A stretch of DNA of 64,000 nucleotides from Planococcus sp. MB-3u-03 (GTDB lineage: Bacteria > Bacillota > Bacilli > Bacillales_A > Planococcaceae): NCBI RefSeq assembly GCF_002833405.1, contig NZ_CP025135.1:3205501-3269500 (forward strand). Direction: 5' to 3'. The stretch's first letter is position 1; every line of letters begins with the position of its first letter. Made by a program: the position numbers and the translations under genes. The notes under the pieces are model-generated. The model was not told the origin of the DNA, searched no databases, and worked only from the letters and a program-made list of their open reading frames with translations. Positions 1 through 64,000 of the stretch are shown one piece after another.

Positions 1-872
1 GTGTTAGCGCTTTGCCACGCCGGCTCGTCCTGCTGCTTGAAAATATTGAGCGCCATTTGCGCGACCATGCCCTGGCCGTTCGGCGGGATCTCCCATACTT
101 CATGCCCTTTATAACTCGTCGAGATCGGCTTGACCCATTCCGCTTTGTATGTAGCTAGGTCTTGTTTTTTCAGGAAACCGCCGTGTTCAGTCATGAAGCT
201 GTCGATTTTCTCTGCCAGCTCGCCTTCGTAAAAGGCTTTCGCATCGCTGTCGCCGATTTTACGGAGCGTGTCGGCATGGCCAGGTGATTTCCACATTTCG
301 CCGATTTCCGGCGCACGGCCGTCCGGTGCGAAAGTGTCGAACCAGGCTTCGAATTCTTTATCGGTAAAAGTCTTCTTGAAATTATCGTATGCCTTTTTCC
401 AGAACTTCCCGAGGATCGGCGTCAGCGGATAGCCTTCTTCCGCGTAGCGGATCGCAGGTTCCAATGTTTCCGCAAGCGATAATTTGCCAAAGCGTTTCGA
501 CAGCTCCGCCCATGCCGCCGGGACGCCAGGGACCGTAATTGGCACCAATCCGTGTGTCGGCATCTTGTCGTGCCCTTTCGCCTTCACCGCTTCAATCGTG
601 AGTTCCTGAGGGGATGGCCCGGAAGCATTCAGGCCGTGCAGCTCGCCTTTTACCCAAACCAGGGCGAAGGCATCTCCCCCGATGCCATTTGATGTCGGTT
701 CCACAACCGTTAAGGTCGCAGCGGTCGCAATTGCAGCGTCAATGGCGTTGCCGCCTTTTTTCAAGATCTCAAGCCCAGTCTGTGCAGCAAGCGGCTGCGA
801 TGTCGCCACCATACCTTTTTTGCCGAAGACTGTATGGCGTTTCCCTGAGAAGGGATGATTCGTATAATCCAT
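1..872 (-). CDS. Gamma-glutamyltransferase family protein, partial (C-terminal part outside window)
   Basis: The visible 290 residues are the N-terminal part of a gamma-glutamyltranspeptidase-like protein. Family knowledge: these enzymes self-cleave at an internal Thr and transfer or hydrolyse gamma-glutamyl groups; the nucleophile Thr lies in the part beyond the left edge, so activity cannot be judged. Family signatures seen are GGNAIDAAIA at about residues 40-49 and SNGIGGDAF at about 61-69. There is no signal peptide at the start (MDYTNHPFSGKRH), so this copy looks cytoplasmic, unlike secreted GGTs. The start ATG at 872 has a GGAGGAAATGAC ribosome site. It diverges from the LysR gene, which may control it. 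Confidence 0.85.
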   Translation of the reverse strand, partial: MDYTNHPFSGKRHTVFGKKGMVATSQPLAAQTGLEILKKGGNAIDAAIATAATLTVVEPTSNGIGGDAFALVWVKGELHGLNASGPSPQELTIEAVKAKGHDKMPTHGLVPITVPGVPAAWAELSKRFGKLSLAETLEPAIRYAEEGYPLTPILGKFWKKAYDNFKKTFTDKEFEAWFDTFAPDGRAPEIGEMWKSPGHADTLRKIGDSDAKAFYEGELAEKIDSFMTEHGGFLKKQDLATYKAEWVKPISTSYKGHEVWEIPPNGQGMVAQMALNIFKQQDEPAWQSAN

Positions 873-984
873 GTCATTTCCTCCTATATAATACTTTCAT
901 CCGGTTGAATAAGTTATCACCTTCCGAATAAAGATGTCATTTTTGTATTATTCAAATTTTACAAAAATATCTTTGATAAGTAAA

Positions 985-1000
985 ATTAAATATATTTAAT
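985..1000. promoter_or_regulatory. AT-rich 16-bp palindrome between ggt-like gene and LysR gene
   Basis: ATTAAATATATTTAAT is a perfect palindrome lying in the divergent intergenic region, about 30 bases before the LysR start codon. LysR regulators usually bind such interrupted or AT-rich dyads near their own promoter, so an operator role is an inference from position and symmetry only. Confidence 0.35.
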
Positions 1001-1031
1001 GGTATGATTAAAAACTCATTGAGGTGAAATT

Positions 1032-1961
1032 ATGGATCATAAACTTGAAATCTTCGTGACCACAGCAGAGCAGAAAAGTTTCACGCGCGCAGCCGAGCTG
1101 CTTCACATGACGCCTTCCGCCATTTCTTTGAGCATCAAGGCACTCGAGAAAAAGCTCGGCGTTCGGCTGTTCGACCGCAATAATAAATACGTCCAATTAA
1201 CGGAAGCCGGGCAAGTGAGTTACGGACAGGCTAAAGAGATCCTTCTAAAATACGACCAATTGAAAATCGCCCTGTTAGAACTCGAACCGTCCGCGGCCAT
1301 GCCATTGTCGATCGGGGCGGCCTATACGTTCGGCGAATACTTTCTGCCAAGCATCATCTATGCATTCAACAAACGCCACCCGAACATCACGCCAACCATT
1401 ACAATCCACAACTCCAAAGCCATCATCGAGCAAACCCATAAGCAGGAACTCGATATCGGCTTTATCGTCGAAGGCGACATCGGCAATCCGGATATCGACA
1501 TCGAATTGTTTACGGAAGAAGAAATGGTCATCGTCGCACGCCCCAACCATCCGATTATCCGCAACTCACAAGTCGACCGCCGCTTGCTTGAAGCGGAAAC
1601 TTGGATTATCCGCGAACCCGGCTCCGGCACGCGCGATGTGACCGATAAGCTGTTCGCCCAGCTTGGCATTGCACCGAAGAAAGTGATGAGCTTCGGCAGC
1701 TCCCAGACGATCAAGGAATCGGTCGCACTCGGCCTTGGCATCTCCTACCTATCCGAATCCACCGTCAGAAGCGAGACGAATAGCGGAACCATTGGCGCGA
1801 TCAGCCTGACCGATTTCCCGAACAAGAGCCGTTTTCATTACATCACCCACCGCTCGAGCTTCCATACACAGGCTGCCCAACTGTTTTTGGACTTTCTTGA
1901 CTCCTATGTCATGGATGAAAAAGTCTCGGTGCATACGAAGAAGCGTTTGGCAGACAAATAA
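1032..1961 (+). CDS. LysR family transcriptional regulator
   Basis: This 309-residue protein has the LysR layout: an N-terminal winged helix-turn-helix (residues about 17-36, SFTRAAELLHMTPSAISLSI) followed by a periplasmic-binding-like effector domain from about residue 90 (SIGAAYTFGEYFLPSIIYAF). Length is typical of the family. The ATG has a GAGGTGA ribosome site 6 bases upstream. It is transcribed away from the GGT-like gene, the classic arrangement for a LysR regulator and its target, so that gene is the likely target; the effector is unknown. The gene ends at a hairpin shared with the converging lyase gene. Confidence 0.93.
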   Translation: MDHKLEIFVTTAEQKSFTRAAELLHMTPSAISLSIKALEKKLGVRLFDRNNKYVQLTEAGQVSYGQAKEILLKYDQLKIALLELEPSAAMPLSIGAAYTFGEYFLPSIIYAFNKRHPNITPTITIHNSKAIIEQTHKQELDIGFIVEGDIGNPDIDIELFTEEEMVIVARPNHPIIRNSQVDRRLLEAETWIIREPGSGTRDVTDKLFAQLGIAPKKVMSFGSSQTIKESVALGLGISYLSESTVRSETNSGTIGAISLTDFPNKSRFHYITHRSSFHTQAAQLFLDFLDSYVMDEKVSVHTKKRLADK

Positions 1962-1982
1962 CGCTTCCGTTTTCCACAATGA

Positions 1983-2018
1983 AAAATGGCAAGAGGCTGC
2001 ATGCCTCTTGCCATTTTC
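1983..2018. terminator. Bidirectional intrinsic terminator
   Basis: A 15-bp perfect stem (AAAATGGCAAGAGGC with its complement) and a 5-base loop sits between the converging LysR and lyase genes. T runs are present on both sides, so it can end both transcripts; it follows directly on the stop codon of the eight-gene operon. Confidence 0.85.
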
Positions 2019-2921
2019 TTATGCAATATGCGTTTTATCGGCTTGTCCCGATTTCATGACTTGCCCCGGGAGCGTTCTGCCGAGCAATTTCTCCATATCG
2101 AGTGCTGCATCAAGCAATTGCGGCAGTTTGCCCTCAACCGGCACGTCCATGAACTCGAACATGTGAACGACGTCTTCTAACGAGACATTGCCACTCGCAC
2201 CAGGAGCAAACGGGCAGCCCCCGATGCCGCCCAAAGCTGCATCGAAATGGCGCATCCCCGACTGGTATGCCGCATAGATATTCGCCAAGCCCATCCCCCT
2301 TGTGTTATGGAGATGCAGCCCGAAATAATGTTGCGGATATTGTTTCTTAATCGTCGAGATAAATTCCGTCATCTGTACCGGATTCGCCATGCCGGTTGTA
2401 TCGGCAATGGTGAATCGGCTGAGGCCGGCCGCTGTCAAAGTTTCGATATTGCCAAGGATTTTGTCGACTTCATACAACCCCTCGAACGGGCATCCAAATG
2501 CTGTGGCTAGACTCACCGTAATCTTTGAAGAATCCATTAGCTTCTGGATGTCTTTAACCCCTTCGATCGATTCACCGACCGTTTTCCTGACATTTTTCTG
2601 GTTGTGCGTCTCGCTGATGGACAGCACGTAATTCACTTCATCCACGCCTGCTTCCAGTGCCAGCTCAGCACCTTTGACATTGGGGACGAGTGCAATCACT
2701 TCCACGTTTTCGCGTTTGATTCCCCTGATCACTTCACGTGCATCGCGCATTTGCGGAACGGCTTTCGGTGAAACAAACGAAGTCGCTTCGATGCGCGGAA
2801 TCCCTGCTGCGATAATTTGGTTAATGACTCGGATTTTATCTTCGGTATCGATCCAGTCCTTTTCCATTTGAAATCCATCTCTGCCCGTGACATCGGTCAT
2901 GATCACTCTTTCGTCCATCAT
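2019..2921 (-). CDS. Hydroxymethylglutaryl-CoA lyase family protein
   Basis: This 300-residue DRE-TIM metallolyase would cleave HMG-CoA to acetoacetate and acetyl-CoA, or a related 3-hydroxyacyl-CoA such as citramalyl-CoA. Seen: the catalytic Arg-Asp pair at 14-15 (TGRDGFQ), EATSFVSPK at 45-53, metal-binding HLH at 203-205, and the HMGL signature GGIGGCPFAPGASGN at 231-245 with its active-site Cys at 236. These match true HMG-CoA lyases rather than isopropylmalate synthases. It is the last gene of the operon and overlaps the flavin reductase stop (ATGA). Context with a CoA-transferase makes a free hydroxydicarboxylate the likely starting compound; exact substrate is unresolved. Confidence 0.9.
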   Translation of the reverse strand: MMDERVIMTDVTGRDGFQMEKDWIDTEDKIRVINQIIAAGIPRIEATSFVSPKAVPQMRDAREVIRGIKRENVEVIALVPNVKGAELALEAGVDEVNYVLSISETHNQKNVRKTVGESIEGVKDIQKLMDSSKITVSLATAFGCPFEGLYEVDKILGNIETLTAAGLSRFTIADTTGMANPVQMTEFISTIKKQYPQHYFGLHLHNTRGMGLANIYAAYQSGMRHFDAALGGIGGCPFAPGASGNVSLEDVVHMFEFMDVPVEGKLPQLLDAALDMEKLLGRTLPGQVMKSGQADKTHIA

Positions 2922-3541
2922 TTGATCCCTTCTTCCACTTTTACTCTGGGCAAAGTGAACAAATTATCGACTTCACAATAATTTCCTGCCAGCCTGCCCA
3001 GCGGCTTGAGCTTTTCAAGGTCTACTTTATAATTGCCAAGATAATATTCATCCTGGATATGGTATTGAACGACTCTTCCCAAAATCAGATGATCGCTGCC
3101 AAGTTCGATGATTTGATCCAGCTCCAACTCAAAAGAAATCGGTGCTTCACCTACTCGCGGCGCTTGCACATTAATGCTCTCAACCGGTGTTAGCCCTGCA
3201 GCTTCAAACTCATCCACTTCAACAGGCAAATTACCCGAGCTGATGTGCATCTCGTCGCCAAGTGGAGAATTCACGATATTGATGACGAATTGCTTGGTGC
3301 TTCGGATATTCGATAAGGTATCCTTGGTCGTTCCTTCCCTGTCGCCGACACCGGGACCGACTGAAATGCATAATGTAGCCGGGTTTCGCGAGGCAACTGT
3401 AAAAAAGCTGAAAGGCGCTAAATTGCGGTTGCCGTCTTCATCTATAGTAGAGACCCAAGCGATTGGCCGGGGCACGATCGACCCTGTCATCAATTTATAC
3501 GCTTGTTTTGTGTCGATGCTGCGCAAATCAATATTCATCAT
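2918..3541 (-). CDS. Flavin reductase family protein (FMN-binding split barrel)
   Basis: A 207-residue protein of the DIM6/NTAB flavin reductase family, which binds FMN in a split beta-barrel and often serves as the NAD(P)H:flavin partner of an oxygenase. Typical N-terminal pattern is present: MTGSIVPRPIAWVST at about 18-32 followed by NLAPFSFFTVAS. No oxygenase is found in this operon, so its partner and job here are not clear. It starts one base after the MFS stop codon with a GGGAGTG ribosome site and overlaps the lyase by four bases, so all three are translationally linked. Confidence 0.85.
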   Translation of the reverse strand: MMNIDLRSIDTKQAYKLMTGSIVPRPIAWVSTIDEDGNRNLAPFSFFTVASRNPATLCISVGPGVGDREGTTKDTLSNIRSTKQFVINIVNSPLGDEMHISSGNLPVEVDEFEAAGLTPVESINVQAPRVGEAPISFELELDQIIELGSDHLILGRVVQYHIQDEYYLGNYKVDLEKLKPLGRLAGNYCEVDNLFTLPRVKVEEGIK

Positions 3542-3542
3542 T

Positions 3543-4799
3543 TTACACTCCCTTGTGAGACTCGCTTTCTTTATATGCTAATCGTTTCGCCCATAAAAGC
3601 AGGACAATAACGAAAAGTAAAACGAAAGATAGAAAGAACCAGCCATAATTGAAATTCCCTGAAAGATCGACGATATAGCCGAATAGCGGAGGGCCGATGA
3701 TTACGCCCCAAGAGCCGACCATCAAAGTGAAGCCGCTTGCGATTCCGGCTTGCTTGAAAGGCACAAGTTCGGTAGCCGCATTCATCCAGATACCATTGAA
3801 TCCTGAAATACAAAAGCCGAAAACGGCGACCACTGAAGCAATAGCCCAGAACGAAATCCCTGCAGGAAGCCGCGTGACAATCAAGGCGATACCGATTGAG
3901 AGTGCCGCAATATAAACAAGCACAATCAAACGCTGTCCTTTAAAAATAGTATCGCTGATAATCCCCCAGGCCACTCTGCCGAAGGAACCGCTGACTTCTG
4001 AAATGACCAGCAGCATGCCGGCCAGCAAAAGGCTGAGCCCTAGCTGTTCATAAGCAAATAAGACGATATACGTATTCAAGATCAATTGGCTCCCGCTCAA
4101 GCCCATAGCGGCAATACTGAGAAGAACGAGCGGTTTATGGCGGAACATTGCCCCAATCGATTCCTTTAAATAGGACCAGCTGATTTTCCTTTCTGGCTCA
4201 TGAGGCTCCGCTGAGGGCGGATCCCGGTAAAAGCGGTAAGCAAGCACGCCTGTCACCATCAATAAACCGCATGCTGCCAGTAATGCCAGGCGCCAACCCC
4301 AAACCGCTGCCAGCGGCAATAACAAAAGGGCCGAAAGAGCCGACCCCAATGTAACACCCATTTGCTTGATGCCCATTGCCGTTCCGCGCTTTTGTTGGAA
4401 CCAGTGCAAAATCCCTTTATTGGATGTGGGATGCATTGTGCCATAGCCCACTCCACCGATGGCCACCATCAACAGCACGAAAAAGTAATTACTGCTGATA
4501 GCCATTAGCATAAAAGCGCCGCCAAGGCCGAACGATAAATACAGCAATAAGCGTTTGGAACCGATGCGGTCGACGACAAATCCTGCGGGGATGGAGGCAA
4601 TGGACTGGCCGAGGAACAGAGCAGCCGGCAGCATGCCGATCTGGGCCTTGGTCAGAGACAAATCTTCTCCGATCAATACCCCAAGCGGCGCCAGGCTCCG
4701 GCCGATGAATGCGACCATTACCTGGGCGACAAGCAGCCAGCCGAGCATATGCCAGGGATTGATTGATTTGAATGGTTTCACAAGTGTTGAATTGTCCAT
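3543..4799 (-). CDS. MFS transporter
   Basis: This 418-residue integral membrane protein has about twelve hydrophobic segments and the MFS loop 2-3 motif (GFVVDRIGSKRLLL at about 73-86). It resembles the anion:cation symporter type MFS carriers that take up organic acids. As a second uptake carrier in the operon beside the SSS symporter, it may import the same or a related acid, or export a product; this is inference from context. It starts 39 bases after the symporter stop and ends one base before the flavin reductase. Confidence 0.88.
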   Translation of the reverse strand: MDNSTLVKPFKSINPWHMLGWLLVAQVMVAFIGRSLAPLGVLIGEDLSLTKAQIGMLPAALFLGQSIASIPAGFVVDRIGSKRLLLYLSFGLGGAFMLMAISSNYFFVLLMVAIGGVGYGTMHPTSNKGILHWFQQKRGTAMGIKQMGVTLGSALSALLLLPLAAVWGWRLALLAACGLLMVTGVLAYRFYRDPPSAEPHEPERKISWSYLKESIGAMFRHKPLVLLSIAAMGLSGSQLILNTYIVLFAYEQLGLSLLLAGMLLVISEVSGSFGRVAWGIISDTIFKGQRLIVLVYIAALSIGIALIVTRLPAGISFWAIASVVAVFGFCISGFNGIWMNAATELVPFKQAGIASGFTLMVGSWGVIIGPPLFGYIVDLSGNFNYGWFFLSFVLLFVIVLLLWAKRLAYKESESHKGV

Positions 4800-4838
4800 T
4801 TGATCGCCACATTCTTATTTAGCATGAAGGAAAACTGT

Positions 4839-6335
4839 TTATGCCAAATCGATTTTTTTGAGTTCCGCTTCTTTTTCGACGGTCAGCGGTACAAGGTACG
4901 AACCGACAACAGCGATAAAGAAGTTAGCAGCGAGTCCGATGACGCCGCCGTGAATGCCAAACACCGTCTTATAGCCAGTCCACGTCAATACGCCGGCAAT
5001 GATCGCCCCGGCCAACATGCCCCAGAATACAGGCTGTGCGGCCATGCGCTTCCAGTAAAGTCCCAAAACAAATGCCGGGAATACCTGGACAAGCAATTCA
5101 AATTTCAGCACGAAAATCTCATAAAGCGTGGCGGGTGGGTTCCAAGCGATCCACAACAGCAAGCCGACAGCCGCGACGCCGGTCACTTTCCCAACCATCA
5201 CTTTTTTCTTCTCGGGAGCTTTCGGGTTGATGAAGCGGCCGTAGATGTCATTGGAAACGATGGATGAGAAACTTAATAGCACAGAATCGGCAGTCGAGAC
5301 AATCGCGGCGACGATCGCCCCGAAGAAAATGATCATGACCCAGTAAAAGAATCCGTTGATGCCGGCAATTTCATTCGCCATCAACCCGACCAATTGTTCA
5401 GAACCGGTCGTATCCAAGTTCGGAATGAGCGCGATGCCCAAAATCCCGATGACAAACACCAAGCCTGTCGTAATCGGCGGCATCCATGCCATGCGCGAGA
5501 ACGAGCGTTTCAACGTGCGTTCGCTGTCTGCTGCGAAAATCCGCTGCACGGCGTGCGGATAAATCGCTGCCCCGAGCCCGACCAACAGCAGCATACTGAA
5601 CCAGTTGATCGAAGTCATCATATCCGGAACGCCGAGCTTCGCAGGTTCATTCGCAGCGATATACTGTGTTGCAGAAGAGATATCTCCCCCTACAAGATAC
5701 ACAGCGCCGACCAGGAAAATGACAATCCCCACCATCAAAACCAAGCCTTGCATAACGTCAGTAAAAGCAACCGCTTTCATTCCGCCCAACCATTCGTAGA
5801 TCAACATGACCAACACAAAGGCGATGACCGCCACTTGATAAGGAATCGTTCCTCCTGTCAGACTCGAAGCGGCGTGGCCGATCGCTACCAACTGTTCAAG
5901 CAAATAGTTTCCAAGGCCCCAAAGCATAAGCACGACAGCCAGGATTGTAACCGATTTCGATTTGAAGCGATGCGCGATCCAGTCCGCCGGTGTAATGAAA
6001 TTCATTTTCTTCGATACCACATACATGCGGGGAGCAAAGAGCAAATAGACCCCGATAATGATGGTCATGAAGGAAATCGACTGCAGCCAGGAAAAACCGG
6101 TGCGGTAAGCGGTCGGAGCATAGCCGATAATGGTATTCCCGCTATACTGTGTGGCATAAAGCGTGAAGAATAACGCCACAATCCCTAGATTCTTTCCTGC
6201 CAAATAATAATTGCTCAAGCTGTCATGGAGTGTTTTGTCTCCACGGCCTGAGAAATAGCCGATCAATAGCATGACAATTGCATAAGCTGACAGAATCAAC
6301 ACGCCATCCAGGCCTGCAAACACCAAATCATTCAT
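4839..6335 (-). CDS. Sodium:solute symporter family (SSS) transporter
   Basis: A 498-residue protein with about thirteen membrane helices and SSS features: SNYYLAGKNLGIVALFFTL at about 41-59, and a C-terminal region typical of the family. SSS carriers couple substrate uptake to sodium. Together with the preceding DUF3311 protein (8-base overlap) it forms the same pair as yhjB-yhjC of Bacillus subtilis, in which the small protein is probably an accessory subunit. Its place among CoA-transferase and hydro-lyase genes suggests organic acid uptake. The ribosome site GGGGGAGAG lies inside the end of the DUF3311 gene. Confidence 0.93.
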   Translation of the reverse strand: MNDLVFAGLDGVLILSAYAIVMLLIGYFSGRGDKTLHDSLSNYYLAGKNLGIVALFFTLYATQYSGNTIIGYAPTAYRTGFSWLQSISFMTIIIGVYLLFAPRMYVVSKKMNFITPADWIAHRFKSKSVTILAVVLMLWGLGNYLLEQLVAIGHAASSLTGGTIPYQVAVIAFVLVMLIYEWLGGMKAVAFTDVMQGLVLMVGIVIFLVGAVYLVGGDISSATQYIAANEPAKLGVPDMMTSINWFSMLLLVGLGAAIYPHAVQRIFAADSERTLKRSFSRMAWMPPITTGLVFVIGILGIALIPNLDTTGSEQLVGLMANEIAGINGFFYWVMIIFFGAIVAAIVSTADSVLLSFSSIVSNDIYGRFINPKAPEKKKVMVGKVTGVAAVGLLLWIAWNPPATLYEIFVLKFELLVQVFPAFVLGLYWKRMAAQPVFWGMLAGAIIAGVLTWTGYKTVFGIHGGVIGLAANFFIAVVGSYLVPLTVEKEAELKKIDLA

Positions 6336-6588
6336 TTACTCTCCCCCTCTTCTCCGCTTCTTCTTCATCTTCTACAATGTCCCATTCTTTTAACGTCACC
6401 CAGCTTAAAAATCCGCATAAAATCAGGGAAAACGCCAAAATGATCAAAGCCCAATAAGGAACACCGAAAATCAAGGGTTCATAGGAGCCGATTGGCAAAT
6501 ACCACGGGACGTTTCCGATCACAATCAATAATAAAGCGATCCAAATCCATTTTTTTCGAATCGGCTCTTTAATTTGCTTTTTCTCCAT
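6328..6588 (-). CDS. DUF3311 small membrane protein, probable SSS accessory subunit
   Basis: An 86-residue protein with two membrane helices (about residues 14-31 and 40-62) and charged ends (MEKKQIKEPIRKK at the start, EEEAEKRGRVNE at the end). This fits DUF3311, which is recurrently encoded just before an SSS symporter. The 8-base overlap with the symporter implies coupled translation and close to equal amounts. The biochemical role is unknown; an assembly or gating subunit is an inference. Confidence 0.8.
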   Translation of the reverse strand: MEKKQIKEPIRKKWIWIALLLIVIGNVPWYLPIGSYEPLIFGVPYWALIILAFSLILCGFLSWVTLKEWDIVEDEEEAEKRGRVNE

Positions 6589-6630
6589 ATCCGAAGCTCC
6601 TTTTAATTGCTTTATTTTGAACCGTCGTCC

Positions 6631-7236
6631 TTATTGCAGGCTGTAGTAAAGCCGGTGCTGTTGCTCGAATGCATCAATTTGCTTCTCATGTCTGATTGTT
6701 GCAGAAATTTCGTCCATTCCTTCAAGCAGCATATGCTTTCGGTAGTCATCTACTTCAAAATGCTTTGTCATGCCATTGGAATCCCGAATTTCCTGCGATT
6801 CCAAATCTACCGTCAAAGTATATTCGGGCTGTGCCGAAACCTTGCTAAACAGTTCTTCTATCTGTTCTTTAGGCAATTGGATCGGCAAAATGCCATTTTT
6901 GAAGCAGTTGTTATAGAAGATATCCGCGAAAGAAGAAGCCAAAATAACACGAAATCCATAGTCTTCAATTGCCCAGGGTGCATGCTCGCGTGAAGAGCCA
7001 CAGCCAAAATTATCGCGCGTCAGCAAAACAGTAGCGTTACGGTAGGGTTCTCGATTTAGAATAAACTCCGCGTTTTCTATGCCATCTTCATTAAAACGCC
7101 AATCGAAAAAGAGGAATTTCCCGTAGCCACTTTTTTCGATACGTTTCAAAAATTGCTTCGGAATGATGGCATCTGTATCAATATTGGCACGGTCCAGCGG
7201 CATCAATGTACCCGTATGAGTTTTCAGTGCTTTCAT
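6631..7236 (-). CDS. leuD: LeuD-type hydro-lyase small subunit
   Basis: A 201-residue swivel-domain subunit of the aconitase family, of the bacterial isopropylmalate isomerase type. Seen: the N-terminal [20 protein letters not shown] and the substrate-loop motif [11 protein letters not shown] at about 75-85. It pairs with the LeuC-like subunit, with which it overlaps by four bases. No leuA or leuB is present in the window and the neighbours are catabolic, so it may act on citraconate/citramalate-like acids or another branched dicarboxylate rather than in leucine synthesis. A simple leuCD that has moved into this operon cannot be excluded. Confidence 0.9.
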
Positions 7237-8657
7237 CCTGTCACCCCTTCCCCGGTTCTGAGCGGCCAGTCCCGTACATCGGTAAAGCGTCCGGTAATTG
7301 CTGCTGCCGCAGCCATAGCTGGGCTGACCAAATGGCTTCTTGACTGGCGTCCTTGTCGGCCTTCAAAATTTCGGTTGGAAGTGGAAGCTACCCGTTCTCC
7401 GGGCTTAGCGATATCTGGATTCATGCCGAGACACATGGAACATCCTGCCTCCCGCCATTCAAATCCAGCATCTTTAAAGATGCGATCCAAGTTCTCTGAT
7501 TCAGCTTGTGCTTTGACTGCCTGGGAACCTGGAACGACCAGTGCCCGAATGCCACCTTTTATGCGATAGCCATCTACAACAGCCGCCGCTTCCCGCAAAT
7601 CTTCAATCCGCCCATTTGTGCACGAGCCGATAAAGACCGTATCGATTTCGATGTCTTTCATCCTTACTCCTGGCTCCAGCCCCATATAAGCCAAAGCGCT
7701 TTCCGCGATTTTCTTCTGTTCCATAGACAGATCTTCCAGCGCCGGCACTTGACCATTCACTGAAACGACCATGCCGGGGTTTGTCCCCCACGTCACTTGG
7801 GGCTCTACTGTGCCGCAATCAAATTCCACCACTTTGTCGAATGCTGCGTCTTCGTCGCTGAACAATTCTTTCCATTCTGCTTGTGCTCGTTCCCATTGTT
7901 CACCTTCCGGGACATAGTGCTTGTCTGACAAATAAGTGAATGTCGTGTCATCCGGCGCGATCATGCCTGCTCTTGCGCCGATTTCAATCGACATATTGCA
8001 GACAGTCATCCGCTCTTCCATCGACAGCTTGCGGATGGCTTCGCCGCGATATTCGATTGTGTAACCGGTTGCAAAATCATGCCCGTATCGCCCGATCAAC
8101 GCCAAGATTAAGTCTTTCGCGGAAGTACCGGTCGGCAATTGCCCTCGGAATTCAATCGCCATCGTTTTGGATTTGCTTTGCTTCAAGGTCTGTGTGGCAA
8201 GGACATGTTCAACTTCGCTCGTGCCGATGCCAAATGCCAATGTGCCAAATGCCCCGTGCGTCGCTGTATGGCTGTCTCCACAGACGATCGTCTGCCCTGG
8301 TTGCGTCAATCCGAGTTCGGGCGCAATGATATGGACGATGCCTTGCTGTTTATGGAAAAGATCGAAAAGTTTTATGCCAAAGTCTTCGCAGTTTTTACGC
8401 AATGCCTCTACTTGCTTTTGCGCAATTTCATCTTCAAAGGGCTGGTCGCGGTTAAGGGTCGGTATGCTATGGTCCATGGTCGCCAAAGTCCGGTCTGGCC
8501 TGCGCACGTTCCTGCCCGCTTGCCTTAAGCCGTCAAATGCCTGCGGTGAAGTCACTTCGTGCACTAGATGCAGATCGATGTAAAGAATGTCGGGCTGTTC
8601 TGGCTGTTGAGCCACTACATGCCGGTCCCAGATTTTTTCATATAAAGTCTTTCCCAA
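7233..8657 (-). CDS. leuC: LeuC-type hydro-lyase large subunit (4Fe-4S)
   Basis: A 474-residue large subunit of an isopropylmalate isomerase-type dehydratase, which reversibly dehydrates a 2-hydroxy acid on a 4Fe-4S cluster. Cluster ligands are visible at Cys346 (GSCTNG) and Cys406/Cys409 (GCSMCLG), and the catalytic-core motif [13 protein letters not shown] is at about 126-138. Length fits bacterial LeuC. It starts 13 bases after the CoA-transferase and overlaps leuD. Absence of leuAB and the CoA-acid enzymes around it argue for a catabolic role, an inference open to test by substrate assays. Confidence 0.9.
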
Positions 8658-8670
8658 AACCCATCACTCC

Positions 8671-9915
8671 TTAAATGATTTCGCGCTCCTCCAGCTCTTT
8701 CAGTTTTTCTTCGCCATATTCCAAGATTTTTCCGTAAATGAGTGCATTGTCTTTTCCTGCACGCTCCGCTCCTACGTGCTTCACTTCACCAGGCGTCCGG
8801 CTCAATTTCGGGACGACTCCGGGCATCGGAAATTCGCCGAGTGTCGGGTGTTCCCTTTTGATGATCATTTCGCGCGCTTCATAATGGGGGTCTTCGACAA
8901 TGTCTTTGGCGGTGTAGATCAATCCTGACGGCACGCCTTTTTCCGCTAAAATTTCGAGCGCCACCTGTGTGTCTTGCTGTTTCGTCCAGGCTTCGATGAG
9001 TTCATCCAGTTCTGTCATGTTCTCGCTTCTCGCGTGGTGGGTATTGTATTTCGGGTTGTCGTATAGCTCCGGTTCACCCATCGCTTCACATAAACGCTTA
9101 AAGACCCCGTTTGCATTGGCACCGATGACGATGTACGTATCGTCTTTTGTTTTATAAATATTGGAAGGCGCGACACCCGGCAGAATATTGCCCATTCGCT
9201 CACGCACATAACCCGCCAGCAAATAATCCGGAATGGTGCTTTCCATGACAGAGAAGACCGATTCATAAATGGCTGTATCGACCACCTGCCCTTTTCCGGA
9301 ATGATGGCGCTCGTGGAGGGCCGTCAGTGTTCCAATGGTTGCAAATAGCGCGGCCAGCGTGTCTCCAATAGAAATTCCGATGCGCGAAGGCGCACGATCC
9401 GGAAAGCCCGTAACGTTTCGGATGCCGCCCATCGCTTCGCCGACACTGCCAAACCCTGCTCTTTCTTTATAAGGGCCGGTTTGGCCATATCCAGACGTTC
9501 TCGTCATGATGATGCCCGGATTGATTTCGGCTAATTGCTCATAGGAAAGGTTCCATTTTTCCATTGTTCCAGGGCGGAAATTCTCAATGATGATGTCGGC
9601 ATTTTTGACCAACTCTTTAAAAATCTCCTGTCCTTCCGCCGTCCGCAAGTTCAAGGTCACTGATTTTTTATTGCGCGACTGGATCGGCCACCACAAACCT
9701 TCTCCATCCTTTTGTTGCCCCCATTCGCGCAGCGGATCCGCTTTATCAGGTGCTTCGATTTTGATGATTTCTGCTCCAAAATCCCCGAGCATCCTCCCCG
9801 TAAATGGGCCGGCAAGCAACGTGCCTAATTCCAGGACGCGTACTCCCTGCAGCGGCAGCCTGTCTTCTTGTTGTGGTTTGCCTTGGATATCGATTGCTTC
9901 TTGTAGGTTTGTCAT
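8671..9915 (-). CDS. CaiB/BaiF class III CoA-transferase
   Basis: This 414-residue enzyme belongs to the formyl-CoA transferase/CaiB family, which moves CoA from a donor such as succinyl-CoA to a carboxylic acid. Family features: VLELGTLLAGPFTGRMLGDF near residues 27-46, PLREWGQQKDG, and the catalytic Asp at 185 (ISIGD), aligned with the nucleophilic Asp of formyl-CoA transferase. I chose the ATG at 9915 because GGGGGTG lies six bases upstream; an ATG five codons earlier lacks a ribosome site. It is the first gene of the operon and activates the acid for the lyase encoded at the far end. Confidence 0.9.
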   Translation of the reverse strand: MTNLQEAIDIQGKPQQEDRLPLQGVRVLELGTLLAGPFTGRMLGDFGAEIIKIEAPDKADPLREWGQQKDGEGLWWPIQSRNKKSVTLNLRTAEGQEIFKELVKNADIIIENFRPGTMEKWNLSYEQLAEINPGIIMTRTSGYGQTGPYKERAGFGSVGEAMGGIRNVTGFPDRAPSRIGISIGDTLAALFATIGTLTALHERHHSGKGQVVDTAIYESVFSVMESTIPDYLLAGYVRERMGNILPGVAPSNIYKTKDDTYIVIGANANGVFKRLCEAMGEPELYDNPKYNTHHARSENMTELDELIEAWTKQQDTQVALEILAEKGVPSGLIYTAKDIVEDPHYEAREMIIKREHPTLGEFPMPGVVPKLSRTPGEVKHVGAERAGKDNALIYGKILEYGEEKLKELEEREII

Positions 9916-9941
9916 ATGTGGCACCCCCATTTATTTTTTGC

Positions 9942-9953
9942 ATTGTATCCAAT
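9942..9953. promoter_or_regulatory. Putative GntR operator O1 before the catabolic operon
   Basis: ATTGTATCCAAT differs by one base from the perfect palindrome ATTGTATACAAT found twice closer to the GntR gene. It lies 27 bases before the CoA-transferase start and covers a TACAAT sequence that could serve as the leftward -10 element, so binding would block transcription of the operon. Confidence 0.6.
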
Positions 9954-10079
9954 TTGTCCGTTTCCCCATCTTCTGAAGCAGGCAGCACATTGCCCTATGG
10001 ATTAAAGGCGCTGATGCGGCGTGGTTTTGTCAACACGGATAAATTTTCGGATAATTAGCAATTGATAAAAAAATAACAC

Positions 10080-10091
10080 ATTGTATACAAT
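10080..10091. promoter_or_regulatory. Putative GntR operator O2, perfect palindrome
   Basis: ATTGTATACAAT is a perfect 12-bp palindrome midway between the divergent CoA-transferase and GntR genes. FadR-branch GntR regulators bind short palindromes of this kind, so it is read as an operator for the adjacent regulator. Confidence 0.65.
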
Positions 10092-10178
10092 AAGGTCAAC
10101 ACTCTTTCTTAAATAAAATTTAATTCCTTGTTATACCGCTTAAAAATAAAAAGGAATCTGTTTGACTGCTATGGATAT

Positions 10179-10207
10179 TTGTCTCCAAATCTAATTTTGT
10201 ATACAAT
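10179..10207 (+). promoter_or_regulatory. Putative promoter of gntR gene with overlapping operator O3
   Basis: TTGTCT (10179-10184) and TACAAT (10202-10207) are 17 bases apart, a sigma-A-type promoter 19 bases before the regulator start. The palindrome TTGTATACAA (10197-10206) overlaps the -10 element, which predicts negative autoregulation. Confidence 0.6.
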
Positions 10208-10226
10208 AAAATGAGAGGTGTTGAAC

Positions 10227-10898
10227 ATGAACGCATACGAAATGATAAAAAATGAAATCATCATCGGCAAATTGCCACCCGGCAAGCGTTTAACGGAAGA
10301 GGCATTGGCCGAACGCTTTCAAGTCAGTAGGACCCCGGTAAGAGAAGCGATTAAACAGCTTGAATCTGACGGCCTCATCACCCCTTTCCAAAGACGGGGC
10401 TATACGGTCCGCGAATTCACAATTCAAGACATTCGCCAAATCTATAACGTCCGGGCGCTTCTGGAAAGCTACGGAACTAGCGAAGCCGCCCTTTACCGGA
10501 CAGAGGGAGATTTAGAAAAAATCCACAATAAAAATTTGGCCTACGAAAAAGCGATCAATGAATTGGATCGCGAGGACATATACTCGATCCGCAGCTTGCA
10601 GGAAGCGAACCAAGCGTTTCACGAAGAGATTTACAAAGCTACCAAGAACGAGTACCTGATGTCGCTTATCTCCAAAGTAGTGGTAGTCCCCCTTATTTTC
10701 CGTTCTTTCTATTGGTACAACGAAAACCAATTGATGCGCTCATTGGATGTTCATAACACCATCTGGAAGGCGATCGAAAATCAAGAACCGGAGCGAGCGA
10801 AAATTGCTATGCAAGAACATATTTACCAAGGGCGGGACGATGTATTGAAGCAATTGAGCGATCCTGAATTGGAGATATGGAAAGAGAATGTGAAATAA
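10227..10898 (+). CDS. GntR family (FadR branch) transcriptional regulator
   Basis: A 223-residue regulator with a GntR winged helix-turn-helix (LTEEALAERFQVSRTPVREA at about 21-40) and an all-helical FCD-type effector domain (NVRALLESYGTSEAA and the later EIYKATKNEYL and HNTIWKAIENQEPERAK stretches). It diverges from the eight-gene acid-catabolism operon, and operator-like palindromes lie between them, so it probably represses that operon until the acid or a CoA derivative binds. I place the start at the ATG at 10227, six bases after GAGAGGTG; an upstream in-frame GTG is part of that ribosome site. Confidence 0.92.
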   Translation: MNAYEMIKNEIIIGKLPPGKRLTEEALAERFQVSRTPVREAIKQLESDGLITPFQRRGYTVREFTIQDIRQIYNVRALLESYGTSEAALYRTEGDLEKIHNKNLAYEKAINELDREDIYSIRSLQEANQAFHEEIYKATKNEYLMSLISKVVVVPLIFRSFYWYNENQLMRSLDVHNTIWKAIENQEPERAKIAMQEHIYQGRDDVLKQLSDPELEIWKENVK

Positions 10899-10998
10899 AA
10901 TTATACTTTTGCAGATAGTCAGGTATACTCGTGTCCTTTATTTAAAACCACTTAACTAATCGGTTGACTGATTAATGGATTAACAATAGCCTGACGCC

Positions 10999-11037
10999 AA
11001 ACCGGAACCCCTCACATACCGAGGCGTTTCCGGTTTT
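10999..11037 (+). terminator. Intrinsic terminator after gntR-family gene
   Basis: AAACCGGAA pairs with TTTCCGGTTT, with an inner CCTC/GAGG pairing, followed by TTTTCTT. Confidence 0.7.
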
Positions 11038-11420
11038 CTTATATCTCAATAATTACATTGTCTGAAATAGCATTTTTACTTCTGAAAGAGAGAAATTGAT
11101 AACTGAAGCAGAATATTTTAGAATAATTGAAATTCTTTTTCTAAGAACCTTCAAAACCGCATGAACACTGGATTCCAAACACTCCTCATCTCTCCCAAAC
11201 ATAGAATCTCTCCTTTAAACCAGAAAATTTCTCCCTCAGTGAAAATGAGTATATATTCCCAATCTAAATTGCACTTTTCTGAAAACGCTTACTTTAAAAC
11301 ACCTATTTTATTCCTTTTCATTAAAACAAGTGATTTTACCTCCTGAGACGCGCAAATCACTAGTCTGCATTAACAGCAATATCATTTTTATTAGATTAGT
11401 TTTCTATTCTGAAAATTAGT

Positions 11421-11449
11421 TTGTCGAAATAGTGAAAAGCATGTATTCT
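11421..11449 (+). promoter_or_regulatory. Putative sigma-A promoter of OFA-family transporter
   Basis: TTGTCG (11421-11426) and TATTCT (11444-11449) are separated by 17 bases, 38 bases ahead of the transporter start codon. Confidence 0.5.
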
Positions 11450-11487
11450 CGAAAGAACAGTTTCACTCACAAAGGAGGAATTTCACA

Positions 11488-12771
11488 ATGAAGACTAACA
11501 AAAACAGATGGCTGATTGCTTTATCCGCCATCGCGATCCAATTGTCGATCGGTGCGGCTTATGCCTACAGCGTCTATACGAAACCCATCAGCGAAACGAT
11601 GGGCTGGTCTCCAACGGAAATCACTTACGCCTTCACGATCATGATGGCACTCGGCGGGATTTCCGCTGCGTTCTTCGGTGGCTTTGTTGAAAAGAATGGC
11701 CCCCGAAAATCCGCTATGGTAGCAGCTTTCTTGTTCGGTATCGGACAAGCAGGCGCTGGCTTTGCAACACAAATCGATTCACTCGTGCTGTTCCTGCTTA
11801 CATACGGATTCATGAGCGGAATGGGGCTTGGCGTCGGGTATATCGCGCCAATCTCGACACTCGTCAAATGGTTCCCTGACCGCCGCGGCCTCGCGACTGG
11901 CATGGCCGTCATGGGCTTTGGCGCCGGAGCACTCATCACCGCTCCGGTTGCCGCAAGTTTGATCGCTTCTGTTGGCGTGACGACGACTTTCTATATTCTC
12001 GGTATCAGTTATTTCATCTTGATCTCACTCGGTGCTTCCTATATCGCACCGCCGCCTGAAGGATTCATGCCTAAAGGAATGGAAGCGGACCTTGCTTCCG
12101 GCAAAAAAGTCATGAAAAAAGACTTGGCGCAACTGACAGCTAGAGAAGCTGTGAAAACACGCCGCTTCTGGATGCTCTGGACGATGATGCTCATCAACGT
12201 CAGCGCCGGCATCATGATTATTTCGGTCGCTTCTCCAATGGCACAGGAATTGGTCGGCTTGACGGCAGCCGGTGCCGCGACACTCGTCGGTATCATGGGG
12301 ATCTTCAACGGCGGCGGTCGCCTCGGCTGGGCCGCAATCTCCGATTACATCGGGCGCCCGACCGTGTTCATGCTGTTCTTCATCATTCAAATCATCGCTT
12401 TCGTCATGCTTCCGGGCATCACGAACGTCATCATTTTCCAAGTGTTTATCTTGCTTATTGTCAGCTGCTACGGCGGCGGCTTCTCGAACTTGCCGGCGTT
12501 TATCGGCGATATGTTCGGCACAAGACAGCTTGGTGCTATCCATGGCTATTTGCTGACGACCTGGTCTCTTGGCGGCATCATCGGGCCGGCGATCGTTTCA
12601 CAAGTCTATTCCGCAACAAACAGCTATGTGCCGGTTTTCTATATCTTCATCGGATTGATCTCCGTTGCGCTCGTCTTGTCCATCTTGATCCGCATGGACA
12701 TCCGCCGAGTGGAACGCAATTACGAAAAAGACGACAAGGTCCAAGCGACCCAGCAAGCCGTTTCTTCTTAA
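11488..12771 (+). CDS. OFA (oxalate/formate antiporter-like) MFS transporter
   Basis: A 427-residue twelve-helix membrane protein of the OFA branch of the MFS. Typical features: the N-terminal QLSIGAAYAYSVYTKPIS at about 18-35, GWSPTEITYAFTI after it, and GMGLGVGYIAPISTLVKWF with PDRRGLATGMAVMGFGAGA in the first half. Family members exchange oxalate, formate, lactate or other small carboxylates. The start has a strong AAAGGAGG site and the gene stands alone between its own promoter and a perfect terminator. The substrate cannot be deduced from the sequence. Confidence 0.92.
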   Translation: MKTNKNRWLIALSAIAIQLSIGAAYAYSVYTKPISETMGWSPTEITYAFTIMMALGGISAAFFGGFVEKNGPRKSAMVAAFLFGIGQAGAGFATQIDSLVLFLLTYGFMSGMGLGVGYIAPISTLVKWFPDRRGLATGMAVMGFGAGALITAPVAASLIASVGVTTTFYILGISYFILISLGASYIAPPPEGFMPKGMEADLASGKKVMKKDLAQLTAREAVKTRRFWMLWTMMLINVSAGIMIISVASPMAQELVGLTAAGAATLVGIMGIFNGGGRLGWAAISDYIGRPTVFMLFFIIQIIAFVMLPGITNVIIFQVFILLIVSCYGGGFSNLPAFIGDMFGTRQLGAIHGYLLTTWSLGGIIGPAIVSQVYSATNSYVPVFYIFIGLISVALVLSILIRMDIRRVERNYEKDDKVQATQQAVSS

Positions 12772-12780
12772 AATGAATGA

Positions 12781-12817
12781 AAGCCCTGGAAAAGGAATTC
12801 CTTTTCCAGGGCTTTTT
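12781..12817 (+). terminator. Intrinsic terminator
   Basis: AGCCCTGGAAAAGG pairs perfectly with its complement across an AATT loop and is followed by TTTTTG. It lies after the OFA transporter and before the end of the converging amidase gene. Confidence 0.85.
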
Positions 12818-12844
12818 GTGTTTCCTTCTATAAATAGATTCGAT

Positions 12845-14340
12845 TTATTGAAAGAATGGGTTGCCGCGCTGGCCAATCCATAAATCGCTTTGTTCGATTT
12901 GCCGCGCCAACTGGAGCAAGCGATGCTCTTCCCCTTTTTGGGCCATTACCTGGACGCCGATCGGCAAATTCGCCTCGGTCACATGAAGCGGCAAAGACAT
13001 CGCCGGCTGGCCGGTTAAATTCGCCAGCTGCGTGAACGGCGTGTAGCTAAGGCTTGGCAAAAACATCGCATAGATGAGTTCTTGCTGATCGGTCGTATCA
13101 CGCGCCATGTCGAGTGCTTGCAATAAGCGTGTACGTGATTCTTTAGAATGGCTCAATTCACCGATTTCTGGAGCAGGATGCGCCGTGGCGGGAGTAATGT
13201 AGAAATCAAAGCGCGCGTGCAATTCTGCCATTTTTGCAGCTGCTGCATCCCATGCAGCAAGGCTCGCCGAGTAATCAGCGGCCGAAACCCGTTTGCCAGC
13301 CGTCGCCAATAACCAGGACTCAATTTCCATATCGTCTTCCGTCAAACGGCGGCCGAATGTTTTCTCCAGATTTTTCTGTAGCAGCGCCATTTCTCCGCTG
13401 TTCATCAAATAATATTCTCGCATCAATTGAACGCCGTCGATGTCCGGGGTTTGTTCTTCGACTCGATGCCCTTGCTCCTCGAGCCAGCGCACTGTCTTCA
13501 GCACGGCTTGTTTCGCATCTTCCGAGAGACCATCGTGCCGACCGGTGACTCCAGTGAAAATGCAATCGTCAGCGGCCCGCTAAACTCGTGGTGCAGCTGC
13601 TGCGTATAGCTACCGGGAAATAACGGCGTCTGAAATGCGGCTTCCGGCTGGACAACTTGCAGCTCGTCCAATAGCGCAGCGCTGTCCCGTACCGTCCGGC
13701 TCAGCGCAAAATCGATCGATGCCCCTTGCCATTGCCGCCCGGCTCCCGGTCCGACAGGGGTTCTGCCACGCGTCGGCTTGAGCCCGAATAATCCGGTAAA
13801 CGAAGCAGGGATGCGAATCGAGCCGCCACCGTCGCTGGCGCCGGCGACCGGCACGATGCCGGATGCGACAGCGGCCGCTGCCCCGCCGCTTGAGCCGCCT
13901 GGTGAATGATCCGTATTCCACGGATTGTGCGTCGGGCCGAACAGCTCCGGTTCTGAGATATTTTTCAAGCCGAATTCCGGCGTATTCGTGTGCCCGATCG
14001 GGATAAGCCCGGCCGCTTTCAAGCGCGCGACGAAATGAGAATCGCGTTCCGGGCGGAAGTCTGCCAGCAATTTCGATCCTGCACTCAAGCGCTGTCCTGC
14101 GAGTGCCTGCGAGATATTCTTCAAGGCAACCGGCACACCACCGAAGATGCCGTTTCCTCCATTCTCCGCATCCAGCAAAGCCTGCTCGTGGCGCTCCGCT
14201 GTGAAAGCATGGAGTTTCGGCTCCACTTCATCCAAGCGCTGAAAGCTCAGTTCCACCAATTCTCTTGGGTTAACTTCCCCTTTTTTCACCAATCCCGCAA
14301 GCGCTGTCGCGTCTAGCGATAAGTATGTTTTCATATCCAT
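12845..14340 (-). pseudogene. Amidase-signature family protein, frameshifted
   Basis: Two reading frames together encode one full amidase of about 495 residues. The N-terminal part (14340 to about 13530) has the signature [15 protein letters not shown], the Lys of VALKNISQ and the Ser of [12 protein letters not shown], that is, the whole Ser-cisSer-Lys triad. The C-terminal part (about 13530 to 12845) continues with VLKTVRWLEEQGH and ends as amidases do. Near 13525-13535 one base appears to be missing (frame changes between GTMVS and EDAKQAVLK), so the first part runs into a stop. It could be a true pseudogene or a sequencing error. Substrate unknown. Start chosen at the ATG 14340 after GGGGGCATACGGA. 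Confidence 0.85.
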
Positions 14341-14528
14341 TCCGTATGCCCCCGTTTCCGTTAGATCAGTCCCGTTGTTTCTCATTCTAAAGTGTAGCAT
14401 TTCCTGAGACTGGCAAATAGCCAAGGGGTCGATGAGACTTTGGAAAGCTTTCGAACTAAGCGCTTTCATTTGTTATCTAAAATATAACGAAAATGGACAC
14501 ATTTAAAACAAGTTTCCCCCTAAAACCG

Positions 14529-14577
14529 TTGACTTTAATACATGGCTGGCTATACTAGTAAATGAGAATCGTTTTCA
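14529..14577 (+). promoter_or_regulatory. Promoter with Fur box ahead of ferric-iron ABC operon
   Basis: TTGACT (14529-14534) and TATACT (14551-14556) are 16 bases apart. Just downstream, TGAGAATCGTTTTCA (14563-14577) matches the 7-1-7 Fur box (TGATAATNATTATCA) at 12 of 14 defined positions. Fur with iron bound would therefore block this promoter. Confidence 0.8.
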
Positions 14578-14618
14578 TTTGAATAAGATTCATCAACCAA
14601 TTCAAAGGAGAGACACCC

Positions 14619-15689
14619 ATGAAGAAATTGCTTTCATTCTTATTAGTGCTCGGCACGCTTCTCGTGCTTGCTGCATGCGGCAGCTCGAACAGCTCAGAAG
14701 AACAACCGGCGGAAACATCCGGCGAAGAAACTGCCAGCAACGAAGTGAATCTATATACTGCACGCCACTACGATGTGGACGATGAGCTCTACAAGAAATT
14801 CGAAGAAGAAACCGGCATCAAAGTCAACTTGATCAAAGGCGAAGCCGATGAGTTGCTTGAACGCATCAAGCGCGAAGGCGACGCTACGCAAGCCGATTTG
14901 TTTTTGACAGCTGATGCAGGCCGCCTGCACCGCGCGAAAGAAGACGGCATTTTGCAGTCTGTTTCAAGTGAATTGCTGGATGAGCAGATTCCTGCCAACT
15001 TCCAGGACGAAGACCAAATGTGGTATGGCCTGACAAAACGCGCACGCGTCATCCTGTATGACAAAGAAACAGTCGACCCGTCTGAACTCTCCACGTACGA
15101 AGCATTGACGGAAGACGAGTGGGCTGGACGCGTATTGATCCGCAGCTCTGAAAACATCTACAATCAATCGTTGCTCGCTTCTTTCATTGAATTGAACGGC
15201 GAAGAAGAAGCGAAAGAATGGGCAGCCGGCATGGTCGAGAACTTTGCACGCGACCCTGAAGGCGGCGACCGCGACCAAGCGAAAGCAATCGCAGCGGGCG
15301 TTGGCGATGTAGCCATCATGAACACGTATTACTTCGGCCAAATGCTGAATTCTGAAGACCCTGAAGAAGTCAAAGTGGCTGAAGGCCTCGATGTGTTCTT
15401 CCCGAACCAGGATACGACAGGCACGCACGTGAACGTCAGCGGCGCGGGTGTGGTAAAATCAGCTAAGAACCAAGAAAATGCAATCAAATTGCTGGAGTTT
15501 CTCTCCGCACCGGAAGCACAAGAAACATTCGCTTCCGTCAATTATGAATACCCAGTAAACGAAGCAGTGGAACCATCCGAATTGCTGCAATCATGGGGTG
15601 ACTTCAAAGAGCAGGACATCTCGATGTCTGCACTCGGCGAAAACAACGCCAAGGCGATTCTATTGTTCAACGAAGTCGGCTGGAAATAA
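14619..15689 (+). CDS. Ferric iron ABC transporter, substrate-binding lipoprotein
   Basis: A 356-residue family 1 extracellular solute-binding protein of the FutA/FbpA type. The N-terminus is a lipoprotein signal with lipobox LAAC (Cys at about 20), followed by an acidic Ser/Glu linker. The mature part begins VNLYTARHYDVDDELYKKF, typical of ferric-binding proteins, and carries the paired tyrosines NTYYFG at about 229-234 that bind Fe(III) in this family. It is the first gene of an operon with permease and ATPase, under a Fur box. Iron specificity is strongly suggested by family and regulation. Confidence 0.93.
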   Translation: MKKLLSFLLVLGTLLVLAACGSSNSSEEQPAETSGEETASNEVNLYTARHYDVDDELYKKFEEETGIKVNLIKGEADELLERIKREGDATQADLFLTADAGRLHRAKEDGILQSVSSELLDEQIPANFQDEDQMWYGLTKRARVILYDKETVDPSELSTYEALTEDEWAGRVLIRSSENIYNQSLLASFIELNGEEEAKEWAAGMVENFARDPEGGDRDQAKAIAAGVGDVAIMNTYYFGQMLNSEDPEEVKVAEGLDVFFPNQDTTGTHVNVSGAGVVKSAKNQENAIKLLEFLSAPEAQETFASVNYEYPVNEAVEPSELLQSWGDFKEQDISMSALGENNAKAILLFNEVGWK

Positions 15690-15764
15690 CCTAAATGATC
15701 TCCCCTTGCCGCTGGTTTAGTGCGGCAAGGGATTTCTTGCGAGTTGGAAAGAGGTGCCTGGATT

Positions 15765-17396
15765 TTGCAACGCAGATTGGCAAATTTCAATATCTGGACG
15801 GTAGGGGCAGTCGTCATCATCCTGATGCTGTTCCTGCCGAATTTGACCATTGTCACCGGGTTTTTCACGCCCTCGAATGACAATTGGGAACATATGAAAG
15901 AATTCGTATTGCGTCAGTTTGTCATCAACTCACTGATTCTGACGCTCGCGACAGCGTTCTTCACGATCCTGATCGGGCTGAGCCTCGCTTGGCTGATCGC
16001 GCAATACGATTTTCCATTCCGGCGCTTTTTGAAGTGGGCGTTGATCCTCCCTCTTTCCATCCCGCCGTTTATCGGTGCTTACACGTACCACGGCATTTTG
16101 AATTTCACCGGCGCCGTGCAGACGACGCTGCGCGAGGGATTCGGAATGGAATTAGACCCGGCATATTTCGATATCATGAACTTGCCCGGGGCGATTTTCA
16201 TTTACACGATGTTTTTGTACCCGTATGTTTATACGATTACGCAAGTTTACTTGTCCGAACAATCGGCGTCATTGATCGAAAGCACGCGTTTGCTCGGCAA
16301 AGGCCCTTGGCGCACGTTTTTCCAAGTGGTGCTGCCGATTTCCCGGATTTCCATCATCGCCGGCGCGAGCCTCGTCGTATTGGAAGTGCTGAATGATTAC
16401 GGAGTCGTGAAATATTACGGCATTCAAACCTTTACGACCGCCATCTTCCAAAGCTGGTTCGGCCTTGGGGATTTGGATACGTCGATCAAACTGGCCGCTT
16501 CACTCATGGGCTTTGTCATCATCATCCTGCTCATCGAGAAATTGCTTCGCGGCAGGCGGCAATACAGCTATTTCTCAACGAAAGTGCGCCCGCTCCAGCT
16601 CATTCCGCTGAGCGGATGGAAAGGCTTTGCGGCGGCAGGCTACGGCATGCTGATCTTGAGCCTTGGATTCTTCATCCCTGTCATTCAACTGGTTGACTGG
16701 ACGGTGTTGACCTTCGGGACAATCCCGATGGAAGAGTTCATGCGCTATGTGCAAAACTCGGTGTTTGTCGCCGGGCTCAGCGCCACCTTGATTGTCATCC
16801 TTGCGCTCATCGTCGGGAATTTCGCCCGCATGGTCCAAGGCAAATACACGAAGCTCTTGCCAAAACTGACGGTTCTCGGCTATTCGATTCCTGGGGCAGT
16901 TATCGCGGTTGCCGTCGTCACGGCTTTTGTCGCACTCGACGGCTACCTCGCTCCCCTTTATCTGGCGATCGGCCTTGAGACGACGCTGGTGCTGAGCGTC
17001 AGCATTGTTCTGCTGCTTGCAGCTTACATCATTCGGTTCTTCGCCATCGGCTACAATTCGATCGAGACAGGCTACGATAAGATCGGCACGAACTTCCGGG
17101 ATGCTTCAAGACTGCTCGGCGCTGGCCCGACGAAGACCTTTTTCAAAGTCGATGTACCGATGATGAAAGGCGCGATTATCAGTGGATTTATCCTGGTCTT
17201 CATCGATGTACTCAAGGAGATTCCCTTGACATTGATCCTCAGACCGTTTAATTTTGATACATTGTCAACAAAAGCTTTCCAGTACGCAAGTGATGAAAAA
17301 ATCATGGAGGCTTCACAAGCTTCCCTTTTGATTGTCGGTATTAGCGCCTTGGCCATTGTGATTTTCTATAAGATACTCGAGAAGGAGATGGATTGA
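15765..17396 (+). CDS. Ferric iron ABC transporter, two-domain permease
   Basis: A 543-residue inner-membrane permease with two fused copies of the binding-protein-dependent transport domain, as in FbpB/SfuB. Conserved EAA-type loops are seen in both halves (SARLLGKGPWRTFFQVVLP-like segment near residue 185 and DASRLLGAGPTKTFFKVDVP near 450). I take the TTG at 15765 as start because GAAAGAGGTG lies seven bases upstream; the following residues are QRRLANFN and then the first helix. It ends one base before the ATPase start. Confidence 0.92.
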   Translation: MQRRLANFNIWTVGAVVIILMLFLPNLTIVTGFFTPSNDNWEHMKEFVLRQFVINSLILTLATAFFTILIGLSLAWLIAQYDFPFRRFLKWALILPLSIPPFIGAYTYHGILNFTGAVQTTLREGFGMELDPAYFDIMNLPGAIFIYTMFLYPYVYTITQVYLSEQSASLIESTRLLGKGPWRTFFQVVLPISRISIIAGASLVVLEVLNDYGVVKYYGIQTFTTAIFQSWFGLGDLDTSIKLAASLMGFVIIILLIEKLLRGRRQYSYFSTKVRPLQLIPLSGWKGFAAAGYGMLILSLGFFIPVIQLVDWTVLTFGTIPMEEFMRYVQNSVFVAGLSATLIVILALIVGNFARMVQGKYTKLLPKLTVLGYSIPGAVIAVAVVTAFVALDGYLAPLYLAIGLETTLVLSVSIVLLLAAYIIRFFAIGYNSIETGYDKIGTNFRDASRLLGAGPTKTFFKVDVPMMKGAIISGFILVFIDVLKEIPLTLILRPFNFDTLSTKAFQYASDEKIMEASQASLLIVGISALAIVIFYKILEKEMD

Positions 17397-17397
17397 T

Positions 17398-18144
17398 ATG
17401 TTTGTCGCCATTGAAGATGTGAGTTTTTCCTATCCGAATACACAGGCCCCTGCACTTGATCGGTTCACGCTAGACATTAAAAAAGGTGAGGTCATTTCGA
17501 TCCTCGGGCGCAGCGGCAGCGGAAAAAGCACGATTTTGCGCTTGCTCGCCGGGCTTGAGCGGCCGAAACATGGACGCCTGGTCATCCAGGACGAGACCTT
17601 GTTCGACGACAAGACATTTTTGCAGCCGGAAAAGCGCGGCATCGGCATGGTCTTCCAGGACTACGCCTTGTTCCCGCATATGACGGTTGCCGCGAATATC
17701 ATGTTCGGCTTGTCAGGCATGAAAAAAGCTGACAAGAAGCGGCGCATGCGCGAAATGCTTGAACTCGTCGAATTGGAAGAATACGAAAAGCGCTATCCGC
17801 ATCAATTGAGCGGCGGCCAGCAGCAGCGTGTGGCAATTGCCCGAGCGATTGCGCCGAACCCTCATTTGATCCTGCTGGATGAACCGTTCAGTAATTTGGA
17901 TGCCGAGTTGCAAGGGAAAATTCGCAAAGATCTTCGGGAGATTTTGAAAAAGGCGAACATCACCTCCATCTTCGTAACCCACGATGAAAAAGACGCGCAT
18001 ATCCTCGCCGACCGCATTGTGAAATTAAAAGACGGCAAAATGGATTTTGTCGGGCGCCCGTGCGATATGCTCGATACGTTCCGCCAAGAAGCCATTGCCG
18101 AATCCGAAGAAGTATTGAAACCTAAAGCTACCGTCAATGCGTAA
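17398..18144 (+). CDS. Ferric iron ABC transporter, ATPase
   Basis: A 248-residue ABC ATPase. Walker A GRSGSGKST is at about 37-45, the Q-loop at VFQDYALFPH, the signature LSGGQQQR at about 137-144, Walker B LILLDEPFSNLDAE after it, and the switch His in VTHDEKDA. The FbpC-like order and the immediately preceding permease show that it energises that permease. The start is one base after the permease stop, so expression is coupled; the operon ends at a strong terminator. Confidence 0.94.
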   Translation: MFVAIEDVSFSYPNTQAPALDRFTLDIKKGEVISILGRSGSGKSTILRLLAGLERPKHGRLVIQDETLFDDKTFLQPEKRGIGMVFQDYALFPHMTVAANIMFGLSGMKKADKKRRMREMLELVELEEYEKRYPHQLSGGQQQRVAIARAIAPNPHLILLDEPFSNLDAELQGKIRKDLREILKKANITSIFVTHDEKDAHILADRIVKLKDGKMDFVGRPCDMLDTFRQEAIAESEEVLKPKATVNA

Positions 18145-18148
18145 TATA

Positions 18149-18187
18149 GAAAAGCCGGCTCTTCCGTGATGGAAGGGCCGGCTTTTT
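18149..18187. terminator. Bidirectional intrinsic terminator
   Basis: AAAAGCCGGCTCTTCC and GGAAGGGCCGGCTTTTTT form a long stem with loop GTGAT between the iron operon and the converging pabB gene. Confidence 0.85.
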
Positions 18188-18199
18188 TAACTGCTATTT

Positions 18200-19945
18200 T
18201 CACATAGCATGAGTATCAATTTCCACTTTCATCCATCCGCGGACGCTGTTGATGAACCAGATGGCGTCGAATGTGCCGAGCTCTTCTTTTTTCAGCACTT
18301 TCGTTTCGATGCGCCCTTCTTCAATCAGCTGTTCGCGATAGGTGCCGCCGAGCAGGCCGCTTGAGACAGGCGGCGTGTAGAAACGGCCGTCTTTTTCTGC
18401 GACCAGGTTGCCGATGGTGAACTCGGTCAATTCTTCACGTTCATTCCATAGCAGTACGGAAAAAGCGTCAGGTGCGTGCTGTTGGTGCTGTTCATAGATG
18501 CCGCGGTTGGTCGTTTTGTGATAGAGAAATGCATTTCGGTTGTCGACCGGCGATTTGGCGAGTGCGCAGCGGATCGGCTGCTCGATTCGGGCTGCCGGCT
18601 GTGCAGTCAGCTCCATCCTGCCGCTGCGCTCAAGCGTCAGGCGAACTTTGAAAAGGCCTGTCGCATACTGTGAGGCAAGTGATTCCAATTGTTTCGCCAC
18701 AGCCTCTTCATCCCATGCAAAACGGAAATATGCCGCGCTTTTTTTCAGCCTCGCGAGGTGAAGCGCGACCAGCGGATAGTTTCCGTCTTCCAGCTTGAGC
18801 GATTCGAGCAAGGCGAATTCCGGACGCTGGTCGGTCAGCACGCGGGCTTTCGTCAATAGCTCCTCGTACTCGCCTTCGGATGTCGAATCCCAGGTGATGC
18901 CGCCGCCTACGCCGTAGCGTGCAGCCGATTTGTCCTGATCGATGACGACGGTACGGATCGGCACGTTGAAGACGGCATTTTTTCCTGGCGTGATGTAGCC
19001 GATTGCGCCGCAGTAGACTTCCCGCGGCGTCTGTTCGAGTTCGGCGATGTAGCTCATCGTGCTGACTTTCGGCGCGCCAGTGATTGAGCCGCACGGAAAC
19101 AATGCCTGGAACCAGTCGAATACGCTGAGCCCTTCCGGCAGTTCAGCTTCTACTGTTGACGTGAGCTGATGGACAGTCGGGTATTTTTCCGCTTCAAACA
19201 GCTTCGGCACTTGCACTGTTCCCCGCTTGGCGAGTCGGCTCATATCGTTTCGCAATAGATCGACGATCATCAAGTTCTCGGCGCGTTCTTTTTCCGATTC
19301 GAGCAGCACATCCAAAATGGCCTCATCTTCCCAGCTCGTCCTGCCGCGCGGTGCGGTGCCTTTCATCGGCTTCGTGCGGATACGCGGGCCGTCGATGCGG
19401 AAGAATAATTCGGGCGATGCCGACAAAATCTGATGGCGCCCGATATCTAAGTAAGCGCTGTAATCTGCTTGCTGGTTACGTGCAAGCTGCTGGTAAAATG
19501 CTTTCGCATCCCCGTTGAATCCAGCGGTGAGGCGTTCCGTGTAATTCACTTGATAAGTATCGCCTTCTTCGATCGCCTGGCGGATTTTCTGGATGCCGTT
19601 CTTGTACTCAGCCACGGAGCCTTCGAGCGTCCAGGCCGACACTTCATAATTTCCATCGCCTGAAGGTGTTGGCGCTTGTGTTTCGCTATAGATGCCAAAC
19701 CAGACGAGCGGCATTTCGGCTCCCTCATGCACAGCCATTTCCGGATGGAAAGCAGGCGCCGCTTCGTAGGAGACATAGCCCGCCGCGTAATAGCCTTGTG
19801 ACGTGTAACGGTCGACTTGTTCAAAAACGGCTGCCACGTCCTTAAGCGACTTCGCTTCAAGCACCGCGTGCGGTTCGGAAAAGGCGATCGTCTCCGGCGT
19901 TCCGTCGTCTTTCGCAAAATCAAACTGCAGATAAGGGGCCATCAT
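18200..19945 (-). CDS. pabB: Aminodeoxychorismate synthase component I fused to aminodeoxychorismate lyase (PabB-PabC)
   Basis: A 581-residue fusion for p-aminobenzoate synthesis in the folate pathway. Residues about 1-375 are the chorismate-binding domain (KPMKGTAPRGR, then CGSITGAPK and GVGGGITWDSTSEGEYEE). From about residue 395 a class IV PLP aminotransferase-fold domain follows (LLESLKLEDGNYPL, FLYHKTTNR, EREELTEFTIGNLV, PPVSSGLLGGTYRE), as in PabC. One protein would thus make aminodeoxychorismate and release pyruvate from it. The start ATG at 19945 follows GAAAGGAGGCGCAC and lies inside the end of pabA. Confidence 0.92.
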   Translation of the reverse strand: MMAPYLQFDFAKDDGTPETIAFSEPHAVLEAKSLKDVAAVFEQVDRYTSQGYYAAGYVSYEAAPAFHPEMAVHEGAEMPLVWFGIYSETQAPTPSGDGNYEVSAWTLEGSVAEYKNGIQKIRQAIEEGDTYQVNYTERLTAGFNGDAKAFYQQLARNQQADYSAYLDIGRHQILSASPELFFRIDGPRIRTKPMKGTAPRGRTSWEDEAILDVLLESEKERAENLMIVDLLRNDMSRLAKRGTVQVPKLFEAEKYPTVHQLTSTVEAELPEGLSVFDWFQALFPCGSITGAPKVSTMSYIAELEQTPREVYCGAIGYITPGKNAVFNVPIRTVVIDQDKSAARYGVGGGITWDSTSEGEYEELLTKARVLTDQRPEFALLESLKLEDGNYPLVALHLARLKKSAAYFRFAWDEEAVAKQLESLASQYATGLFKVRLTLERSGRMELTAQPAARIEQPIRCALAKSPVDNRNAFLYHKTTNRGIYEQHQQHAPDAFSVLLWNEREELTEFTIGNLVAEKDGRFYTPPVSSGLLGGTYREQLIEEGRIETKVLKKEELGTFDAIWFINSVRGWMKVEIDTHAM

Positions 19946-20543
19946 GTGCGCCTCCTTTCTTCTCACGATTCCATAATTGGGCGTTCTGATAGGCAGTCGC
20001 AAGCATTTGAAACCCATCCTTCGTCAAAATCGATTCGGGATGAAATTGGATGCCCTCGACCGGCAATTCTTTGTGGCGCACGCCCATGATGCTGCCATCC
20101 TCTGCTGTTGCCGTCACTTCGAGAATGTCTGGAAGCGTATCGATTTCTGCCACGAGCGAATGATAACGCACGACCGGCGTCGGTGAACTCAACCCCGCAA
20201 AAACTCCCTGCCCGCTGTGTACCACTTCCGATACTTTGCCGTGGACAGGCTGTGCGCCTTTACGGACTTTGCCTCCGTAAAACTCGACAATGCTCTGGTG
20301 GCCCAGGCACACGCCGAGTATTGGCACAGTCCCGCTGAGCTGTTCGAGCGCTTTGGTCCCGACGCCTGGCTGCAAAGGCTTGCCCGGCCCTGGCGACAGC
20401 ACAATCAGCTCCGGTGATAAGGCTTCGATGTCTTGGAGCACGGCCTGGTCATTCTGGAAGACCTCCACACGCGCACCGAGCCGTTCGAAGTAATGGACCA
20501 GATTATATGTAAATGAATCATAATGATCGATGATGACAATCAC
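19920..20543 (-). CDS. pabA: Aminodeoxychorismate synthase component II (glutamine amidotransferase)
   Basis: A 207-residue class I glutamine amidotransferase of the PabA/TrpG type that supplies ammonia to PabB. The triad is seen: Cys in GVCLGHQ (about residue 79), His and Glu in FHPES (about 168-170), plus LSPGPGKP at 50-57. Its end overlaps the pabB start by 26 bases. The next genes are not tryptophan genes, so the folate role is favoured; in many bacilli such a subunit also serves anthranilate synthase. Confidence 0.93.
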   Translation of the reverse strand: MIVIIDHYDSFTYNLVHYFERLGARVEVFQNDQAVLQDIEALSPELIVLSPGPGKPLQPGVGTKALEQLSGTVPILGVCLGHQSIVEFYGGKVRKGAQPVHGKVSEVVHSGQGVFAGLSSPTPVVRYHSLVAEIDTLPDILEVTATAEDGSIMGVRHKELPVEGIQFHPESILTKDGFQMLATAYQNAQLWNREKKGGAHDGPLSAV

Positions 20544-20802
20544 GGGAAAAACTCCTCTTCAAGTGAAATGTTGCGTAGTTTCATTATAAAGGGAGTGAGG
20601 CGATTAAGTATAGCTTATGCAATAGCATGCAAACAGAAGCATTTCCGAATTAAGTTTACTTAACGGAACACTGACTATAAATAGCCTCATCCGTAAAGCA
20701 CAAAGCTAGTTTATCTAGATTCGCCACTTTAGATAATTAAATCTGCCAGCATGCCCACAATAACATGCTGACCCTCATTTTCCAAATAAAGGATGCATAC
20801 TA
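20544..20802. other. Intergenic region upstream of pabA
   Basis: AT-rich 259 bases before the terminator of the next gene. It must hold the leftward pabA promoter, but I see no clear box and no gene. Confidence 0.4.
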
Positions 20803-20833
20803 AAAACCCGGATCGCCAGGCGTCCGGGTTTTG
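20803..20833 (-). terminator. Intrinsic terminator after hypothetical gene
   Basis: AAAACCCGGA and TCCGGGTTTT flank TCGCCAGGCG; the hairpin directly follows the stop codon of the 132-residue gene. Confidence 0.8.
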
Positions 20834-20838
20834 TCTAT

Positions 20839-21237
20839 TTAATCGATCTGGCGCAATGCGGCAGCGAGCCGTGCGGCGAAATTCTCCGGCGGTTCCTCTG
20901 CAATCAGGCGCAGACACACAATATTCGGGTTCGAGTCGATGCTTTGTTCAAATTCTGTCGGCAAGGCAATCGGGTATTGCTGCAATGCTTGCGTAAATAA
21001 CGGCACTTCTTCAGGGAGCAGGTAAATGTCTGCTTCATTCATGGCAGAGCCATCGGATTTCAGGTTTCGAAACGATATATCGTGTTCCAGTGTGCAATCA
21101 AAACTTTTATCATGCAATTGAATGGTTACGGTCCGGTTTTTCTTGATCAGGCATTCCATGTCCGTGGTATCGGTTTCTGCCTCAAGCAAGTTACCGACCT
21201 GTTGTGCCAGGTCCATGATAGTGTGTTCGATTTTCAT
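20839..21237 (-). CDS. Hypothetical protein, 132 residues
   Basis: I do not recognise this family. The protein is soluble and acidic, with no signal peptide or membrane helix. It starts MKIEHTIMDLAQQV and has a segment DIYLLPEEVPLFTQALQQYP near the middle, then an Ala-rich end (NFAARLAAALRQID). It has its own ribosome site (AAAGGGGAACGAT) and is bounded by hairpins on both sides, so it appears to be a real single-gene unit. Confidence 0.7.
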   Translation of the reverse strand: MKIEHTIMDLAQQVGNLLEAETDTTDMECLIKKNRTVTIQLHDKSFDCTLEHDISFRNLKSDGSAMNEADIYLLPEEVPLFTQALQQYPIALPTEFEQSIDSNPNIVCLRLIAEEPPENFAARLAAALRQID

Positions 21238-21278
21238 ATCGTTCCCCTTTCTTAAAGCAAATTACGCCGAAAAGAAAA

Positions 21279-21317
21279 CGCCGAAAAAAACCCAAGCAAG
21301 GGCTTTTTTCGGCGTTG
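21279..21317 (-). terminator. Intrinsic terminator after small lipoprotein gene
   Basis: AACGCCGAAAAAA and TTTTTTCGGCGTT form the stem with an inner CCC/GGG pairing. It lies 165 bases beyond the end of the acidic lipoprotein gene and before the hypothetical gene. Confidence 0.65.
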
Positions 21318-21481
21318 GTTCCAGCGCTATAGTCTGTTCCATTTTACCAAATTAGAGTTGTATGTTTTTGAGCAGTGATAATTAATGCCTGATCGGAAAT
21401 ACTATGGCTTCCCGTTCGTGAATAGTATAAGATAAATCGTTCAAAAAGGGAAACTATAGGCCTACACTTACTTATACAAAA

Positions 21482-21661
21482 TCAATCTTCTTCATCTTCT
21501 TCATCATCTTCATTATCTTCCGAATCCCCTTGATTCTCGCCCGGCATGACATCCGTTTCTTGCTCCATCTCCGGCTCGTCTTCCTCGCCGCCGCAAGCAG
21601 CAAGCATTCCCGCAGACAATATTGCAGCTGCGCCGACTTTCAGCCATTTCTGTTGTGCCAT
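21482..21661 (-). CDS. Tiny acidic lipoprotein, 59 residues
   Basis: A small gene with a strong AGGAGGAAGG ribosome site before ATG at 21661. It encodes a lipoprotein signal (MAQQKWLKVGAAAILSAG, then MLAACGG with the lipobox Cys at 23) and a mature tail of only about 36 residues, nearly all acidic (GGEEDEPEMEQETD, ending in a run of Glu and Asp). No family is recognised. A lipid-anchored, strongly negative peptide on the outer face of the membrane could bind cations or wall polymers; this is inference. Confidence 0.75.
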   Translation of the reverse strand: MAQQKWLKVGAAAILSAGMLAACGGEEDEPEMEQETDVMPGENQGDSEDNEDDEEDEED

Positions 21662-21735
21662 AGACCTTCCTCCTCTGTTTCAGTTCCTTATTAGCTCTAT
21701 ACCCGCTTGTCAAAAGGAGAAACTACAGGAGACTT

Positions 21736-22215
21736 TCAAAAGTTGGCAGCTAAGGGCACGCCTTTATGATGGCTGTATTTCGTCAACACACTTTTCGCGA
21801 ACGCATCACAGCGCAGACGGTCATCCGCAGACGGCATCTGTTCGACTTTGAGCGTTGCGGCTAAGACGGTTGTCGCATGCAGCATGTCCCGGAACAGATC
21901 TACCGCGCCACAATACGTCGCAAAGCAGCGGTCTCCTGTTCCGAATACGCCTGTGATGTGCGTCTTATCCTGCTGTTCCATCGCTTCGTACAGGCCATGC
22001 AGCTGCTTCGGGATTTCCCCGTTCATCCACGTATAAGTACCGACTAAAACTATATCGTAACGGGATAGTTTAGAGAGATTGAATTCTTTCACTCGAAAAA
22101 CATCCGGCTGCAGCCCCTGCCGCACGAATGCATCCACTACCATACGGGCGAGGCATTCGGTATGCCCCGTCGCAGAAGCATAGACAATTGCGACGTTCGG
22201 TTTATAATTCGTCAA
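21736..22215 (-). CDS. Flavodoxin
   Basis: A 159-residue flavodoxin with the FMN phosphate loop ATGHTE at about 15-20, the aromatic loop GTYTWMNGEIP at about 59-69 and GTGDRCFATYCGAVDLF at about 92-108. It overlaps the end of the ribonucleotide reductase small-subunit gene by 14 bases, so it is part of that operon. It takes the place where many class Ib operons carry nrdI, and may supply electrons for assembly or repair of the metal-tyrosyl radical. That role is inferred from position; sequence is of ordinary flavodoxin type. Confidence 0.9.
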   Translation of the reverse strand: MTNYKPNVAIVYASATGHTECLARMVVDAFVRQGLQPDVFRVKEFNLSKLSRYDIVLVGTYTWMNGEIPKQLHGLYEAMEQQDKTHITGVFGTGDRCFATYCGAVDLFRDMLHATTVLAATLKVEQMPSADDRLRCDAFAKSVLTKYSHHKGVPLAANF

Positions 22216-23239
22216 AGCCGTTCGACTCCGATACTTTCGTATAGGCGCGTGATTTCTGTTCGAAGAAATCCGACTTCGTACTGTTCATCATCTCATCGCC
22301 GAAGACGCGGATCCACGGCATCGGGTTATCGCGTGTTTCATAGAGGTTGCCGAGGCCGATTTGGCGCAGTCGCTTGTTTGCCAAATACTCGACGTATTCG
22401 TTGAACTCATCAAGATCCAGGCCGTCGATATCCCCTAGGATATGCTGTGCCCATTCTTTTTCGAGTTCGACGGCGTGCGCTACTTCATCGCGGATCCAGT
22501 CGTTCATCTCATCTGTCGCGAGTTCCGGGTTTTCTGCGATCAAGATACGGATAAACTGGGAAACGAAATAGGCGTGCTGCATTTCGTCACGCTGGATATA
22601 GCTGATCATCGTGCTCGTTTTGAGCATTTTCTGCTGGCGGGCTAGGTGGTAGAAAAACGCAAAGCCCGCATAGAAATAAATGCCTTCCAAGTTAATCGAA
22701 TTGACCGCAAGCTTCAATAAGTTTTCCAGATTGGGCTCCGTACGGAACGCTTCGTACGCAGATAAGATCCGTGCGTTGCGCTTTCTGACGAGCGGGTCGT
22801 TCTTTGCTTCGTCAAAGCGCCGGTTCTGTTCATCAAGTGGCACGAGTGAACTGAGTACGTAGGAATACGACTCGGTATGGACCGCTTCCTGCTGGGCGAT
22901 GACGGCAAAAATCGACTTGAAGCTCGAATCGCTGACATAGTCCATTACTTGAGTCATCGTCGGCGTCTGCAGGCTGTCAAGAGACGCGAGTTGTGTGTTG
23001 ATGCGCAAAAAGACGTCTTTTTCGGTATCCGATAGTGAGTCCCAATTTTTAATATCATCCTGCATATTGATTTCCTGCGCTTTCCAGAAGTTCGCCAGCA
23101 GCGCTTGGTACAGTTCATACATATGCGGATGGGCGATATCGTTCCAATTGAGCAAGCCGGAGCTCGCCCCGCCGACAATGGCGGTCGAGCGGTTCGGTGC
23201 ATCCGGGTCCATCAATGGTTGTTTCGTTAAGGTTTGCAT
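22202..23239 (-). CDS. nrdF: Ribonucleoside-diphosphate reductase small (beta) subunit
   Basis: A 345-residue class I radical-generating subunit. The metal ligands and radical site are seen: E-x2-H in QQEAVHTESY with the radical Tyr four residues after the His, a second Glu in NLEGIYFYAGF, and E-x2-H in RDEMQHAYF. The C-terminal tail (KVSESNGFDEL) would dock on the large subunit. I prefer the ATG at 23239 since AAAGGATGAGGAGT precedes it; a start three codons earlier has its ribosome site too close. NrdB would be an equally fair name. It follows the large subunit by a few bases. Confidence 0.94.
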   Translation of the reverse strand: MQTLTKQPLMDPDAPNRSTAIVGGASSGLLNWNDIAHPHMYELYQALLANFWKAQEINMQDDIKNWDSLSDTEKDVFLRINTQLASLDSLQTPTMTQVMDYVSDSSFKSIFAVIAQQEAVHTESYSYVLSSLVPLDEQNRRFDEAKNDPLVRKRNARILSAYEAFRTEPNLENLLKLAVNSINLEGIYFYAGFAFFYHLARQQKMLKTSTMISYIQRDEMQHAYFVSQFIRILIAENPELATDEMNDWIRDEVAHAVELEKEWAQHILGDIDGLDLDEFNEYVEYLANKRLRQIGLGNLYETRDNPMPWIRVFGDEMMNSTKSDFFEQKSRAYTKVSESNGFDEL

Positions 23240-23254
23240 ACTCCTCATCCTTTC

Positions 23255-25432
23255 TTAGCTTTCACATGCCTCGCATGCTTCGATTTCTTCCTGCGACGTG
23301 CTGCGCACATAATAGCTCGTCTTCAATCCGCAATTCCACGCTTCGAGGTGCAACTCCAGCAATTCCTTAGCGCGGATCGTGTGCGGCACATACAAATTAA
23401 AACTGATCGACTGGTCGATATGGCGCTGTCTCGCGGCATTTTGGCGGATGCTCCATTTTTGGTCGAGCACGTGGCGTGCGCGGCGGTAATAGTCATATGT
23501 CCGGTGATTGAGGTCCGGTGCCGTTACATTAAAGCGGAAATTCTTTTTCTCTTCTGCGTATTCGACGGCATACAGCGGATCGATGCCGTCTGTCGAACCG
23601 CCAATTTTAGCGGTCGACGAGTTCGGCGCAACAGCCATCATCCAGCCATTGCGGACACCAGATGCTGCAACTTTGCGGCGCAGCGCGTCCCAGCGTTCAC
23701 TGTTGTAGCCGCGGCGCTCGAAAAAGCTGCCTGTATGCCATTCGGAATTCTGGAATTCACTGAAAGCCCCTTTTTCCTCTGCCAATCCCGCAGATGCGCG
23801 GATGGTGTGCCAAGCGATTTCTTCGTACAAACTGTCTGCATACTCGACCGCTTCTTCTGTTTCCCAATGGATGCTGCGAAGCGCCAGCAGATGATGCCAA
23901 CCGAATGTTCCTAACCCAACGGCGCGGTACTTGCCATTCGTCACTTCTGCCTGGCCGACCGAAATCGTGTTCAAGTCGATGACATTATCGAGCATGCGCA
24001 ATTGAATCGGGATGAGGCGGGATAAGACGTCCGCCTGCACCGCTCTTGGCAAGTTGATGGACGATAAATTGCAGACGACGAAATCGCCCGGTTTTTTCAC
24101 AGTGACCAAATTGCCTTCTTCGTCTTTGTATTCTTTGATAATTTCAGTCGGCGACATGTTCTGTGCGATTTCACTGCACAGATTACTGCAGTAGATAGAT
24201 GTTTTGCCAATGCCGCGCAAGTGCTTGTTTGGGTTTTGGCGGTTCACTTCGTCGCGGTAGAACATGTACGGCGTTCCGGTCTCGAGTTGCGACACCATGA
24301 TGCGCGCCATAACATCCATCGCACGGAACGATTTTCTGGCCAATAAAGGATGGTTGACCGCTTCCTCGTATTTTTCCGTAAAGTATTTACGGTCCGTTTC
24401 ATCGTAGAAATCTTCCAGGCCAAGCGGATTGCCCTGGTCGTCTTTCCAGCCCATCACTTGCTTGACTTCGTGCGGGCAAAACGTATGCCATTCGCCGATG
24501 CTGCGGCCGTTGTCATCCGTTTCCTGCAATTTTTGCATAAACAAATCCGGAATCGACACGCCGGTGAAAATATCGTGTGCTTTGCGGCGCTCATCGCCGT
24601 TATTTGTTTTCAAATCCAAGAAGCCATTCATGATGTCTTTATGGAATACATCAAGGTAAACTGCCACTGCGCCTTGGCGCTGGCCAAGCTGGTCGACGCT
24701 GACGGCTGTGTCGTTAAGCAGGCGAATCCACGGGATGACGCCTGACGAATTGCCTTTGAATTTACGGATGTCGGAACCAAGTGCGCGCACTTTCCCGTAA
24801 TAAACGCCGAGGCCGCCGCCGTCTTTACTGAGGCGCGCGACGTCCCAGTTGTTCTGGTAAATGCCATCAAGCGAATCCGCTACTGTGTCGATAAAGCACG
24901 AGGACATTTGCCCGAAGCTCTTCCCGGCATTCGATAAGGTCGGTGTCGCCACTGTCATATACAAATTGCTCATCGCCCAATATGCTTCTTTGACGAGTTC
25001 GAGGCGGCGCACTTTCGGCTCTTTTTGCATCAAGGTCATCGCGATGACAAGAAACCGCTCCTGCGGCAATTCCCACACACGCCCGTCATAGTCTTTTGCC
25101 AAATAACGATCCGCCAATAAAAACAGGCCTATGTAATTGAATAATTCATCGCGTTCTGGCGCAATTTCTTGGCCTAATACACGGATTTCGTCCTCGGAAT
25201 AAGCTTCCAGCAAATCTTTCGAATAAATGCCGAGTCGGCTCAGCCCCTCGATCAACCCGTAAAAATCATCGTATTTGTTCGCTGCGCTATAGCCGCGCGT
25301 TTGTGCAGCTTGTTCGTATAATTTCTCCAAATACAATCCTGCTGCTTCGAAGGTCCAATGCGGCTCGTCCATCGACACCCGGTCAAGTGCATCTTGAATT
25401 TTTTTATCGCGTTCTACTGCCCCTAAAGTCAT
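23255..25432 (-). CDS. nrdE: Ribonucleoside-diphosphate reductase large (alpha) subunit
   Basis: A 725-residue class I catalytic subunit that reduces ribonucleotides to deoxyribonucleotides. Seen: the redox Cys in QMSSCFIDT, the radical-site region CSNLCSEI and CNLSSINL, the loop APNSSTAKIGGSTDGIDP, and the C-terminal redox pair in EACEACES. There is no ATP-cone at the N-terminus, so overall activity regulation by dATP at such a cone is not expected. The start ATG is two bases past the thioesterase stop with the ribosome site inside that gene. The operon lies under a cobalamin riboswitch, implying a B12-dependent class II enzyme elsewhere in the genome. Confidence 0.95.
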   Translation of the reverse strand: MTLGAVERDKKIQDALDRVSMDEPHWTFEAAGLYLEKLYEQAAQTRGYSAANKYDDFYGLIEGLSRLGIYSKDLLEAYSEDEIRVLGQEIAPERDELFNYIGLFLLADRYLAKDYDGRVWELPQERFLVIAMTLMQKEPKVRRLELVKEAYWAMSNLYMTVATPTLSNAGKSFGQMSSCFIDTVADSLDGIYQNNWDVARLSKDGGGLGVYYGKVRALGSDIRKFKGNSSGVIPWIRLLNDTAVSVDQLGQRQGAVAVYLDVFHKDIMNGFLDLKTNNGDERRKAHDIFTGVSIPDLFMQKLQETDDNGRSIGEWHTFCPHEVKQVMGWKDDQGNPLGLEDFYDETDRKYFTEKYEEAVNHPLLARKSFRAMDVMARIMVSQLETGTPYMFYRDEVNRQNPNKHLRGIGKTSIYCSNLCSEIAQNMSPTEIIKEYKDEEGNLVTVKKPGDFVVCNLSSINLPRAVQADVLSRLIPIQLRMLDNVIDLNTISVGQAEVTNGKYRAVGLGTFGWHHLLALRSIHWETEEAVEYADSLYEEIAWHTIRASAGLAEEKGAFSEFQNSEWHTGSFFERRGYNSERWDALRRKVAASGVRNGWMMAVAPNSSTAKIGGSTDGIDPLYAVEYAEEKKNFRFNVTAPDLNHRTYDYYRRARHVLDQKWSIRQNAARQRHIDQSISFNLYVPHTIRAKELLELHLEAWNCGLKTSYYVRSTSQEEIEACEACES

Positions 25433-25433
25433 T

Positions 25434-25922
25434 TCAACACAGCTCCTTTGCGTATTCGTTTGCGATCATTCGGCGTTCTTTTCGCTCCTGTGCGTTCTCA
25501 AACAAACGTTTTTCATTTTCCGTTTCCGGTACTACGCCTGCGACCGGCGTCGGCCGACCTTCTGCATCCACGGCCACCATCGTTAAAATCGAAGTGGTCG
25601 TCAAACTGCGCGTGCCGCTTTCGATGTGCTGGCATTCTGCTTTGACGTACACTTCCATCGAGGTCCGGCCTGTTGAAATGACGACGCCTTCCAAAATCAA
25701 GATATCGCCGACTTTTGCCGAGGACAGGAAATTGACGTTGTCGATCGATGCGGTCACGACTGCGCGGCGGCTATGTTTCATTGCCGAGATGGCGGCGATT
25801 TCGTCGATATACGCGAGGACGGTGCCCCCGAAAATCGTGCCCATATGATTGGTATCCGGCGGCAAGACGAGCCGGGACTGGATGGTCCTGGATACGCCAG
25901 CCGGAAGTTGTTCTCTATGCAT
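25434..25922 (-). CDS. Acyl-CoA thioesterase (hotdog fold)
   Basis: A 162-residue hotdog thioesterase of the YkhA/acyl-CoA hydrolase type, with the family pattern NHMGTIFGGTVLAYIDEIAA at about 25-44. It would hydrolyse medium- or long-chain acyl-CoA in the cytoplasm. Its stop is two bases from the ribonucleotide reductase start, so it is the first gene of that operon, an odd companion for DNA precursor synthesis. Upstream are a perfect riboswitch-type terminator and a cobalamin riboswitch. The ATG has AGGAGG eight bases ahead. Confidence 0.92.
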   Translation of the reverse strand: MHREQLPAGVSRTIQSRLVLPPDTNHMGTIFGGTVLAYIDEIAAISAMKHSRRAVVTASIDNVNFLSSAKVGDILILEGVVISTGRTSMEVYVKAECQHIESGTRSLTTTSILTMVAVDAEGRPTPVAGVVPETENEKRLFENAQERKERRMIANEYAKELC

Positions 25923-25940
25923 AACGAATTCCTCCTTATA

Positions 25941-25979
25941 AAAACAAAAAAGCCCCCACTCTCCGAAGAGAATGGGGGC
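25941..25979 (-). terminator. Riboswitch expression-platform terminator
   Basis: Read leftward, GCCCCCATTCTC and GAGAGTGGGGGC pair around TTCG and are followed by TTTTTTGTTTTT. It lies between the cobalamin aptamer and the thioesterase ribosome site, so it is the likely B12-dependent stop. Confidence 0.85.
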
Positions 25980-26065
25980 ATAAACGCAAGTTAATTAGGT
26001 GGGCACACTTGGGCCGCACAAACCAAACCTTTGTCATCCTTCCCAATTCCCGGAGAAGTGCAAAA

Positions 26066-26230
26066 CGACAACAGAGGCAGGTCTCCTGGCTCGCGCGTCA
26101 CTCTCCCATGCCCTTCCCGTCCATTGGACAGTGGGATTTCATGGTTCGTCTGCGCTTACAGTTGCGGGAACAGCTCCGGGATTTCACCGGATTCCCTATT
26201 CAGCCCATATTGGGCACCTTTGTTGCGGTA
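26066..26230 (-). promoter_or_regulatory. Cobalamin (adenosylcobalamin) riboswitch
   Basis: Read leftward, the region has the conserved B12-element pieces in order: AGGTGCC, GAATCCGGTGAAATCCCGGA, GCTGTTCCCGCAACTGTAA, CCACTGT, GGGAAGG and GCCAGGAGACCTGCC. The ends CCGCAACA and TGTTGTCG can close helix P1. A terminator hairpin follows before the thioesterase-nrdEF operon. Such elements normally switch genes off when cobalamin is present, and are known before B12-independent ribonucleotide reductases in genomes that also hold a B12-dependent one. Confidence 0.93.
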
Positions 26231-26435
26231 TCACTATATATGGTGTTGAAATTTTACATCATCACCAAATCTTGTAGTTTCACTATAGACCAGTTCGAAT
26301 TTCGCCGCAAGGATTTTCTCGCACTTCCTGTAGAAAGTGAAAAAGGGTCTAGTTGCTGGCGTGTTTTTCGTATAAAACTTTCAATTTGTAGTTAATTTTT
26401 GATACGTGGTTCGTTGAATCTTGCTGGTTGTGTAT
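26231..26435. other. Gap between cobalamin riboswitch and repeat array
   Basis: This AT-rich stretch must contain the leftward promoter of the riboswitch operon; TATAGT-like sequences occur, but no convincing -35/-10 pair at 17 bases is seen. No gene is visible. Confidence 0.4.
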
Positions 26436-26930
26436 AGATGGCGAGAGTTTGCTTCTAGAATCGTTCCAGTGGTTGGTTTATGCTTCATTTTAGTAGTCGC
26501 CTCCGGGCTTTGGGTTGGCCTCTCGCAATAAGCCAGGAAGAGCGTCTGTCTTATTGCTTCGGCTCACCCTTTTGCGCTCGGCGGCTCGGAGATTTCATTG
26601 TGAGTAGACTGTTTAAATAGTTTTATTTCTTTAGTTAGTTGCCGGCTAGTGGGGAAATCGCTTCCCGGGGCAGGCTTCGGTGAAGACAGCGAGAGCTTAC
26701 TTGTGAAATCGTTCAGGCGTTCCAGTTATGCATCATCTTGGTAGTCACCGCCGGACTTTGGGTTGGCCTCTCTCAATAAGCCAAGAAGAGCGCCTGTCTT
26801 ATTGCGTCGGCTCACCCCTTTGCGCTCGGCTGCTTGGAAATTTCATTGTGTGGAGTATGATTAACCAGCTCTGCTTCTGTATACGTTGCCGGCTAGTGGG
26901 GAAATCGCTTCCCTGGATGGGCATGTAATA
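26436..26930. repeat. Tandem structured repeat array 1 (copies A and B)
   Basis: Two copies of an about 248-base unit lie head to tail; the motif TTTGGGTTGGCC recurs at 26509 and 26757. Each holds a 58-base nested hairpin (26512-26569 and 26760-26817) built on GGGT/ACCC, GGCC-type and CAATAAG/CTTATTG helices, then the constant TTGCCGGCTAGTG and a small hairpin GGGAA-loop-TTCCC (26652-26666, 26899-26913). Related copies lie at 32101-32590. Weak open frames occur in the plus strand but no ribosome site supports them. I cannot match the unit to a known RNA or mobile element; a noncoding structured RNA is the favoured reading. Confidence 0.8.
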
Positions 26931-27066
26931 AGATAGTGTGGAGGTCATTTCGAATGATTTCAGCATTCTATTTGTTCTTCACATCAACTGCGCTGTCTAG
27001 CTTTGGATTAGCTCTTAGTAAAACTCCAAACGCTATCTCCGCTCCCCCCTCTATTTCCCAGGAAAT
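26931..27066. other. Short gap after repeat array 1
   Basis: No gene is visible between the array and the terminator of the DUF3934 gene. Confidence 0.4.
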
Positions 27067-27098
27067 AAAAAGACCGCGCAATTGCCTGCGCGGTTTTT
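27067..27098 (-). terminator. Intrinsic terminator
   Basis: ACCGCGCA and TGCGCGGT pair around ATTGCC, with A/T runs on both sides; it directly follows the DUF3934 gene and could also stop rightward transcripts from the array. Confidence 0.8.
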
Positions 27099-27099
27099 G

Positions 27100-27288
27100 T
27101 TATCCATCGACCCATTCAGATTCAGCTTCTGGCTGCTTTCCTTTTTGGTTCGTGGCTTCTTTATTGTCTTTGCTTGTATACGGCTTAAAACTTTTGGCTT
27201 TGTTTTTGCCTTTTTCCCAACGGTTCCAGCCTTTTTTGCCGGTTCCTTGGCCTACGCCGCTTTTTGATTTTGCTTTCGCTTTGCCCAT
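27100..27288 (-). CDS. DUF3934 family small basic protein
   Basis: A 62-residue, Lys-rich protein beginning MGKAKAKSKSGVGQGTGKKGW, with the GTGKKGWNRWEKG-type core that marks DUF3934 proteins of bacilli. Function is unknown; the charge suggests nucleic acid or ribosome contact. The ATG at 27288 has GGGAG eight bases upstream; an in-frame GTG three codons before it lies within that ribosome site. Confidence 0.75.
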   Translation of the reverse strand: MGKAKAKSKSGVGQGTGKKGWNRWEKGKNKAKSFKPYTSKDNKEATNQKGKQPEAESEWVDG

Positions 27289-27360
27289 TTCTTTCACTCC
27301 CGTTCACTCATCGTGACGTTCAGCTTACCACATCCCGCCGCTTTCGTGAACAGTTCGTGT

Positions 27361-27840
27361 TTAGGCCTCGAGCACTTTCTGGATATCTTTGTGCATCGAA
27401 TCAGGCGTATCTTTCGGTGCGAACCTCGCCACGACTTTGCCATTCGGGTCGACAAGGAACTTCGTGAAATTCCATTTGATGCCGCTCGACAGGAAGCCTT
27501 TCGTGTTCGACGTCAAATGATCGAACAGCGGGTGCGCATCTTTTCCGTTCACTTTGATGATGTCGTGCATCGGGAACGTGACGCCGTAAGTCATGCGGCA
27601 CGACGATTCGGCATCTGCCGCTTCCCCGACTTCCTGGCCGAACTGATCGGACGGAAAGCCAAGTACGACTAGGCCTTCATCTTTGTAGCGCTGGTAAATC
27701 TTTTCGAGGCCGTCAAACTGGCCGCGCAGGCCGCATTTGGTCGCCGTGTTGACGATGACCATCGGCTGGCCTTTGTAGCGTTCGAGCTTATACTCTTCCC
27801 CGCTGGCATCGGTGACCTTAATATCGTAGATTCCCATCAT
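27361..27840 (-). CDS. Glutathione peroxidase family thiol peroxidase
   Basis: A 159-residue GPx-fold peroxidase. Catalytic Cys is in NTATKCGLRGQ (about residue 36), Gln in GFPSDQFGQE and Trp in KWNFTKFLVD, the standard Cys-Gln-Trp set. Cys-type bacterial members usually take electrons from thioredoxin and reduce organic peroxides. It is the third gene of the ohr-ohrR-gpx cluster, which fits peroxide defence. Start ATG follows AGGAGTGATGA. Confidence 0.93.
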   Translation of the reverse strand: MMGIYDIKVTDASGEEYKLERYKGQPMVIVNTATKCGLRGQFDGLEKIYQRYKDEGLVVLGFPSDQFGQEVGEAADAESSCRMTYGVTFPMHDIIKVNGKDAHPLFDHLTSNTKGFLSSGIKWNFTKFLVDPNGKVVARFAPKDTPDSMHKDIQKVLEA

Positions 27841-27865
27841 TCATCACTCCTGTTTCCATGAATTT

Positions 27866-28303
27866 TCATAAATCCATCTCGCCGAAAAATGCATTTAAGG
27901 CTTTCAGGTTGTTCATCAGTTCGATGGCATTGACATCGAGATAATTGCAGCTGGTAATCTTGTCGTGAATGGCCTGCTCAATCGGCTTTTCATCCGCACG
28001 CGACTTTTCCGTCAAAGAAATCCGGAAAGCGCGGCGGTCTTCAGCCGATTGTTCTTTCACGATGCGGCCATTTTGAATCATTCGGTTGATGATCGGGTTG
28101 AGCGTGCCGGTGCCGAGGCCGAGTTGCCCCCCGATTTCTTTCATCGTCAAGCCGTCTTCTTCCCACAACACGAGCAAGACCAAATACTGCGTAAAGGTCA
28201 GGCCGAACGGTTCTAAGGTCTTCGCATAAAGTTTCGAGAAATTGCTCGACGCTTTATACACTTCAAAGCATAGTTGCTGTTCCAGCTTGGTTGGTTTGTC
28301 CAT
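27866..28303 (-). CDS. ohrR: OhrR-type MarR regulator of organic peroxide response
   Basis: A 145-residue MarR protein with winged helix (LTMKEIGGQLGLGTGTLNPI, then DRRAFRISLTEK). The N-terminal Cys in LEQQLCFEVYKASSNF corresponds to the peroxide-sensing Cys15 of OhrR. It is encoded directly after ohr, so it most likely represses ohr and itself until that Cys is oxidised. The ATG at 28303 has AGGTGA five bases upstream; an open extension further upstream lacks such a site. Confidence 0.93.
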   Translation of the reverse strand: MDKPTKLEQQLCFEVYKASSNFSKLYAKTLEPFGLTFTQYLVLLVLWEEDGLTMKEIGGQLGLGTGTLNPIINRMIQNGRIVKEQSAEDRRAFRISLTEKSRADEKPIEQAIHDKITSCNYLDVNAIELMNNLKALNAFFGEMDL

Positions 28304-28323
28304 GTCATCACCTGTTTTTCTGC

Positions 28324-28743
28324 TTATCGAACGACAATCTCCACGTCCACTGAATCTTTGATCGCTTTGGAATATGGGCAATACGCGTGGGCTTTGTCGA
28401 CGTATTCCTGTTTCTTGCCATCTTCCAGGCCGTCGATATCCACTTCGAGGCGCACTGCGAGTTTCACGCCGCCGTCTGTTTTATCGCCCAGCAAGGAAAC
28501 TGTCGCTGTGACTTCGCTGTTCGTTACTTTCACTTTATCACGTTCCAACACGAAGTCCAATGCACTGTTGAAGCAAGAGCTATAGCCTGCCGCAAACAAT
28601 TGCTCAGGGTTGGTTGCCGTATTCGGCTGGCCGCCAAGCGCGACTGGCTTTGCTACATCAAGATTGAAAATATTATCTGGTGAATAAACCGTGCCTTCAC
28701 GTCCACCGCTGTTGATCATTGTCGTTTCAAAAATTGGTTTCAT
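28324..28743 (-). CDS. ohr: Organic hydroperoxide resistance protein Ohr
   Basis: A 139-residue OsmC/Ohr-fold peroxidase. The two redox cysteines are in AAGYSSCFNSAL (about residue 57) and AYCPYSKA (about 121), the Ohr spacing. Ohr reduces organic hydroperoxides, usually with lipoyl cofactors. The ATG at 28743 follows GGAGGG; it leads the peroxide operon and its promoter carries repeated operator-like dyads. Confidence 0.95.
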   Translation of the reverse strand: MKPIFETTMINSGGREGTVYSPDNIFNLDVAKPVALGGQPNTATNPEQLFAAGYSSCFNSALDFVLERDKVKVTNSEVTATVSLLGDKTDGGVKLAVRLEVDIDGLEDGKKQEYVDKAHAYCPYSKAIKDSVDVEIVVR

Positions 28744-28766
28744 TTTTATATCCCTCCAAAAATTAT

Positions 28767-28809
28767 ATCTTACACGATCTATATTAGAATAAATCGTACA
28801 CGATGTAAA
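28767..28809 (-). promoter_or_regulatory. ohr promoter with two OhrR operator candidates
   Basis: Read leftward, TTTACA (28809-28804) and TAATAT (28786-28781) are 17 bases apart. ATCGTGTACGAT fills the spacer (28804-28793) and ATCGTGTAAGAT follows the -10 (28778-28767). The two 12-mers share eleven bases and lie 26 bases apart, as expected for cooperative repressor sites. Confidence 0.65.
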
Positions 28810-28837
28810 ATGAAATGCTTTGGTTTTTTTCAAAAGA

Positions 28838-28866
28838 AAAATCCCAGATGCAAGATCCGGGATTTC
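28838..28866 (-). terminator. Intrinsic terminator
   Basis: AAATCCC and GGGATTT pair around a 13-base loop and are followed leftward by TTTTTC; it ends the methyltransferase gene. Confidence 0.65.
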
Positions 28867-28893
28867 CACTTCTTTATTCGCGATAGCTGAGCT

Positions 28894-29457
28894 TCAATAA
28901 ATATAAGGAATCAAGCGGGCGCGGTGCTTCATCCATTCCTTGTATTCGGGCCCGAACTTTTCGACGAGCAAGGCTTCTTCGTGCTGCATGCGTTTATTGA
29001 GTGCAAAAGCGAGCAACAAGCCGCCGGCAATCGCCGAAATCGGGCTCGTAAAGAACAGCGCCATGCCGATGCCGATCAAAAACAAGCCAGTATAAAGCGG
29101 GTGGCGCAGCTTGCGGTAAGGGCCGCTGCTGACGATCGTATCGCCTTCCCTAACCGTCACGTGGCGTGTGAATTGTGATTTCAAGTGAATGATCCCCCAA
29201 AATCGCAAAAAGACGCCGATGATAAGCAACACGAGCCCGATCGGCCTGAGCACCGAGGCAATTTCTGTTTCCGCCAGCTCCTGAAGCCAATAACCAAACA
29301 CGATGGTGGCAATCAGCGACAATAGGATCCCGAAGAATGTCCTTTTTTCGACCGGGTCGCCTTGCCCGGTCTCGCGATTTTTAAAAACGATGAATTCGAC
29401 CAGCCAAATAACGCTCACAGCGGTGAAAACCCAGTCCATCCACCCCATCACATCCAC
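28894..29457 (-). CDS. Isoprenylcysteine carboxyl methyltransferase family membrane protein
   Basis: A 187-residue integral membrane methyltransferase of the ICMT/PEMT type with about five hydrophobic segments. The cofactor motif SGPYRKLRHPLYTG is at about 110-123, and the C-terminal EALLVEKFGPEYKEWMK is typical of the family. The bacterial substrate is unknown, since bacteria lack prenylated proteins; small lipids or quinone-like compounds are possible. It stands alone between two terminators. Confidence 0.88.
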   Translation of the reverse strand: MDVMGWMDWVFTAVSVIWLVEFIVFKNRETGQGDPVEKRTFFGILLSLIATIVFGYWLQELAETEIASVLRPIGLVLLIIGVFLRFWGIIHLKSQFTRHVTVREGDTIVSSGPYRKLRHPLYTGLFLIGIGMALFFTSPISAIAGGLLLAFALNKRMQHEEALLVEKFGPEYKEWMKHRARLIPYIY

Positions 29458-29525
29458 CTCTTTCTTCTCCTTAAAATACTATAGAAGATGCCGCTCAAAT
29501 ACAATTTCCAACTGGTTGCGAATAG

Positions 29526-29560
29526 AAAAAGCTGTCCCGGCACCTTACCGGAACAGCTCT
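29526..29560 (-). terminator. Intrinsic terminator after cytochrome oxidase operon
   Basis: AGCTGTTCCGGTAAGGTGCCGG-type stem (AGCTGTTCCGG with CCGGGACAGCT) is followed leftward by TTTTTC. Confidence 0.8.
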
Positions 29561-29563
29561 TCT

Positions 29564-29650
29564 TTAGTCTTCGTCCGTCACCGACAACTCAACGAGCATC
29601 GCGGTGAAAACGATGAAAATGGCCATTAATGCGATTACCATCGTGAACAT
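29564..29650 (-). CDS. 28-residue membrane peptide of the ba3 oxidase operon
   Basis: A very short gene with start ATG at 29650. Its ribosome site TAGGAG overlaps the stop of the oxidase subunit I gene. The product is a single hydrophobic helix (FTMVIALMAIFIVFTAMLV) with the acidic end TDED. It is followed at once by the operon terminator. No homologue is recognised; a small structural subunit of the oxidase, like other single-helix subunits, is inferred from coupling and size. Confidence 0.6.
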   Translation of the reverse strand: MFTMVIALMAIFIVFTAMLVELSVTDED

Positions 29651-29662
29651 TGTCCTCAACTC

Positions 29663-31315
29663 CTACCATGTAATAAATCCTTTCGAGCCAGGCGGTGCAT
29701 GTTGGATCATGTGGGTCAGTGGAATCGCGTATGCAATGATGATCAACGCGGCGGCAATGCCGATCCAAATCCACCAGTTTTCCAGCCATTTCGGTGTATT
29801 CGACATATCGCTTTCCGCCAGCGGGAATTCCACCATCTGTTCAGGCGTTTCCGCTTTTGGCGAAACGAACATCGTCATGATGACGATATACATCAAGATC
29901 ATGGCAGACAGGAACAAAATCGTGCCGCCGATCGCCATCGTCACATGGTTCGAGATGATGCCGTCAAACCATTCCATCGCCGACGGGTGGTCGTTATAGC
30001 CGCTGTAAGCTGTGCGGCGCGGAGCCCCCATCAAGCCTAATACGTGCTGTGCAGTCGACATGAGCAGCATACCGATCGACCACGTGATGATCTGGACAAA
30101 GCCGAGGCGCTGCATGCGCTTCGTGAAACGGCGCCCCGTCAAATATGGGATGAGCCAGAAGGTCAAGCCCATAAACGTCATCGCGACAGGCGTTCCGACG
30201 GTAATATGGAAATGCCCGACAATCCATAAGGTATTGTGGACGACTTCATTCAATTGAAAACTGGCATTGATGATCCCGCCAGCGCCCCCAGGAATGAAGA
30301 ACGCCATGGCGATGAAAATCGACGTGAACCGGACATCTCGCCACGGCAATTTCTTGAACCAGCCAAAGAGGCCGGTGCCGCCTTTTTTGCGCCCTGAAAT
30401 TTCAAAGGTCGCAAACATCGAGAACGCCGTCATGAGTGATGGCACGATGACCATAAAGGTCAAGACGACCTGCAGGAACTTCCAGAAGTTCGAGATACCC
30501 GGCTCCGTCAATTGATGATGGAACCCGACCGGAATCGAGAACAGAATAAACAAGACGAAGGCGAGACGTGCCAAGGAATCACTGAACACTTTCACGCCAA
30601 GCAGTTTCGGCACGATCGTGTACCAAGCGATGTACGCTGGAAGCAGCCAGAAATACACAAGCGGGTGGCCGAAATACCAGAACAGCGAACGGCTCAATTC
30701 CACATTGATCGTATCCGTCCAACCGAATGCCCACGGAATGTATTGGAACAACACAGTCGCAACAACGCCAAGACAGGCGATGATCCATAACACGATGGTC
30801 GTGACCGTCATGAACGCAAACAAGGGACTCAATTGCCCTTTATTGTTACGGCGCCAAACCATGTAATGGCCGACCAAGGCAAAACTCGAGATCCACGTGC
30901 CGACAATGACCAAAGCCAGGCCGACATAATAAAATCCGTTCGCTTTCAGCGGGGCGTAAAATGTATAAAGCACTGAAGCTTCACCGGCCACAATCATGAC
31001 TGTAGCCATGACCGTTCCGAGCAGCGTCACCCACAGACCGATCCATGAAAACAAGCGGACTTTAGGGCCGAAGCTGCCAAGGCTTTTGCTCATGCCGGTG
31101 ATAAAGAAGGCGAAAATGAAAAAGGTCGTATAAATAAGTGCAAGCAAGACGCCGTGCGCAGTAAGGATTTGGTAATAATCAAGCCAAGCCGGGAGCTGAA
31201 GTGCGTCGTTGCGGATAAATACCTGCAAGACGCCCATGAGCGTACCGATCAAAAATGCGGTATAAGCGACACCTAAGTGCCATAAGGCGATTTTACGTTC
31301 TGGTTGGGCAATCAT
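29663..31315 (-). CDS. ba3-type cytochrome c oxidase subunit I
   Basis: A 550-residue heme-copper oxidase catalytic subunit with more than twelve helices. It reduces oxygen to water and pumps protons in the cell membrane. Family features: heme ligands in ILTAHGVLLALIYT and VGHFHITVGTP, and the CuB region FWYFGHPLVYFWLLPAYIAW. The overall sequence and the very short subunit II mark the B-type (ba3) class, usually used at low oxygen. I take the ATG at 31315 with GAGGTG seven bases upstream, one base after the subunit II stop. Confidence 0.94.
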   Translation of the reverse strand: MIAQPERKIALWHLGVAYTAFLIGTLMGVLQVFIRNDALQLPAWLDYYQILTAHGVLLALIYTTFFIFAFFITGMSKSLGSFGPKVRLFSWIGLWVTLLGTVMATVMIVAGEASVLYTFYAPLKANGFYYVGLALVIVGTWISSFALVGHYMVWRRNNKGQLSPLFAFMTVTTIVLWIIACLGVVATVLFQYIPWAFGWTDTINVELSRSLFWYFGHPLVYFWLLPAYIAWYTIVPKLLGVKVFSDSLARLAFVLFILFSIPVGFHHQLTEPGISNFWKFLQVVLTFMVIVPSLMTAFSMFATFEISGRKKGGTGLFGWFKKLPWRDVRFTSIFIAMAFFIPGGAGGIINASFQLNEVVHNTLWIVGHFHITVGTPVAMTFMGLTFWLIPYLTGRRFTKRMQRLGFVQIITWSIGMLLMSTAQHVLGLMGAPRRTAYSGYNDHPSAMEWFDGIISNHVTMAIGGTILFLSAMILMYIVIMTMFVSPKAETPEQMVEFPLAESDMSNTPKWLENWWIWIGIAAALIIIAYAIPLTHMIQHAPPGSKGFITW

Positions 31316-31316
31316 G

Positions 31317-31784
31317 TCAGTACACCTCAATTTCCGTAGACATCATATGGTGCCCGGTGCCACAGTATTCGTTGCACAGAATCAAATACTTGCCCGGTTC
31401 TTCAAATGTGTAGGATTTGGTCGTAATCCGTCCGGGAACGACCATCATATTGACTTTCGTGTTGTCGATCGTAAAGCTGTGCACCACATCCGTGCTGGTG
31501 ACTTTAAAAATGATTTCTTTGCCGGCCGGCACCCGCAAGTCCGGTGCGTTGTAGCCGAAAGCCAGTGCGACGATCGCTACTTGATATGTATCTTCGTCCA
31601 ATTGCGTGACTCCCGGGTTATCGAATGGCGCGGTTTCGTTCACTTTCTCCGGGTCGATGGTGTCCATCCCTCCGGACGGCGTGTGATTTTGCGAAAATGC
31701 GCTGACGCCGACGACGCTCAAAAAGACGATGAGCGAGACGATGCCGAAACTGAGCCAAATCTTCTCGTATTTATGGAAATGCAT
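31317..31784 (-). CDS. ba3-type cytochrome c oxidase subunit II (CuA)
   Basis: A 155-residue subunit with one N-terminal helix (about 11-30) and an outer cupredoxin domain. CuA ligands are seen as His in STDVVHSF and as the CNEYCGTGHHMM cluster near the C-terminus. It takes electrons from cytochrome c. The short, single-helix form is typical of ba3 oxidases. It is placed between subunit IIa and subunit I with one-base coupling to subunit I. Confidence 0.94.
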   Translation of the reverse strand: MHFHKYEKIWLSFGIVSLIVFLSVVGVSAFSQNHTPSGGMDTIDPEKVNETAPFDNPGVTQLDEDTYQVAIVALAFGYNAPDLRVPAGKEIIFKVTSTDVVHSFTIDNTKVNMMVVPGRITTKSYTFEEPGKYLILCNEYCGTGHHMMSTEIEVY

Positions 31785-31802
31785 GATGAATCTCTCCTTT
31801 TT

Positions 31803-31925
31803 TTATCTCGCTACGTACATCAAATACACGGCAACCCACATGGCAACGATGACGATGCCGACGAAGAATACACTGACGAGTGTCCCCTTCAAATTCACCT
31901 CATGATCCGATTGCTTCTTATCCAT
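31803..31925 (-). CDS. Cytochrome c oxidase subunit IIa, 40 residues
   Basis: A 40-residue single-helix protein (start MDKKQSDHEVNLKGTL, helix VSVFFVGIVIVAMWVAVYLM). Size, topology and place directly before subunit II match subunit IIa of the Thermus ba3 oxidase, which supplies the helix missing from the short subunit II. ATG at 31925 has GAGGTGGAAGC upstream. It is the first gene of the operon. Confidence 0.85.
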   Translation of the reverse strand: MDKKQSDHEVNLKGTLVSVFFVGIVIVAMWVAVYLMYVAR

Positions 31926-32041
31926 TGCTTCCACCTCTTCGCTCGTTTGCTGTTTCCTTTAGCATAGGACCTAAGTTTCGGTTTAGCTGTGACATAAATC
32001 ACACCTAGCCGTTTTTATTTTTAGCTGTCCATATTTTCGCC

Positions 32042-32074
32042 AAAAAAATAAAGCCTGCAGATGAGCAGGCTTTT
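32042..32074 (-). terminator. Intrinsic terminator facing repeat array 2
   Basis: AAAGCCTGC and GCAGGCTTT pair around AGATGA. Read leftward it is followed by ATTTTTTTG, a better T run than on the other strand. No leftward gene lies between it and the next terminator at 32970, so it probably ends a noncoding leftward transcript of the repeats. Confidence 0.65.
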
Positions 32075-32100
32075 AGGTAGTTGCTATTTGTTGGAATGAA

Positions 32101-32590
32101 TGGTGGAGATAGCGTGTGGCGTTGTTCCGCTGTTCTATTGGAGTTTCATGTTGGCAGTCGCCGCCGGGCTTTGGGTTGGCCTCTTGCCATAAGCCAGGAA
32201 GAGCACCTGTCTTACGACGTCGGCTCACCCTTTTACGCTCGGCGGCTGAGAGATTTCATTGAGTCGGGTATGTTTAATCAGATCTGCTTCTTTATTCAGT
32301 TGCCGGCTAGTGGAGGAATCGCTTCCTGGATTAGGTGTGTGCAGGATAGTTGGAGTTTGCGAGTGGCGTTGTTCCCCTGTTCTATTTTTCTTCTTGGTAA
32401 TATTCGCTGCCTTGCTTTGGGTTGGCCTTTGGCAGTAAGCCAAGAAGAACACTTGTCTTACTGCGTCGGCTCACCCTAGGCGCCGGCAGCTGAGAGATTT
32501 CATTGCCTGTAGATTGTTTAATCGCATCTGCTTCAATATGCAATTGCCGGCTAGTGTGGGAATCGCTTCCTGAGATGGTGCATCTGAAAA
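32101..32590. repeat. Tandem structured repeat array 2 (copies C and D)
   Basis: Two more copies of the unit of 26436-26930, with TTTGGGTTGGCC at 32170 and 32416 (246 bases apart). The 58-base hairpins are at 32173-32230 and 32419-32476 and the small hairpins at 32314-32327 and 32558-32571. Compensatory differences between copies: GCCGCC/GGCGGC (C) versus GCTGCC/GGCAGC (D) in the closing helix; CAGG/CCTG (C) versus CAAG/CTTG (D) at the tip; GCAATAAG/CTTATTGC (A) versus GCAGTAAG/CTTACTGC (D). Such covariation points to a conserved fold in RNA. The array is bracketed by two leftward terminators. Confidence 0.8.
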
Positions 32591-32739
32591 GCCGCTGATT
32601 GAGCAAGTTAAGGTTATGGGTTTGTTTGGTAGATAGAGACATGTGACCCTTCATTCTTCTACCTGTTTGAAGCAAGCTATAGAATAATATGAATTTCTAC
32701 ATTTCATTTTAAAGGAGCTGAAGAACTGATCTTCCACTC

Positions 32740-32885
32740 TAAAGCTAGAGACGGAGTGGAAGGGGCCGACTCCGGGAGGATTAGCGAGACAATTGAGACC
32801 CTGCAGGAGCGCAGCGACGAAGCGGCTCAATGCGAGCCCTCCGGAAAGCGTGCCCCTGCAACGAAGTCGAAAAGCCGAAGCTTTT
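32740..32885. repeat. Bacillales-type dispersed palindromic repeat
   Basis: The stretch with GCCGACTCCGGGAGGATTAG, GAGACCCTGCAGGAGCGCAG, CGACGAAGCGGCTC and GGAAAGCGTGCCCCTGCAAC has the wording of a repeat I know from many Bacillaceae and Planococcaceae intergenic regions (ACTCC...GGGAGGA, GAGACCC...CAGGAGCG, GGAAAGCG). It is strongly palindromic and noncoding. An open frame across it on the minus strand (32651-32893) is a by-product. Confidence 0.65.
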
Positions 32886-32969
32886 CCTTTCATTGCTCTT
32901 ATATTTTAGCTATATAACTCCTTTGCACCACGCTCTTAAGGAGAAAAAGCCAATTTTACTAGAGCAAAC

Positions 32970-32997
32970 AAAAAGCCTACCGTAACGGCAGGCTTTA
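32970..32997 (-). terminator. Intrinsic terminator after fnr
   Basis: AAAGCCT-A-CCG and CGG-C-AGGCTTT pair around TAA just beyond the fnr stop codon, followed leftward by TTTTTG. Confidence 0.75.
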
Positions 32998-33000
32998 AGA

Positions 33001-33696
33001 TTAGTCGATTTTGCAGAGGTAAATTGGGCATTCTTCACAATTGATGTCGAATTTCAGTTTGGGAATATTGTATAGAACGATTTTGCCGTCTTTCATGCCG
33101 ACGGTTCCTTGTTTGCGCAAGTCGCTGAGCATCCGGTTGACCATTTCCCGGCTCATGCCGCAGAAATTCGCCAACTCTTGATTCGTCAACAAGACATCGA
33201 TCAATAGGCCGCCTTCCGCTTCTACGCCGTAGCTATTGCCGAGGCGGATCAAAGTCGAATACAAAGCCCCTTTTTTGCCGTGGAGCATCAAATCACGGAA
33301 ACGGGTTTGCGTTTTCTGCTGGTCGATGCCCATCCATTTCATGAATGCCATCGCAAGCGAAGGGTCTTTTTCAAGCGATTGTTCCAGTTCTTCGACGGGA
33401 ATTTTTAAGCAGACGGTCTTGGTCAGCGCACGGGCGTCCAGTAAATAAGTGGCCCCTTTTGCGAACACGGTAATCTCGCCGACCATTTGACCGGTGCCGC
33501 AAATCTTCAATGATAGCTCACGGCCATCGGGTGTTACTTTTCCGATCTGCACTTTTCCGGAACGGAGAATGTAAAGGCCTTTTACCGCCTCCCCTTCACG
33601 GAAAAGATAATCACCTTTTTGATATTTTTTGACTTGATGGCTGATCGTCAGTAGCTTCTCGAGCTCGGGTGTCAAATTGCCGATTCCTGATTCCAA
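33001..33696 (-). CDS. fnr: Crp/Fnr family oxygen regulator, Bacillus FNR type
   Basis: A 231-residue CRP-fold regulator. An N-terminal cyclic-nucleotide-like barrel (GDYLFREGEAVKGLYILRSG at about 28-47) is followed by a dimer helix and a winged helix (NQELANFCGMSREMVNRMLS). The C-terminus carries CEECPIYLC, the Cys-x2-Cys-x4-Cys set that holds the 4Fe-4S cluster in Bacillus subtilis FNR, where the cluster is C-terminal rather than N-terminal. It would therefore sense oxygen. The nearby ba3 oxidase and stress protein genes are plausible targets, but I saw no clear FNR box. Confidence 0.85.
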   Translation of the reverse strand: MESGIGNLTPELEKLLTISHQVKKYQKGDYLFREGEAVKGLYILRSGKVQIGKVTPDGRELSLKICGTGQMVGEITVFAKGATYLLDARALTKTVCLKIPVEELEQSLEKDPSLAMAFMKWMGIDQQKTQTRFRDLMLHGKKGALYSTLIRLGNSYGVEAEGGLLIDVLLTNQELANFCGMSREMVNRMLSDLRKQGTVGMKDGKIVLYNIPKLKFDINCEECPIYLCKID

Positions 33697-33868
33697 AGGG
33701 TTCCCCCCTCCTTTCTCGTACTCTTGCTTTTTTCAAGCGTACCATATCCCCCATAAAATTTGGATGCGTTTTCACAATTCAGCCAAATCTTATGGGAAAT
33801 TTTCTGAAAAAAGAAGGAAGTCCCCGACAATGTATCGAAAGGTAGCAGTATAGAAGGAGGAATGAACA

Positions 33869-34333
33869 ATGACTTTGAAATATTCTCGAATTTTGGTGGC
33901 AGTGGATGGTTCGAAAGAAGCTGAATGGGCTTTCAAGAAAGCCGCAGCCGCAGCTTCCCGAAATCACGCTGACCTCTACCTCGTGCATGTCATCGATAAT
34001 CGCTCATTCGGCTCCATTGAAGCATACGACCGCACGATTGCAGACCGCGCACTGCAAAGCGGGGAAGAATTGCTTGCCCGCTACAAGGAAGAAGCGACTT
34101 CGCACGGTGCTACAAATGTCCATACGATGATCGAATACGGTTCACCGAAAACAGTCATTCCAAAAAAACTGGCGAATGAACTGAAAGTGGACGTCATCGT
34201 TTGTGGCGCTACCGGGCTGAACGCCGCGGAACGCCTGATTATGGGGAGCGTTTCCGAGCGTATCGTCCGCACAGCTAAATGCGACGTGCTCGTGGTCCGC
34301 AGAAACCAAGAAGACATCGACGCAGACGAATAA
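33869..34333 (+). CDS. Universal stress protein (UspA family)
   Basis: A 154-residue single Usp domain. It begins with the strand ILVAVDGSKEAEWAF and has the ATP-binding signature GATGLNAAERLIMGSVSERI (G-x2-G-x9-GS) near 117-136. It is soluble and probably binds ATP. The start ATG follows AGAAGGAGG. It diverges from fnr with a 172-base gap, so co-regulation with oxygen or stress is possible. Confidence 0.93.
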   Translation: MTLKYSRILVAVDGSKEAEWAFKKAAAAASRNHADLYLVHVIDNRSFGSIEAYDRTIADRALQSGEELLARYKEEATSHGATNVHTMIEYGSPKTVIPKKLANELKVDVIVCGATGLNAAERLIMGSVSERIVRTAKCDVLVVRRNQEDIDADE

Positions 34334-34348
34334 CAAGCTCCAACATAA

Positions 34349-34386
34349 GAAAAGCCTTTCCCGGTTAAAGCGGGAAAGGCTTTTCT
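34349..34386. terminator. Bidirectional intrinsic terminator
   Basis: GAAAAGCCTTTCCCG and CGGGAAAGGCTTTTC flank GTTAAAG between the converging Usp and M14 genes. Confidence 0.85.
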
Positions 34387-34391
34387 TCGTC

Positions 34392-35441
34392 TTACTCCGT
34401 TTCGCGGGTTTGCTGGAATGCCAGCGTATCCCAGAACGAAATATCTTGTGTATCGATCGAACCATCCGCAATGGCACGGACTGTCGATTCCAATGTCGTA
34501 ATGGTTTGCTTGATCAAATAGCCATTGCTCTTCTGGCCAAGGACATACGGCTCGTATTCGTGGTCGGACATGCCGCGCATCTCGAACAGCAATGTCGAAA
34601 TACCGTATTCGACTGCAATGCCGTTGCGGCTGATGGTTTCAGCGTCACCGCCGCGGTATTTCCCAAGATGGCCCCATCCTGTGGAGTCGACGGCATTAAA
34701 CACGACAGCCCCTAGCTTTTTCGATCCTTCCACGACATCAGGGTCAGCGTTCGGTGTGGTCGGATAAAGGATTGAGCCCGACACCAATTCGCCGTCGCGT
34801 TCGCTATTGACCCCTTGATGGTGCAGGTCGATCATATAATCGATGTCATATTTGCTCATGACATTGTCATGCAAAGCTTTTGTTTCAGGCTGTATTTTAT
34901 CAACATGGTCGCGGTTCAAATCCACCCCAACTGCGTTATAGCGCGTTAAATTGCGGTCGCCTGACGCTACGTAATCGTCCAATGAGAAATCGACATCTCC
35001 CATGGCGCCGTCTGCATTGAGCATTGGCACGACCAGGATATTGACGTTATCCGTAACGCCTTTCATTTTGCCGGTGCCTAGATGCTTGATGAATTCAAGC
35101 GCTCCTTCTGTCGTCAGTTGCTCATTGCCGTGCTGCTGCGTCAAGAAAAGAATGGTCGGATTTTCCGGATTGGTCATGTATTTTGCCACGTATAAATCGC
35201 GCCCTTTAACGCTCTGCCCAATGACTTCGAGTTCCATATTTGCTTGTTTGGCATCCTGTTTCTTCAGAAAGTCAGCCATTTCCGAGTAGGTGGTCAAAAT
35301 GGACGTGTTGATTGTTTCGTTGCCGCCATATCCAGGCCCGTTGCCGACTGCTTCCACTACAGTAGAATTCATCGGTACTGCACTCAAAGCAAGAGCCCCC
35401 GCCAATGACAATGTTAATACCCCTTTTTTTAATGATTTCAT
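34392..35441 (-). CDS. Secreted M14 family zinc carboxypeptidase
   Basis: A 349-residue exported peptidase. Residues 1-31 are a signal peptide (MKSLKKGVLTLSLAGALALS, then SAVPMNSTVVEA). Zinc ligands are seen as HGNEQ (H-x2-E, near 103-106) and DLHHQG (near 207-212), and the catalytic Glu probably in LLFEMRGMSDHEYEP near 300. Ala-rich M14 enzymes of this group act on peptides or cell wall peptides outside the cell. ATG at 35441 has GGAGTG nine bases upstream. An upstream open extension is out of keeping with the signal peptide. Confidence 0.88.
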   Translation of the reverse strand: MKSLKKGVLTLSLAGALALSAVPMNSTVVEAVGNGPGYGGNETINTSILTTYSEMADFLKKQDAKQANMELEVIGQSVKGRDLYVAKYMTNPENPTILFLTQQHGNEQLTTEGALEFIKHLGTGKMKGVTDNVNILVVPMLNADGAMGDVDFSLDDYVASGDRNLTRYNAVGVDLNRDHVDKIQPETKALHDNVMSKYDIDYMIDLHHQGVNSERDGELVSGSILYPTTPNADPDVVEGSKKLGAVVFNAVDSTGWGHLGKYRGGDAETISRNGIAVEYGISTLLFEMRGMSDHEYEPYVLGQKSNGYLIKQTITTLESTVRAIADGSIDTQDISFWDTLAFQQTRETE

Positions 35442-35847
35442 CGATCCATCACTCCTTTTTGTATGTTGCCATCCCACCCTTTCCGTTTTTCCTCCTTCTT
35501 CTCCTGCTCGAAATATGAAAACGATTCCTTCGTAATACGAAACAAGAACCTTCTGCTGACCACAGCCCTATCAGAAATAATAGAAAATACTAATTATTCT
35601 ACAAAAACATTACTTTCTCCTTATAAAAGATTACATTTTCTCCGCTTATATGTCGCTTATGACAACATAGACCTGCATTTGATAAGAAACTGTAATAATA
35701 AATAGGTTTATGCGGTGGTACAATGGGTCTGCCGGAATTTTTGACGGCTTTTTTTCATGGCTTTAGCCATGCTTTATTACTGCAGAAAAGAATTCTTAAA
35801 TAGAGAAACGATAAATAAGTAAGGGAACACGAAAGGAGCACAACACA
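35442..35847. other. Divergent intergenic region between M14 and M23 peptidase genes
   Basis: 406 AT-rich bases that must hold both promoters. A TACAAT at 35719-35724 could serve the M23 gene. A hairpin CATGGCTTTAGCCATG (about 35757-35772) lies in its leader. I see no c-di-AMP riboswitch motifs and no gene. Confidence 0.4.
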
Positions 35848-37167
35848 TTGAACACATGGTCCAAATGGTTCGTAGCAGCATTATCCGCTGTTCTGGCACT
35901 ATCCATCTTCTTGCCGACAGCAAGTGCTGATAAATTGTCCGACCTCGAAAAAGAAAAACAACAGGTCGAGCAAGAAAAGAACAACTTGAATTCCGAAATC
36001 CAGTCAAAGAACAATGCAATCGTTGAAAATCAGACGAAGCTTGAAAAAATCATGAACAAAATCCAGGAATTGAACGGCGAGATCGAAGAAACGCAAGGCA
36101 AAATCGACGGCGTTCAAGCACAGATTGACCAAACGAAAGTCGAAATCGACGAGTTGAAAGAATCGATCGAAGAACTGGAACGCAAAATCGCAGAACGCGA
36201 AGAACTTTTGAAAGAACGGGCACGCGCTATTCAATTGAGCGGCGGTTCCGTTGACTATATCGACGTATTGCTTGGGGCAAACAGCTTTGTCGACTTTATC
36301 GACCGTGCTTCTGCCGTTAACACCTTGATCGAAGCAGACCGCGAAATCATGCGTGAACAGGCAGAGGATAAAAAACTTTTGGCTGAACAAAAAGCAGAAG
36401 TTGAAGAAAAGCTCGCAAAACAAGAAAGCCAAAAAGCAGAACTTGTGGACTTGAAAGATTCATTGGACGCACAAAAGAAAAAACAAGACGATTTGCAGGA
36501 TGATTTGAAAGCAGAACAGAAACGCCTAGCAAAAGAAAAATCAAAACTTGAAGAAGATCATGCAAAAGCCATGAACATCAGTTCTTCACTCGAAAAGAAA
36601 ATCGGCAAAGAACAAAAACGCCTAGCGGAAATCGCACGTAAAGCGGAAGAAGAACGCAAAGCGAAAGAAGCCGCAGCCCGCAAAGCCGCAGCTAAAAAAG
36701 CAGCACAATCCAGTGCTCCTGCAGCCACTGTGACACAAGCGGCAGCGCCTAAATCAAGCGCTGGATTCATCCGCCCTGCAGCAGGCCGCCACACTTCAGG
36801 GTTCGGCGGGCGTGATATCGGCGCAGGAGCTGAAACACACCTTGGCTATGACATCGCCAACAGCCCAGGAACACCAATCCATGCAGCAGCAAGCGGTTAT
36901 GTCTCACATGCTGGTTCAATGGGCGGTTACGGCAACGTCATCATCATTACACATGTCATTAACGGACAAAGTTACGCCACGACATATGCACATTTGAATT
37001 CCATCAATGTTTCTGTCGGCCAAGCTGTCTCACAAGGACAGAATATCGGCGGCATGGGCAACACCGGCCGTTCAACTGGCCCGCACTTGCACTTTGAAAT
37101 CCACATCGGCAACTGGAACGGCGCTCGTTCAAACGCAGTTGACCCAGCATCTTATATTGGCGGCTAA
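35848..37167 (+). CDS. Coiled-coil M23 family cell wall hydrolase (CwlO/EnvC-like)
   Basis: A 439-residue exported protein. Residues 1-27 are a signal peptide ending at TASADKLS. Then come about 230 residues of Lys/Glu-rich coiled coil broken by a short QLSGGSVDYIDVLLGANSF segment, an Ala-rich linker, and a LytM-type M23 domain from about 318 (GFIRPAAGRHTSGFG) with zinc motifs H-x3-D in THLGYDIA and HLHFEIH near the end. Such proteins cut peptidoglycan crosslinks and are controlled by FtsEX through the coiled coil. The start is TTG with GAAAGGAG nine bases upstream. Confidence 0.92.
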   Translation: MNTWSKWFVAALSAVLALSIFLPTASADKLSDLEKEKQQVEQEKNNLNSEIQSKNNAIVENQTKLEKIMNKIQELNGEIEETQGKIDGVQAQIDQTKVEIDELKESIEELERKIAEREELLKERARAIQLSGGSVDYIDVLLGANSFVDFIDRASAVNTLIEADREIMREQAEDKKLLAEQKAEVEEKLAKQESQKAELVDLKDSLDAQKKKQDDLQDDLKAEQKRLAKEKSKLEEDHAKAMNISSSLEKKIGKEQKRLAEIARKAEEERKAKEAAARKAAAKKAAQSSAPAATVTQAAAPKSSAGFIRPAAGRHTSGFGGRDIGAGAETHLGYDIANSPGTPIHAAASGYVSHAGSMGGYGNVIIITHVINGQSYATTYAHLNSINVSVGQAVSQGQNIGGMGNTGRSTGPHLHFEIHIGNWNGARSNAVDPASYIGG

Positions 37168-37186
37168 CCACTATCCGCTATAAATA

Positions 37187-37225
37187 AAAGGCAGTATCCG
37201 AGAATCTCGGGTACTGCCTTTTTTG
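37187..37225 (+). terminator. Intrinsic terminator
   Basis: AAAAGGCAGTATCCGAG pairs with CTCGGGTACTGCCTTTTTT around AAT, after the M23 gene. Confidence 0.85.
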
Positions 37226-37371
37226 CATCTATCGAATTCTGCTAAGAAGTTAAATTCTTCCTTTTATATGTTAGACTGAAGGAAATAAACAGATTTCTTT
37301 CTATATAATAGTCATTTGCAAAGACAATAATTCAATTCGTAGAAATATGAAGATTGGAAAGGAAGATTAGG

Positions 37372-37671
37372 ATGAAAACACTTCTCGAACTAATCCGCGT
37401 GATTGCCATCTTGGTGATCCTGGGAATGGACGGTGGATTGATTTTGGCAGGATTTTATGCGAACAGCCCTGATACCGAACCATATCGGTGGCTCGGCGGC
37501 GTCGCGGTGTTAGTGCTGATTTTTGTGTTGTACCGCAATAAGCTGCAGTTCTCGGGTTGGTATCAAGGAACAAGGCGCGACAAACTGCATCGGCCGATTA
37601 CGATTTTATTGGTCTCCGCTTCTGTTTTGCTGATAATTTCACCGTTTGTTTTAGCAACCTTCTCAGCTTAA
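37372..37671 (+). CDS. Hypothetical membrane protein, 99 residues
   Basis: The first of four consecutive small membrane protein genes. Three hydrophobic segments are seen (about residues 7-29, 40-56 and 75-94) with the basic loop YRNKLQFSGWYQGTRRDK between the last two. No family is recognised. The ATG at 37372 follows GGAAAGGAAGATTAG. Confidence 0.65.
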   Translation: MKTLLELIRVIAILVILGMDGGLILAGFYANSPDTEPYRWLGGVAVLVLIFVLYRNKLQFSGWYQGTRRDKLHRPITILLVSASVLLIISPFVLATFSA

Positions 37672-37710
37672 GCAGAGAGTTAAAGCAATTTCTAATAATG
37701 AGGTGGAGCA

Positions 37711-37995
37711 ATGGATTCGAATCAATCAAGAAAAGAAAAGATACAAAACCCATACTTTTCGTTAAGCATCGGCGCTATAGGGATGTTGCTTTTGACTTTT
37801 GGCATCTTTGGATTGGTTATCGGCAATGTGGATACGGATCCCGCTAAGTTTTTTCTGCCGTGCGCTGGGCTGATCATCTTAGTTCACTACATATACTATT
37901 TGGAAAAGAAAGCTGGCATCAGCGATAAGTTGATCTGGATCCGGGCGTTGGCGATTATAGTAGTTCTCGCGGTGGGAGCATACATGGCTTATTGA
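37711..37995 (+). CDS. Hypothetical membrane protein, 94 residues
   Basis: Second gene of the small membrane cluster. A polar N-terminus (MDSNQSRKEKIQNPYF) is followed by three hydrophobic segments (about 17-38, 45-62, 74-93). The ribosome site is TGAGGTGG. It starts 39 bases after the preceding gene. Function unknown. Confidence 0.65.
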   Translation: MDSNQSRKEKIQNPYFSLSIGAIGMLLLTFGIFGLVIGNVDTDPAKFFLPCAGLIILVHYIYYLEKKAGISDKLIWIRALAIIVVLAVGAYMAY

Positions 37996-38030
37996 ACGGG
38001 TTTATCCTAATAAACGAGGGGGTTCCTTCA

Positions 38031-38309
38031 ATGAAACAGAAATTGCTGTCCATCTTTTCGTTCCTGTTATTTCTCGCCCTGCTCATCCCCTTCGCGTATT
38101 CTAGCAGCCGGTTAGGGACACTTTTATTCGAGGGGTTATTTGCGCTCGGTTTTTACTCGCCGCTCGTGCTGGCTGTGATCGGATTCACTGCGGCTTGGTT
38201 CGGGGTCCGGACTGTTTACCGAATGCTGCTCACTAGCGGGCATGCTGTTCTTTTCGTGCTATATGCTTTCTTGCTATTTGTCGTGAAGTTCGGCTTTCAG
38301 GAACCATAA
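38031..38309 (+). CDS. Hypothetical membrane protein, 92 residues
   Basis: Third gene of the cluster. Three hydrophobic segments cover almost the whole length (start MKQKLLSIFSFLLFLALLIP). The ATG at 38031 follows GAGGGGG; an upstream in-frame GTG overlapping the previous gene has no site. Function unknown. Confidence 0.62.
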   Translation: MKQKLLSIFSFLLFLALLIPFAYSSSRLGTLLFEGLFALGFYSPLVLAVIGFTAAWFGVRTVYRMLLTSGHAVLFVLYAFLLFVVKFGFQEP

Positions 38310-38342
38310 TCCGTTGACTACAAATAGAATTGGGGGCTTTTC

Positions 38343-38612
38343 ATGATTTTTGTATTGGCTGGGTATATTGCTTTGCTGATTTTTTCGGTGAAAGCCTTCG
38401 CTGGCAAGCAAGCTCATCGGTGGATCCATTCCGGATACATTACGGTTTTCCTGCTGCCTTTTCTGGTGATGGCAGTGTTCCTTCGAATCATCGGCCCCTT
38501 TGTCGGCTCCGGAATCGGGGCGAGCGCTGTCGGCATGGCCTTCGCACTTGTGACTTTGATTACCGGCCTTGGCTTTTTGTATATTGGCTACACTTCCAAA
38601 AGCAACCATTAA
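38343..38612 (+). CDS. Hypothetical membrane protein, 89 residues
   Basis: Fourth gene of the cluster, with three hydrophobic segments (about 2-16, 32-54, 60-83) and a Gly/Ala-rich stretch FVGSGIGASAVGMAFALV. The ribosome site is TTGGGGG. It ends in the stem of a bidirectional terminator. Function unknown. Confidence 0.62.
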   Translation: MIFVLAGYIALLIFSVKAFAGKQAHRWIHSGYITVFLLPFLVMAVFLRIIGPFVGSGIGASAVGMAFALVTLITGLGFLYIGYTSKSNH

Positions 38613-38662
38613 AAAAGATTGCCCTCATCCGCCATGAAAATGGCTTAGAAGGCAATCTTTTT
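38611..38662. terminator. Bidirectional intrinsic terminator
   Basis: AAAAAAGATTGCC pairs with GGCAATCTTTTTT, with an inner GCCAT/ATGGC helix, between the small membrane cluster and panB. Confidence 0.8.
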
Positions 38663-39496
38663 TTATTTCGACCCGTATAGCTGCTCGAGTTCTTCTTCTT
38701 TCATCGTGAAGCGGTGCTGTTCTTTCGGGAACGCGCCGCTCTTTACTTCTTCGACGTACTGGGCGAGCCCTTGTTGCATGGTCTCGCCTGCTTCTGCATA
38801 GGACTGGACGAATTTCGGCAAATGGTGCGAGCCGTATTTAACGGTGTCGTGGTAGACGAGCACTTGCCCGTCGGTTTCGTTGCCGGCGCCGATGCCAATG
38901 ACCGGAATGTTGAGTTCTTTCGTGACTTGGGCAGCCAATTGATGCGGGATGCATTCGAGTACGAGCATGCAGGCTCCTGCCGCTTCGCACGCTTTGGCGT
39001 CTTCGATCAATTGCTTGGCAGCGCTGGCTGTTTTGCCTTGCACTTTATAGCCGCCGAGCACAGCCGCTGATTGCGGCAATAAACCGAGATGGGCGACAAT
39101 TGGAATGCCGGCTCCAACAAGCTTTCTTGTCACTTCAAGTACTTCTCCTGCGCCTTCGAGTTTCAAGGCTTGTGCGCTCGTTTGCTGGAAGATTCGCATG
39201 GCATTTTCAAGCGTGCGGTCCCAGCTGCCGTGAAACGAGCCGAACGGCATATCAACGACGAGGAACGTGTCCATTGCCCCTCTCCGTGCCGCTTTCCCGT
39301 GATGGACCATATCCTCGACCGTCACCTTGACGGTTGAATCGTAGCCGAGCACGACCATGCCGAGCGAATCGCCGACAAGCAGCACATCCATCCCCGCCGC
39401 TTCCGCGATTTTGGCGGACGGATAATCGTAAGCCGTCAGCATCGCAATCTTGTTCCCTTGCTGTTTCATCTTCATCAATGAAGCTGTATTTTCCAT
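38663..39496 (-). CDS. panB: 3-methyl-2-oxobutanoate hydroxymethyltransferase
   Basis: A 277-residue PanB that adds a hydroxymethyl group from methylene-tetrahydrofolate to ketoisovalerate, the first step to pantothenate. Signatures seen: [17 protein letters not shown] at about 19-35, [13 protein letters not shown] at about 39-51 (metal-binding Asp), VVDMPFGS at about 80-87 and IPVIGIGAG near 198-206. No panC or panD follows in the window, so panB stands apart from the usual panBCD cluster. An imperfect hairpin lies in its leader. Confidence 0.95.
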
Positions 39497-39518
39497 TGTT
39501 CTCTCCTTCCGGGAAGGA

Positions 39519-39549
39519 AACCTTTGAAAAAAGCCCGCCGCAAAAAAGC
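39519..39549 (-). terminator. Probable terminator upstream of panB
   Basis: Read leftward, GTCCGC-TTTTTT-GCGGGC-like pairing (with a mismatch) is followed by TTTTTTC. It lies after the acetyltransferase genes and before panB; it could end the former or attenuate the latter. Confidence 0.45.
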
Positions 39550-39701
39550 GGACGGACAGAATTTGATTGTGTCGGTTTCTCCGTCCCTGTCGTTTTTCAG
39601 ATCAAGGCAGATCTATTGAGTTGTTAAGCTTTTTTACAGGTGCAGTTCCTGATGGATACCACCCTGTTTTTACTATAGCAGATGCTTACGCCAGCCGAAA
39701 G

Positions 39702-40172
39702 TCACTCACCCTTCAGCATCACTTGGAACGCAGCGTAGTCGTTTTTGAATTCACCGGTCTTCACGAATCCAGCCCTTTCATACAAACGGATCGCACGCGC
39801 ATTGAACTGGGCGACGGTGAGGCGCAGTGCTTGTCCGGGATGGCGCTTGTTGATTTCACTGAGCAAAAAATCCACAAACGCAGCACCTCGCCCCGCTCCG
39901 GTTTTTTCCGGTTTCATGCCGAGCCCGAAATCGACCGGCCCATCCGGATAAGCGTTCGATGCATGGCCGGCCGGCACTTGCGCACCCTTACCCGTGCAAT
40001 AAAAACCGAACAACTCCCCGTGCTCCGTCACCACCCGGTAGCTGCCGTTCATCAGCTCTTGCAAACTTTCCTCCGACGCTTCCCCGTTATAGAAATCGTA
40101 AGGATACGGATAGCGCCAGGCGAGGATGTCCCGTGCGCTTTCTTCTGTCATTGCCTGTTCTTTAACTTTCAC
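39702..40172 (-). CDS. GNAT family N-acetyltransferase
   Basis: A 156-residue GNAT-fold protein. The acetyl-CoA region is seen in GLGMKPEKTGAGRGAAFVDF at about 83-102 and the late motif ARAIRLYERAGFVKTGEF near 125-142. The acceptor is unknown. The GTG start at 40172 overlaps the stop of the methyltransferase-HIT gene (GTGA); an ATG six codons later is an alternative. Confidence 0.88.
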   Translation of the reverse strand: MKVKEQAMTEESARDILAWRYPYPYDFYNGEASEESLQELMNGSYRVVTEHGELFGFYCTGKGAQVPAGHASNAYPDGPVDFGLGMKPEKTGAGRGAAFVDFLLSEINKRHPGQALRLTVAQFNARAIRLYERAGFVKTGEFKNDYAAFQVMLKGE

Positions 40173-41194
40173 CGTGCATCCCCGCTTTTGCCAGGACGAC
40201 GGTTTTCAGGTTTTTTCAGCCAATGGCGCAAGCCTTTTCCGGCATACGGTTCGTCATTGAAACGCGGGATGACATGGAGATGGCTATGGCCGATCGATTG
40301 ATTGGATGCTTCCCCGACATTCCAGCCGAGCGTATAGCCGTCGGGCACTATCTTCTCGAGGAAAGGTTTCACAAGCCTAAGCAGCTCCTGTGTCTCCTGC
40401 CATTCTTGGGGCGTCAGTTCGAACGGCGACGAGCGATGCTGTTTCGGGACAATGACACCCGATCCTTCGAGCACGCCTTGCGCTTTCTCGTGCTGCAAGA
40501 ACCAGCAATTGGCGGTTTCAAAAACGATGCGCTGTTCCGTGTCGTAAACCGGATGGCAAAACGGGCACTCGGGGCGCAATTGAATAACGGCACCGCAATG
40601 GGAATGTGCTTTGAATTCACATTTTGCGATATTGGACAAGGACGCTTCGAGCTCGTCAAAAACGACATAAGCTTCGTCACCGTCCCAGACGTTTTCGTAT
40701 TCATTCCGGCAAGCTTGACGGTCTTCCGTTGTCCGAAAAGCGATATCGCCGATCCATAATGTGCCTCCCGGCGCCAGCCTTTTCAGCAATTGCTTGAGGA
40801 AACTCCATTTATCCACGTCTTCCAAGTGATGAAGTGCGTATGTACTGACGATGCAATCAAAAAACAGCCCGTCAAAAGCAGGCGGCAAGCCATCCGCCAT
40901 GTCCCATTCCACCAGCTGCGCTTCCGGCATTTTCTTCTCGGCTCGCTCAATCATTTCAGATGAAAAATCAATCCCGAAAATACGATGCCCTTTGTCGTAT
41001 AAAGCAGACGCCAATGCACCGGTCCCAAAGCCGATATCCAAAATCGACGACTGTTGTTTCTCGTCAACTGCCTCGAAAATCTCTGTCAGCACATTGCTAT
41101 AACCCGCAAACGGATACGTCCCTTGGCGCTCGCTTTCGCGGACCGTGTCGTCGTATTCCACTGCCCATTCATTGAATCCTTGTTTTCCTAACAT
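40169..41194 (-). CDS. Class I SAM methyltransferase fused to a HIT domain
   Basis: A 341-residue two-domain protein. Residues about 1-205 are a Rossmann methyltransferase (SAM loop ILDIGFGTGALASAL at about 51-65, then DCIVSTYALHHLEDV and LKRLAPGGTLWIGD). From about 215 (CPFCHPVYDTEQRIVFE) a HIT-type nucleotide hydrolase or transferase domain follows, with the triad GHSHLHVIPR near 308-317. The N-terminal HIT motif CPFC may bind zinc. The same open frame spans both, so the fusion is real in this sequence. Substrates are unknown; fusion suggests linked salvage or detoxification steps. Confidence 0.85.
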   Translation of the reverse strand: MLGKQGFNEWAVEYDDTVRESERQGTYPFAGYSNVLTEIFEAVDEKQQSSILDIGFGTGALASALYDKGHRIFGIDFSSEMIERAEKKMPEAQLVEWDMADGLPPAFDGLFFDCIVSTYALHHLEDVDKWSFLKQLLKRLAPGGTLWIGDIAFRTTEDRQACRNEYENVWDGDEAYVVFDELEASLSNIAKCEFKAHSHCGAVIQLRPECPFCHPVYDTEQRIVFETANCWFLQHEKAQGVLEGSGVIVPKQHRSSPFELTPQEWQETQELLRLVKPFLEKIVPDGYTLGWNVGEASNQSIGHSHLHVIPRFNDEPYAGKGLRHWLKKPENRRPGKSGDAR

Positions 41195-41213
41195 CTTGCC
41201 GCTTCCCTTCTCG

Positions 41214-41774
41214 TCATCGATTGTCTCGTTGCTGCATATGCCATTCAGGGGCCAACAGCGAAAAGATCAATGCATCGTGCGACTCTCCGCGTTGATACAA
41301 ATAGCCACGGAGCCGCCCTTCTTCCGTAAAGCCCATTTTCTTCAACAGCCGGTTCGACCCGGTATTGGCCGGATAAGTTGTGGCGCCTACACGGTAAAGC
41401 CCAAGCTCATCAAATGCATAGGCCAGTACGGCCGCAAGCGCTTCTTCCATCAGCCCTTTGCGCCAATAATCCGGATGCAATTCATAGCCGACTTCGGTCT
41501 TTTTCGAGCGCAGCTGAAGCTGGTTGAACCCGATTGTTCCGATCAATTCTCCTTCCCCGCGCAAGCGGATCCCCCAGCGCATACCGCGCATGAACTCAAA
41601 CACGACGCGAAAAGCGCGGATCATCTCGAGCGCCTCTTCTTTCTCCAATAGCCGATCCATGCCGTAATAATAAGTTACGTCTTCACGCTGTAAGAGCGCG
41701 AAAAAACGGTCAGTGTCCTGCTCCGTAATTTCCGTCAGCAATAACCGCTCCGTCTCAAGTGTGGGAAATTGCAT
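41214..41774 (-). CDS. GNAT family N-acetyltransferase (RimJ-like)
   Basis: A 186-residue protein starting MQFPTLETERLLLTEIT, the usual opening of RimJ/RimL-type acetyltransferases, with WRKGLMEEALAAVLAYAFDE and NRLLKKMGFTEEGRLRGYLY as acetyl-CoA and C-terminal motifs. The acceptor is unknown. The ATG at 41774 follows AAAGGAGCGATGGC and lies inside the end of the preceding gene by 20 bases, so translation is coupled. Confidence 0.88.
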   Translation of the reverse strand: MQFPTLETERLLLTEITEQDTDRFFALLQREDVTYYYGMDRLLEKEEALEMIRAFRVVFEFMRGMRWGIRLRGEGELIGTIGFNQLQLRSKKTEVGYELHPDYWRKGLMEEALAAVLAYAFDELGLYRVGATTYPANTGSNRLLKKMGFTEEGRLRGYLYQRGESHDALIFSLLAPEWHMQQRDNR

Positions 41775-42288
41775 GCCATCGCTCCTTTTGCACCCGGTAA
41801 ACGAGTACGTATTGTCCGTTGCGCAAAACCGGTTCTCCGCATTCCATGCCAAGTGCTTTTGCTACTTTCTGCGAGGCTTGGTTATCCGGTTGAATGAGTG
41901 AAATGAGTGCGTGTTGGCCTTGCTCCACGAAACCGCGCGCACAAAGCAACCGTGCAGCTTCACGGGCATAGCCAAAGCCCCAGAATTCCGGTGCAAGCCA
42001 GTAGCCAACTTCAAGTTCCGCTTGCCCATCTACCGATTGCGGCACCAGCCCGGCATGGCCGATCCGCTTGCCGTCTTCTTTCCGCACCAGCAAAAACAAG
42101 CCGTGCTCAGGATGCTCCCTGTACATGCGGTAAATCCAGTAGAGGAATTCAAAAGCTTGCTGGCGGCTCTTCACTTTGCCGTCCCCGATATGCTGCATGA
42201 CTTTCGGCTGTTTCAACAGCGAATACAAGAATTCAAAGTCCTCATCGCGGTAACGGCGCAGCAGCAAACGCTCACTCTCCAATTGCAT
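41755..42288 (-). CDS. GNAT family N-acetyltransferase
   Basis: A 177-residue acetyltransferase beginning MQLESERLLLRRYRDEDFEF. The acetyl-CoA region WGFGYAREAARLLCARGF and the late QPDNQASQKVAKALGM motif are present. I take the ATG at 42288 with AGGAG ahead; the open frame extends upstream through the parS site (where the reading FHVKQ arises), but that extension is unlikely to be translated. Confidence 0.86.
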   Translation of the reverse strand: MQLESERLLLRRYRDEDFEFLYSLLKQPKVMQHIGDGKVKSRQQAFEFLYWIYRMYREHPEHGLFLLVRKEDGKRIGHAGLVPQSVDGQAELEVGYWLAPEFWGFGYAREAARLLCARGFVEQGQHALISLIQPDNQASQKVAKALGMECGEPVLRNGQYVLVYRVQKERWHAISHT

Positions 42289-42307
42289 GTCCACTTGCTC
42301 CTTTCGC

Positions 42308-42323
42308 TGTTTCACGTGAAACA
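42308..42323. promoter_or_regulatory. parS centromere site (ParB/Spo0J binding)
   Basis: TGTTTCACGTGAAACA is a perfect 16-bp palindrome matching the bacterial parS consensus TGTTNCACGTGAAACA. ParB loads here and spreads, helping origin segregation and condensin loading. In bacilli such sites cluster around the replication origin, so this window is probably in the origin-proximal part of the chromosome. Confidence 0.93.
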
Positions 42324-42341
42324 TTTTTCAGACTTCTTCTG

Positions 42342-42794
42342 CTAGCGAAGTCTATTGCTGCCAAGCTTTTCGATGGTTTGATAATCTTTGGACTTGCGGA
42401 GTTCCAGATCGTTGCGTTTGGCAAATTGCGATAAATCCTCGAATAGTCCGTCGCCAAATAAAGCAAAGCGCATATCAATGCCTTTTTTCACACGGACCAT
42501 CGCCACTTTCGACGCCCAATTGCTGCGCTTGAACTCAATGCGGCGAATCTCCTCGGTGTAAACCGTTTTATAATAAAGCGGCAGGCCCCACAATTCGACA
42601 CGGTAAATGATATTGCTGTCCCGGACTTTAACGAGCGCTTGGATGAACAAAGCCAGTACGATCAGTGCCGAAACGAAGAATTGAAAATACAGCGCAAACC
42701 CATCTGGAAACGAACTCAGGAGCAGCGGCGGCAAATTGACAGCCAATAACATGATGACGAGCAGCCAGCGCTGCACTTTTCCTTGATGAACCAT
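42342..42794 (-). CDS. Hypothetical membrane protein with PH-like domain
   Basis: A 150-residue protein with two close hydrophobic segments (about 11-27 and 34-53) and a soluble C-terminal part (YTEEIRRIEFKRSNWASKV) that resembles bacterial PH-like domains next to membrane hairpins. The family cannot be named with certainty. Strong ribosome site GGAGGAGTG before ATG at 42794. Confidence 0.68.
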   Translation of the reverse strand: MVHQGKVQRWLLVIMLLAVNLPPLLLSSFPDGFALYFQFFVSALIVLALFIQALVKVRDSNIIYRVELWGLPLYYKTVYTEEIRRIEFKRSNWASKVAMVRVKKGIDMRFALFGDGLFEDLSQFAKRNDLELRKSKDYQTIEKLGSNRLR

Positions 42795-42931
42795 ACCGCA
42801 CTCCTCCTTCTATTAAGAATCCCTCAATCAAATTCATAAAAAAACACGCCACCGCTTCCGGATAAAAATCCGTATGCGCACATAAAAGAATTATCCGTTT
42901 AACAGGCGGCACTACACCATACTTCCCTCAT

Positions 42932-43426
42932 TTAATTCACGAGATCAGCCAGCAAACGGATATCATCCAATATGAATTCGGAAAAATCCGGGAAGAACGC
43001 AAACATAGACGTAACGACAATGACTGTACCGGTCGCGAATTGAAGCAAGCTATATTTATAATCATTCGGATTGTCAGAATGGATTCTTTCCATATAAACA
43101 GTGTACGCCCCTTGCACCCCGTTGATGGCAAGCAGCGCAGCTAAAGGAAGAAACGATCGGGTTTCTTGAAAGACGAAGAGTGCCCCAATGGAAATCGCTG
43201 CCCCGCTCCAGCGGAAATAAGCATCCACTTTTTCGTGGCGCTTATTGACGAAATTTGATGAACTGGAAAAGAACTTCTTGCGCTCGACCCTTAAAATCTT
43301 GCGCAAGATCCAGTTCACGCCCATGATTGCCAGAACCGTGACCGCAATAAAACCGATCAGCGGCCATACCCAGTCGTATTGCGCTTCGTAATAACCCATT
43401 CCGTCTGTTTCACCGACTCCACCCAT
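42932..43426 (-). CDS. DUF4181-like membrane protein
   Basis: A 164-residue protein with four hydrophobic segments (about 20-42, 72-86, 92-108, 127-147) and the polar stretch NFVNKRHEKVDAYFRW between the first two, which fits DUF4181 proteins of bacilli. Function unknown. The ATG at 43426 has GGTGGGG seven bases upstream. Confidence 0.65.
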   Translation of the reverse strand: MGGVGETDGMGYYEAQYDWVWPLIGFIAVTVLAIMGVNWILRKILRVERKKFFSSSSNFVNKRHEKVDAYFRWSGAAISIGALFVFQETRSFLPLAALLAINGVQGAYTVYMERIHSDNPNDYKYSLLQFATGTVIVVTSMFAFFPDFSEFILDDIRLLADLVN

Positions 43427-43690
43427 TTTATCGCCCCACCCTTTTGCTTAATACAGACTTACATTATGCTACTAGTCTTATCGTATCATGAGCTTTTGGG
43501 AAATTATAGAATATTTTTTAAGTTTTCTGATAACCAGCGATTTGTTTCTCTTTTTTTCGCCTTTTGCGCTTCGTTCTCCTGCCGAGTTCGCTTCTTTGAC
43601 AAAACAAAGGGCATAGGCTATCGTAATTAAGTCAAATCCGACTAAGTTTATATGGTTTTTAAAAATAAATGAAAAATAAAGGAGGCGCTT

Positions 43691-44920
43691 ATGAAAGCTC
43701 TTTGGAAATCTTATACAAATGTATCGCTTATCTTAAAAATCACTGTGGCGCTCATCCTCGGCGTTATCGTCGGCTTGATCTTCGGGCCGGACACAGCCGT
43801 CTTGGCACCGCTTGGGGATCTGCTCTTGCGGCTCTTGACCTTCCTGATTGTGCCACTCATCTTCTTCACCTTGATCGTCGGAATCAACCAATCGAAAATC
43901 GGCGACCTAGGCCGAATGGGCGGAAAAGTCTTTCTGTTCTATACATTGAGTTCGGCATTCGCCATCGTGGTCGGCTTAACGGTCGCAAGTATTTTCCAGC
44001 CGGGTTCGGGCATGCAGCTCGACGGCTCGGAAACCTTTGATGTTCCGGACAACCCCGGCTTTACAAGTGTTCTGTTGAACATTGTACCGTCCAATATCAT
44101 CTCGGCATTCAGTGAAATGAACTTGCTCGGGATCATTTTTACGGCGTTCGCGTTCGGCATCGCCATCTCCTATATGAGAAGCTCTGCGGAATTCGGCGAA
44201 CTTGGCAACCATCTGATGAAAACGATCAACGCGTTGAACGAAGCGACTTTGATCGTCTTGAAAGCGATCCTTCAATACGTGCCGATCGGCATTTTCGCCA
44301 TCATGGCGCAGACAGTCGGTTCGCAAGGATTGGATACACTGGGATCGCTGCTCGGCATGGTCGCCGTTCTTTACATCGCCATCGCGGTGCAGATTGCGCT
44401 CTATACGATCGCCATGCTGGTGTTCAAAGTCAATCCACTGCATTTCTTCAAACACGCGCGGACACCGATGCTAACGGCGTTCGTCACGCAAAGCAGCTCC
44501 GGCACCTTGCCATTGACGCTTGATGCGGCGCGCGGGCTCGGCATCCCGAAAAGTTTGTACGGCTTTAGCCTGCCGCTCGGCGCGACAATCAATATGGATG
44601 GTGCGGCCATCCGCATCGCCGTTTCAGCCATATTTGCTGCCAACATCATCGGTGACCCGCTCAGCTTGTCTGAAATGTTCATGGTCGTCTTGATCGGCAC
44701 GCTCGCAACCATCGGAACCGCCGGCATTCCAGGCGCTGGCATCGTCATGATCGCCACTGTCTTCGTCCAGCTTGGATTGCCGATGGAAGCCGTCGCGCTA
44801 CTGACAGCAATCGATGCACTTGTCGGCATGGGCGCCACAATGCTCAATGTGACAGGCGATTTGGCTGGCTCGAAATTGATCGACCAAAGCGAGAAAAGAC
44901 GCGGCACGGCCAAGGCTTAA
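43691..44920 (+). CDS. Dicarboxylate/amino acid:cation symporter (DAACS)
   Basis: A 409-residue member of the glutamate/aspartate/dicarboxylate symporter family. The hairpin signature QSSSGTLPLTL is at about 258-268, GATINMDGAA at about 298-307 and the late GIPGAGIVMI. It would import glutamate, aspartate or C4-dicarboxylates with Na+ or H+. The ATG follows AAAGGAGGCGCTT. The gene stands alone. Confidence 0.93.
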   Translation: MKALWKSYTNVSLILKITVALILGVIVGLIFGPDTAVLAPLGDLLLRLLTFLIVPLIFFTLIVGINQSKIGDLGRMGGKVFLFYTLSSAFAIVVGLTVASIFQPGSGMQLDGSETFDVPDNPGFTSVLLNIVPSNIISAFSEMNLLGIIFTAFAFGIAISYMRSSAEFGELGNHLMKTINALNEATLIVLKAILQYVPIGIFAIMAQTVGSQGLDTLGSLLGMVAVLYIAIAVQIALYTIAMLVFKVNPLHFFKHARTPMLTAFVTQSSSGTLPLTLDAARGLGIPKSLYGFSLPLGATINMDGAAIRIAVSAIFAANIIGDPLSLSEMFMVVLIGTLATIGTAGIPGAGIVMIATVFVQLGLPMEAVALLTAIDALVGMGATMLNVTGDLAGSKLIDQSEKRRGTAKA

Positions 44921-45003
44921 CACGACTCGCTGCGGACAAAACATGGAGCTCTGTGATACAGTGGGAGTATCTCGTATCCCATTGAAAAAGGAGACATGCA
45001 GTT

Positions 45004-45336
45004 ATGTATATCGTAACCAACCGCATTAAAATGAAACCGGGATTTGCTGAAAAAATGGCACCCAACTTCACCCGTCCAGGCGCATTGCAGGAAATGGAAG
45101 GCTTCCATAAAGTCGAAGTGACCGTCACGCAGGACCTGGAAGAATACGATGAACTGAACGTCAATATGTACTGGGAAACACTCGACAATTACGAAGCATG
45201 GAAATCCAGCGATGTTTTCAGGCAAGCCCATAAACGTCCTGAACCAGCAGAAGGCGAAGAGAAAAATGAGTCGCCGATGCTCGGCAGCCAACTCGTCATC
45301 ACAAAAATTGCTTCGGTCATCGAAGCAGCTAAATAA
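45004..45336 (+). CDS. HmoA/IsdG-like heme-degrading monooxygenase (ABM domain)
   Basis: A 110-residue ferredoxin-fold monooxygenase. The start MYIVTNRIKMKPGFAEKM and the segments MEGFHKVEV and YWETLDNYEAWKSSDVF with His in AHKR match HmoA of Bacillus subtilis and the IsdG group, which open heme and release iron. The Asn-Trp-His set seems present (Asn6, Trp near 67, His near 76). No Fur box is seen directly ahead, so iron control is uncertain. Confidence 0.82.
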   Translation: MYIVTNRIKMKPGFAEKMAPNFTRPGALQEMEGFHKVEVTVTQDLEEYDELNVNMYWETLDNYEAWKSSDVFRQAHKRPEPAEGEEKNESPMLGSQLVITKIASVIEAAK

Positions 45337-45375
45337 TGGAAACAGGCAGCTTTTGCTGCCTGTTTCTTTTTGCCT
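45337..45375 (+). terminator. Intrinsic terminator
   Basis: AAACAGGCAGC and GCTGCCTGTTT flank TTTT and are followed by CTTTTTG. Confidence 0.85.
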
Positions 45376-45450
45376 TCTTTCCCCTTTTATGCAGGACTTT
45401 TGATATACTTAAAGTGTTCGTGAAAATTACCTATTCTGGAAGGGATACAT

Positions 45451-47091
45451 ATGAAATCATTATCGCTGAGAAATTACTGGGGCCTGATATTCGCGGTCTT
45501 CATCCTGCTTTTTGCTGCTGTACTCAGCGTCCTCGTCTCCGAAGTGAGCACGAAGCGGCTGGAAGAAGAACGGGGCAATGCCTTATCGAGTGCAGCGTTC
45601 CAGATGAAAGACCGACTGGATCAATACATGTGGGGACGCTATAGCGAAATCAAGACCTTCGGGGAAATCGAAGAACTTGCGCTGACTACGTCCATTGAAG
45701 AAAAGCGTGCCACGCTTGAAATGCTGCAAGACCAAGTGCCGGCTTTTTCCTGGATTGGCATCACCGATTCGGCCGGCGTCGTGACTGCTTCCACTAACGA
45801 ATTGCTGGAAGGAATGGACTTGTCCGATAGACCCGTTTATTCCGAAGCACGCCAAGCGGATTACGTCGGCGATGTCCACGAAGCGCTGCTTTTGGCAGAC
45901 TTATTGCCGAATCCCGGCGGCCATGAGCTCGAATTTGTCGATATCAGCGTCCCTTTCTTTTACTCGGATGGTTCATTCGGCGGCGTAGTAGCCGCCCATT
46001 TGAGCTGGGATTGGGCACAAGAAGTGATGCAATTCGTGTTGCGACCGCTCAACCGCAGCGAAAATGAACTGGAGGTTTTCGTCTTAAGCCCAGGGGACAA
46101 TCGCGTCATTCTCGGTCCTGAACAATTTCTCGGCAAGCCGCTTCCGATCGATTCCTACACCCTGTCACAAGGAAAACGAGCCGGTTGGGTACTGGAACAA
46201 TGGCCAGATGGCAATTCGTATTTAACTGGCTTCACCGGCGGCCGAACCAATTGGGAGTATCCGGGGCTTGAATGGACTGTGCTGGTCCGCCAACCCGAAG
46301 AAACGGCCTTCGCCGCCGCCCGCGACTTGAGCCGCATCATCATGTTGAGCGGTTTGGCAAGCGCTGTTCTTTTTGCCTTAGCCGGCTGGTTAGTAGCCGG
46401 GCGCATCAGCCGCCCGCTCAATGAAATCTCCAACAAAGCGAAAGCCTTCCGCAAAGGCAGCCAATTGGTTCTGCCAAAAAATACGGGAGTCCGTGAAATT
46501 GAAGACTTATCCAACTCGCTTGAGAGCCTGGTCATGACACTTGGCACGACGGAATCCGATTTGGTGCGCATGCAGGATTTGGCGCAGCGCGATCCGCTGA
46601 CGGGCTTGCCGAACCGTATCGCACTCGAAGAAGCCGCTGACCGAATGATGAAACGAGCGCACACCGACGGAGAACAATTAGCCTTTTTCTATTTGGATCT
46701 GGATGGCTTCAAAAAAGCCAACGATACCTTAGGGCATTTAGCGGGCGACCATGTACTGCAGAAAGTGGCCGAACGGCTAATGGCGGAACTGCCTGAAGAG
46801 GCGTTCATTTCCCGGATTGGCGGGGATGAGTTTGTGTTATTGTTCCCTTGCGAGGGAATGGGCGAGTTGCCGACAAGGCAATTGGCGCAGCGCCTGATCG
46901 ACCGGCTAAGCAAGCCGATCACCGTAGAGGCTGGCCGTGTCCAGCTCGGGTGCAGTATTGGCATCGCTATTTATCCGGACAACGCCGAAAATCTCTATAC
47001 TTTATTATCTTATGCCGATGCGGCGCTTTATGTGTCAAAGGAAAACGGCAAAAGCCAGACGACGTTTTACAGGGATATCGCCTCGGAATGA
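45451..47091 (+). CDS. Membrane-bound diguanylate cyclase with extracellular sensor domain
   Basis: A 546-residue protein that would make cyclic di-GMP. Order: helix at about 9-29, an outer Cache-type sensor (about 35-285), a second helix at about 290-313, a HAMP-like linker (ISRPLNEISNKAKAF), and a GGDEF domain from about 372 (RDPLTGLPNR) with intact RIGGDEFVLLF near 459. The RxxD inhibition site that normally lies before GGDEF is absent (PEEA at that place), so product feedback may be missing. The ligand is unknown. Confidence 0.92.
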   Translation: MKSLSLRNYWGLIFAVFILLFAAVLSVLVSEVSTKRLEEERGNALSSAAFQMKDRLDQYMWGRYSEIKTFGEIEELALTTSIEEKRATLEMLQDQVPAFSWIGITDSAGVVTASTNELLEGMDLSDRPVYSEARQADYVGDVHEALLLADLLPNPGGHELEFVDISVPFFYSDGSFGGVVAAHLSWDWAQEVMQFVLRPLNRSENELEVFVLSPGDNRVILGPEQFLGKPLPIDSYTLSQGKRAGWVLEQWPDGNSYLTGFTGGRTNWEYPGLEWTVLVRQPEETAFAAARDLSRIIMLSGLASAVLFALAGWLVAGRISRPLNEISNKAKAFRKGSQLVLPKNTGVREIEDLSNSLESLVMTLGTTESDLVRMQDLAQRDPLTGLPNRIALEEAADRMMKRAHTDGEQLAFFYLDLDGFKKANDTLGHLAGDHVLQKVAERLMAELPEEAFISRIGGDEFVLLFPCEGMGELPTRQLAQRLIDRLSKPITVEAGRVQLGCSIGIAIYPDNAENLYTLLSYADAALYVSKENGKSQTTFYRDIASE

Positions 47092-47137
47092 ACAAGCCAA
47101 GATGCCTGTTTGCTTCGCCCATACCCGTAAGGATCTG

Positions 47138-47170
47138 AAAGCGCCGCCTCAAGAGGCAGCGCTTTTTCAA
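47138..47170 (+). terminator. Intrinsic terminator
   Basis: AAAGCGCCGCCTC and GAGGCAGCGCTTTTT (one mismatch) form a stem after the diguanylate cyclase gene. Confidence 0.75.
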
Positions 47171-47279
47171 GTGCCGCATATTGGACGGCACACCCGGGGT
47201 CTGCTACGGTTAATAATGGCAAAAGCCGAAGATGTATTATACATAGCACTGCTACTGTGCTTTCGAAGGAGTCTTTCAG

Positions 47280-48470
47280 TTGAGTAACAACAAACCTAAA
47301 TTATGGACGCGGGACTTTATCGGCGTTTCCGTCGTCCATTTTCTGCTACTGCTCGTTTTTTATTTATTGATCGTCACGATCGCTTTATACGCCGTCGAAG
47401 AATACGGCGCTTCGACCAGTGAAGCCGGCCTCGTCACCGGGATCTTCATCCTGGGGGCGCTGGCGGGACGCTTGGTCATTGGCCGCACACTCGATATGAT
47501 CGGCCGAAAACGCGCCTTGGTGCTCGGCTCTGCTTTGTTTGTCGGCATGACCGCGCTGTATTTCCTGCCGCTCGGTTTGCCATTCCTGATGCTGAACCGC
47601 TTCTTGCACGGCGTGACGCTCGGAGTCGCAAGTACCGCAGCGGGCACGATCGCCGCTCAAGTCATTCCTCATACGCGTAAAGGCGAAGGCATCGGCTATT
47701 TCAGCATGAGTGCTACGCTGGGTGCAGCTTTCGGGCCATTTATCGGCTTATTAATGAGCCAATGGACTGGCTATAATGTGATTTTTGCTGCCTGTGTCGC
47801 GATCGCCTTGTCCGCGCTAGCGCTCAGCACGTTCGTAAAAGTGCCGACGCTGGAGAAACCGCCTGCTGGAGAAGTGAAATCGGGCTTTCAGCTTTCCAAT
47901 TATTTAGAAGCGAACGCTGTGCCAATCGCCATTGTCATGTTCCTGATAGCGCTCAGTTATTCGAGCGTTTTGTCGTTCATCAATTTTTATGCCAATGATA
48001 AAGGGCTGGTGGAAGCGGCAAGTTTCTTCTTCCTGGTCTACGCTGTCGTCATCTTGCTGACTCGCCCATTCACTGGCCGCATCATGGATTTGTACGGCGC
48101 CAATTACATCATGTACCCCGCGCTTGTGTCGCTCGCGGCCGGCCTGTTGCTGCTGAGTGCCGCTGATTCGAGCCTGGGGCTGTTGTTTGCGGGCGCTTTG
48201 ATCGGGCTCGGGTTCGGCAATATGCAATCGACGACGCAAGCGGTCGCTATCAAGCTGACCCCGCCCCACCGGATGGGGCTTGCCACATCGACGTTTTTTG
48301 TCGCGATGGACGGCGGGCTCGGCATGGGGCCTTATATCCTCGGCTTTATCATCCCGCTCACCGGCTACAGTGCACTTTACGGCTTATTGGGAATCGCCGT
48401 ACTTGCGTTGATTGTGCCGTATTATTTCCTCCATGGAAAAAAAGAACGCAAACTCGCTTCAGCGCATTAA
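47280..48470 (+). CDS. MFS transporter (drug/sugar efflux type)
   Basis: A 396-residue twelve-helix carrier with the loop 2-3 motif GRLVIGRTLDMIGRKRALVL at about 61-80 and motif C-like GYFSMSATLGAAFGPFIG in helix 5. This points to a drug or metabolite exporter of the DHA1 type; the substrate is unknown. The start is a TTG with AAGGAG eight bases upstream. Confidence 0.88.
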   Translation: MSNNKPKLWTRDFIGVSVVHFLLLLVFYLLIVTIALYAVEEYGASTSEAGLVTGIFILGALAGRLVIGRTLDMIGRKRALVLGSALFVGMTALYFLPLGLPFLMLNRFLHGVTLGVASTAAGTIAAQVIPHTRKGEGIGYFSMSATLGAAFGPFIGLLMSQWTGYNVIFAACVAIALSALALSTFVKVPTLEKPPAGEVKSGFQLSNYLEANAVPIAIVMFLIALSYSSVLSFINFYANDKGLVEAASFFFLVYAVVILLTRPFTGRIMDLYGANYIMYPALVSLAAGLLLLSAADSSLGLLFAGALIGLGFGNMQSTTQAVAIKLTPPHRMGLATSTFFVAMDGGLGMGPYILGFIIPLTGYSALYGLLGIAVLALIVPYYFLHGKKERKLASAH

Positions 48471-48482
48471 ACAGATGCAAAT

Positions 48483-48520
48483 AAAGAACGGCCGACAAGT
48501 TATGTCGGCCGTTCTTTATT
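48483..48520. terminator. Bidirectional intrinsic terminator
   Basis: AAAGAACGGCCGACA and TGTCGGCCGTTCTTT flank AGTTA between the converging MFS and cupin genes. Confidence 0.85.
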
Positions 48521-48525
48521 TTCAC

Positions 48526-48942
48526 TTATTCTTCCTCTTCTGCTGCGTCCGCTTCCGCTTTTGTTTCGTGCACTGTGCTGTGCGGATGTTCTGGCGGTGC
48601 ATAGATGGAATAGATCTTCAGCGGTTTATCACCTGTATTGGTGACGTTGTGCCATTTGCCTGCGGGGATGAGGATGGCGTAATCGTCTTCCGCTTTTTCT
48701 TCAAAGCTTAAGTTGTCTTCACTGTCGCCCATCTGCACAAGGCCTTCCCCTTCTTCGATGCGAAGGAATTGGTCGCCGTGTTCGTGGACTTCTAGCCCGA
48801 TGTCATCGCCCGCTGCGATGCTCATCAATGTGACCTGTAGGTTTTTCCCGGTCCAAAGAGCGGTCCGGAACGTATCGTTTTGTTTTGTCGCATCTTCGAT
48901 ATTGACGACAAATGATTCAGCACCATAATCTTTTAATTCCAT
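48526..48942 (-). CDS. Cupin domain protein
   Basis: A 138-residue single-domain cupin. Metal-site residues are visible in LEVHEHGDQFLRIEEGEG (about 50-67) and in PAGKWHNVTNTG (about 93-104). The tail is acidic (AEADAAEEEE). Such proteins may be isomerases, dioxygenases or sugar-binding; nothing here decides. Ribosome site GGAGGAACCACAC precedes the ATG. Confidence 0.85.
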   Translation of the reverse strand: MELKDYGAESFVVNIEDATKQNDTFRTALWTGKNLQVTLMSIAAGDDIGLEVHEHGDQFLRIEEGEGLVQMGDSEDNLSFEEKAEDDYAILIPAGKWHNVTNTGDKPLKIYSIYAPPEHPHSTVHETKAEADAAEEEE

Positions 48943-49017
48943 GTGTGGTTCCTCCTCCGATTTGTTGTTCTGTCCTGCTCTTCTCTACCCTGGGAGCATC
49001 GGACATAAACAAACCGC

Positions 49018-50067
49018 TCAGCGCAAGGCTTGTTTTTTCAGCGCCTGGTTGCGGGAGTTGAATACATCATTATGGGAAGAAACCATGGCGATATTGGCAG
49101 CATCCGGTTCGATGAACTTTTTCGCTTTATTGACGGCATTGGCGGCGTCGGTGAACGTGCCGGCGATCAAATTGAGCTTGCCGTCATGCTGGAGAATGTC
49201 GCCTGCCGCAAACACTCCCGGTACGGAAGTTTCGCTTGCCGGCGTGCCTTGCAAATAGAAGTCGTCTTTTGTTTCCAGATCGAGTGGGCTGTTTTCCAAT
49301 AAACTCGCATCGCGCTCATAGCCGTGGTTGATGACGAGCTGGTCGACCGGCAGCATGCGCCGCTCGCCCGTCACTTGGTTCATCACTTCCACCAGCTCGA
49401 CGCGGTCGCCTTCATCCGATGCCACGAGCCGTGTGATGGCGGAATCCAGTAGGCATTCAGCGCGGCTTTCAAGCAATTGGCGCACTTGCGCTTCATGTCC
49501 GGCCATTTCAGATTTGCGGTGGATAACATAGACTTTTTCAGCGATCGGCTCGAGCTCGTTCGCCCAGTCGACTGCCGAATTGCCGCCTCCTGAAATGAGC
49601 ACCGTGCTGCCACGGAAACGTTCGAGTGTTTTTACTGTATAATTGAGGTTGGCCACTTCAAAGCGTTCGGCTCCTTCAATTTGCAGCTTCTGCGGTTTCA
49701 AAATGCCTCCGCCGACTGCGACAATGACCGATTTCGAGTAATGGATTTCACCCGAAGCGCCCACCAGCACAAACAAACCGTCTTCGTTCTTATTCATGCT
49801 TTCCACTTTCTCATCCAGGCATACCGTTGGGTCGAAAGTGAGCCCTTGTTCGACCAATTGGGTGATCAGCTGCTCGCAGCGGATCGGCGTCTGCCCTCCG
49901 ACGTCCCAGATCATTTTCTCCGGATAGACATGAAGCTTGCCGCCAAGGCGCGGCTGGAACTCGATAATTTTTGTTTTCATGCCCCGAAGGCCGCTGTAGA
50001 AAGCTGAATACAAGCCGGCGGGACCTCCCCCGATGATGGTTACGTCAAAGATGTCGTGATTGGCCAT
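49018..50067 (-). CDS. Ferredoxin/flavodoxin-NADP+ reductase (YumC/YcgT type)
   Basis: A 349-residue thioredoxin-reductase-like flavoprotein without the redox Cys pair, as in bacillal ferredoxin-NADP reductases. FAD motif TIIGGGPAGLYSAF is at about 10-23, the NADP motif LISGGGNSAVDWANE near 155-169 and GVFAAGDILQ near 286-295. It would pass electrons to ferredoxin or flavodoxin, perhaps for iron release from siderophores: two Fur boxes lie between it and the siderophore ABC operon. I prefer ATG 50067 (MANHDIFDV) after GGGGATGG; 50076 is also possible. Confidence 0.88.
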   Translation of the reverse strand: MANHDIFDVTIIGGGPAGLYSAFYSGLRGMKTKIIEFQPRLGGKLHVYPEKMIWDVGGQTPIRCEQLITQLVEQGLTFDPTVCLDEKVESMNKNEDGLFVLVGASGEIHYSKSVIVAVGGGILKPQKLQIEGAERFEVANLNYTVKTLERFRGSTVLISGGGNSAVDWANELEPIAEKVYVIHRKSEMAGHEAQVRQLLESRAECLLDSAITRLVASDEGDRVELVEVMNQVTGERRMLPVDQLVINHGYERDASLLENSPLDLETKDDFYLQGTPASETSVPGVFAAGDILQHDGKLNLIAGTFTDAANAVNKAKKFIEPDAANIAMVSSHNDVFNSRNQALKKQALR

Positions 50068-50100
50068 TTTTTCCATCCCCGTTCTATAGTAAATTCCGAT

Positions 50101-50115
50101 TGACAACGATTCTCA
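50101..50115. promoter_or_regulatory. Fur box facing the ferredoxin-NADP reductase gene
   Basis: TGACAACGATTCTCA, read leftward TGAGAATCGTTGTCA, matches the 7-1-7 Fur consensus at most positions. It lies 34 bases before the reductase start. Confidence 0.7.
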
Positions 50116-50145
50116 ATAACTTTATAGTATACATTGTAATGAAAG

Positions 50146-50160
50146 TGAGAATCATTATCA
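50146..50160. promoter_or_regulatory. Fur box facing the siderophore ABC operon
   Basis: TGAGAATCATTATCA matches the Fur consensus TGATAATNATTATCA with one difference. It lies 60 bases ahead of the ATPase start. Confidence 0.85.
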
Positions 50161-50219
50161 ACATATATCCCATTTTATTTTTGCTCCAAAATTACGGTTT
50201 AATAAAAGGAGGGCTGTCG

Positions 50220-51010
50220 ATGGGACGCCTTTTACAGAAAACCTGGAAGTCAGCTATGGCGAAAGGAAAATCGTCAAAGGCTTGTCCCTGTCGATTCCAG
50301 ATAAAAAAATCACGGCGATTATCGGGCCGAACGGCTGCGGGAAATCGACTTTCTTGAAAGCGATGACACGCGTCATTCCGCACGAATCGGGCTCGGTCAT
50401 TCTCGACGGCCAGCAAATCGCTGAAGAGAAAACCAAACAATTGGCGAAAAAGCTCGCCATTTTGCCGCAGTCGCCGGAAAACGCTGCCGGTTTGACCGTC
50501 GGTGAAATCGTCTCTTACGGCCGCTTTCCTTACCAAAAAGGATTCGGCAAGCTCAGCAAACGGGATTATGAAATGATCGACTGGGCGCTCAATGTGACCG
50601 GCACGCAATTTTTCAAATACCATCCCGTTGATGCCTTATCCGGCGGCCAGCGCCAGCGCGTCTGGATTGCCATGGCACTGGCGCAGGAAACCGAAATGAT
50701 TTTCCTCGATGAACCGACGACTTACCTCGATATGGCGCATCAATTGGAAATCCTGGAACTGCTCCGCGAACTCAATGCCGAGGAAGAACGCACCATCGTC
50801 ATGGTGCTGCACGATTTGAACCACGCCGCCCGCTTCGCCGACCATATCGTCGCGATGAAAGACGGCCAGATTATCAAAGCCGGATCACCCGAAGAAGTGA
50901 TCGTTCCGGACGTACTCCGTGAAGTTTTCCGCATCGATGCGGAAATCGGCCTTGACCCACGAACACAAAAACCGATTTGCCTAACATATAACTTAATCAA
51001 AGGAGCTTAA
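50220..51010 (+). pseudogene. Siderophore ABC transporter ATPase, frameshifted near the N-terminus
   Basis: The main open frame gives a FecE/YusV-type ATPase: Walker A GPNGCGKST, signature LSGGQRQR, Walker B EMIFLDEPTTYLD and switch His in VLHDLNHAAR. The proper start (ATG 50220, AAAGGAGGG site) is in another frame. Adding one T to the TTTT at 50229-50232 would give MGRLFTENLEVSYGERKIVK, a perfect family N-terminus. So a base is missing in a T run, by mutation or sequencing error. Without it, translation would have to begin at an internal TTG (50282), losing the first strands. The rest of the operon is intact. Confidence 0.85.
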
Positions 51011-51017
51011 CCAGATC

Positions 51018-51947
51018 ATGAAAAAATTACTTTTCTTGTCCATCGCTTTACTCGTTATGCTGGCACTTGCCGCTTGTGGATCTACAGAAGAAACAACAGA
51101 GGAAGCGGGCGGTTCGGAAGGCGAAGCAAGCGGAGCCGAAACCATCCAATACGAATCAGAAAATGGCACAGTAGAAGTTCCGGCTGACCCGCAGCGAGTG
51201 GTAGCCTTGGCTTACGGCGGAAACGTCATGTCACTTGATGTGCCGCTTGCCGGCATCGACGCTTGGGCGATCGACAACCCGAACTACGAACCATACTTGG
51301 ACGGCGTAGAAGAAGTGTCGGAAGAGAACTTGGAGAAAATCATTGAATTGGATCCGGATTTAATTATCGGTTACTCGACTCTTCAAAACGTCGACAAGTT
51401 GGAGCAAATCGCCCCGACTGTCACTTTTACTTACGGCAAAGTCGACTATTTGACACAACACCTGGAAATCGGGAAACTATTGAATAAAGAAGACGAAGCA
51501 CAAGCATTCGTTGACGACTTTAAAGAACGCGCACAAGCTGCGGGTGAAGAGATCAAAGCGGAGATTGGCGAAGATGCAACCGTCTCTGTCATCGAGAACT
51601 TTGATAAGCAATTGTACGTATACGGCGACAACTGGGGCCGCGGCACCGAAATCCTCTATCAGGAAATGGGCTTGAACATGCCGGAAAAAGTGAAAGAAAT
51701 GGCTCTTACTGATGGGTACTACGCCTTGTCTCAAGAAGTCCTCCCTGAATATATGGGCGATTACGTTATCTTCAGCAAAGACTCCGAACAGGATAATTCC
51801 TTCCAGGAAACGGACCTTTACCAAAACACGCCAGCTGTAAAGAACGACCAAGTATTTGAAGCGGATGCGAAAAAATTGTACTTCAACGATCCGATTTCAC
51901 TCGATTACCAGCTTGAGTTGTTCCAGGAAAAATTCCTTGGCCAATAA
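51018..51947 (+). CDS. Siderophore ABC transporter, substrate-binding lipoprotein
   Basis: A 309-residue type III binding protein. A lipoprotein signal with lipobox LAAC (Cys at 20) is followed by a Glu/Gly-rich linker and the periplasmic-binding fold (NGTVEVPADPQRVVAL, then ELDPDLIIGYSTLQNVDKL). It resembles the hydroxamate siderophore binders YfiY and YxeB of Bacillus subtilis. It is encoded seven bases after the ATPase and belongs to the Fur-boxed operon. Confidence 0.92.
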   Translation: MKKLLFLSIALLVMLALAACGSTEETTEEAGGSEGEASGAETIQYESENGTVEVPADPQRVVALAYGGNVMSLDVPLAGIDAWAIDNPNYEPYLDGVEEVSEENLEKIIELDPDLIIGYSTLQNVDKLEQIAPTVTFTYGKVDYLTQHLEIGKLLNKEDEAQAFVDDFKERAQAAGEEIKAEIGEDATVSVIENFDKQLYVYGDNWGRGTEILYQEMGLNMPEKVKEMALTDGYYALSQEVLPEYMGDYVIFSKDSEQDNSFQETDLYQNTPAVKNDQVFEADAKKLYFNDPISLDYQLELFQEKFLGQ

Positions 51948-51952
51948 ACACA

Positions 51953-51985
51953 AAAGGGATTCTGCCAAGCGGAATCCCTTTATCC
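51953..51985 (+). terminator. Internal hairpin between binding protein and permease genes
   Basis: AAAGGGATTC and GAATCCCTTT pair around TGCCAAGCG, followed by ATCCTTTC. The T run is weak, so it is probably a partial terminator or mRNA-stabilising end that makes the binding protein more abundant than the permeases. Confidence 0.6.
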
Positions 51986-52009
51986 TTTCTATAGAAAAGA
52001 TGATGATGC

Positions 52010-53008
52010 ATGCGTTATAACGCCCGTTTTTCATACATATTTGGAATCAGCCTGCTGGCACTTGTGCTGGCTTTTGTTGTGTCGATGGTCTTTGGTGCTG
52101 CTGATGTCAGCCTGAAGAATCTTTGGCTGGCGCTATTTTCCGACAGCACCGGACAGCAAATATCGGTCATCCAGGAAATTCGCCTGCCGCGTGAAGTTGC
52201 TGCGATTTTCGTCGGGGCAGCACTCGCCGTGTCGGGCGCGATCATGCAGGGCATGACCCGCAACCCGCTGGCAGATCCCGGTTTGCTCGGTTTGACTGCC
52301 GGCGCCAATGCAGCACTGGCTGCGACTTTGGCGTTTATCCCAGGAGCCAACTACTTTGGCATCATGATCGCCTGCTTTATCGGGGCAGCCATCGGGGCCG
52401 GGCTCGTCTTCGGTATCGGGGCTTCGCGGCGCGGTGGCTTTTCGCCATTTCGCATCGTCTTGGCCGGTGCCGCGGTATCGGCTTTTTTGACCGCCATTGC
52501 AGAAGCGATCGGCTTGCTGTTTAAAATCTCTAAAGACGTCTCCATGTGGACCGCCGGCGGCTTGATCGGCACGTCTTGGGGACAGCTGCAGATTATCATT
52601 CCCTTTATCACCATTGCCTTGTTTGTCGCTTTATTGCTATCCCGTCAATTGGCGGTATTGAGCTTGAGCGAAGAAGCGGCGATCGGGCTTGGCCAAAAGA
52701 CCGGCCAGATCAAAGCGATGCTGTTTGTCGTGGTCACCTTGCTTGCTGGCGCTGCAGTAGCTTTGGCCGGCAACTTGGCGTTCATTGGCTTGATGATTCC
52801 GCATATCGTCCGCGTGATTGTCGGCAGCGATTACCGCTTCATCATTCCGATGTCCGCCGTCACGGGCGCCATCTTTATGCTGCTCGCCGATTTGTTCGGA
52901 CGCACGGTCAACGCACCATTTGAAACGCCGGTCGCAGCGGTGGTCGCCATGCTTGGCTTGCCGTTCTTCCTGCTGATTGTCCGTAAAGGTGGAGGTGCGT
53001 TCACATGA
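52010..53008 (+). CDS. Siderophore ABC transporter permease 1 (FecCD family)
   Basis: A 332-residue FecCD-type permease with about ten helices. Characteristic segments are IQEIRLPREVAAIFVGAALA, AIMQGMTRNPLADPGLLGL and GNLAFIGLMIPHIVRVIVG. It pairs with the next permease, the ATPase and the lipoprotein to import ferric siderophores. It overlaps the second permease by four bases. The ribosome site is weak (AAAAGATGATG). Confidence 0.94.
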   Translation: MRYNARFSYIFGISLLALVLAFVVSMVFGAADVSLKNLWLALFSDSTGQQISVIQEIRLPREVAAIFVGAALAVSGAIMQGMTRNPLADPGLLGLTAGANAALAATLAFIPGANYFGIMIACFIGAAIGAGLVFGIGASRRGGFSPFRIVLAGAAVSAFLTAIAEAIGLLFKISKDVSMWTAGGLIGTSWGQLQIIIPFITIALFVALLLSRQLAVLSLSEEAAIGLGQKTGQIKAMLFVVVTLLAGAAVALAGNLAFIGLMIPHIVRVIVGSDYRFIIPMSAVTGAIFMLLADLFGRTVNAPFETPVAAVVAMLGLPFFLLIVRKGGGAFT

Positions 53009-54012
53009 TCCAACAACATTTGATCCGCAAGCAGCGCATCACTTTGATTGTGCTCACCATTATTCTTTTGATCACCGCTGTCTTGAGTTTGGGGCTCGGC
53101 TATTCGACGCTCGGCTTTGGCCGGATTGTGCCCGTTTTGATGGGACAAGGTGATTTTAAAGAAGAGTTTGTGCTGTATTCCATCCGGATGCCAAGGCTGC
53201 TCATTACATTCCTGGCGGGGATGGCACTCGCGTTATCCGGCGCAGTGCTGCAGAGCATTACACGCAATGATTTGGCCGACCCTGGTATCATCGGCATCAA
53301 TTCCGGCGCCGGTGTCGCCATTGCCGTTTTCTTTTTATTCATCCCTGTAGAGCCGGGCTCTTTTGCTTTCCTATTGCCGTTCGTTGCGTTTCTAGGCGCG
53401 TTTATCACGGCGATTCTGATTTACTTGTTCTCCCGCGATCCGCGCACAGGCCTTCAACCGGTCCGTCTCGTCCTGGTCGGGATCGGGTTTTCCATGGCGT
53501 TATCCGGCGTCATGATTATCCTGATTTCATCTGCAGAACGAGAAAAAGTGGATTTCATTGCCCAGTGGCTCGCAGGTTCCATTTGGGGCACCGACTGGCC
53601 GTTTATCCTGGCGCTTTTGCCTTGGCTTGTCGTGTTGATTCCATATGTTCTGTATAAAGCGAACCGGCTGAACATCCTCGGGCTCGGCGAATCCGCCGCA
53701 ATCGGTCTCGGGCTCAATATCGGCAAAGAACGCGCCGTCCTTTTGCTTGCTGCCGTCGCGCTTGCTGCCGCTGCAGTTTCTGTCACCGGCAGCATCGCCT
53801 TTATAGGCTTGATGGCCCCGCATCTCGCAAAAGCGCTTGTCGGGCCGCGCCATCAATTGTTCCTGCCCGTCGCCATCCTGCTCGGTGGCTGGCTATTGCT
53901 CGCGGCTGACACGATCGGCCGCAACTTGCTTGAACCGTCGGGTATTCCGGCGGGCGTCATGGCCGCATTGATCGGCGCACCGTATTTTGTCTATTTATTG
54001 ATGAAGAAATAA
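53005..54012 (+). CDS. Siderophore ABC transporter permease 2 (FecCD family)
   Basis: A 335-residue FecCD-type permease. It repeats the family pattern: VLYSIRMPRLLITFLAGMAL, AVLQSITRNDLADPGIIGI and GSIAFIGLMAPHLAKALVG. Together with permease 1 it forms the heterodimeric membrane channel, the arrangement known for YfiZ-YfhA. Its start overlaps the end of the first permease (ATGA), and GGTGGAGG lies inside that gene. Confidence 0.94.
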   Translation: MIQQHLIRKQRITLIVLTIILLITAVLSLGLGYSTLGFGRIVPVLMGQGDFKEEFVLYSIRMPRLLITFLAGMALALSGAVLQSITRNDLADPGIIGINSGAGVAIAVFFLFIPVEPGSFAFLLPFVAFLGAFITAILIYLFSRDPRTGLQPVRLVLVGIGFSMALSGVMIILISSAEREKVDFIAQWLAGSIWGTDWPFILALLPWLVVLIPYVLYKANRLNILGLGESAAIGLGLNIGKERAVLLLAAVALAAAAVSVTGSIAFIGLMAPHLAKALVGPRHQLFLPVAILLGGWLLLAADTIGRNLLEPSGIPAGVMAALIGAPYFVYLLMKK

Positions 54013-54058
54013 AAAAACGGCTCATGCCCCTATTTTTAGGGCATGAGCCGTTTTACTG
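54011..54058. terminator. Bidirectional intrinsic terminator
   Basis: AAAACGGCTCATGCCC and GGGCATGAGCCGTTTT flank TATTTTTA between the siderophore operon and nhaC. Confidence 0.88.
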
Positions 54059-54061
54059 TTT

Positions 54062-55531
54062 TTATACCGGTTCTTCCTGCGCATCCATTTCCATGCGCGC
54101 TTCACGGTCTTTGAGCTTCTGCATTTCCTCATCGGTCATGAATTCGACTTTCCAGCCGAGGAACGCCATGAGGATGGCGATGATCGGTACCGAGTAATTC
54201 AACACCGCATACGGCGCATAGGCGAATGGATGGACCGCGAGCGTCGCCAGGATGAACACGCCGCATGTGTTCCACGGAACGAACGGCGAGGTGATCGTCC
54301 CGCCGTCTTCCAGTGCGCGCGACAGGTTTTTAGAATGCAAGCCTTGGTCCTGATAAGCCCGCGCATACATTCGGCCAGGCAATAGAATCGAAATATACTG
54401 TTCAGATGCCGTGACATTCGTTAAGAACGCGGACGCAACAGTCGCAGCGATCAGGCTGCCGGCTGTTTTTGCCAGCATCAAGATCTTGGTGACGATCGAT
54501 TTCAACATGCCCGTGTGCTCCAATACGCCGCCAAACGTCATGGCGAAAATCGTCAAGGAAATCACGAACATCATCGAATCGATGCCGCCTCGATTGAACA
54601 AGGAATCGACCACTTCGTTGCCGGACGTGATGACATAGCCATCATGCAGCGCATTGACCGCTTCTGCGACCGATCCACCCTGCACCAAAATGTGGCACAG
54701 CCAGCCGAGCACGATGCCGATTCCGAGCGCCGGCAACGCCGGCACTTTCTTCATGACCAATACGATGACCGCCAAAGGCACGAGCAAGAGCCACGGCGAG
54801 ATGACAAAATTGTCTTCAAGCGACGCCAGGATGGTATTGATGTTGGCGCTGTCGACCGAGTTTCCGGCAAACTGGCGGCCAAGGAAAAAGTAAGCGCCGA
54901 GGGCAATGATCATGCCGGGAATGGTCGTGTAGATCATGTGGCGGATGTGGACGAACAAATTGGTGTTCGTGACCCCTGCCGCTAAGTTCGTCGTGTCCGA
55001 CAGCGGCGACATCTTATCCCCGAAATAAGATCCCGAGATGACCGCTCCAGCGACCATTGCCGCTGGAATCCCCATGCTCGCGCCAATGCCCATTCCGGCG
55101 ATGCCGACAGTGCCCATCGTTGACCAGGAACTGCCGATCGCTCCGGCAACCAGTGCGCAGATCAAACAGATGGTGACAAGGAATAATGACGGCGTAATGA
55201 TTTTCAAGCCATAATAAATCATCGTCGCGACGATGCCTCCGCCAATCCATGAAGCGATGATCATGCCGACCATAATGATGATGACCAATGCCGGAAGCGC
55301 GAGGCGGATTCCTTTGTAAGCTCCTTCTTCGATCATATGCCAGCGGTACCCCAACCGCCAGGCGATAATGACCGCGATCGTCGTGCCAAGAAGCAAGGGA
55401 ATATGCGGGCTGCCTTCAAAAATAATGATCGTGACAGCCATGGCCGCCACCATGAAAATCAGCGGCAATAAAGCCAGCCAAAAGGGCACTTCGATCTCCT
55501 GCTGTTTTGGACGTTTCTTCTCCTCTTTCAT
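54062..55531 (-). CDS. nhaC: NhaC family Na+/H+ antiporter
   Basis: A 489-residue membrane antiporter with about twelve helices. Family segments are GSSWSTMGTVGIAGMGIG, SGSYFGDKMSPLSDTTNLAA and TSPFVPWNTCGVFI. NhaC exports Na+ in exchange for protons; some relatives exchange malate/lactate, so the substrate is not certain. Salt tolerance fits a marine or halotolerant planococcal host, an inference. Confidence 0.92.
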   Translation of the reverse strand: MKEEKKRPKQQEIEVPFWLALLPLIFMVAAMAVTIIIFEGSPHIPLLLGTTIAVIIAWRLGYRWHMIEEGAYKGIRLALPALVIIIMVGMIIASWIGGGIVATMIYYGLKIITPSLFLVTICLICALVAGAIGSSWSTMGTVGIAGMGIGASMGIPAAMVAGAVISGSYFGDKMSPLSDTTNLAAGVTNTNLFVHIRHMIYTTIPGMIIALGAYFFLGRQFAGNSVDSANINTILASLEDNFVISPWLLLVPLAVIVLVMKKVPALPALGIGIVLGWLCHILVQGGSVAEAVNALHDGYVITSGNEVVDSLFNRGGIDSMMFVISLTIFAMTFGGVLEHTGMLKSIVTKILMLAKTAGSLIAATVASAFLTNVTASEQYISILLPGRMYARAYQDQGLHSKNLSRALEDGGTITSPFVPWNTCGVFILATLAVHPFAYAPYAVLNYSVPIIAILMAFLGWKVEFMTDEEMQKLKDREARMEMDAQEEPV

Positions 55532-55735
55532 ATTCTCTAACCCCTTTGTGAAAATGGAATGAATGCTTGTATTTATTTTGCCACTATACTGATTTCATTG
55601 CCACAGAAATTTTCAGATTACATCGATTTTTCGGAATTCGGAATAGTTCAAAGCAGGATTCTCCCCGCCTCATCCCGAAGTGTAAACGTATTGCCTAAGC
55701 TTCCGGCATCCTGTTATGGAAAGGGGAAGATGCAC

Positions 55736-56272
55736 GTGGGAAAACTGACTGTTTCGATGTATGTGACACTCGATGGCGTCATGGAAGAGCCGTCATGGAC
55801 AGCAGCCTATTGGGACGATGAACTCGCCCAGTTTCAACTGAACCAGCTTTACAGCAACGATGCTTTGCTGCTCGGGCGCGTCACGTATGACGGGTTCGCT
55901 GCCACTTGGCCGACCGCTGAAGATGAGCATGGCTTTGCGGATCGGATGAACGAAATCCCGAAATATGTCGTGTCGCACACGCTGAAGCGGACCGAGTGGA
56001 ATGCGCGCCTGATCAACCACGATTTCGTCGATGAAATCAAACGGCTGAAGAAAACCGGCCAGCGCTTACTCGTCTACGGCAGCGCCGAGCTCATCGACAC
56101 CTTGATCGAACATGATTTGGTCGACGAATTGCATTTGATGACCTTCCCGCTGCTATTGGGCGAAGGAAAAAAACTGTTTCGCGACGGCGTAGCGCCAAAA
56201 GCGTTCAAATTGCTGACAAGCTTTTCGACCGACCAAGGCGTCTTGATCGCCAATTATGCTCCTGAACGATGA
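55736..56272 (+). CDS. Dihydrofolate reductase/RibD C-terminal family protein
   Basis: A 178-residue DHFR-fold protein of the RibD_C type (VSMYVTLDGVMEEPSW at about 6-21, LLGRVTYDGFAATWP, RLLVYGSAELIDTLIEHDLVDEL-like segments, MTFPLLLGEGKKLF). Members bind NADPH; most lack a known substrate. The GTG at 55736 has AAGGGGA eight bases upstream; an ATG two codons earlier is too close to that site. An open frame runs further upstream without support. Confidence 0.87.
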   Translation: MGKLTVSMYVTLDGVMEEPSWTAAYWDDELAQFQLNQLYSNDALLLGRVTYDGFAATWPTAEDEHGFADRMNEIPKYVVSHTLKRTEWNARLINHDFVDEIKRLKKTGQRLLVYGSAELIDTLIEHDLVDELHLMTFPLLLGEGKKLFRDGVAPKAFKLLTSFSTDQGVLIANYAPER

Positions 56273-56379
56273 TGAAGATGTTTTAAAAACAAATGAACAT
56301 GACCGTCTCCCTTTTGGGGAAAGAAGAAATGAGGCCGCCTCGCACTTAAGGCCACCCCGGAAGGAGCTGCCGTCTTGCG

Positions 56380-57726
56380 ATGACAGAAAATGAAATTACT
56401 TTAGCGTTGATCCAATCATTGAAAGACGGTCGGACGCAAGATTTCCAGCACATACTCGATGAGCTGCAGCCTTACGACATCGCGGTCCAATACCTCCATC
56501 TGCCCGAAAAGCATCGCGAACGCTTCCTGCTTCATCTGACGGTCCGCCAATTGACCGAGCTCATGCAGGAGCTTCACCGGAACGACCAGGTCCGTTTGCT
56601 TGAACGAATGTCCGTCGACCAATCGACCAAAGTGCTCGACTTGATGGACAATGACGATCTCGTCTCCCTATTGTCCGATTTAGAGCCAACCATGATCGAA
56701 GAGCTCCTGTCGCGCATGAATCGCGAGGAATCTTCCTATATCCAAAAGACCATGAATTATCCGCCGGAAACAGCGGGACGCATCATGAACAACCGCTATG
56801 TCTGGATTCCGCGCCATTACACCATCCGTGAAGCAATCGATAAAATCCGAGATTTCGCGGAAATTGCCGAGTATTTGAACTATCTATATGTCGTCGATGA
56901 AGACAAGAAACTGCTTGGGGTCGTTTCCTATAAAGATTTGATCCTCGGTGAACTCGATGAACAAATCGACGATGTCATGTATACACGCGTCGTCAAAGTC
57001 GATGCCTTGACCGACCAGGAAGAAGCGGCTGCCATTATCGGGCGCTATGACTTTATCACATTGCCCGTCGTCGATACGGAAAACCGGCTGCTCGGCATCA
57101 TCACCGTCGATGATGTCATCGATGTCGTGTTGCAAGAAGCAAATGAAGACATTGAAAAGCTTTCCGCATCCGGTAAATCGATCGATTTCCAGACCCCGCC
57201 TTTTGTCGCGGCTTACCGCCGGTTGCCTTGGCTGATTTTGCTGTTGTTTATCGGGCTAATCTCCGGTGGCATCATCAGCCGCTTTGAAGACACCTTGCAG
57301 ACAGTGGTCGCCTTGGCGTTCTTCATGCCCATGATTGCCGGCATGACCGGCAATACCGGCACCCAGTCGCTCGCAGTCGTTGTGCGCGGGCTGGTTGGCC
57401 AAAAGCCCGACAAAAAAGGTACGTTCAAACTCATCCTGCGCGAATTACGGGTCAGCATCATCATTGGCGTCACGTGCGCCGTGTTGATTTTACTCATCGC
57501 CTATGTTTGGCAAGGCAGCCTGGTGCTCGGGCTCGTCGTCGGAAGTTCATTGCTTTTAACCTTAATCATCGGGACGCTCGCCGGTACCGTTATCCCGCTC
57601 ATTCTGTACCGTCTGAAAATAGACCCGGCAGTCGCATCAGGGCCATTGATTACGACCATCAACGATATCCTTTCATTGCTCATTTATTTTGGGCTTGCTT
57701 CGCTGTTCATCTCTCGTTTGATGTGA
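56380..57726 (+). CDS. mgtE: Magnesium transporter MgtE
   Basis: A 448-residue MgtE. Order: N-terminal helical domain (about 10-125), two CBS domains (about 130-255, with MYTRVVKVDALTDQEEAAAI between them), a plug helix and five membrane helices (GNTGTQSLAVVVRGLVG near 325-341 forms part of the pore). Cytosolic Mg2+ closes the channel through the CBS part. The AAGGAG site lies 13 bases from the ATG, longer than usual, with no other in-frame start. I saw no magnesium riboswitch in the 107-base leader. Confidence 0.95.
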   Translation: MTENEITLALIQSLKDGRTQDFQHILDELQPYDIAVQYLHLPEKHRERFLLHLTVRQLTELMQELHRNDQVRLLERMSVDQSTKVLDLMDNDDLVSLLSDLEPTMIEELLSRMNREESSYIQKTMNYPPETAGRIMNNRYVWIPRHYTIREAIDKIRDFAEIAEYLNYLYVVDEDKKLLGVVSYKDLILGELDEQIDDVMYTRVVKVDALTDQEEAAAIIGRYDFITLPVVDTENRLLGIITVDDVIDVVLQEANEDIEKLSASGKSIDFQTPPFVAAYRRLPWLILLLFIGLISGGIISRFEDTLQTVVALAFFMPMIAGMTGNTGTQSLAVVVRGLVGQKPDKKGTFKLILRELRVSIIIGVTCAVLILLIAYVWQGSLVLGLVVGSSLLLTLIIGTLAGTVIPLILYRLKIDPAVASGPLITTINDILSLLIYFGLASLFISRLM

Positions 57727-57865
57727 ACAGTGTTTTTTGAGCTGTTTTCTTTATTCCGAGTAATCAACTATGTATAATAAGGGGAAACTTTATGCCATCA
57801 CATTCTCGTGCTGATCGCGGCTTTTTCAGAGCCGATTGGCCATAAAAAACTCGGAGGGATTAACA

Positions 57866-58279
57866 ATGACCATTCCAAAACCGCTCGTCCAACTCAATCA
57901 AGCTTTTCTTGTCGCCACGGTGTTAGCCGGGCTCATCGTCCACCCGCTGATTCTGCTCGTGCCTTTCGCCATTGGAGTCGTTACCTTGATCACCAAGAAA
58001 AATCCGCTTATTGCGTTCGGTCGCCGCTTTTTGCCGAATCCTCCAAACAGCTACCTGCAGGAAGATCGCGACCAGCAATTGTTCAATCAATGGATCGCCA
58101 CTGTCTGCCTTGGGCTCTCCCTCCTGTTTTTCGCAGCAGGCCTGCCGATCGTCGCCACTGTTTTCGGCGCTATGGTCATTATCGCAGCCGGCGTGGCGCT
58201 GATGGGCTATTGCATTGGCTGCACCGTCCGCTATCAGCTGATGATGTGGAAACACCGCCGAGCGAAAACGGATTATTGA
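57866..58279 (+). CDS. DUF4395 family membrane protein
   Basis: A 137-residue protein starting TIPKPLVQLNQAFLV and containing two to four hydrophobic segments and the GYCIGCTVRYQ motif near the end, typical of DUF4395. The paired Cys in that motif suggest a redox or thiol-related membrane role, but function is unknown. The ATG at 57866 follows GGAGGGATTAACA. Confidence 0.78.
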   Translation: MTIPKPLVQLNQAFLVATVLAGLIVHPLILLVPFAIGVVTLITKKNPLIAFGRRFLPNPPNSYLQEDRDQQLFNQWIATVCLGLSLLFFAAGLPIVATVFGAMVIIAAGVALMGYCIGCTVRYQLMMWKHRRAKTDY

Positions 58280-58299
58280 TGTATTTATATAATGAACAG

Positions 58300-58333
58300 A
58301 AAAAAGCGGAGACCGCAGTCTCCGCTTTTTTTA
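58300..58333. terminator. Bidirectional intrinsic terminator
   Basis: AAAAAAGCGGAGAC and GTCTCCGCTTTTTTT flank CGCA between the DUF4395 gene and proA. Confidence 0.88.
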
Positions 58334-59608
58334 TTTTGTTTGGCCGTTGCCTTTAATAATGTATTTCGTTGAAGTCAGTGCCGGCAAGCCCATCGGACCG
58401 CGTGCGTGAAGCTTTTGCGTGCTGATGCCGATTTCGGCGCCGAAGCCGAATTCAAAACCGTCCGTAAAACGCGTCGATGCGTTATGATAAACCGCTGCCG
58501 CATCCACTTCCGTGAAGAATTGCTGGACGCTTTCCGCATGTTCCGAAATGATCGCCTCGGAATGCTTCGTGCCGTACTGGTTGATATGCTTGACCACTTC
58601 ATCCACGCTTCCTACCGTTTTCAGCGCGAGTTCATAAGCCAAGTATTCAGTGCCCCAATCGGCTTCTTCAGCCGGGATGATGTTGCTGCCTGATTGCTGC
58701 GTCTTTTCATCGCCATGGATTTTCACGTCTTTTGCCTGGAGCGCTGAAATCAATTCCGGCAGATGCTGTTCAGCCCATTTCTCGTGGACGAGAATGGTTT
58801 CGCAGGAGTTGCAGACGGATGGGCGCTGGGTTTTCGCGTTCAAAGCGATATCGATCGCCATGTCCTTGTCCGCCGTCTCGTCGATATAGACGTGGCAATT
58901 GCCTGCGCCCGTTTCAAGCACCGGCACTGTCGAATTCTGGACGACCGTCTTGATCAAGTTGGCGCCGCCACGCGGAATCAAGACATCCAAATAGTCGTTC
59001 AGCTTGAACATGGCAGATGCCGCTTCCCGGCTCGTATCTTCGAGCAATTGTACGGAATCGACCGGCAATTCGCTTTGTTCAAGTGCGCGGTGGATGACCG
59101 CTACAATGGCCGTGTTCGAGTAGATCGCTGTCGAACTGCCGCGCAGGACGACGGCATTGCCGGTTTTCAGGCAAAGGCTCGACGCATCCACCGTGACGTT
59201 CGGGCGGGCTTCGTAAATCATGCCCACCACGCCAAGCGGTACGCGTACTTTTGTCATGTCGAGGCCGTTTGGCTGCTGCCAATGTTCGAGCACTTCACCG
59301 ACTGGATCGGTGAGTTTGGTCAATTGGATCAGCGCATCCGCCATATCCGCCAGACGCTCTTCATCGAGTTTAAGGCGGTCGACGAGCGATTCACTCATGC
59401 CGTTTGCACGCCCCGCTTCAATGTCTTTCAGGTTTTCTTTTAAAATGAAAGCTTTTTCAGCCATTAGCTGCTGAGAGATGAGTTCTAATGCTTTATTTTT
59501 CAGGGTGGTGTCGGCTTTCGCGAGTTCCCCCGCTGCCGCTTTCGCTTTTTTCGCTTTTTGTATCAGTTCTGTCTCCAAAGCTGCTTCCTTTTGAAGAACT
59601 TCTGTCAT
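58331..59608 (-). CDS. proA: Gamma-glutamyl phosphate reductase
   Basis: A 425-residue enzyme that reduces gamma-glutamyl phosphate to the semialdehyde with NADPH in proline synthesis. The active-site Cys is in [13 protein letters not shown] near 270-282, and [12 protein letters not shown] and [15 protein letters not shown] are typical of ProA. It is downstream of proB with a 29-base gap; GAAAGGAGAAGATTGG precedes the ATG. Confidence 0.95.
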
Positions 59609-59637
59609 CCAATCTTCTCCTTTCGAATTTCCGTACC

Positions 59638-60408
59638 TTACGCTAATTCTTTAACGGGTTTTGCGATATACGTCCCGTCGCCGTTTCCATCCATGATCTC
59701 AACCAATTTTTCACTGCCTTCTCCTGTGCCGATGAACACTTCGACGCCGAAGTTATGGGCTGTTTTTGCGGCTTCCACTTTCGTCTTCATGCCGCCTGTC
59801 CCGACATCCGATCCAGCACCGGATGCGGCTTCCATCAATTCATCTGGAATATCCTTCAAATGAGTATATCGTTCAGCAGATGGGTTGGTCTTCGGATTAT
59901 CGGCGTAAATGCCGTTGATGTCGGTCAAAATGATCAATTGATCAGCACGGACAAGCCCGCTGACAAGGGCCGATAGCATATCGTTATCGCCAAAGGTCAA
60001 TTCCTCGACCGCCACCGAATCGTTTTCGTTGATGACCGGCATCATGCCGCGCTCCAACAATTTCGAAATGGTATCGTCCGCTTTTTGGTACAAGTCCTTC
60101 GTCAACAACAATTGCGCAGAGACGATATCGAAATTGTTGAATTCCGTCGCATACGCCTGCGCGAGCAGGCTTTGCCCGACGGCTGCTGCCGATTGTTTGT
60201 CGACAACTGTATCCGGACGCGATAAATAACCCATGCTTGTACATCCGGCTGCAACTGCGCCAGATGAGATCAAAATGACGTCATGGCCTTCTTCTTTCAA
60301 GCGGGCCAATGCCCCGACATGTTCACGCAACTTCGTGATGGACAATTTACCGTGGCTGTCCGTCAATGAGCTGCTTCCTATTTTCACTACTATTCTTTTC
60401 TTTTCCAT
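59638..60408 (-). CDS. proB: Glutamate 5-kinase without PUA domain
   Basis: A 256-residue amino acid kinase that phosphorylates glutamate, the first step to proline. Seen: [11 protein letters not shown] at about 6-16, [20 protein letters not shown] and the loop [20 protein letters not shown]. The protein ends soon after the kinase domain, about 110 residues short of ProB forms with a C-terminal PUA domain. The stop is followed by proA, so the shortness is not due to the window edge. The ATG at 60408 has GGTGGTGA eight bases upstream; earlier GTG codons lie in that site. Confidence 0.93.
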
Positions 60409-60423
60409 TGTTACAGTCACCAC

Positions 60424-60932
60424 CCGATTTTGATTATTTAATGAGCTCTCCCATTACGATCAAAAGCGGAAGAACCCGGTCTCCGTAAAACGCTTTACAA
60501 TGGCTGACTTACGTTGTCTGATAATAAGAATTATTATGCAATCAAATGCATTTTAAGTCAACTATTAATTTCAAAAATACTTATAAAACGGTTCTCAAAA
60601 CAATAAAACTTGCATATTTATGAATATTTATTCAAAATGCGTGTTTCATTATAAACCATTTCCAGTTCCGGAGATGGCGGCTGCGCATTCTTCGCCGGCC
60701 GTTAATTTCCAGCGGCAGCTGATCGCCTGCAGCACACCAATCATAAGTAGCAAGTGTAACATAACCAGAGGGTACTTCAAGTACAGGGAGGGGATTTCGC
60801 CTTATGAAAGGGCTTACATCGTGGATATAAAGTAGGTAAAAAGACATATTTAAAGATCAACAAAAGCCCACACCATAAGGGATGCAGGCAAAATGCGTAC
60901 AAGTGTTGCTATTTCATTCTAAAGTACCACAT
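60424..60932. other. Intergenic region between proB and the HAAS-domain gene
   Basis: 509 bases that hold the proB promoter. No T-box or other riboswitch motif is recognised. Two overlapping open frames of 71 codons on opposite strands (60620-60835 and 60632-60847) have no good ribosome site; the locally higher GC between 60660 and 60750 could be a gene remnant. Confidence 0.4.
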
Positions 60933-61970
60933 TCAATGAGGCGCTATTTTCGACAGCTCACGGCGTTTGGCCGCTCGCCGATAGCCTTGGATGATATCGC
61001 TCAACGCACCCACAATCATAATGATTACGATGCCGCCAAAAATCCACGTCAGCGCATTGGTTCCGCCGAATGTAGCGGTGAGGAACTGGCGGAATTCGGG
61101 ATTGAGCAATTCAGAATTGATGAAGATCAAGATAAACACGAGCACGGAAACCGTTTGGACCGCGGCATTGAATGTAGCCAGCCGGTAATTCCAATAGCCG
61201 GCGCGCCATTGCCAAATGGCAAGCGACAACTCCAGGACGATGACGAGTGCAATGAATGGCCAATACGACAACAGCACATCCTGGTTGAATACTGCCATTT
61301 GAAAGCGCAAGCCTTCCCCATCGTCAGTGTAAATGCCGAGTACTTTATCGGCATTGAAATAGACCGTCGTCCAAATGACCATCCAAATCAAACTGCCGAA
61401 GATCTGACTTTTTGCCACTTTCGCTTCCACCGGCTCGAGCAGCGCCTCCTGCCCTTCCCACTCTTTCAAGTCATCCGGCGTCCACTCGCCCATCGTCAGC
61501 CCGAGCGGCGCCTCCACGCCCGATTTATCCACCCAGTCCATCACGGCAACGACGAGTGTGATCCAGAACAAAGTCTGCATGATGGTATTGAAGATCGCGC
61601 TGATGATGTTGCCGATCAATGAGCCGAGCACTGTGATTAGCGTCTCGTCCTGGCCGATCCATGAAACGATGCCGACGATGGTCACGACAAGGAGCGTGAT
61701 GAGAACTGCCAACGGAATGACCAGCCTTAGCAAGCGGACATATAAATCGAAATAGCGCGGGCCGATCAAGTAACGCCTTACTTTTCCGTAATGCTCCGCC
61801 ATGAGTGCTGGATGGCCGAATTCCTGGAGGACAGCCCGCTCTTCGCTTTCGCTACTGTCTGCCGTGAGCCGTTCCGAAAGTTTGCTTCTCAGGTCTTTTT
61901 CCGCGTCCTGGCGTTTTTCTTGTGGCAGCCGTTCCAGCACTGCCCGAATATACCGTTCACTTAGCTTCAT
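60933..61970 (-). CDS. HAAS-domain membrane protein
   Basis: A 345-residue protein. The N-terminal 60 residues (YIRAVLERLPQEKRQDAEKD, then FGHPALMAEHYG) are a HAAS-type helical signalling domain seen in DUF1700-like proteins. Seven or so hydrophobic segments follow. HAAS proteins are usually partnered with PadR repressors, but none is encoded nearby. The start ATG follows AAAAGGAGATGGGGTT. Function unknown. Confidence 0.75.
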   Translation of the reverse strand: MKLSERYIRAVLERLPQEKRQDAEKDLRSKLSERLTADSSESEERAVLQEFGHPALMAEHYGKVRRYLIGPRYFDLYVRLLRLVIPLAVLITLLVVTIVGIVSWIGQDETLITVLGSLIGNIISAIFNTIMQTLFWITLVVAVMDWVDKSGVEAPLGLTMGEWTPDDLKEWEGQEALLEPVEAKVAKSQIFGSLIWMVIWTTVYFNADKVLGIYTDDGEGLRFQMAVFNQDVLLSYWPFIALVIVLELSLAIWQWRAGYWNYRLATFNAAVQTVSVLVFILIFINSELLNPEFRQFLTATFGGTNALTWIFGGIVIIMIVGALSDIIQGYRRAAKRRELSKIAPH

Positions 61971-62092
61971 AACCCCATCTCCTTTTGAGGCAGCCTATTA
62001 TTAGCTCTATCATGAAGGATTTTTCTGGAAAATTCAATACAATAATCTGATTATTCTAATATTGAAATCCACTTTGGTTCCCTCTTTCTACG

Positions 62093-62130
62093 ACAAAACC
62101 CGGCTGTCTGGTCAACAGCCGGGTTTTGTT
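62093..62130 (-). terminator. Intrinsic terminator after lipoprotein gene
   Basis: ACAAAACCCGGCTGT and ACAGCCGGGTTTTGT flank CTGGTCA; perfect 15-bp stem. Confidence 0.88.
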
Positions 62131-62154
62131 TCTTCTATTGAAACAGATGCTTCA

Positions 62155-62790
62155 TCAATCGAGCTTGATCGTGATGGTTTGTGCGGGTGCGAGCAGCTCT
62201 CCATCCGCAGCGAATAACTTGCTGGTGGTCAATTTAATTTCTTGTGCCCCATCTTCCACGATGAAGCCGACATTTCCTGATTTTACTTCTCCGGGTTTCA
62301 GCCCTTCATTCAACGATTCCAAATACACGTCATCTTCCCAAGTCTTCACTTCGCCGCTTTCTGTCTCGATCAATGCGACTGGCGCAAAGTTCACTTCTTC
62401 ACTAGAGGCATTGTTGATTTCGACAAAAAACTTCGCCAGTTCGAATTCCTGGTCGTGCGTATAGGAATGATAGAAATCGATCAAGCTGTAATCCGGCGTG
62501 TACTGCAGCAGCTTTGTTTCATGGATGGTCAGCTCGACATCGCCGATCTGCACCTTCTGAGGCTCCATATTGGCCGCCAACAGCTCCAAACCGCCTTTTG
62601 CATCACGCGCTTTATGGCCAGGCTCCTGCAAGCGGCGGTCATCACTCACTTGTGGGCTGAGGACATATTGTTCCGTGTACTCGGGCGCTTCCGACAAAGA
62701 CGCCGCAGTCGCCGTGCCTTGCGTTGTCTCGTTCTGGCAGCCCCATAATAATGCCAATGGGACGAGCAGCCATGCTAATCTCGCTTTCAT
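62155..62790 (-). CDS. Lipoprotein with DUF4352-like domain
   Basis: A 211-residue lipoprotein. The signal peptide MKARLAWLLVPLALLWGC ends in a lipobox (LLWGC, Cys at 18). The C-terminal half (DVELTIHETKLLQYTPDYSL, then FFVEINNASSEEVNFAPVAL) looks like the immunoglobulin-like DUF4352 fold common in Gram-positive surface lipoproteins. Function unknown. Encoded 22 bases beyond the alkaline phosphatase stop, it may be cotranscribed with it. Confidence 0.75.
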   Translation of the reverse strand: MKARLAWLLVPLALLWGCQNETTQGTATAASLSEAPEYTEQYVLSPQVSDDRRLQEPGHKARDAKGGLELLAANMEPQKVQIGDVELTIHETKLLQYTPDYSLIDFYHSYTHDQEFELAKFFVEINNASSEEVNFAPVALIETESGEVKTWEDDVYLESLNEGLKPGEVKSGNVGFIVEDGAQEIKLTTSKLFAADGELLAPAQTITIKLD

Positions 62791-62812
62791 CCAATCCGCT
62801 CCCTGTTATCGT

Positions 62813-64000
62813 TTATTGTTTATCGTCGATCGTTACGTCCGCGCCCATCAAGTCGAAGATGATGCCGGCATGATCCGTATTGTCCAGTTGCCCTGCAAAT
62901 TTCTGGCTGGCTGGCCCGTAAGCATAAACCGGCACGTCTTCTCCCGTATGGCCGCCAGTTGTCCAGCCTGTGTGCGAACGCTTATCGAAGATGCGCTCGA
63001 TGGCATTGTCGATGTCCAAGTATTCGCCCTCGTCGGCCGCTTTCTTCACAGAAGCGATTTCTTCCTCAGTCAAATCCAAGTCGATATAGCGTTCCAATGT
63101 TTCCTCCACGCCGGCACCTCCCGTAATCTCAGAAGCCATGAAATCCGGTGTGCGCTGTGCAGCAAGGATCGGCTCGGCGAACCAATTGTATATGCCGTCT
63201 GCACCGATCGAGAAGCCGCCTGTCGAGTGGTCGGCTGTCGCTACGACCAATGTATTTTCATCTTGCTTGGCGAATTCGATTGCCGCCTGGAATGCACGGT
63301 CGTAATCCTCCATCTCGCTCATCGCTGCGACGATATCGTTGTCATGTCCTGCCCAGTCAACCTGGCTGCCTTCGATCATCAGGAAGAATCCGTCCTCGTC
63401 CTGCTTCAAGCGATCGATCGCAGAACGCGTCATGTCTTCAAGAGACGGCACGCTGTCTTCGCGGTCGATCATTTTCGGCAAGCCGCCTTCTGCGAACAGG
63501 CCGAGCACTTGACCGTCGTCATTGGCGCGCAGCTCTTCTTTCGATGTTACATAGCCATAGCCGGACTCCTGGAATTCCTCCGTCAAATCGCGATCTGTGC
63601 GGTCGAATAGTTTGGTGCCTCCACCGAGCAAGACGTCGATTTTATGTTCGCCGTCGATGCGCTCATCGAAATAATCATCAGCGATGGCGTTCATATTACG
63701 GCGACTGATATCGTGCGCGCCGAATGATGCTGGTGTCGCGTGGGTGATTTCAGAGCTAGCCACAAGCCCGGTCGCTTTACCTTTTTCTTTCGCCGCTTCA
63801 AGTACGGTTTTCACTTCCGATTCATCGTTGTCGACCGCGATGGCATTGTTATAGGTTTTGATGCCTGCTGCCATGGCAGTGGCGGCCGACGCTGAATCGG
63901 TGACATTTTGTTGCGCATCTTCCGGATAGGTCATTTGCTGTCCAACCAAATAGGAATCGAACGACATTTCATCCGCGAAACGCGCAGATGGATCGTCCTG
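62813..64000 (-). CDS. Alkaline phosphatase, partial (N-terminus outside window)
   Basis: The visible 395 residues are the C-terminal part of a PhoA-fold alkaline phosphatase, a secreted zinc enzyme that frees phosphate from esters. The nucleophile Ser is in NVTDSASAATAMAAG; metal ligands are seen in SSEITHATPASF, MIEGSQVDWAGHDND, VATADHSTGG and GWTTGGHTGEDVPVYAYG. The signal peptide must lie beyond the right edge. Low-phosphate control is usual for the family but cannot be judged here. Confidence 0.95.
   Translation of the reverse strand, partial: QDDPSARFADEMSFDSYLVGQQMTYPEDAQQNVTDSASAATAMAAGIKTYNNAIAVDNDESEVKTVLEAAKEKGKATGLVASSEITHATPASFGAHDISRRNMNAIADDYFDERIDGEHKIDVLLGGGTKLFDRTDRDLTEEFQESGYGYVTSKEELRANDDGQVLGLFAEGGLPKMIDREDSVPSLEDMTRSAIDRLKQDEDGFFLMIEGSQVDWAGHDNDIVAAMSEMEDYDRAFQAAIEFAKQDENTLVVATADHSTGGFSIGADGIYNWFAEPILAAQRTPDFMASEITGGAGVEETLERYIDLDLTEEEIASVKKAADEGEYLDIDNAIERIFDKRSHTGWTTGGHTGEDVPVYAYGPASQKFAGQLDNTDHAGIIFDLMGADVTIDDKQ

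Follow-up and report, generated by a model that had tools for sequence, protein, structure and literature searches.

Two pairs of tandem repeats in the genome of Planococcus sp. MB-3u-03 raise the question of whether they represent a structured RNA present at two loci, as a sequence-only reading of the 64,000-nucleotide stretch analysed here (the window) had proposed, or part of something more widespread, and of what keeps their fold. Repeat comparison within the window confirmed two head-to-tail pairs, with start-to-start distances of 248 and 246, and the 58-base hairpins (GGGT...ACCC) are indeed found at 26512-26569, 26760-26817, 32173-32230 and 32419-32476. The pairs are referred to as arrays A and B, and their features are as follows, the minus strand being the one that probably folds.

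26444..26669, minus strand (likely folded strand): array A, unit 1 (profile match, 225 positions)
26495..26600, minus strand: predicted core of A unit 1 with the 24-pair consensus fold (alignment, pair counts, model match C13:3231995-3232100)
26652..26666, minus strand: A unit 1, second hairpin; its loop reads GCGA or GCGAU on this strand (read from sequence)
26693..26917, minus strand: array A, unit 2 (profile match)
26743..26848, minus strand: predicted folded core of A unit 2 (alignment, pair counts, model match)
27073..27094, minus strand: terminator-like hairpin, 5' of array A on the folded strand (terminator scan)
32050..32073, minus strand: hairpin resembling an intrinsic terminator, immediately beyond array B in the sense of the folded strand (terminator scan)
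32106..32329, minus strand: array B, unit 1 (profile match)
32156..32261, minus strand: predicted folded core of B unit 1 (alignment, pair counts, model match)
32314..32327, minus strand: B unit 1, second hairpin; its loop reads GCGA on this strand (read from sequence)
32353..32575, minus strand: array B, unit 2 (profile match)
32402..32505, minus strand: predicted folded core of B unit 2 (alignment, pair counts, model match)
32576..32736, minus strand: linker from array B to the G+C-rich module (read from sequence and module profile)
32737..32867, minus strand: CTCTAAAGCTAGAG box and G+C-rich module, capping array B on its 5' side on the folded strand
32972..32996, minus strand: terminator-like hairpin of a Crp-family gene, separating that gene from the array B module (terminator scan)

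Unit 1 of array A belongs to a subfamily with a period near 247. The sequence TTGCCGGCTAGTG is the same in all four copies and has no further exact match in the window, and CTTTGGGTTGGCCT, with up to two mismatches allowed, gave four matches, every one inside the copies, where 0.33 were expected. The motif that had been called constant is identical in the four copies but confined to one subfamily; it or a near form is present in 40 of the 65 aligned copies of the source genome.

The proposed restriction to two loci had to be given up, as the repeat is spread throughout the genome and the bacterial family. In the source genome, a covariance model of the folded core gave 68 matches, and a profile search revealed at least 37 arrays, of which 24 hold two to four units. 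The units measure 215-250 nt with a core of about 105 nt, and matches to a profile made from 32701-32900, the module of array B, adjoin 27 of 37 arrays. Some units are truncated, and others have lost the hairpin or have extra sequence inserted at its tip. A repeat coding for protein was rejected, with stops in every frame of both strands in 15 to 59 of the 63 distinct cores. Related copies occur in all 36 Planococcus genomes searched and in four further genera of the same family, five genera in total, and their number per genome across the genus ranges from 2 to at least 66 (among the best-scoring matches, with strict filters). Under strict filters no copies were found in the searched genomes of other bacterial families, nor on plasmids, phages or viral contigs, one of these scans using an exact-match pattern only. 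A scan of named genomes with a 14-base pattern gave mostly chance matches, and among the matches listed the Planococcus records alone were informative. As far as searched, the repeat is thus a modular intergenic element confined to one bacterial family.

That the repeats match no known family held up: Rfam 15 gave no match at gathering score on the window repeats, and a known Rfam element was rejected for 20 loci of other genera as well. A permissive Rfam scan found nothing over array A and seven sub-threshold matches around array B, none of them on the units. The window also contains a cobalamin riboswitch and a pan motif, both separate from the repeats. The family was not recognised in the literature searched, which included PMC1892782 but few subscription journals. 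The repeats belong to a large family of folded elements that appears to be undescribed.

Within the window, the helices behave less uniformly than had been claimed. The closing helix pairs perfectly in B1 (GCCGCC/GGCGGC) and B2 (GCTGCC/GGCAGC), but has mismatches in A1 (GCCTCC) and in A2 (ACCGCC with GGCTGC). Likewise, A1 and B2 pair without fault in the middle helix, whereas in A2 a T replaces the first G, and B1, with GCCATAAG/CTTACGAC on the strand first read, shows the two mismatches C.A and A.C. Read on the minus strand, these two pairs of the B unit 1 core are G.U wobbles.

Four copies are too few to prove covariation; support for a kept fold comes from the wider alignment of 65 of the 74 profile matches, in which 63 of the 65 cores are distinct. 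In these 63 same-genome cores 97.2% of 1511 base-pair cells are paired and 12 of the 24 pairs show changes on both sides. There were 119 doubly changed cells, whereas shuffling gave 34 and sliding the structure no more than 15. As a reservation, 2 of 500 shuffles did reach 12 doubly changed pairs, in a control that ignores the relatedness of the copies. Covariation also holds across five genera, where 13 of 23 pairs are doubly changed in an alignment of 18 of the 63 cores with 27 of the 30 cores fetched from other genera, so that the covarying fold expected of a structured RNA is seen in both alignments. In positional counterparts from other species (up to 6 gaps per core, comparisons at an identity of 0.82 or higher but below 1), standard pairing was retained in 112 of 139 changed pairs, and the change rate was 7.5% at paired as against 13.4% at unpaired sites; these counts are not independent because window units were reused against many species. 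The maintenance of the 24-pair fold by compensatory change is thus well supported.

Folding probably takes place on the minus strand, opposite to the strand originally read. G.U cells outnumber A.C cells by 59 to 17 in its favour, with a single pair supplying 17 of the 59, and the consensus energy is -30.8 on the minus strand compared with -15.6 on the other. Single-copy energies favour the minus strand weakly (38 of 63). In addition, the second hairpin has a GNRA-type loop on the minus strand in 43 of 65 copies; the scan sought this loop type alone, and the 22 copies that did not match are mostly of the other subfamily.

The family has evidently been in place for long. Units of different arrays in the source genome are at most 83% identical, so the repeats dispersed long ago and have retained their fold since. 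Identity is 0.786 within arrays and 0.628 between them. Array sites are retained in sister species while the number of units differs. Among the arrays sampled, 12 of 14 and 6 of 6 have conserved positions, those from genomes G018 and G008 being the best-scoring ones. Sampled G018 arrays absent from source-genome positions are common to other species, and this comparison revealed no fresh insertion. At the two loci compared for a target-site duplication there was no clean empty site: at one, where the source genome lacks the array, the right flank is also missing from the fetched stretch, and at the other nothing in the source genome matches the flank.

With regard to genomic position, 36 arrays (contig C4 left out, genes called with our own caller) lie in 22 tandem, 14 convergent and no divergent gaps. 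In other genera this position rule was not seen, as 5 of 28 copies occupy divergent gaps and orientation is mixed (28 of 30 fetched copies, one at a contig end and one without a flanking gene being dropped). Arrays are mostly located beyond the terminators of neighbouring genes. Of the 30 arrays with a 5' neighbour gene of the same direction, 23 are preceded by that gene's own terminator, which speaks against a role as RNA and weakens an origin as 3' UTR of the upstream gene. On the folded strand, a terminator past the array was found in only 7 of 36 arrays; the one past array B favours a role as RNA, whereas that of array A is probably part of the riboswitch of the following gene. No sigma-A promoter of their own stood out in the two window arrays, in which promoter-like sites are no more frequent than in shuffles.

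The reading we prefer, with somewhat less than even confidence, is that these are modular folded intergenic repeats, similar to REP/BIME or BOX elements but larger, with a role at the array site, perhaps as RNA. Each unit carries a conserved core of about 105 nt whose 24 base pairs are kept by compensatory change. The units stand between operons, alone or repeated in tandem, many with the G+C-rich module as a cap, and array sites are inherited with varying unit number. Tandem duplication would add units, arrays would exchange them, and selection would act on the minus-strand fold at the element's own site. Less surely, the element may work as RNA, arising from read-through or a promoter not recognised here, and an array might bind a partner through several copies of one folded domain or, alternatively, protect the ends of transcripts between operons, a function suggested for REP elements. 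A family-wide RNA domain, with arrays at dozens of fixed inter-operon sites, the fold kept and units swapped between sites, is possible but rather doubtful. The earlier argument that random repeats decay without paired changes is correct, yet pairing in a hairpin of single-stranded DNA would be maintained likewise. A close rival, conceivable without being probable, is that the fold acts in this form, exposed e.g. during lagging-strand synthesis, and is recognised by a recombination or transposition protein; the structure would then be kept because folding copies of a non-autonomous mobile or self-duplicating family multiply or exchange better. The wide range of copy numbers, the position of most arrays past terminators without a promoter in the two window arrays, the local growth of units indicated by the higher identity within arrays, and the single array of G008 where the source genome has two direct arrays separated by DNA are all consistent with this. 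So is the finding that in 27 of 36 arrays the folded strand runs in the direction of replication, although gene orientation explains much of that bias. Against it speak the lack of recent insertions among the sampled G018 arrays, the absence of copies from plasmids, phages and viral contigs, and the absence of a Y1 transposase from the source genome and from high-copy genomes such as G016, G024 and G035.

A role as duplex DNA has been proposed for some BIMEs, and gyrase or nucleoid-protein sites between operons, above all convergent ones, would fit the enrichment of arrays in convergent gaps (14 of 36 arrays compared with 9 of 125 control gaps, which were not length-matched, median 156 against 959) and their absence from divergent ones. 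We consider this unlikely, as such binding would preserve sequence rather than pairing with changing sequence. High-copy intergenic repeats are commonly taken for mobile debris, and the truncated, hairpin-less or tip-inserted units would suit functionless remnants of an ancient mobile element, their apparent structure being merely inherited from the ancestor. This seems very improbable and is, on the alignments, largely refuted by the observed covariation: 97% pairing persists although cores average 78% identity between arrays, and pairing is retained among positional counterparts. A 24-pair fold kept by compensatory change in dozens of old copies per genome, at inherited sites, makes it a testable question whether the fold is kept by function on site or by survival through multiplication. 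The covariance models allow such sites to be marked in Planococcus and related genera.

Among known systems, BOX elements of Streptococcus pneumoniae, built of boxA, boxB and boxC modules, are intergenic and structured, with one module in variable number. The Planococcus repeats, set beside them by description, resemble them in modular layout and variable unit number; BOX, however, belongs to another order, and the Planococcus core spans several genera. In the related Gram-positive bacteria of the Bacillus cereus group, the bcr1 repeat is also dispersed, intergenic and structured, but unlike it the Planococcus repeats form tandem arrays retained in place across sister species. Like MITEs and other small mobile repeats, as described in PMC2229807, they are non-coding, dispersed and foldable; terminal inverted repeats do not flank the two window arrays, a search of 26000-33000 with a minimum length of 20 giving three unrelated pairs only. 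REP elements, according to PMC3733652, are 20-40 bp long and carry a GTAG or CGTC tag, and RAYT transposases are associated with many of them. The source genome has no Y1_Tnp match and hence no sign of RAYT or IS200/IS605, so that IS200/RAYT-type mobilisation there is not supported; 29 of 46 genomes of the genus have at least one Y1_Tnp, by inspection without relation to copy number. Apart from this lack and their position mostly past terminators, the Planococcus arrays resemble REP/BIME elements as described in PMC3733652, being high-copy, structured, intergenic and often clustered. In the source genome they also lie between genes that run in one direction or converge, which does not hold in other genera, where 5 of 28 copies are in divergent gaps. 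The REP/BIME palindrome of 20-40 bp, however, compares with a Planococcus core of about 105 nt within a unit of 215-250 nt.

The two tandem pairs that a sequence-only reading had described in the window are confirmed, and the positions it gave for a 58-base hairpin in each of the four units are correct. The features concerned are the following.

26444-26917, likely minus strand: array A, units A1 and A2, hairpins at 26512-26569 and 26760-26817
32106-32575, likely minus strand: array B, units B1 and B2, hairpins at 32173-32230 and 32419-32476
32737-32867: G+C-rich module beside array B
26059-26236, minus strand: cobalamin riboswitch
39577-39665, minus strand: pan motif
38663-39496, minus strand: open reading frame downstream of the pan motif

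The paired changes quoted from these units hold between some copies and not across all of them. The closing helix pairs fully in B1 and B2 and carries mismatches in A1 and A2, and in the middle helix of B1 the C.A and A.C mismatches of the plus strand become G.U wobbles on its complement.

Throughout the genome (assembly size 3.61 Mb), blastn gave 54 matches to array A. An iterated profile search of stretches fetched from this genome yielded 74 hits, 65 of them near full length, which we grouped into 37 arrays; 24 of these consist of two to four units. A covariance model (R1) of the core, the folded part of about 105 nt with 24 consensus pairs, has 68 matches, two of which lie outside the fetched stretches. 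The units form two subfamilies with periods near 247 and near 215, and the single-strand motif that had been called constant, TTGCCGGCTAGTG, is present only in the former. One unit has lost its hairpin, and in some the hairpin tip is enlarged by about 60 to 125 bases (L048:4013-4318, L055:3843-4119, L047:1155-1408 and units in the fetched stretches L215, L220, L225 and L186). Similar inserts recur at different loci, which looks as though the tip had taken up another structured module. A G+C-rich module flanks 27 of the 37 arrays, array B included, on the 3' side of the strand opposite to the folded one, and a pattern search, which missed the slightly different box of array B, detected a linker with a recognisable box in 24. 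Repeat units, inserts and caps are mosaics of structured modules. In relatives the G+C-rich module also occurs away from repeat units, e.g. near L219:3112-3235; the copy at 32737-32867 may resemble a widespread Bacillaceae repeat.

The proposal that a fold is kept by compensatory change is borne out by 63 distinct cores of this genome and 45 cores of five genera. In the former, 97.2% of 1511 base-pair cells are paired, and both sides have changed in 12 of 24 pairs, compared with 7.8 in shuffles (2 of 500 reach 12; this control ignores the relatedness of the copies). Doubly changed cells number 119; shuffles give 34, and slid structures no more than 15. The five-genus set has changes on both sides in 13 of its 23 predicted pairs. 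The mean z-score of 20 of the 63 cores is -3.8 (range -6.3 to -0.6). A protein-coding repeat was ruled out, as some cores contain stops in every frame of both strands.

The strand that folds is likely the minus strand, opposite to the one first read. Judging reading direction from energies and substitution patterns together is the principle behind RNAstrand (PMC1892782). The consensus fold energy is -30.8 on the minus and -15.6 on the plus strand, while single-copy minimum energies are near equal, the minus strand being lower in 38 of 63. There are 59 wobble cells to 17 A.C cells, a single pair contributing 17 of the 59, and by pair the ratio is 13 to 4 with 7 ties (p = 0.049); the tip pair runs opposite, with A.C commoner than wobble (5 vs 2). 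On the minus strand, the second hairpin has a GNRA-type loop (GCGA, GTGA or GCAA) in 43 of 65 copies, as found with a pattern that sought such loops only, a five-base loop being possible in 11 of the 43.

R1 matched all 36 Planococcus genomes searched, this one counted, which have between 2 and at least 66 copies each, and likewise ten further ones met in the family and order samples; eight genomes picked from four other genera have 2 to 103 copies. The search of family and order proposed in the sequence-only reading was run with this core model, and matches were confined to Planococcaceae: 51 of 200 genomes in the family sample (5 of 19 genera) and 73 of 200 in the order sample (4 of 17 genera), with none in 24 genomes of the class from outside this family. 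A broader model (R2) matched 12 of 299 class genomes, all Planococcaceae. Searches of plasmids, phages and viral contigs yielded no matches. The proposed Rfam comparison assigned the window's units to no known family, nor was there a match in 20 loci of other genera.

Genes flanking arrays A and B were searched in 46 Planococcus genomes and matched in 40 and 44, of which the best 30 loci each were fetched with 1.5 kb flanks. At the 14 loci nearest to those of this genome, with its own counted, units are in place at 14 for array A and 13 for array B, the sole exception starting at a contig end; a profile search of the remaining 16 loci per set found no units within the fetched flanks. Arrays of two relatives, sampled from among the best-scoring matches listed, lie at this genome's array positions in 12 of 14 (G018) and 6 of 6 cases (G008), and the two remaining G018 arrays are common to other species, with units in six of seven genomes at one locus and, at the other, in every one of the five genomes where the flank is present. 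Unit number at a given place varies between species, and the same place shows differing, mostly intact helix variants. In 61 comparisons of positional counterparts, difference is 13.4% at unpaired and 7.5% at paired sites; 112 of 139 changed pairs are still standard, 9 are A.C and 18 otherwise broken. Outside contig C4, whole units of different arrays of this genome share at most 83% identity, whereas neighbours within one array reach 92.5%, which indicates that dispersal is old and local duplication younger, the fold having been kept meanwhile.

G008 has one array (L261) where this genome has two direct arrays several kilobases apart (L040:3514-11081), which fits either deletion by recombination between arrays or insertion in this genome. 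The left part of contig C4 of this genome (L060, 1-7049) resembles the 1276-kb locus and its right part the 2566-kb locus (98.7-98.8%), the switch falling inside an array; either a near strain in the assembly is rearranged at the arrays or the contig is chimeric. One cluster of core matches in another genus (G177:C3:43194-44982) has members that face alternate ways, in contrast to the head-to-tail arrays here.

According to our own codon-score gene caller, 36 arrays occupy 22 tandem, 14 convergent and no divergent gaps, versus 87, 9 and 29 of 125 control gaps (p = 0.00002 for convergent, 0.0004 for divergent), a comparison weakened by the much shorter control gaps (median 156 vs 959). In 30 of 36 arrays the gene on the 5' side, in the sense of the folded strand, points the same way as that strand, 14 of these being convergent gaps, where this holds by definition; tandem gaps alone give 16 of 22 (p = 0.052). 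The rule is not general across genera, since of 28 copies elsewhere 16 lie in tandem, 7 in convergent and 5 in divergent gaps, and their orientation is mixed. By skew signs, the folded strand and replication run in the same direction at 27 of 36 arrays (p = 0.004), a bias much of which gene orientation explains; the genes at the start of the window's contig we took by eye to be dnaA, dnaN, recF and gyrB.

A folded-strand terminator stands between upstream gene and array in 23 of the 30 arrays with a co-oriented 5' gene, and in 10 of 14 convergent gaps the facing gene's terminator precedes the other end. Such a terminator follows 7 of 36 arrays, including array B; that scored for array A is 464 bases away and probably belongs to the next gene's riboswitch. 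Promoter-like sites in arrays A and B are no more frequent than in shuffles. On the folded strand, the cobalamin riboswitch follows array A after about 200 bases and lies upstream of genes for a 4HBT thioesterase and the ribonucleotide reductase large chain.

Pairing that is kept while sequence changes indicates a folded single strand, whether RNA or DNA, more than duplex binding, and the continued pairing of copies that are old and fixed in place speaks against inert relics and a purely mobile family. Tentatively, we put first that the fold would act as RNA; this ranking rests on the GNRA-type loop and the excess of wobbles, and on the terminator that follows array B. A role as single-stranded DNA comes second as a close, somewhat less likely rival, since most arrays lie beyond terminators and no promoter stood out in arrays A and B; a hairpin of that kind could also produce the strand pattern seen.

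No description of this repeat family was found in the literature searched, which covered few subscription journals. Y1-transposase genes are absent from this genome and occur in 29 of 46 Planococcus genomes, mostly one each, with open frames near 200 codons, which we take to be the size of RAYTs. BOX elements are broadly similar to the repeat in design and placement. The same likeness applies to REP/BIME (PMC3733652). From both the present repeat differs in size, in having no linked transposase in this genome and in sharing one core over several genera.
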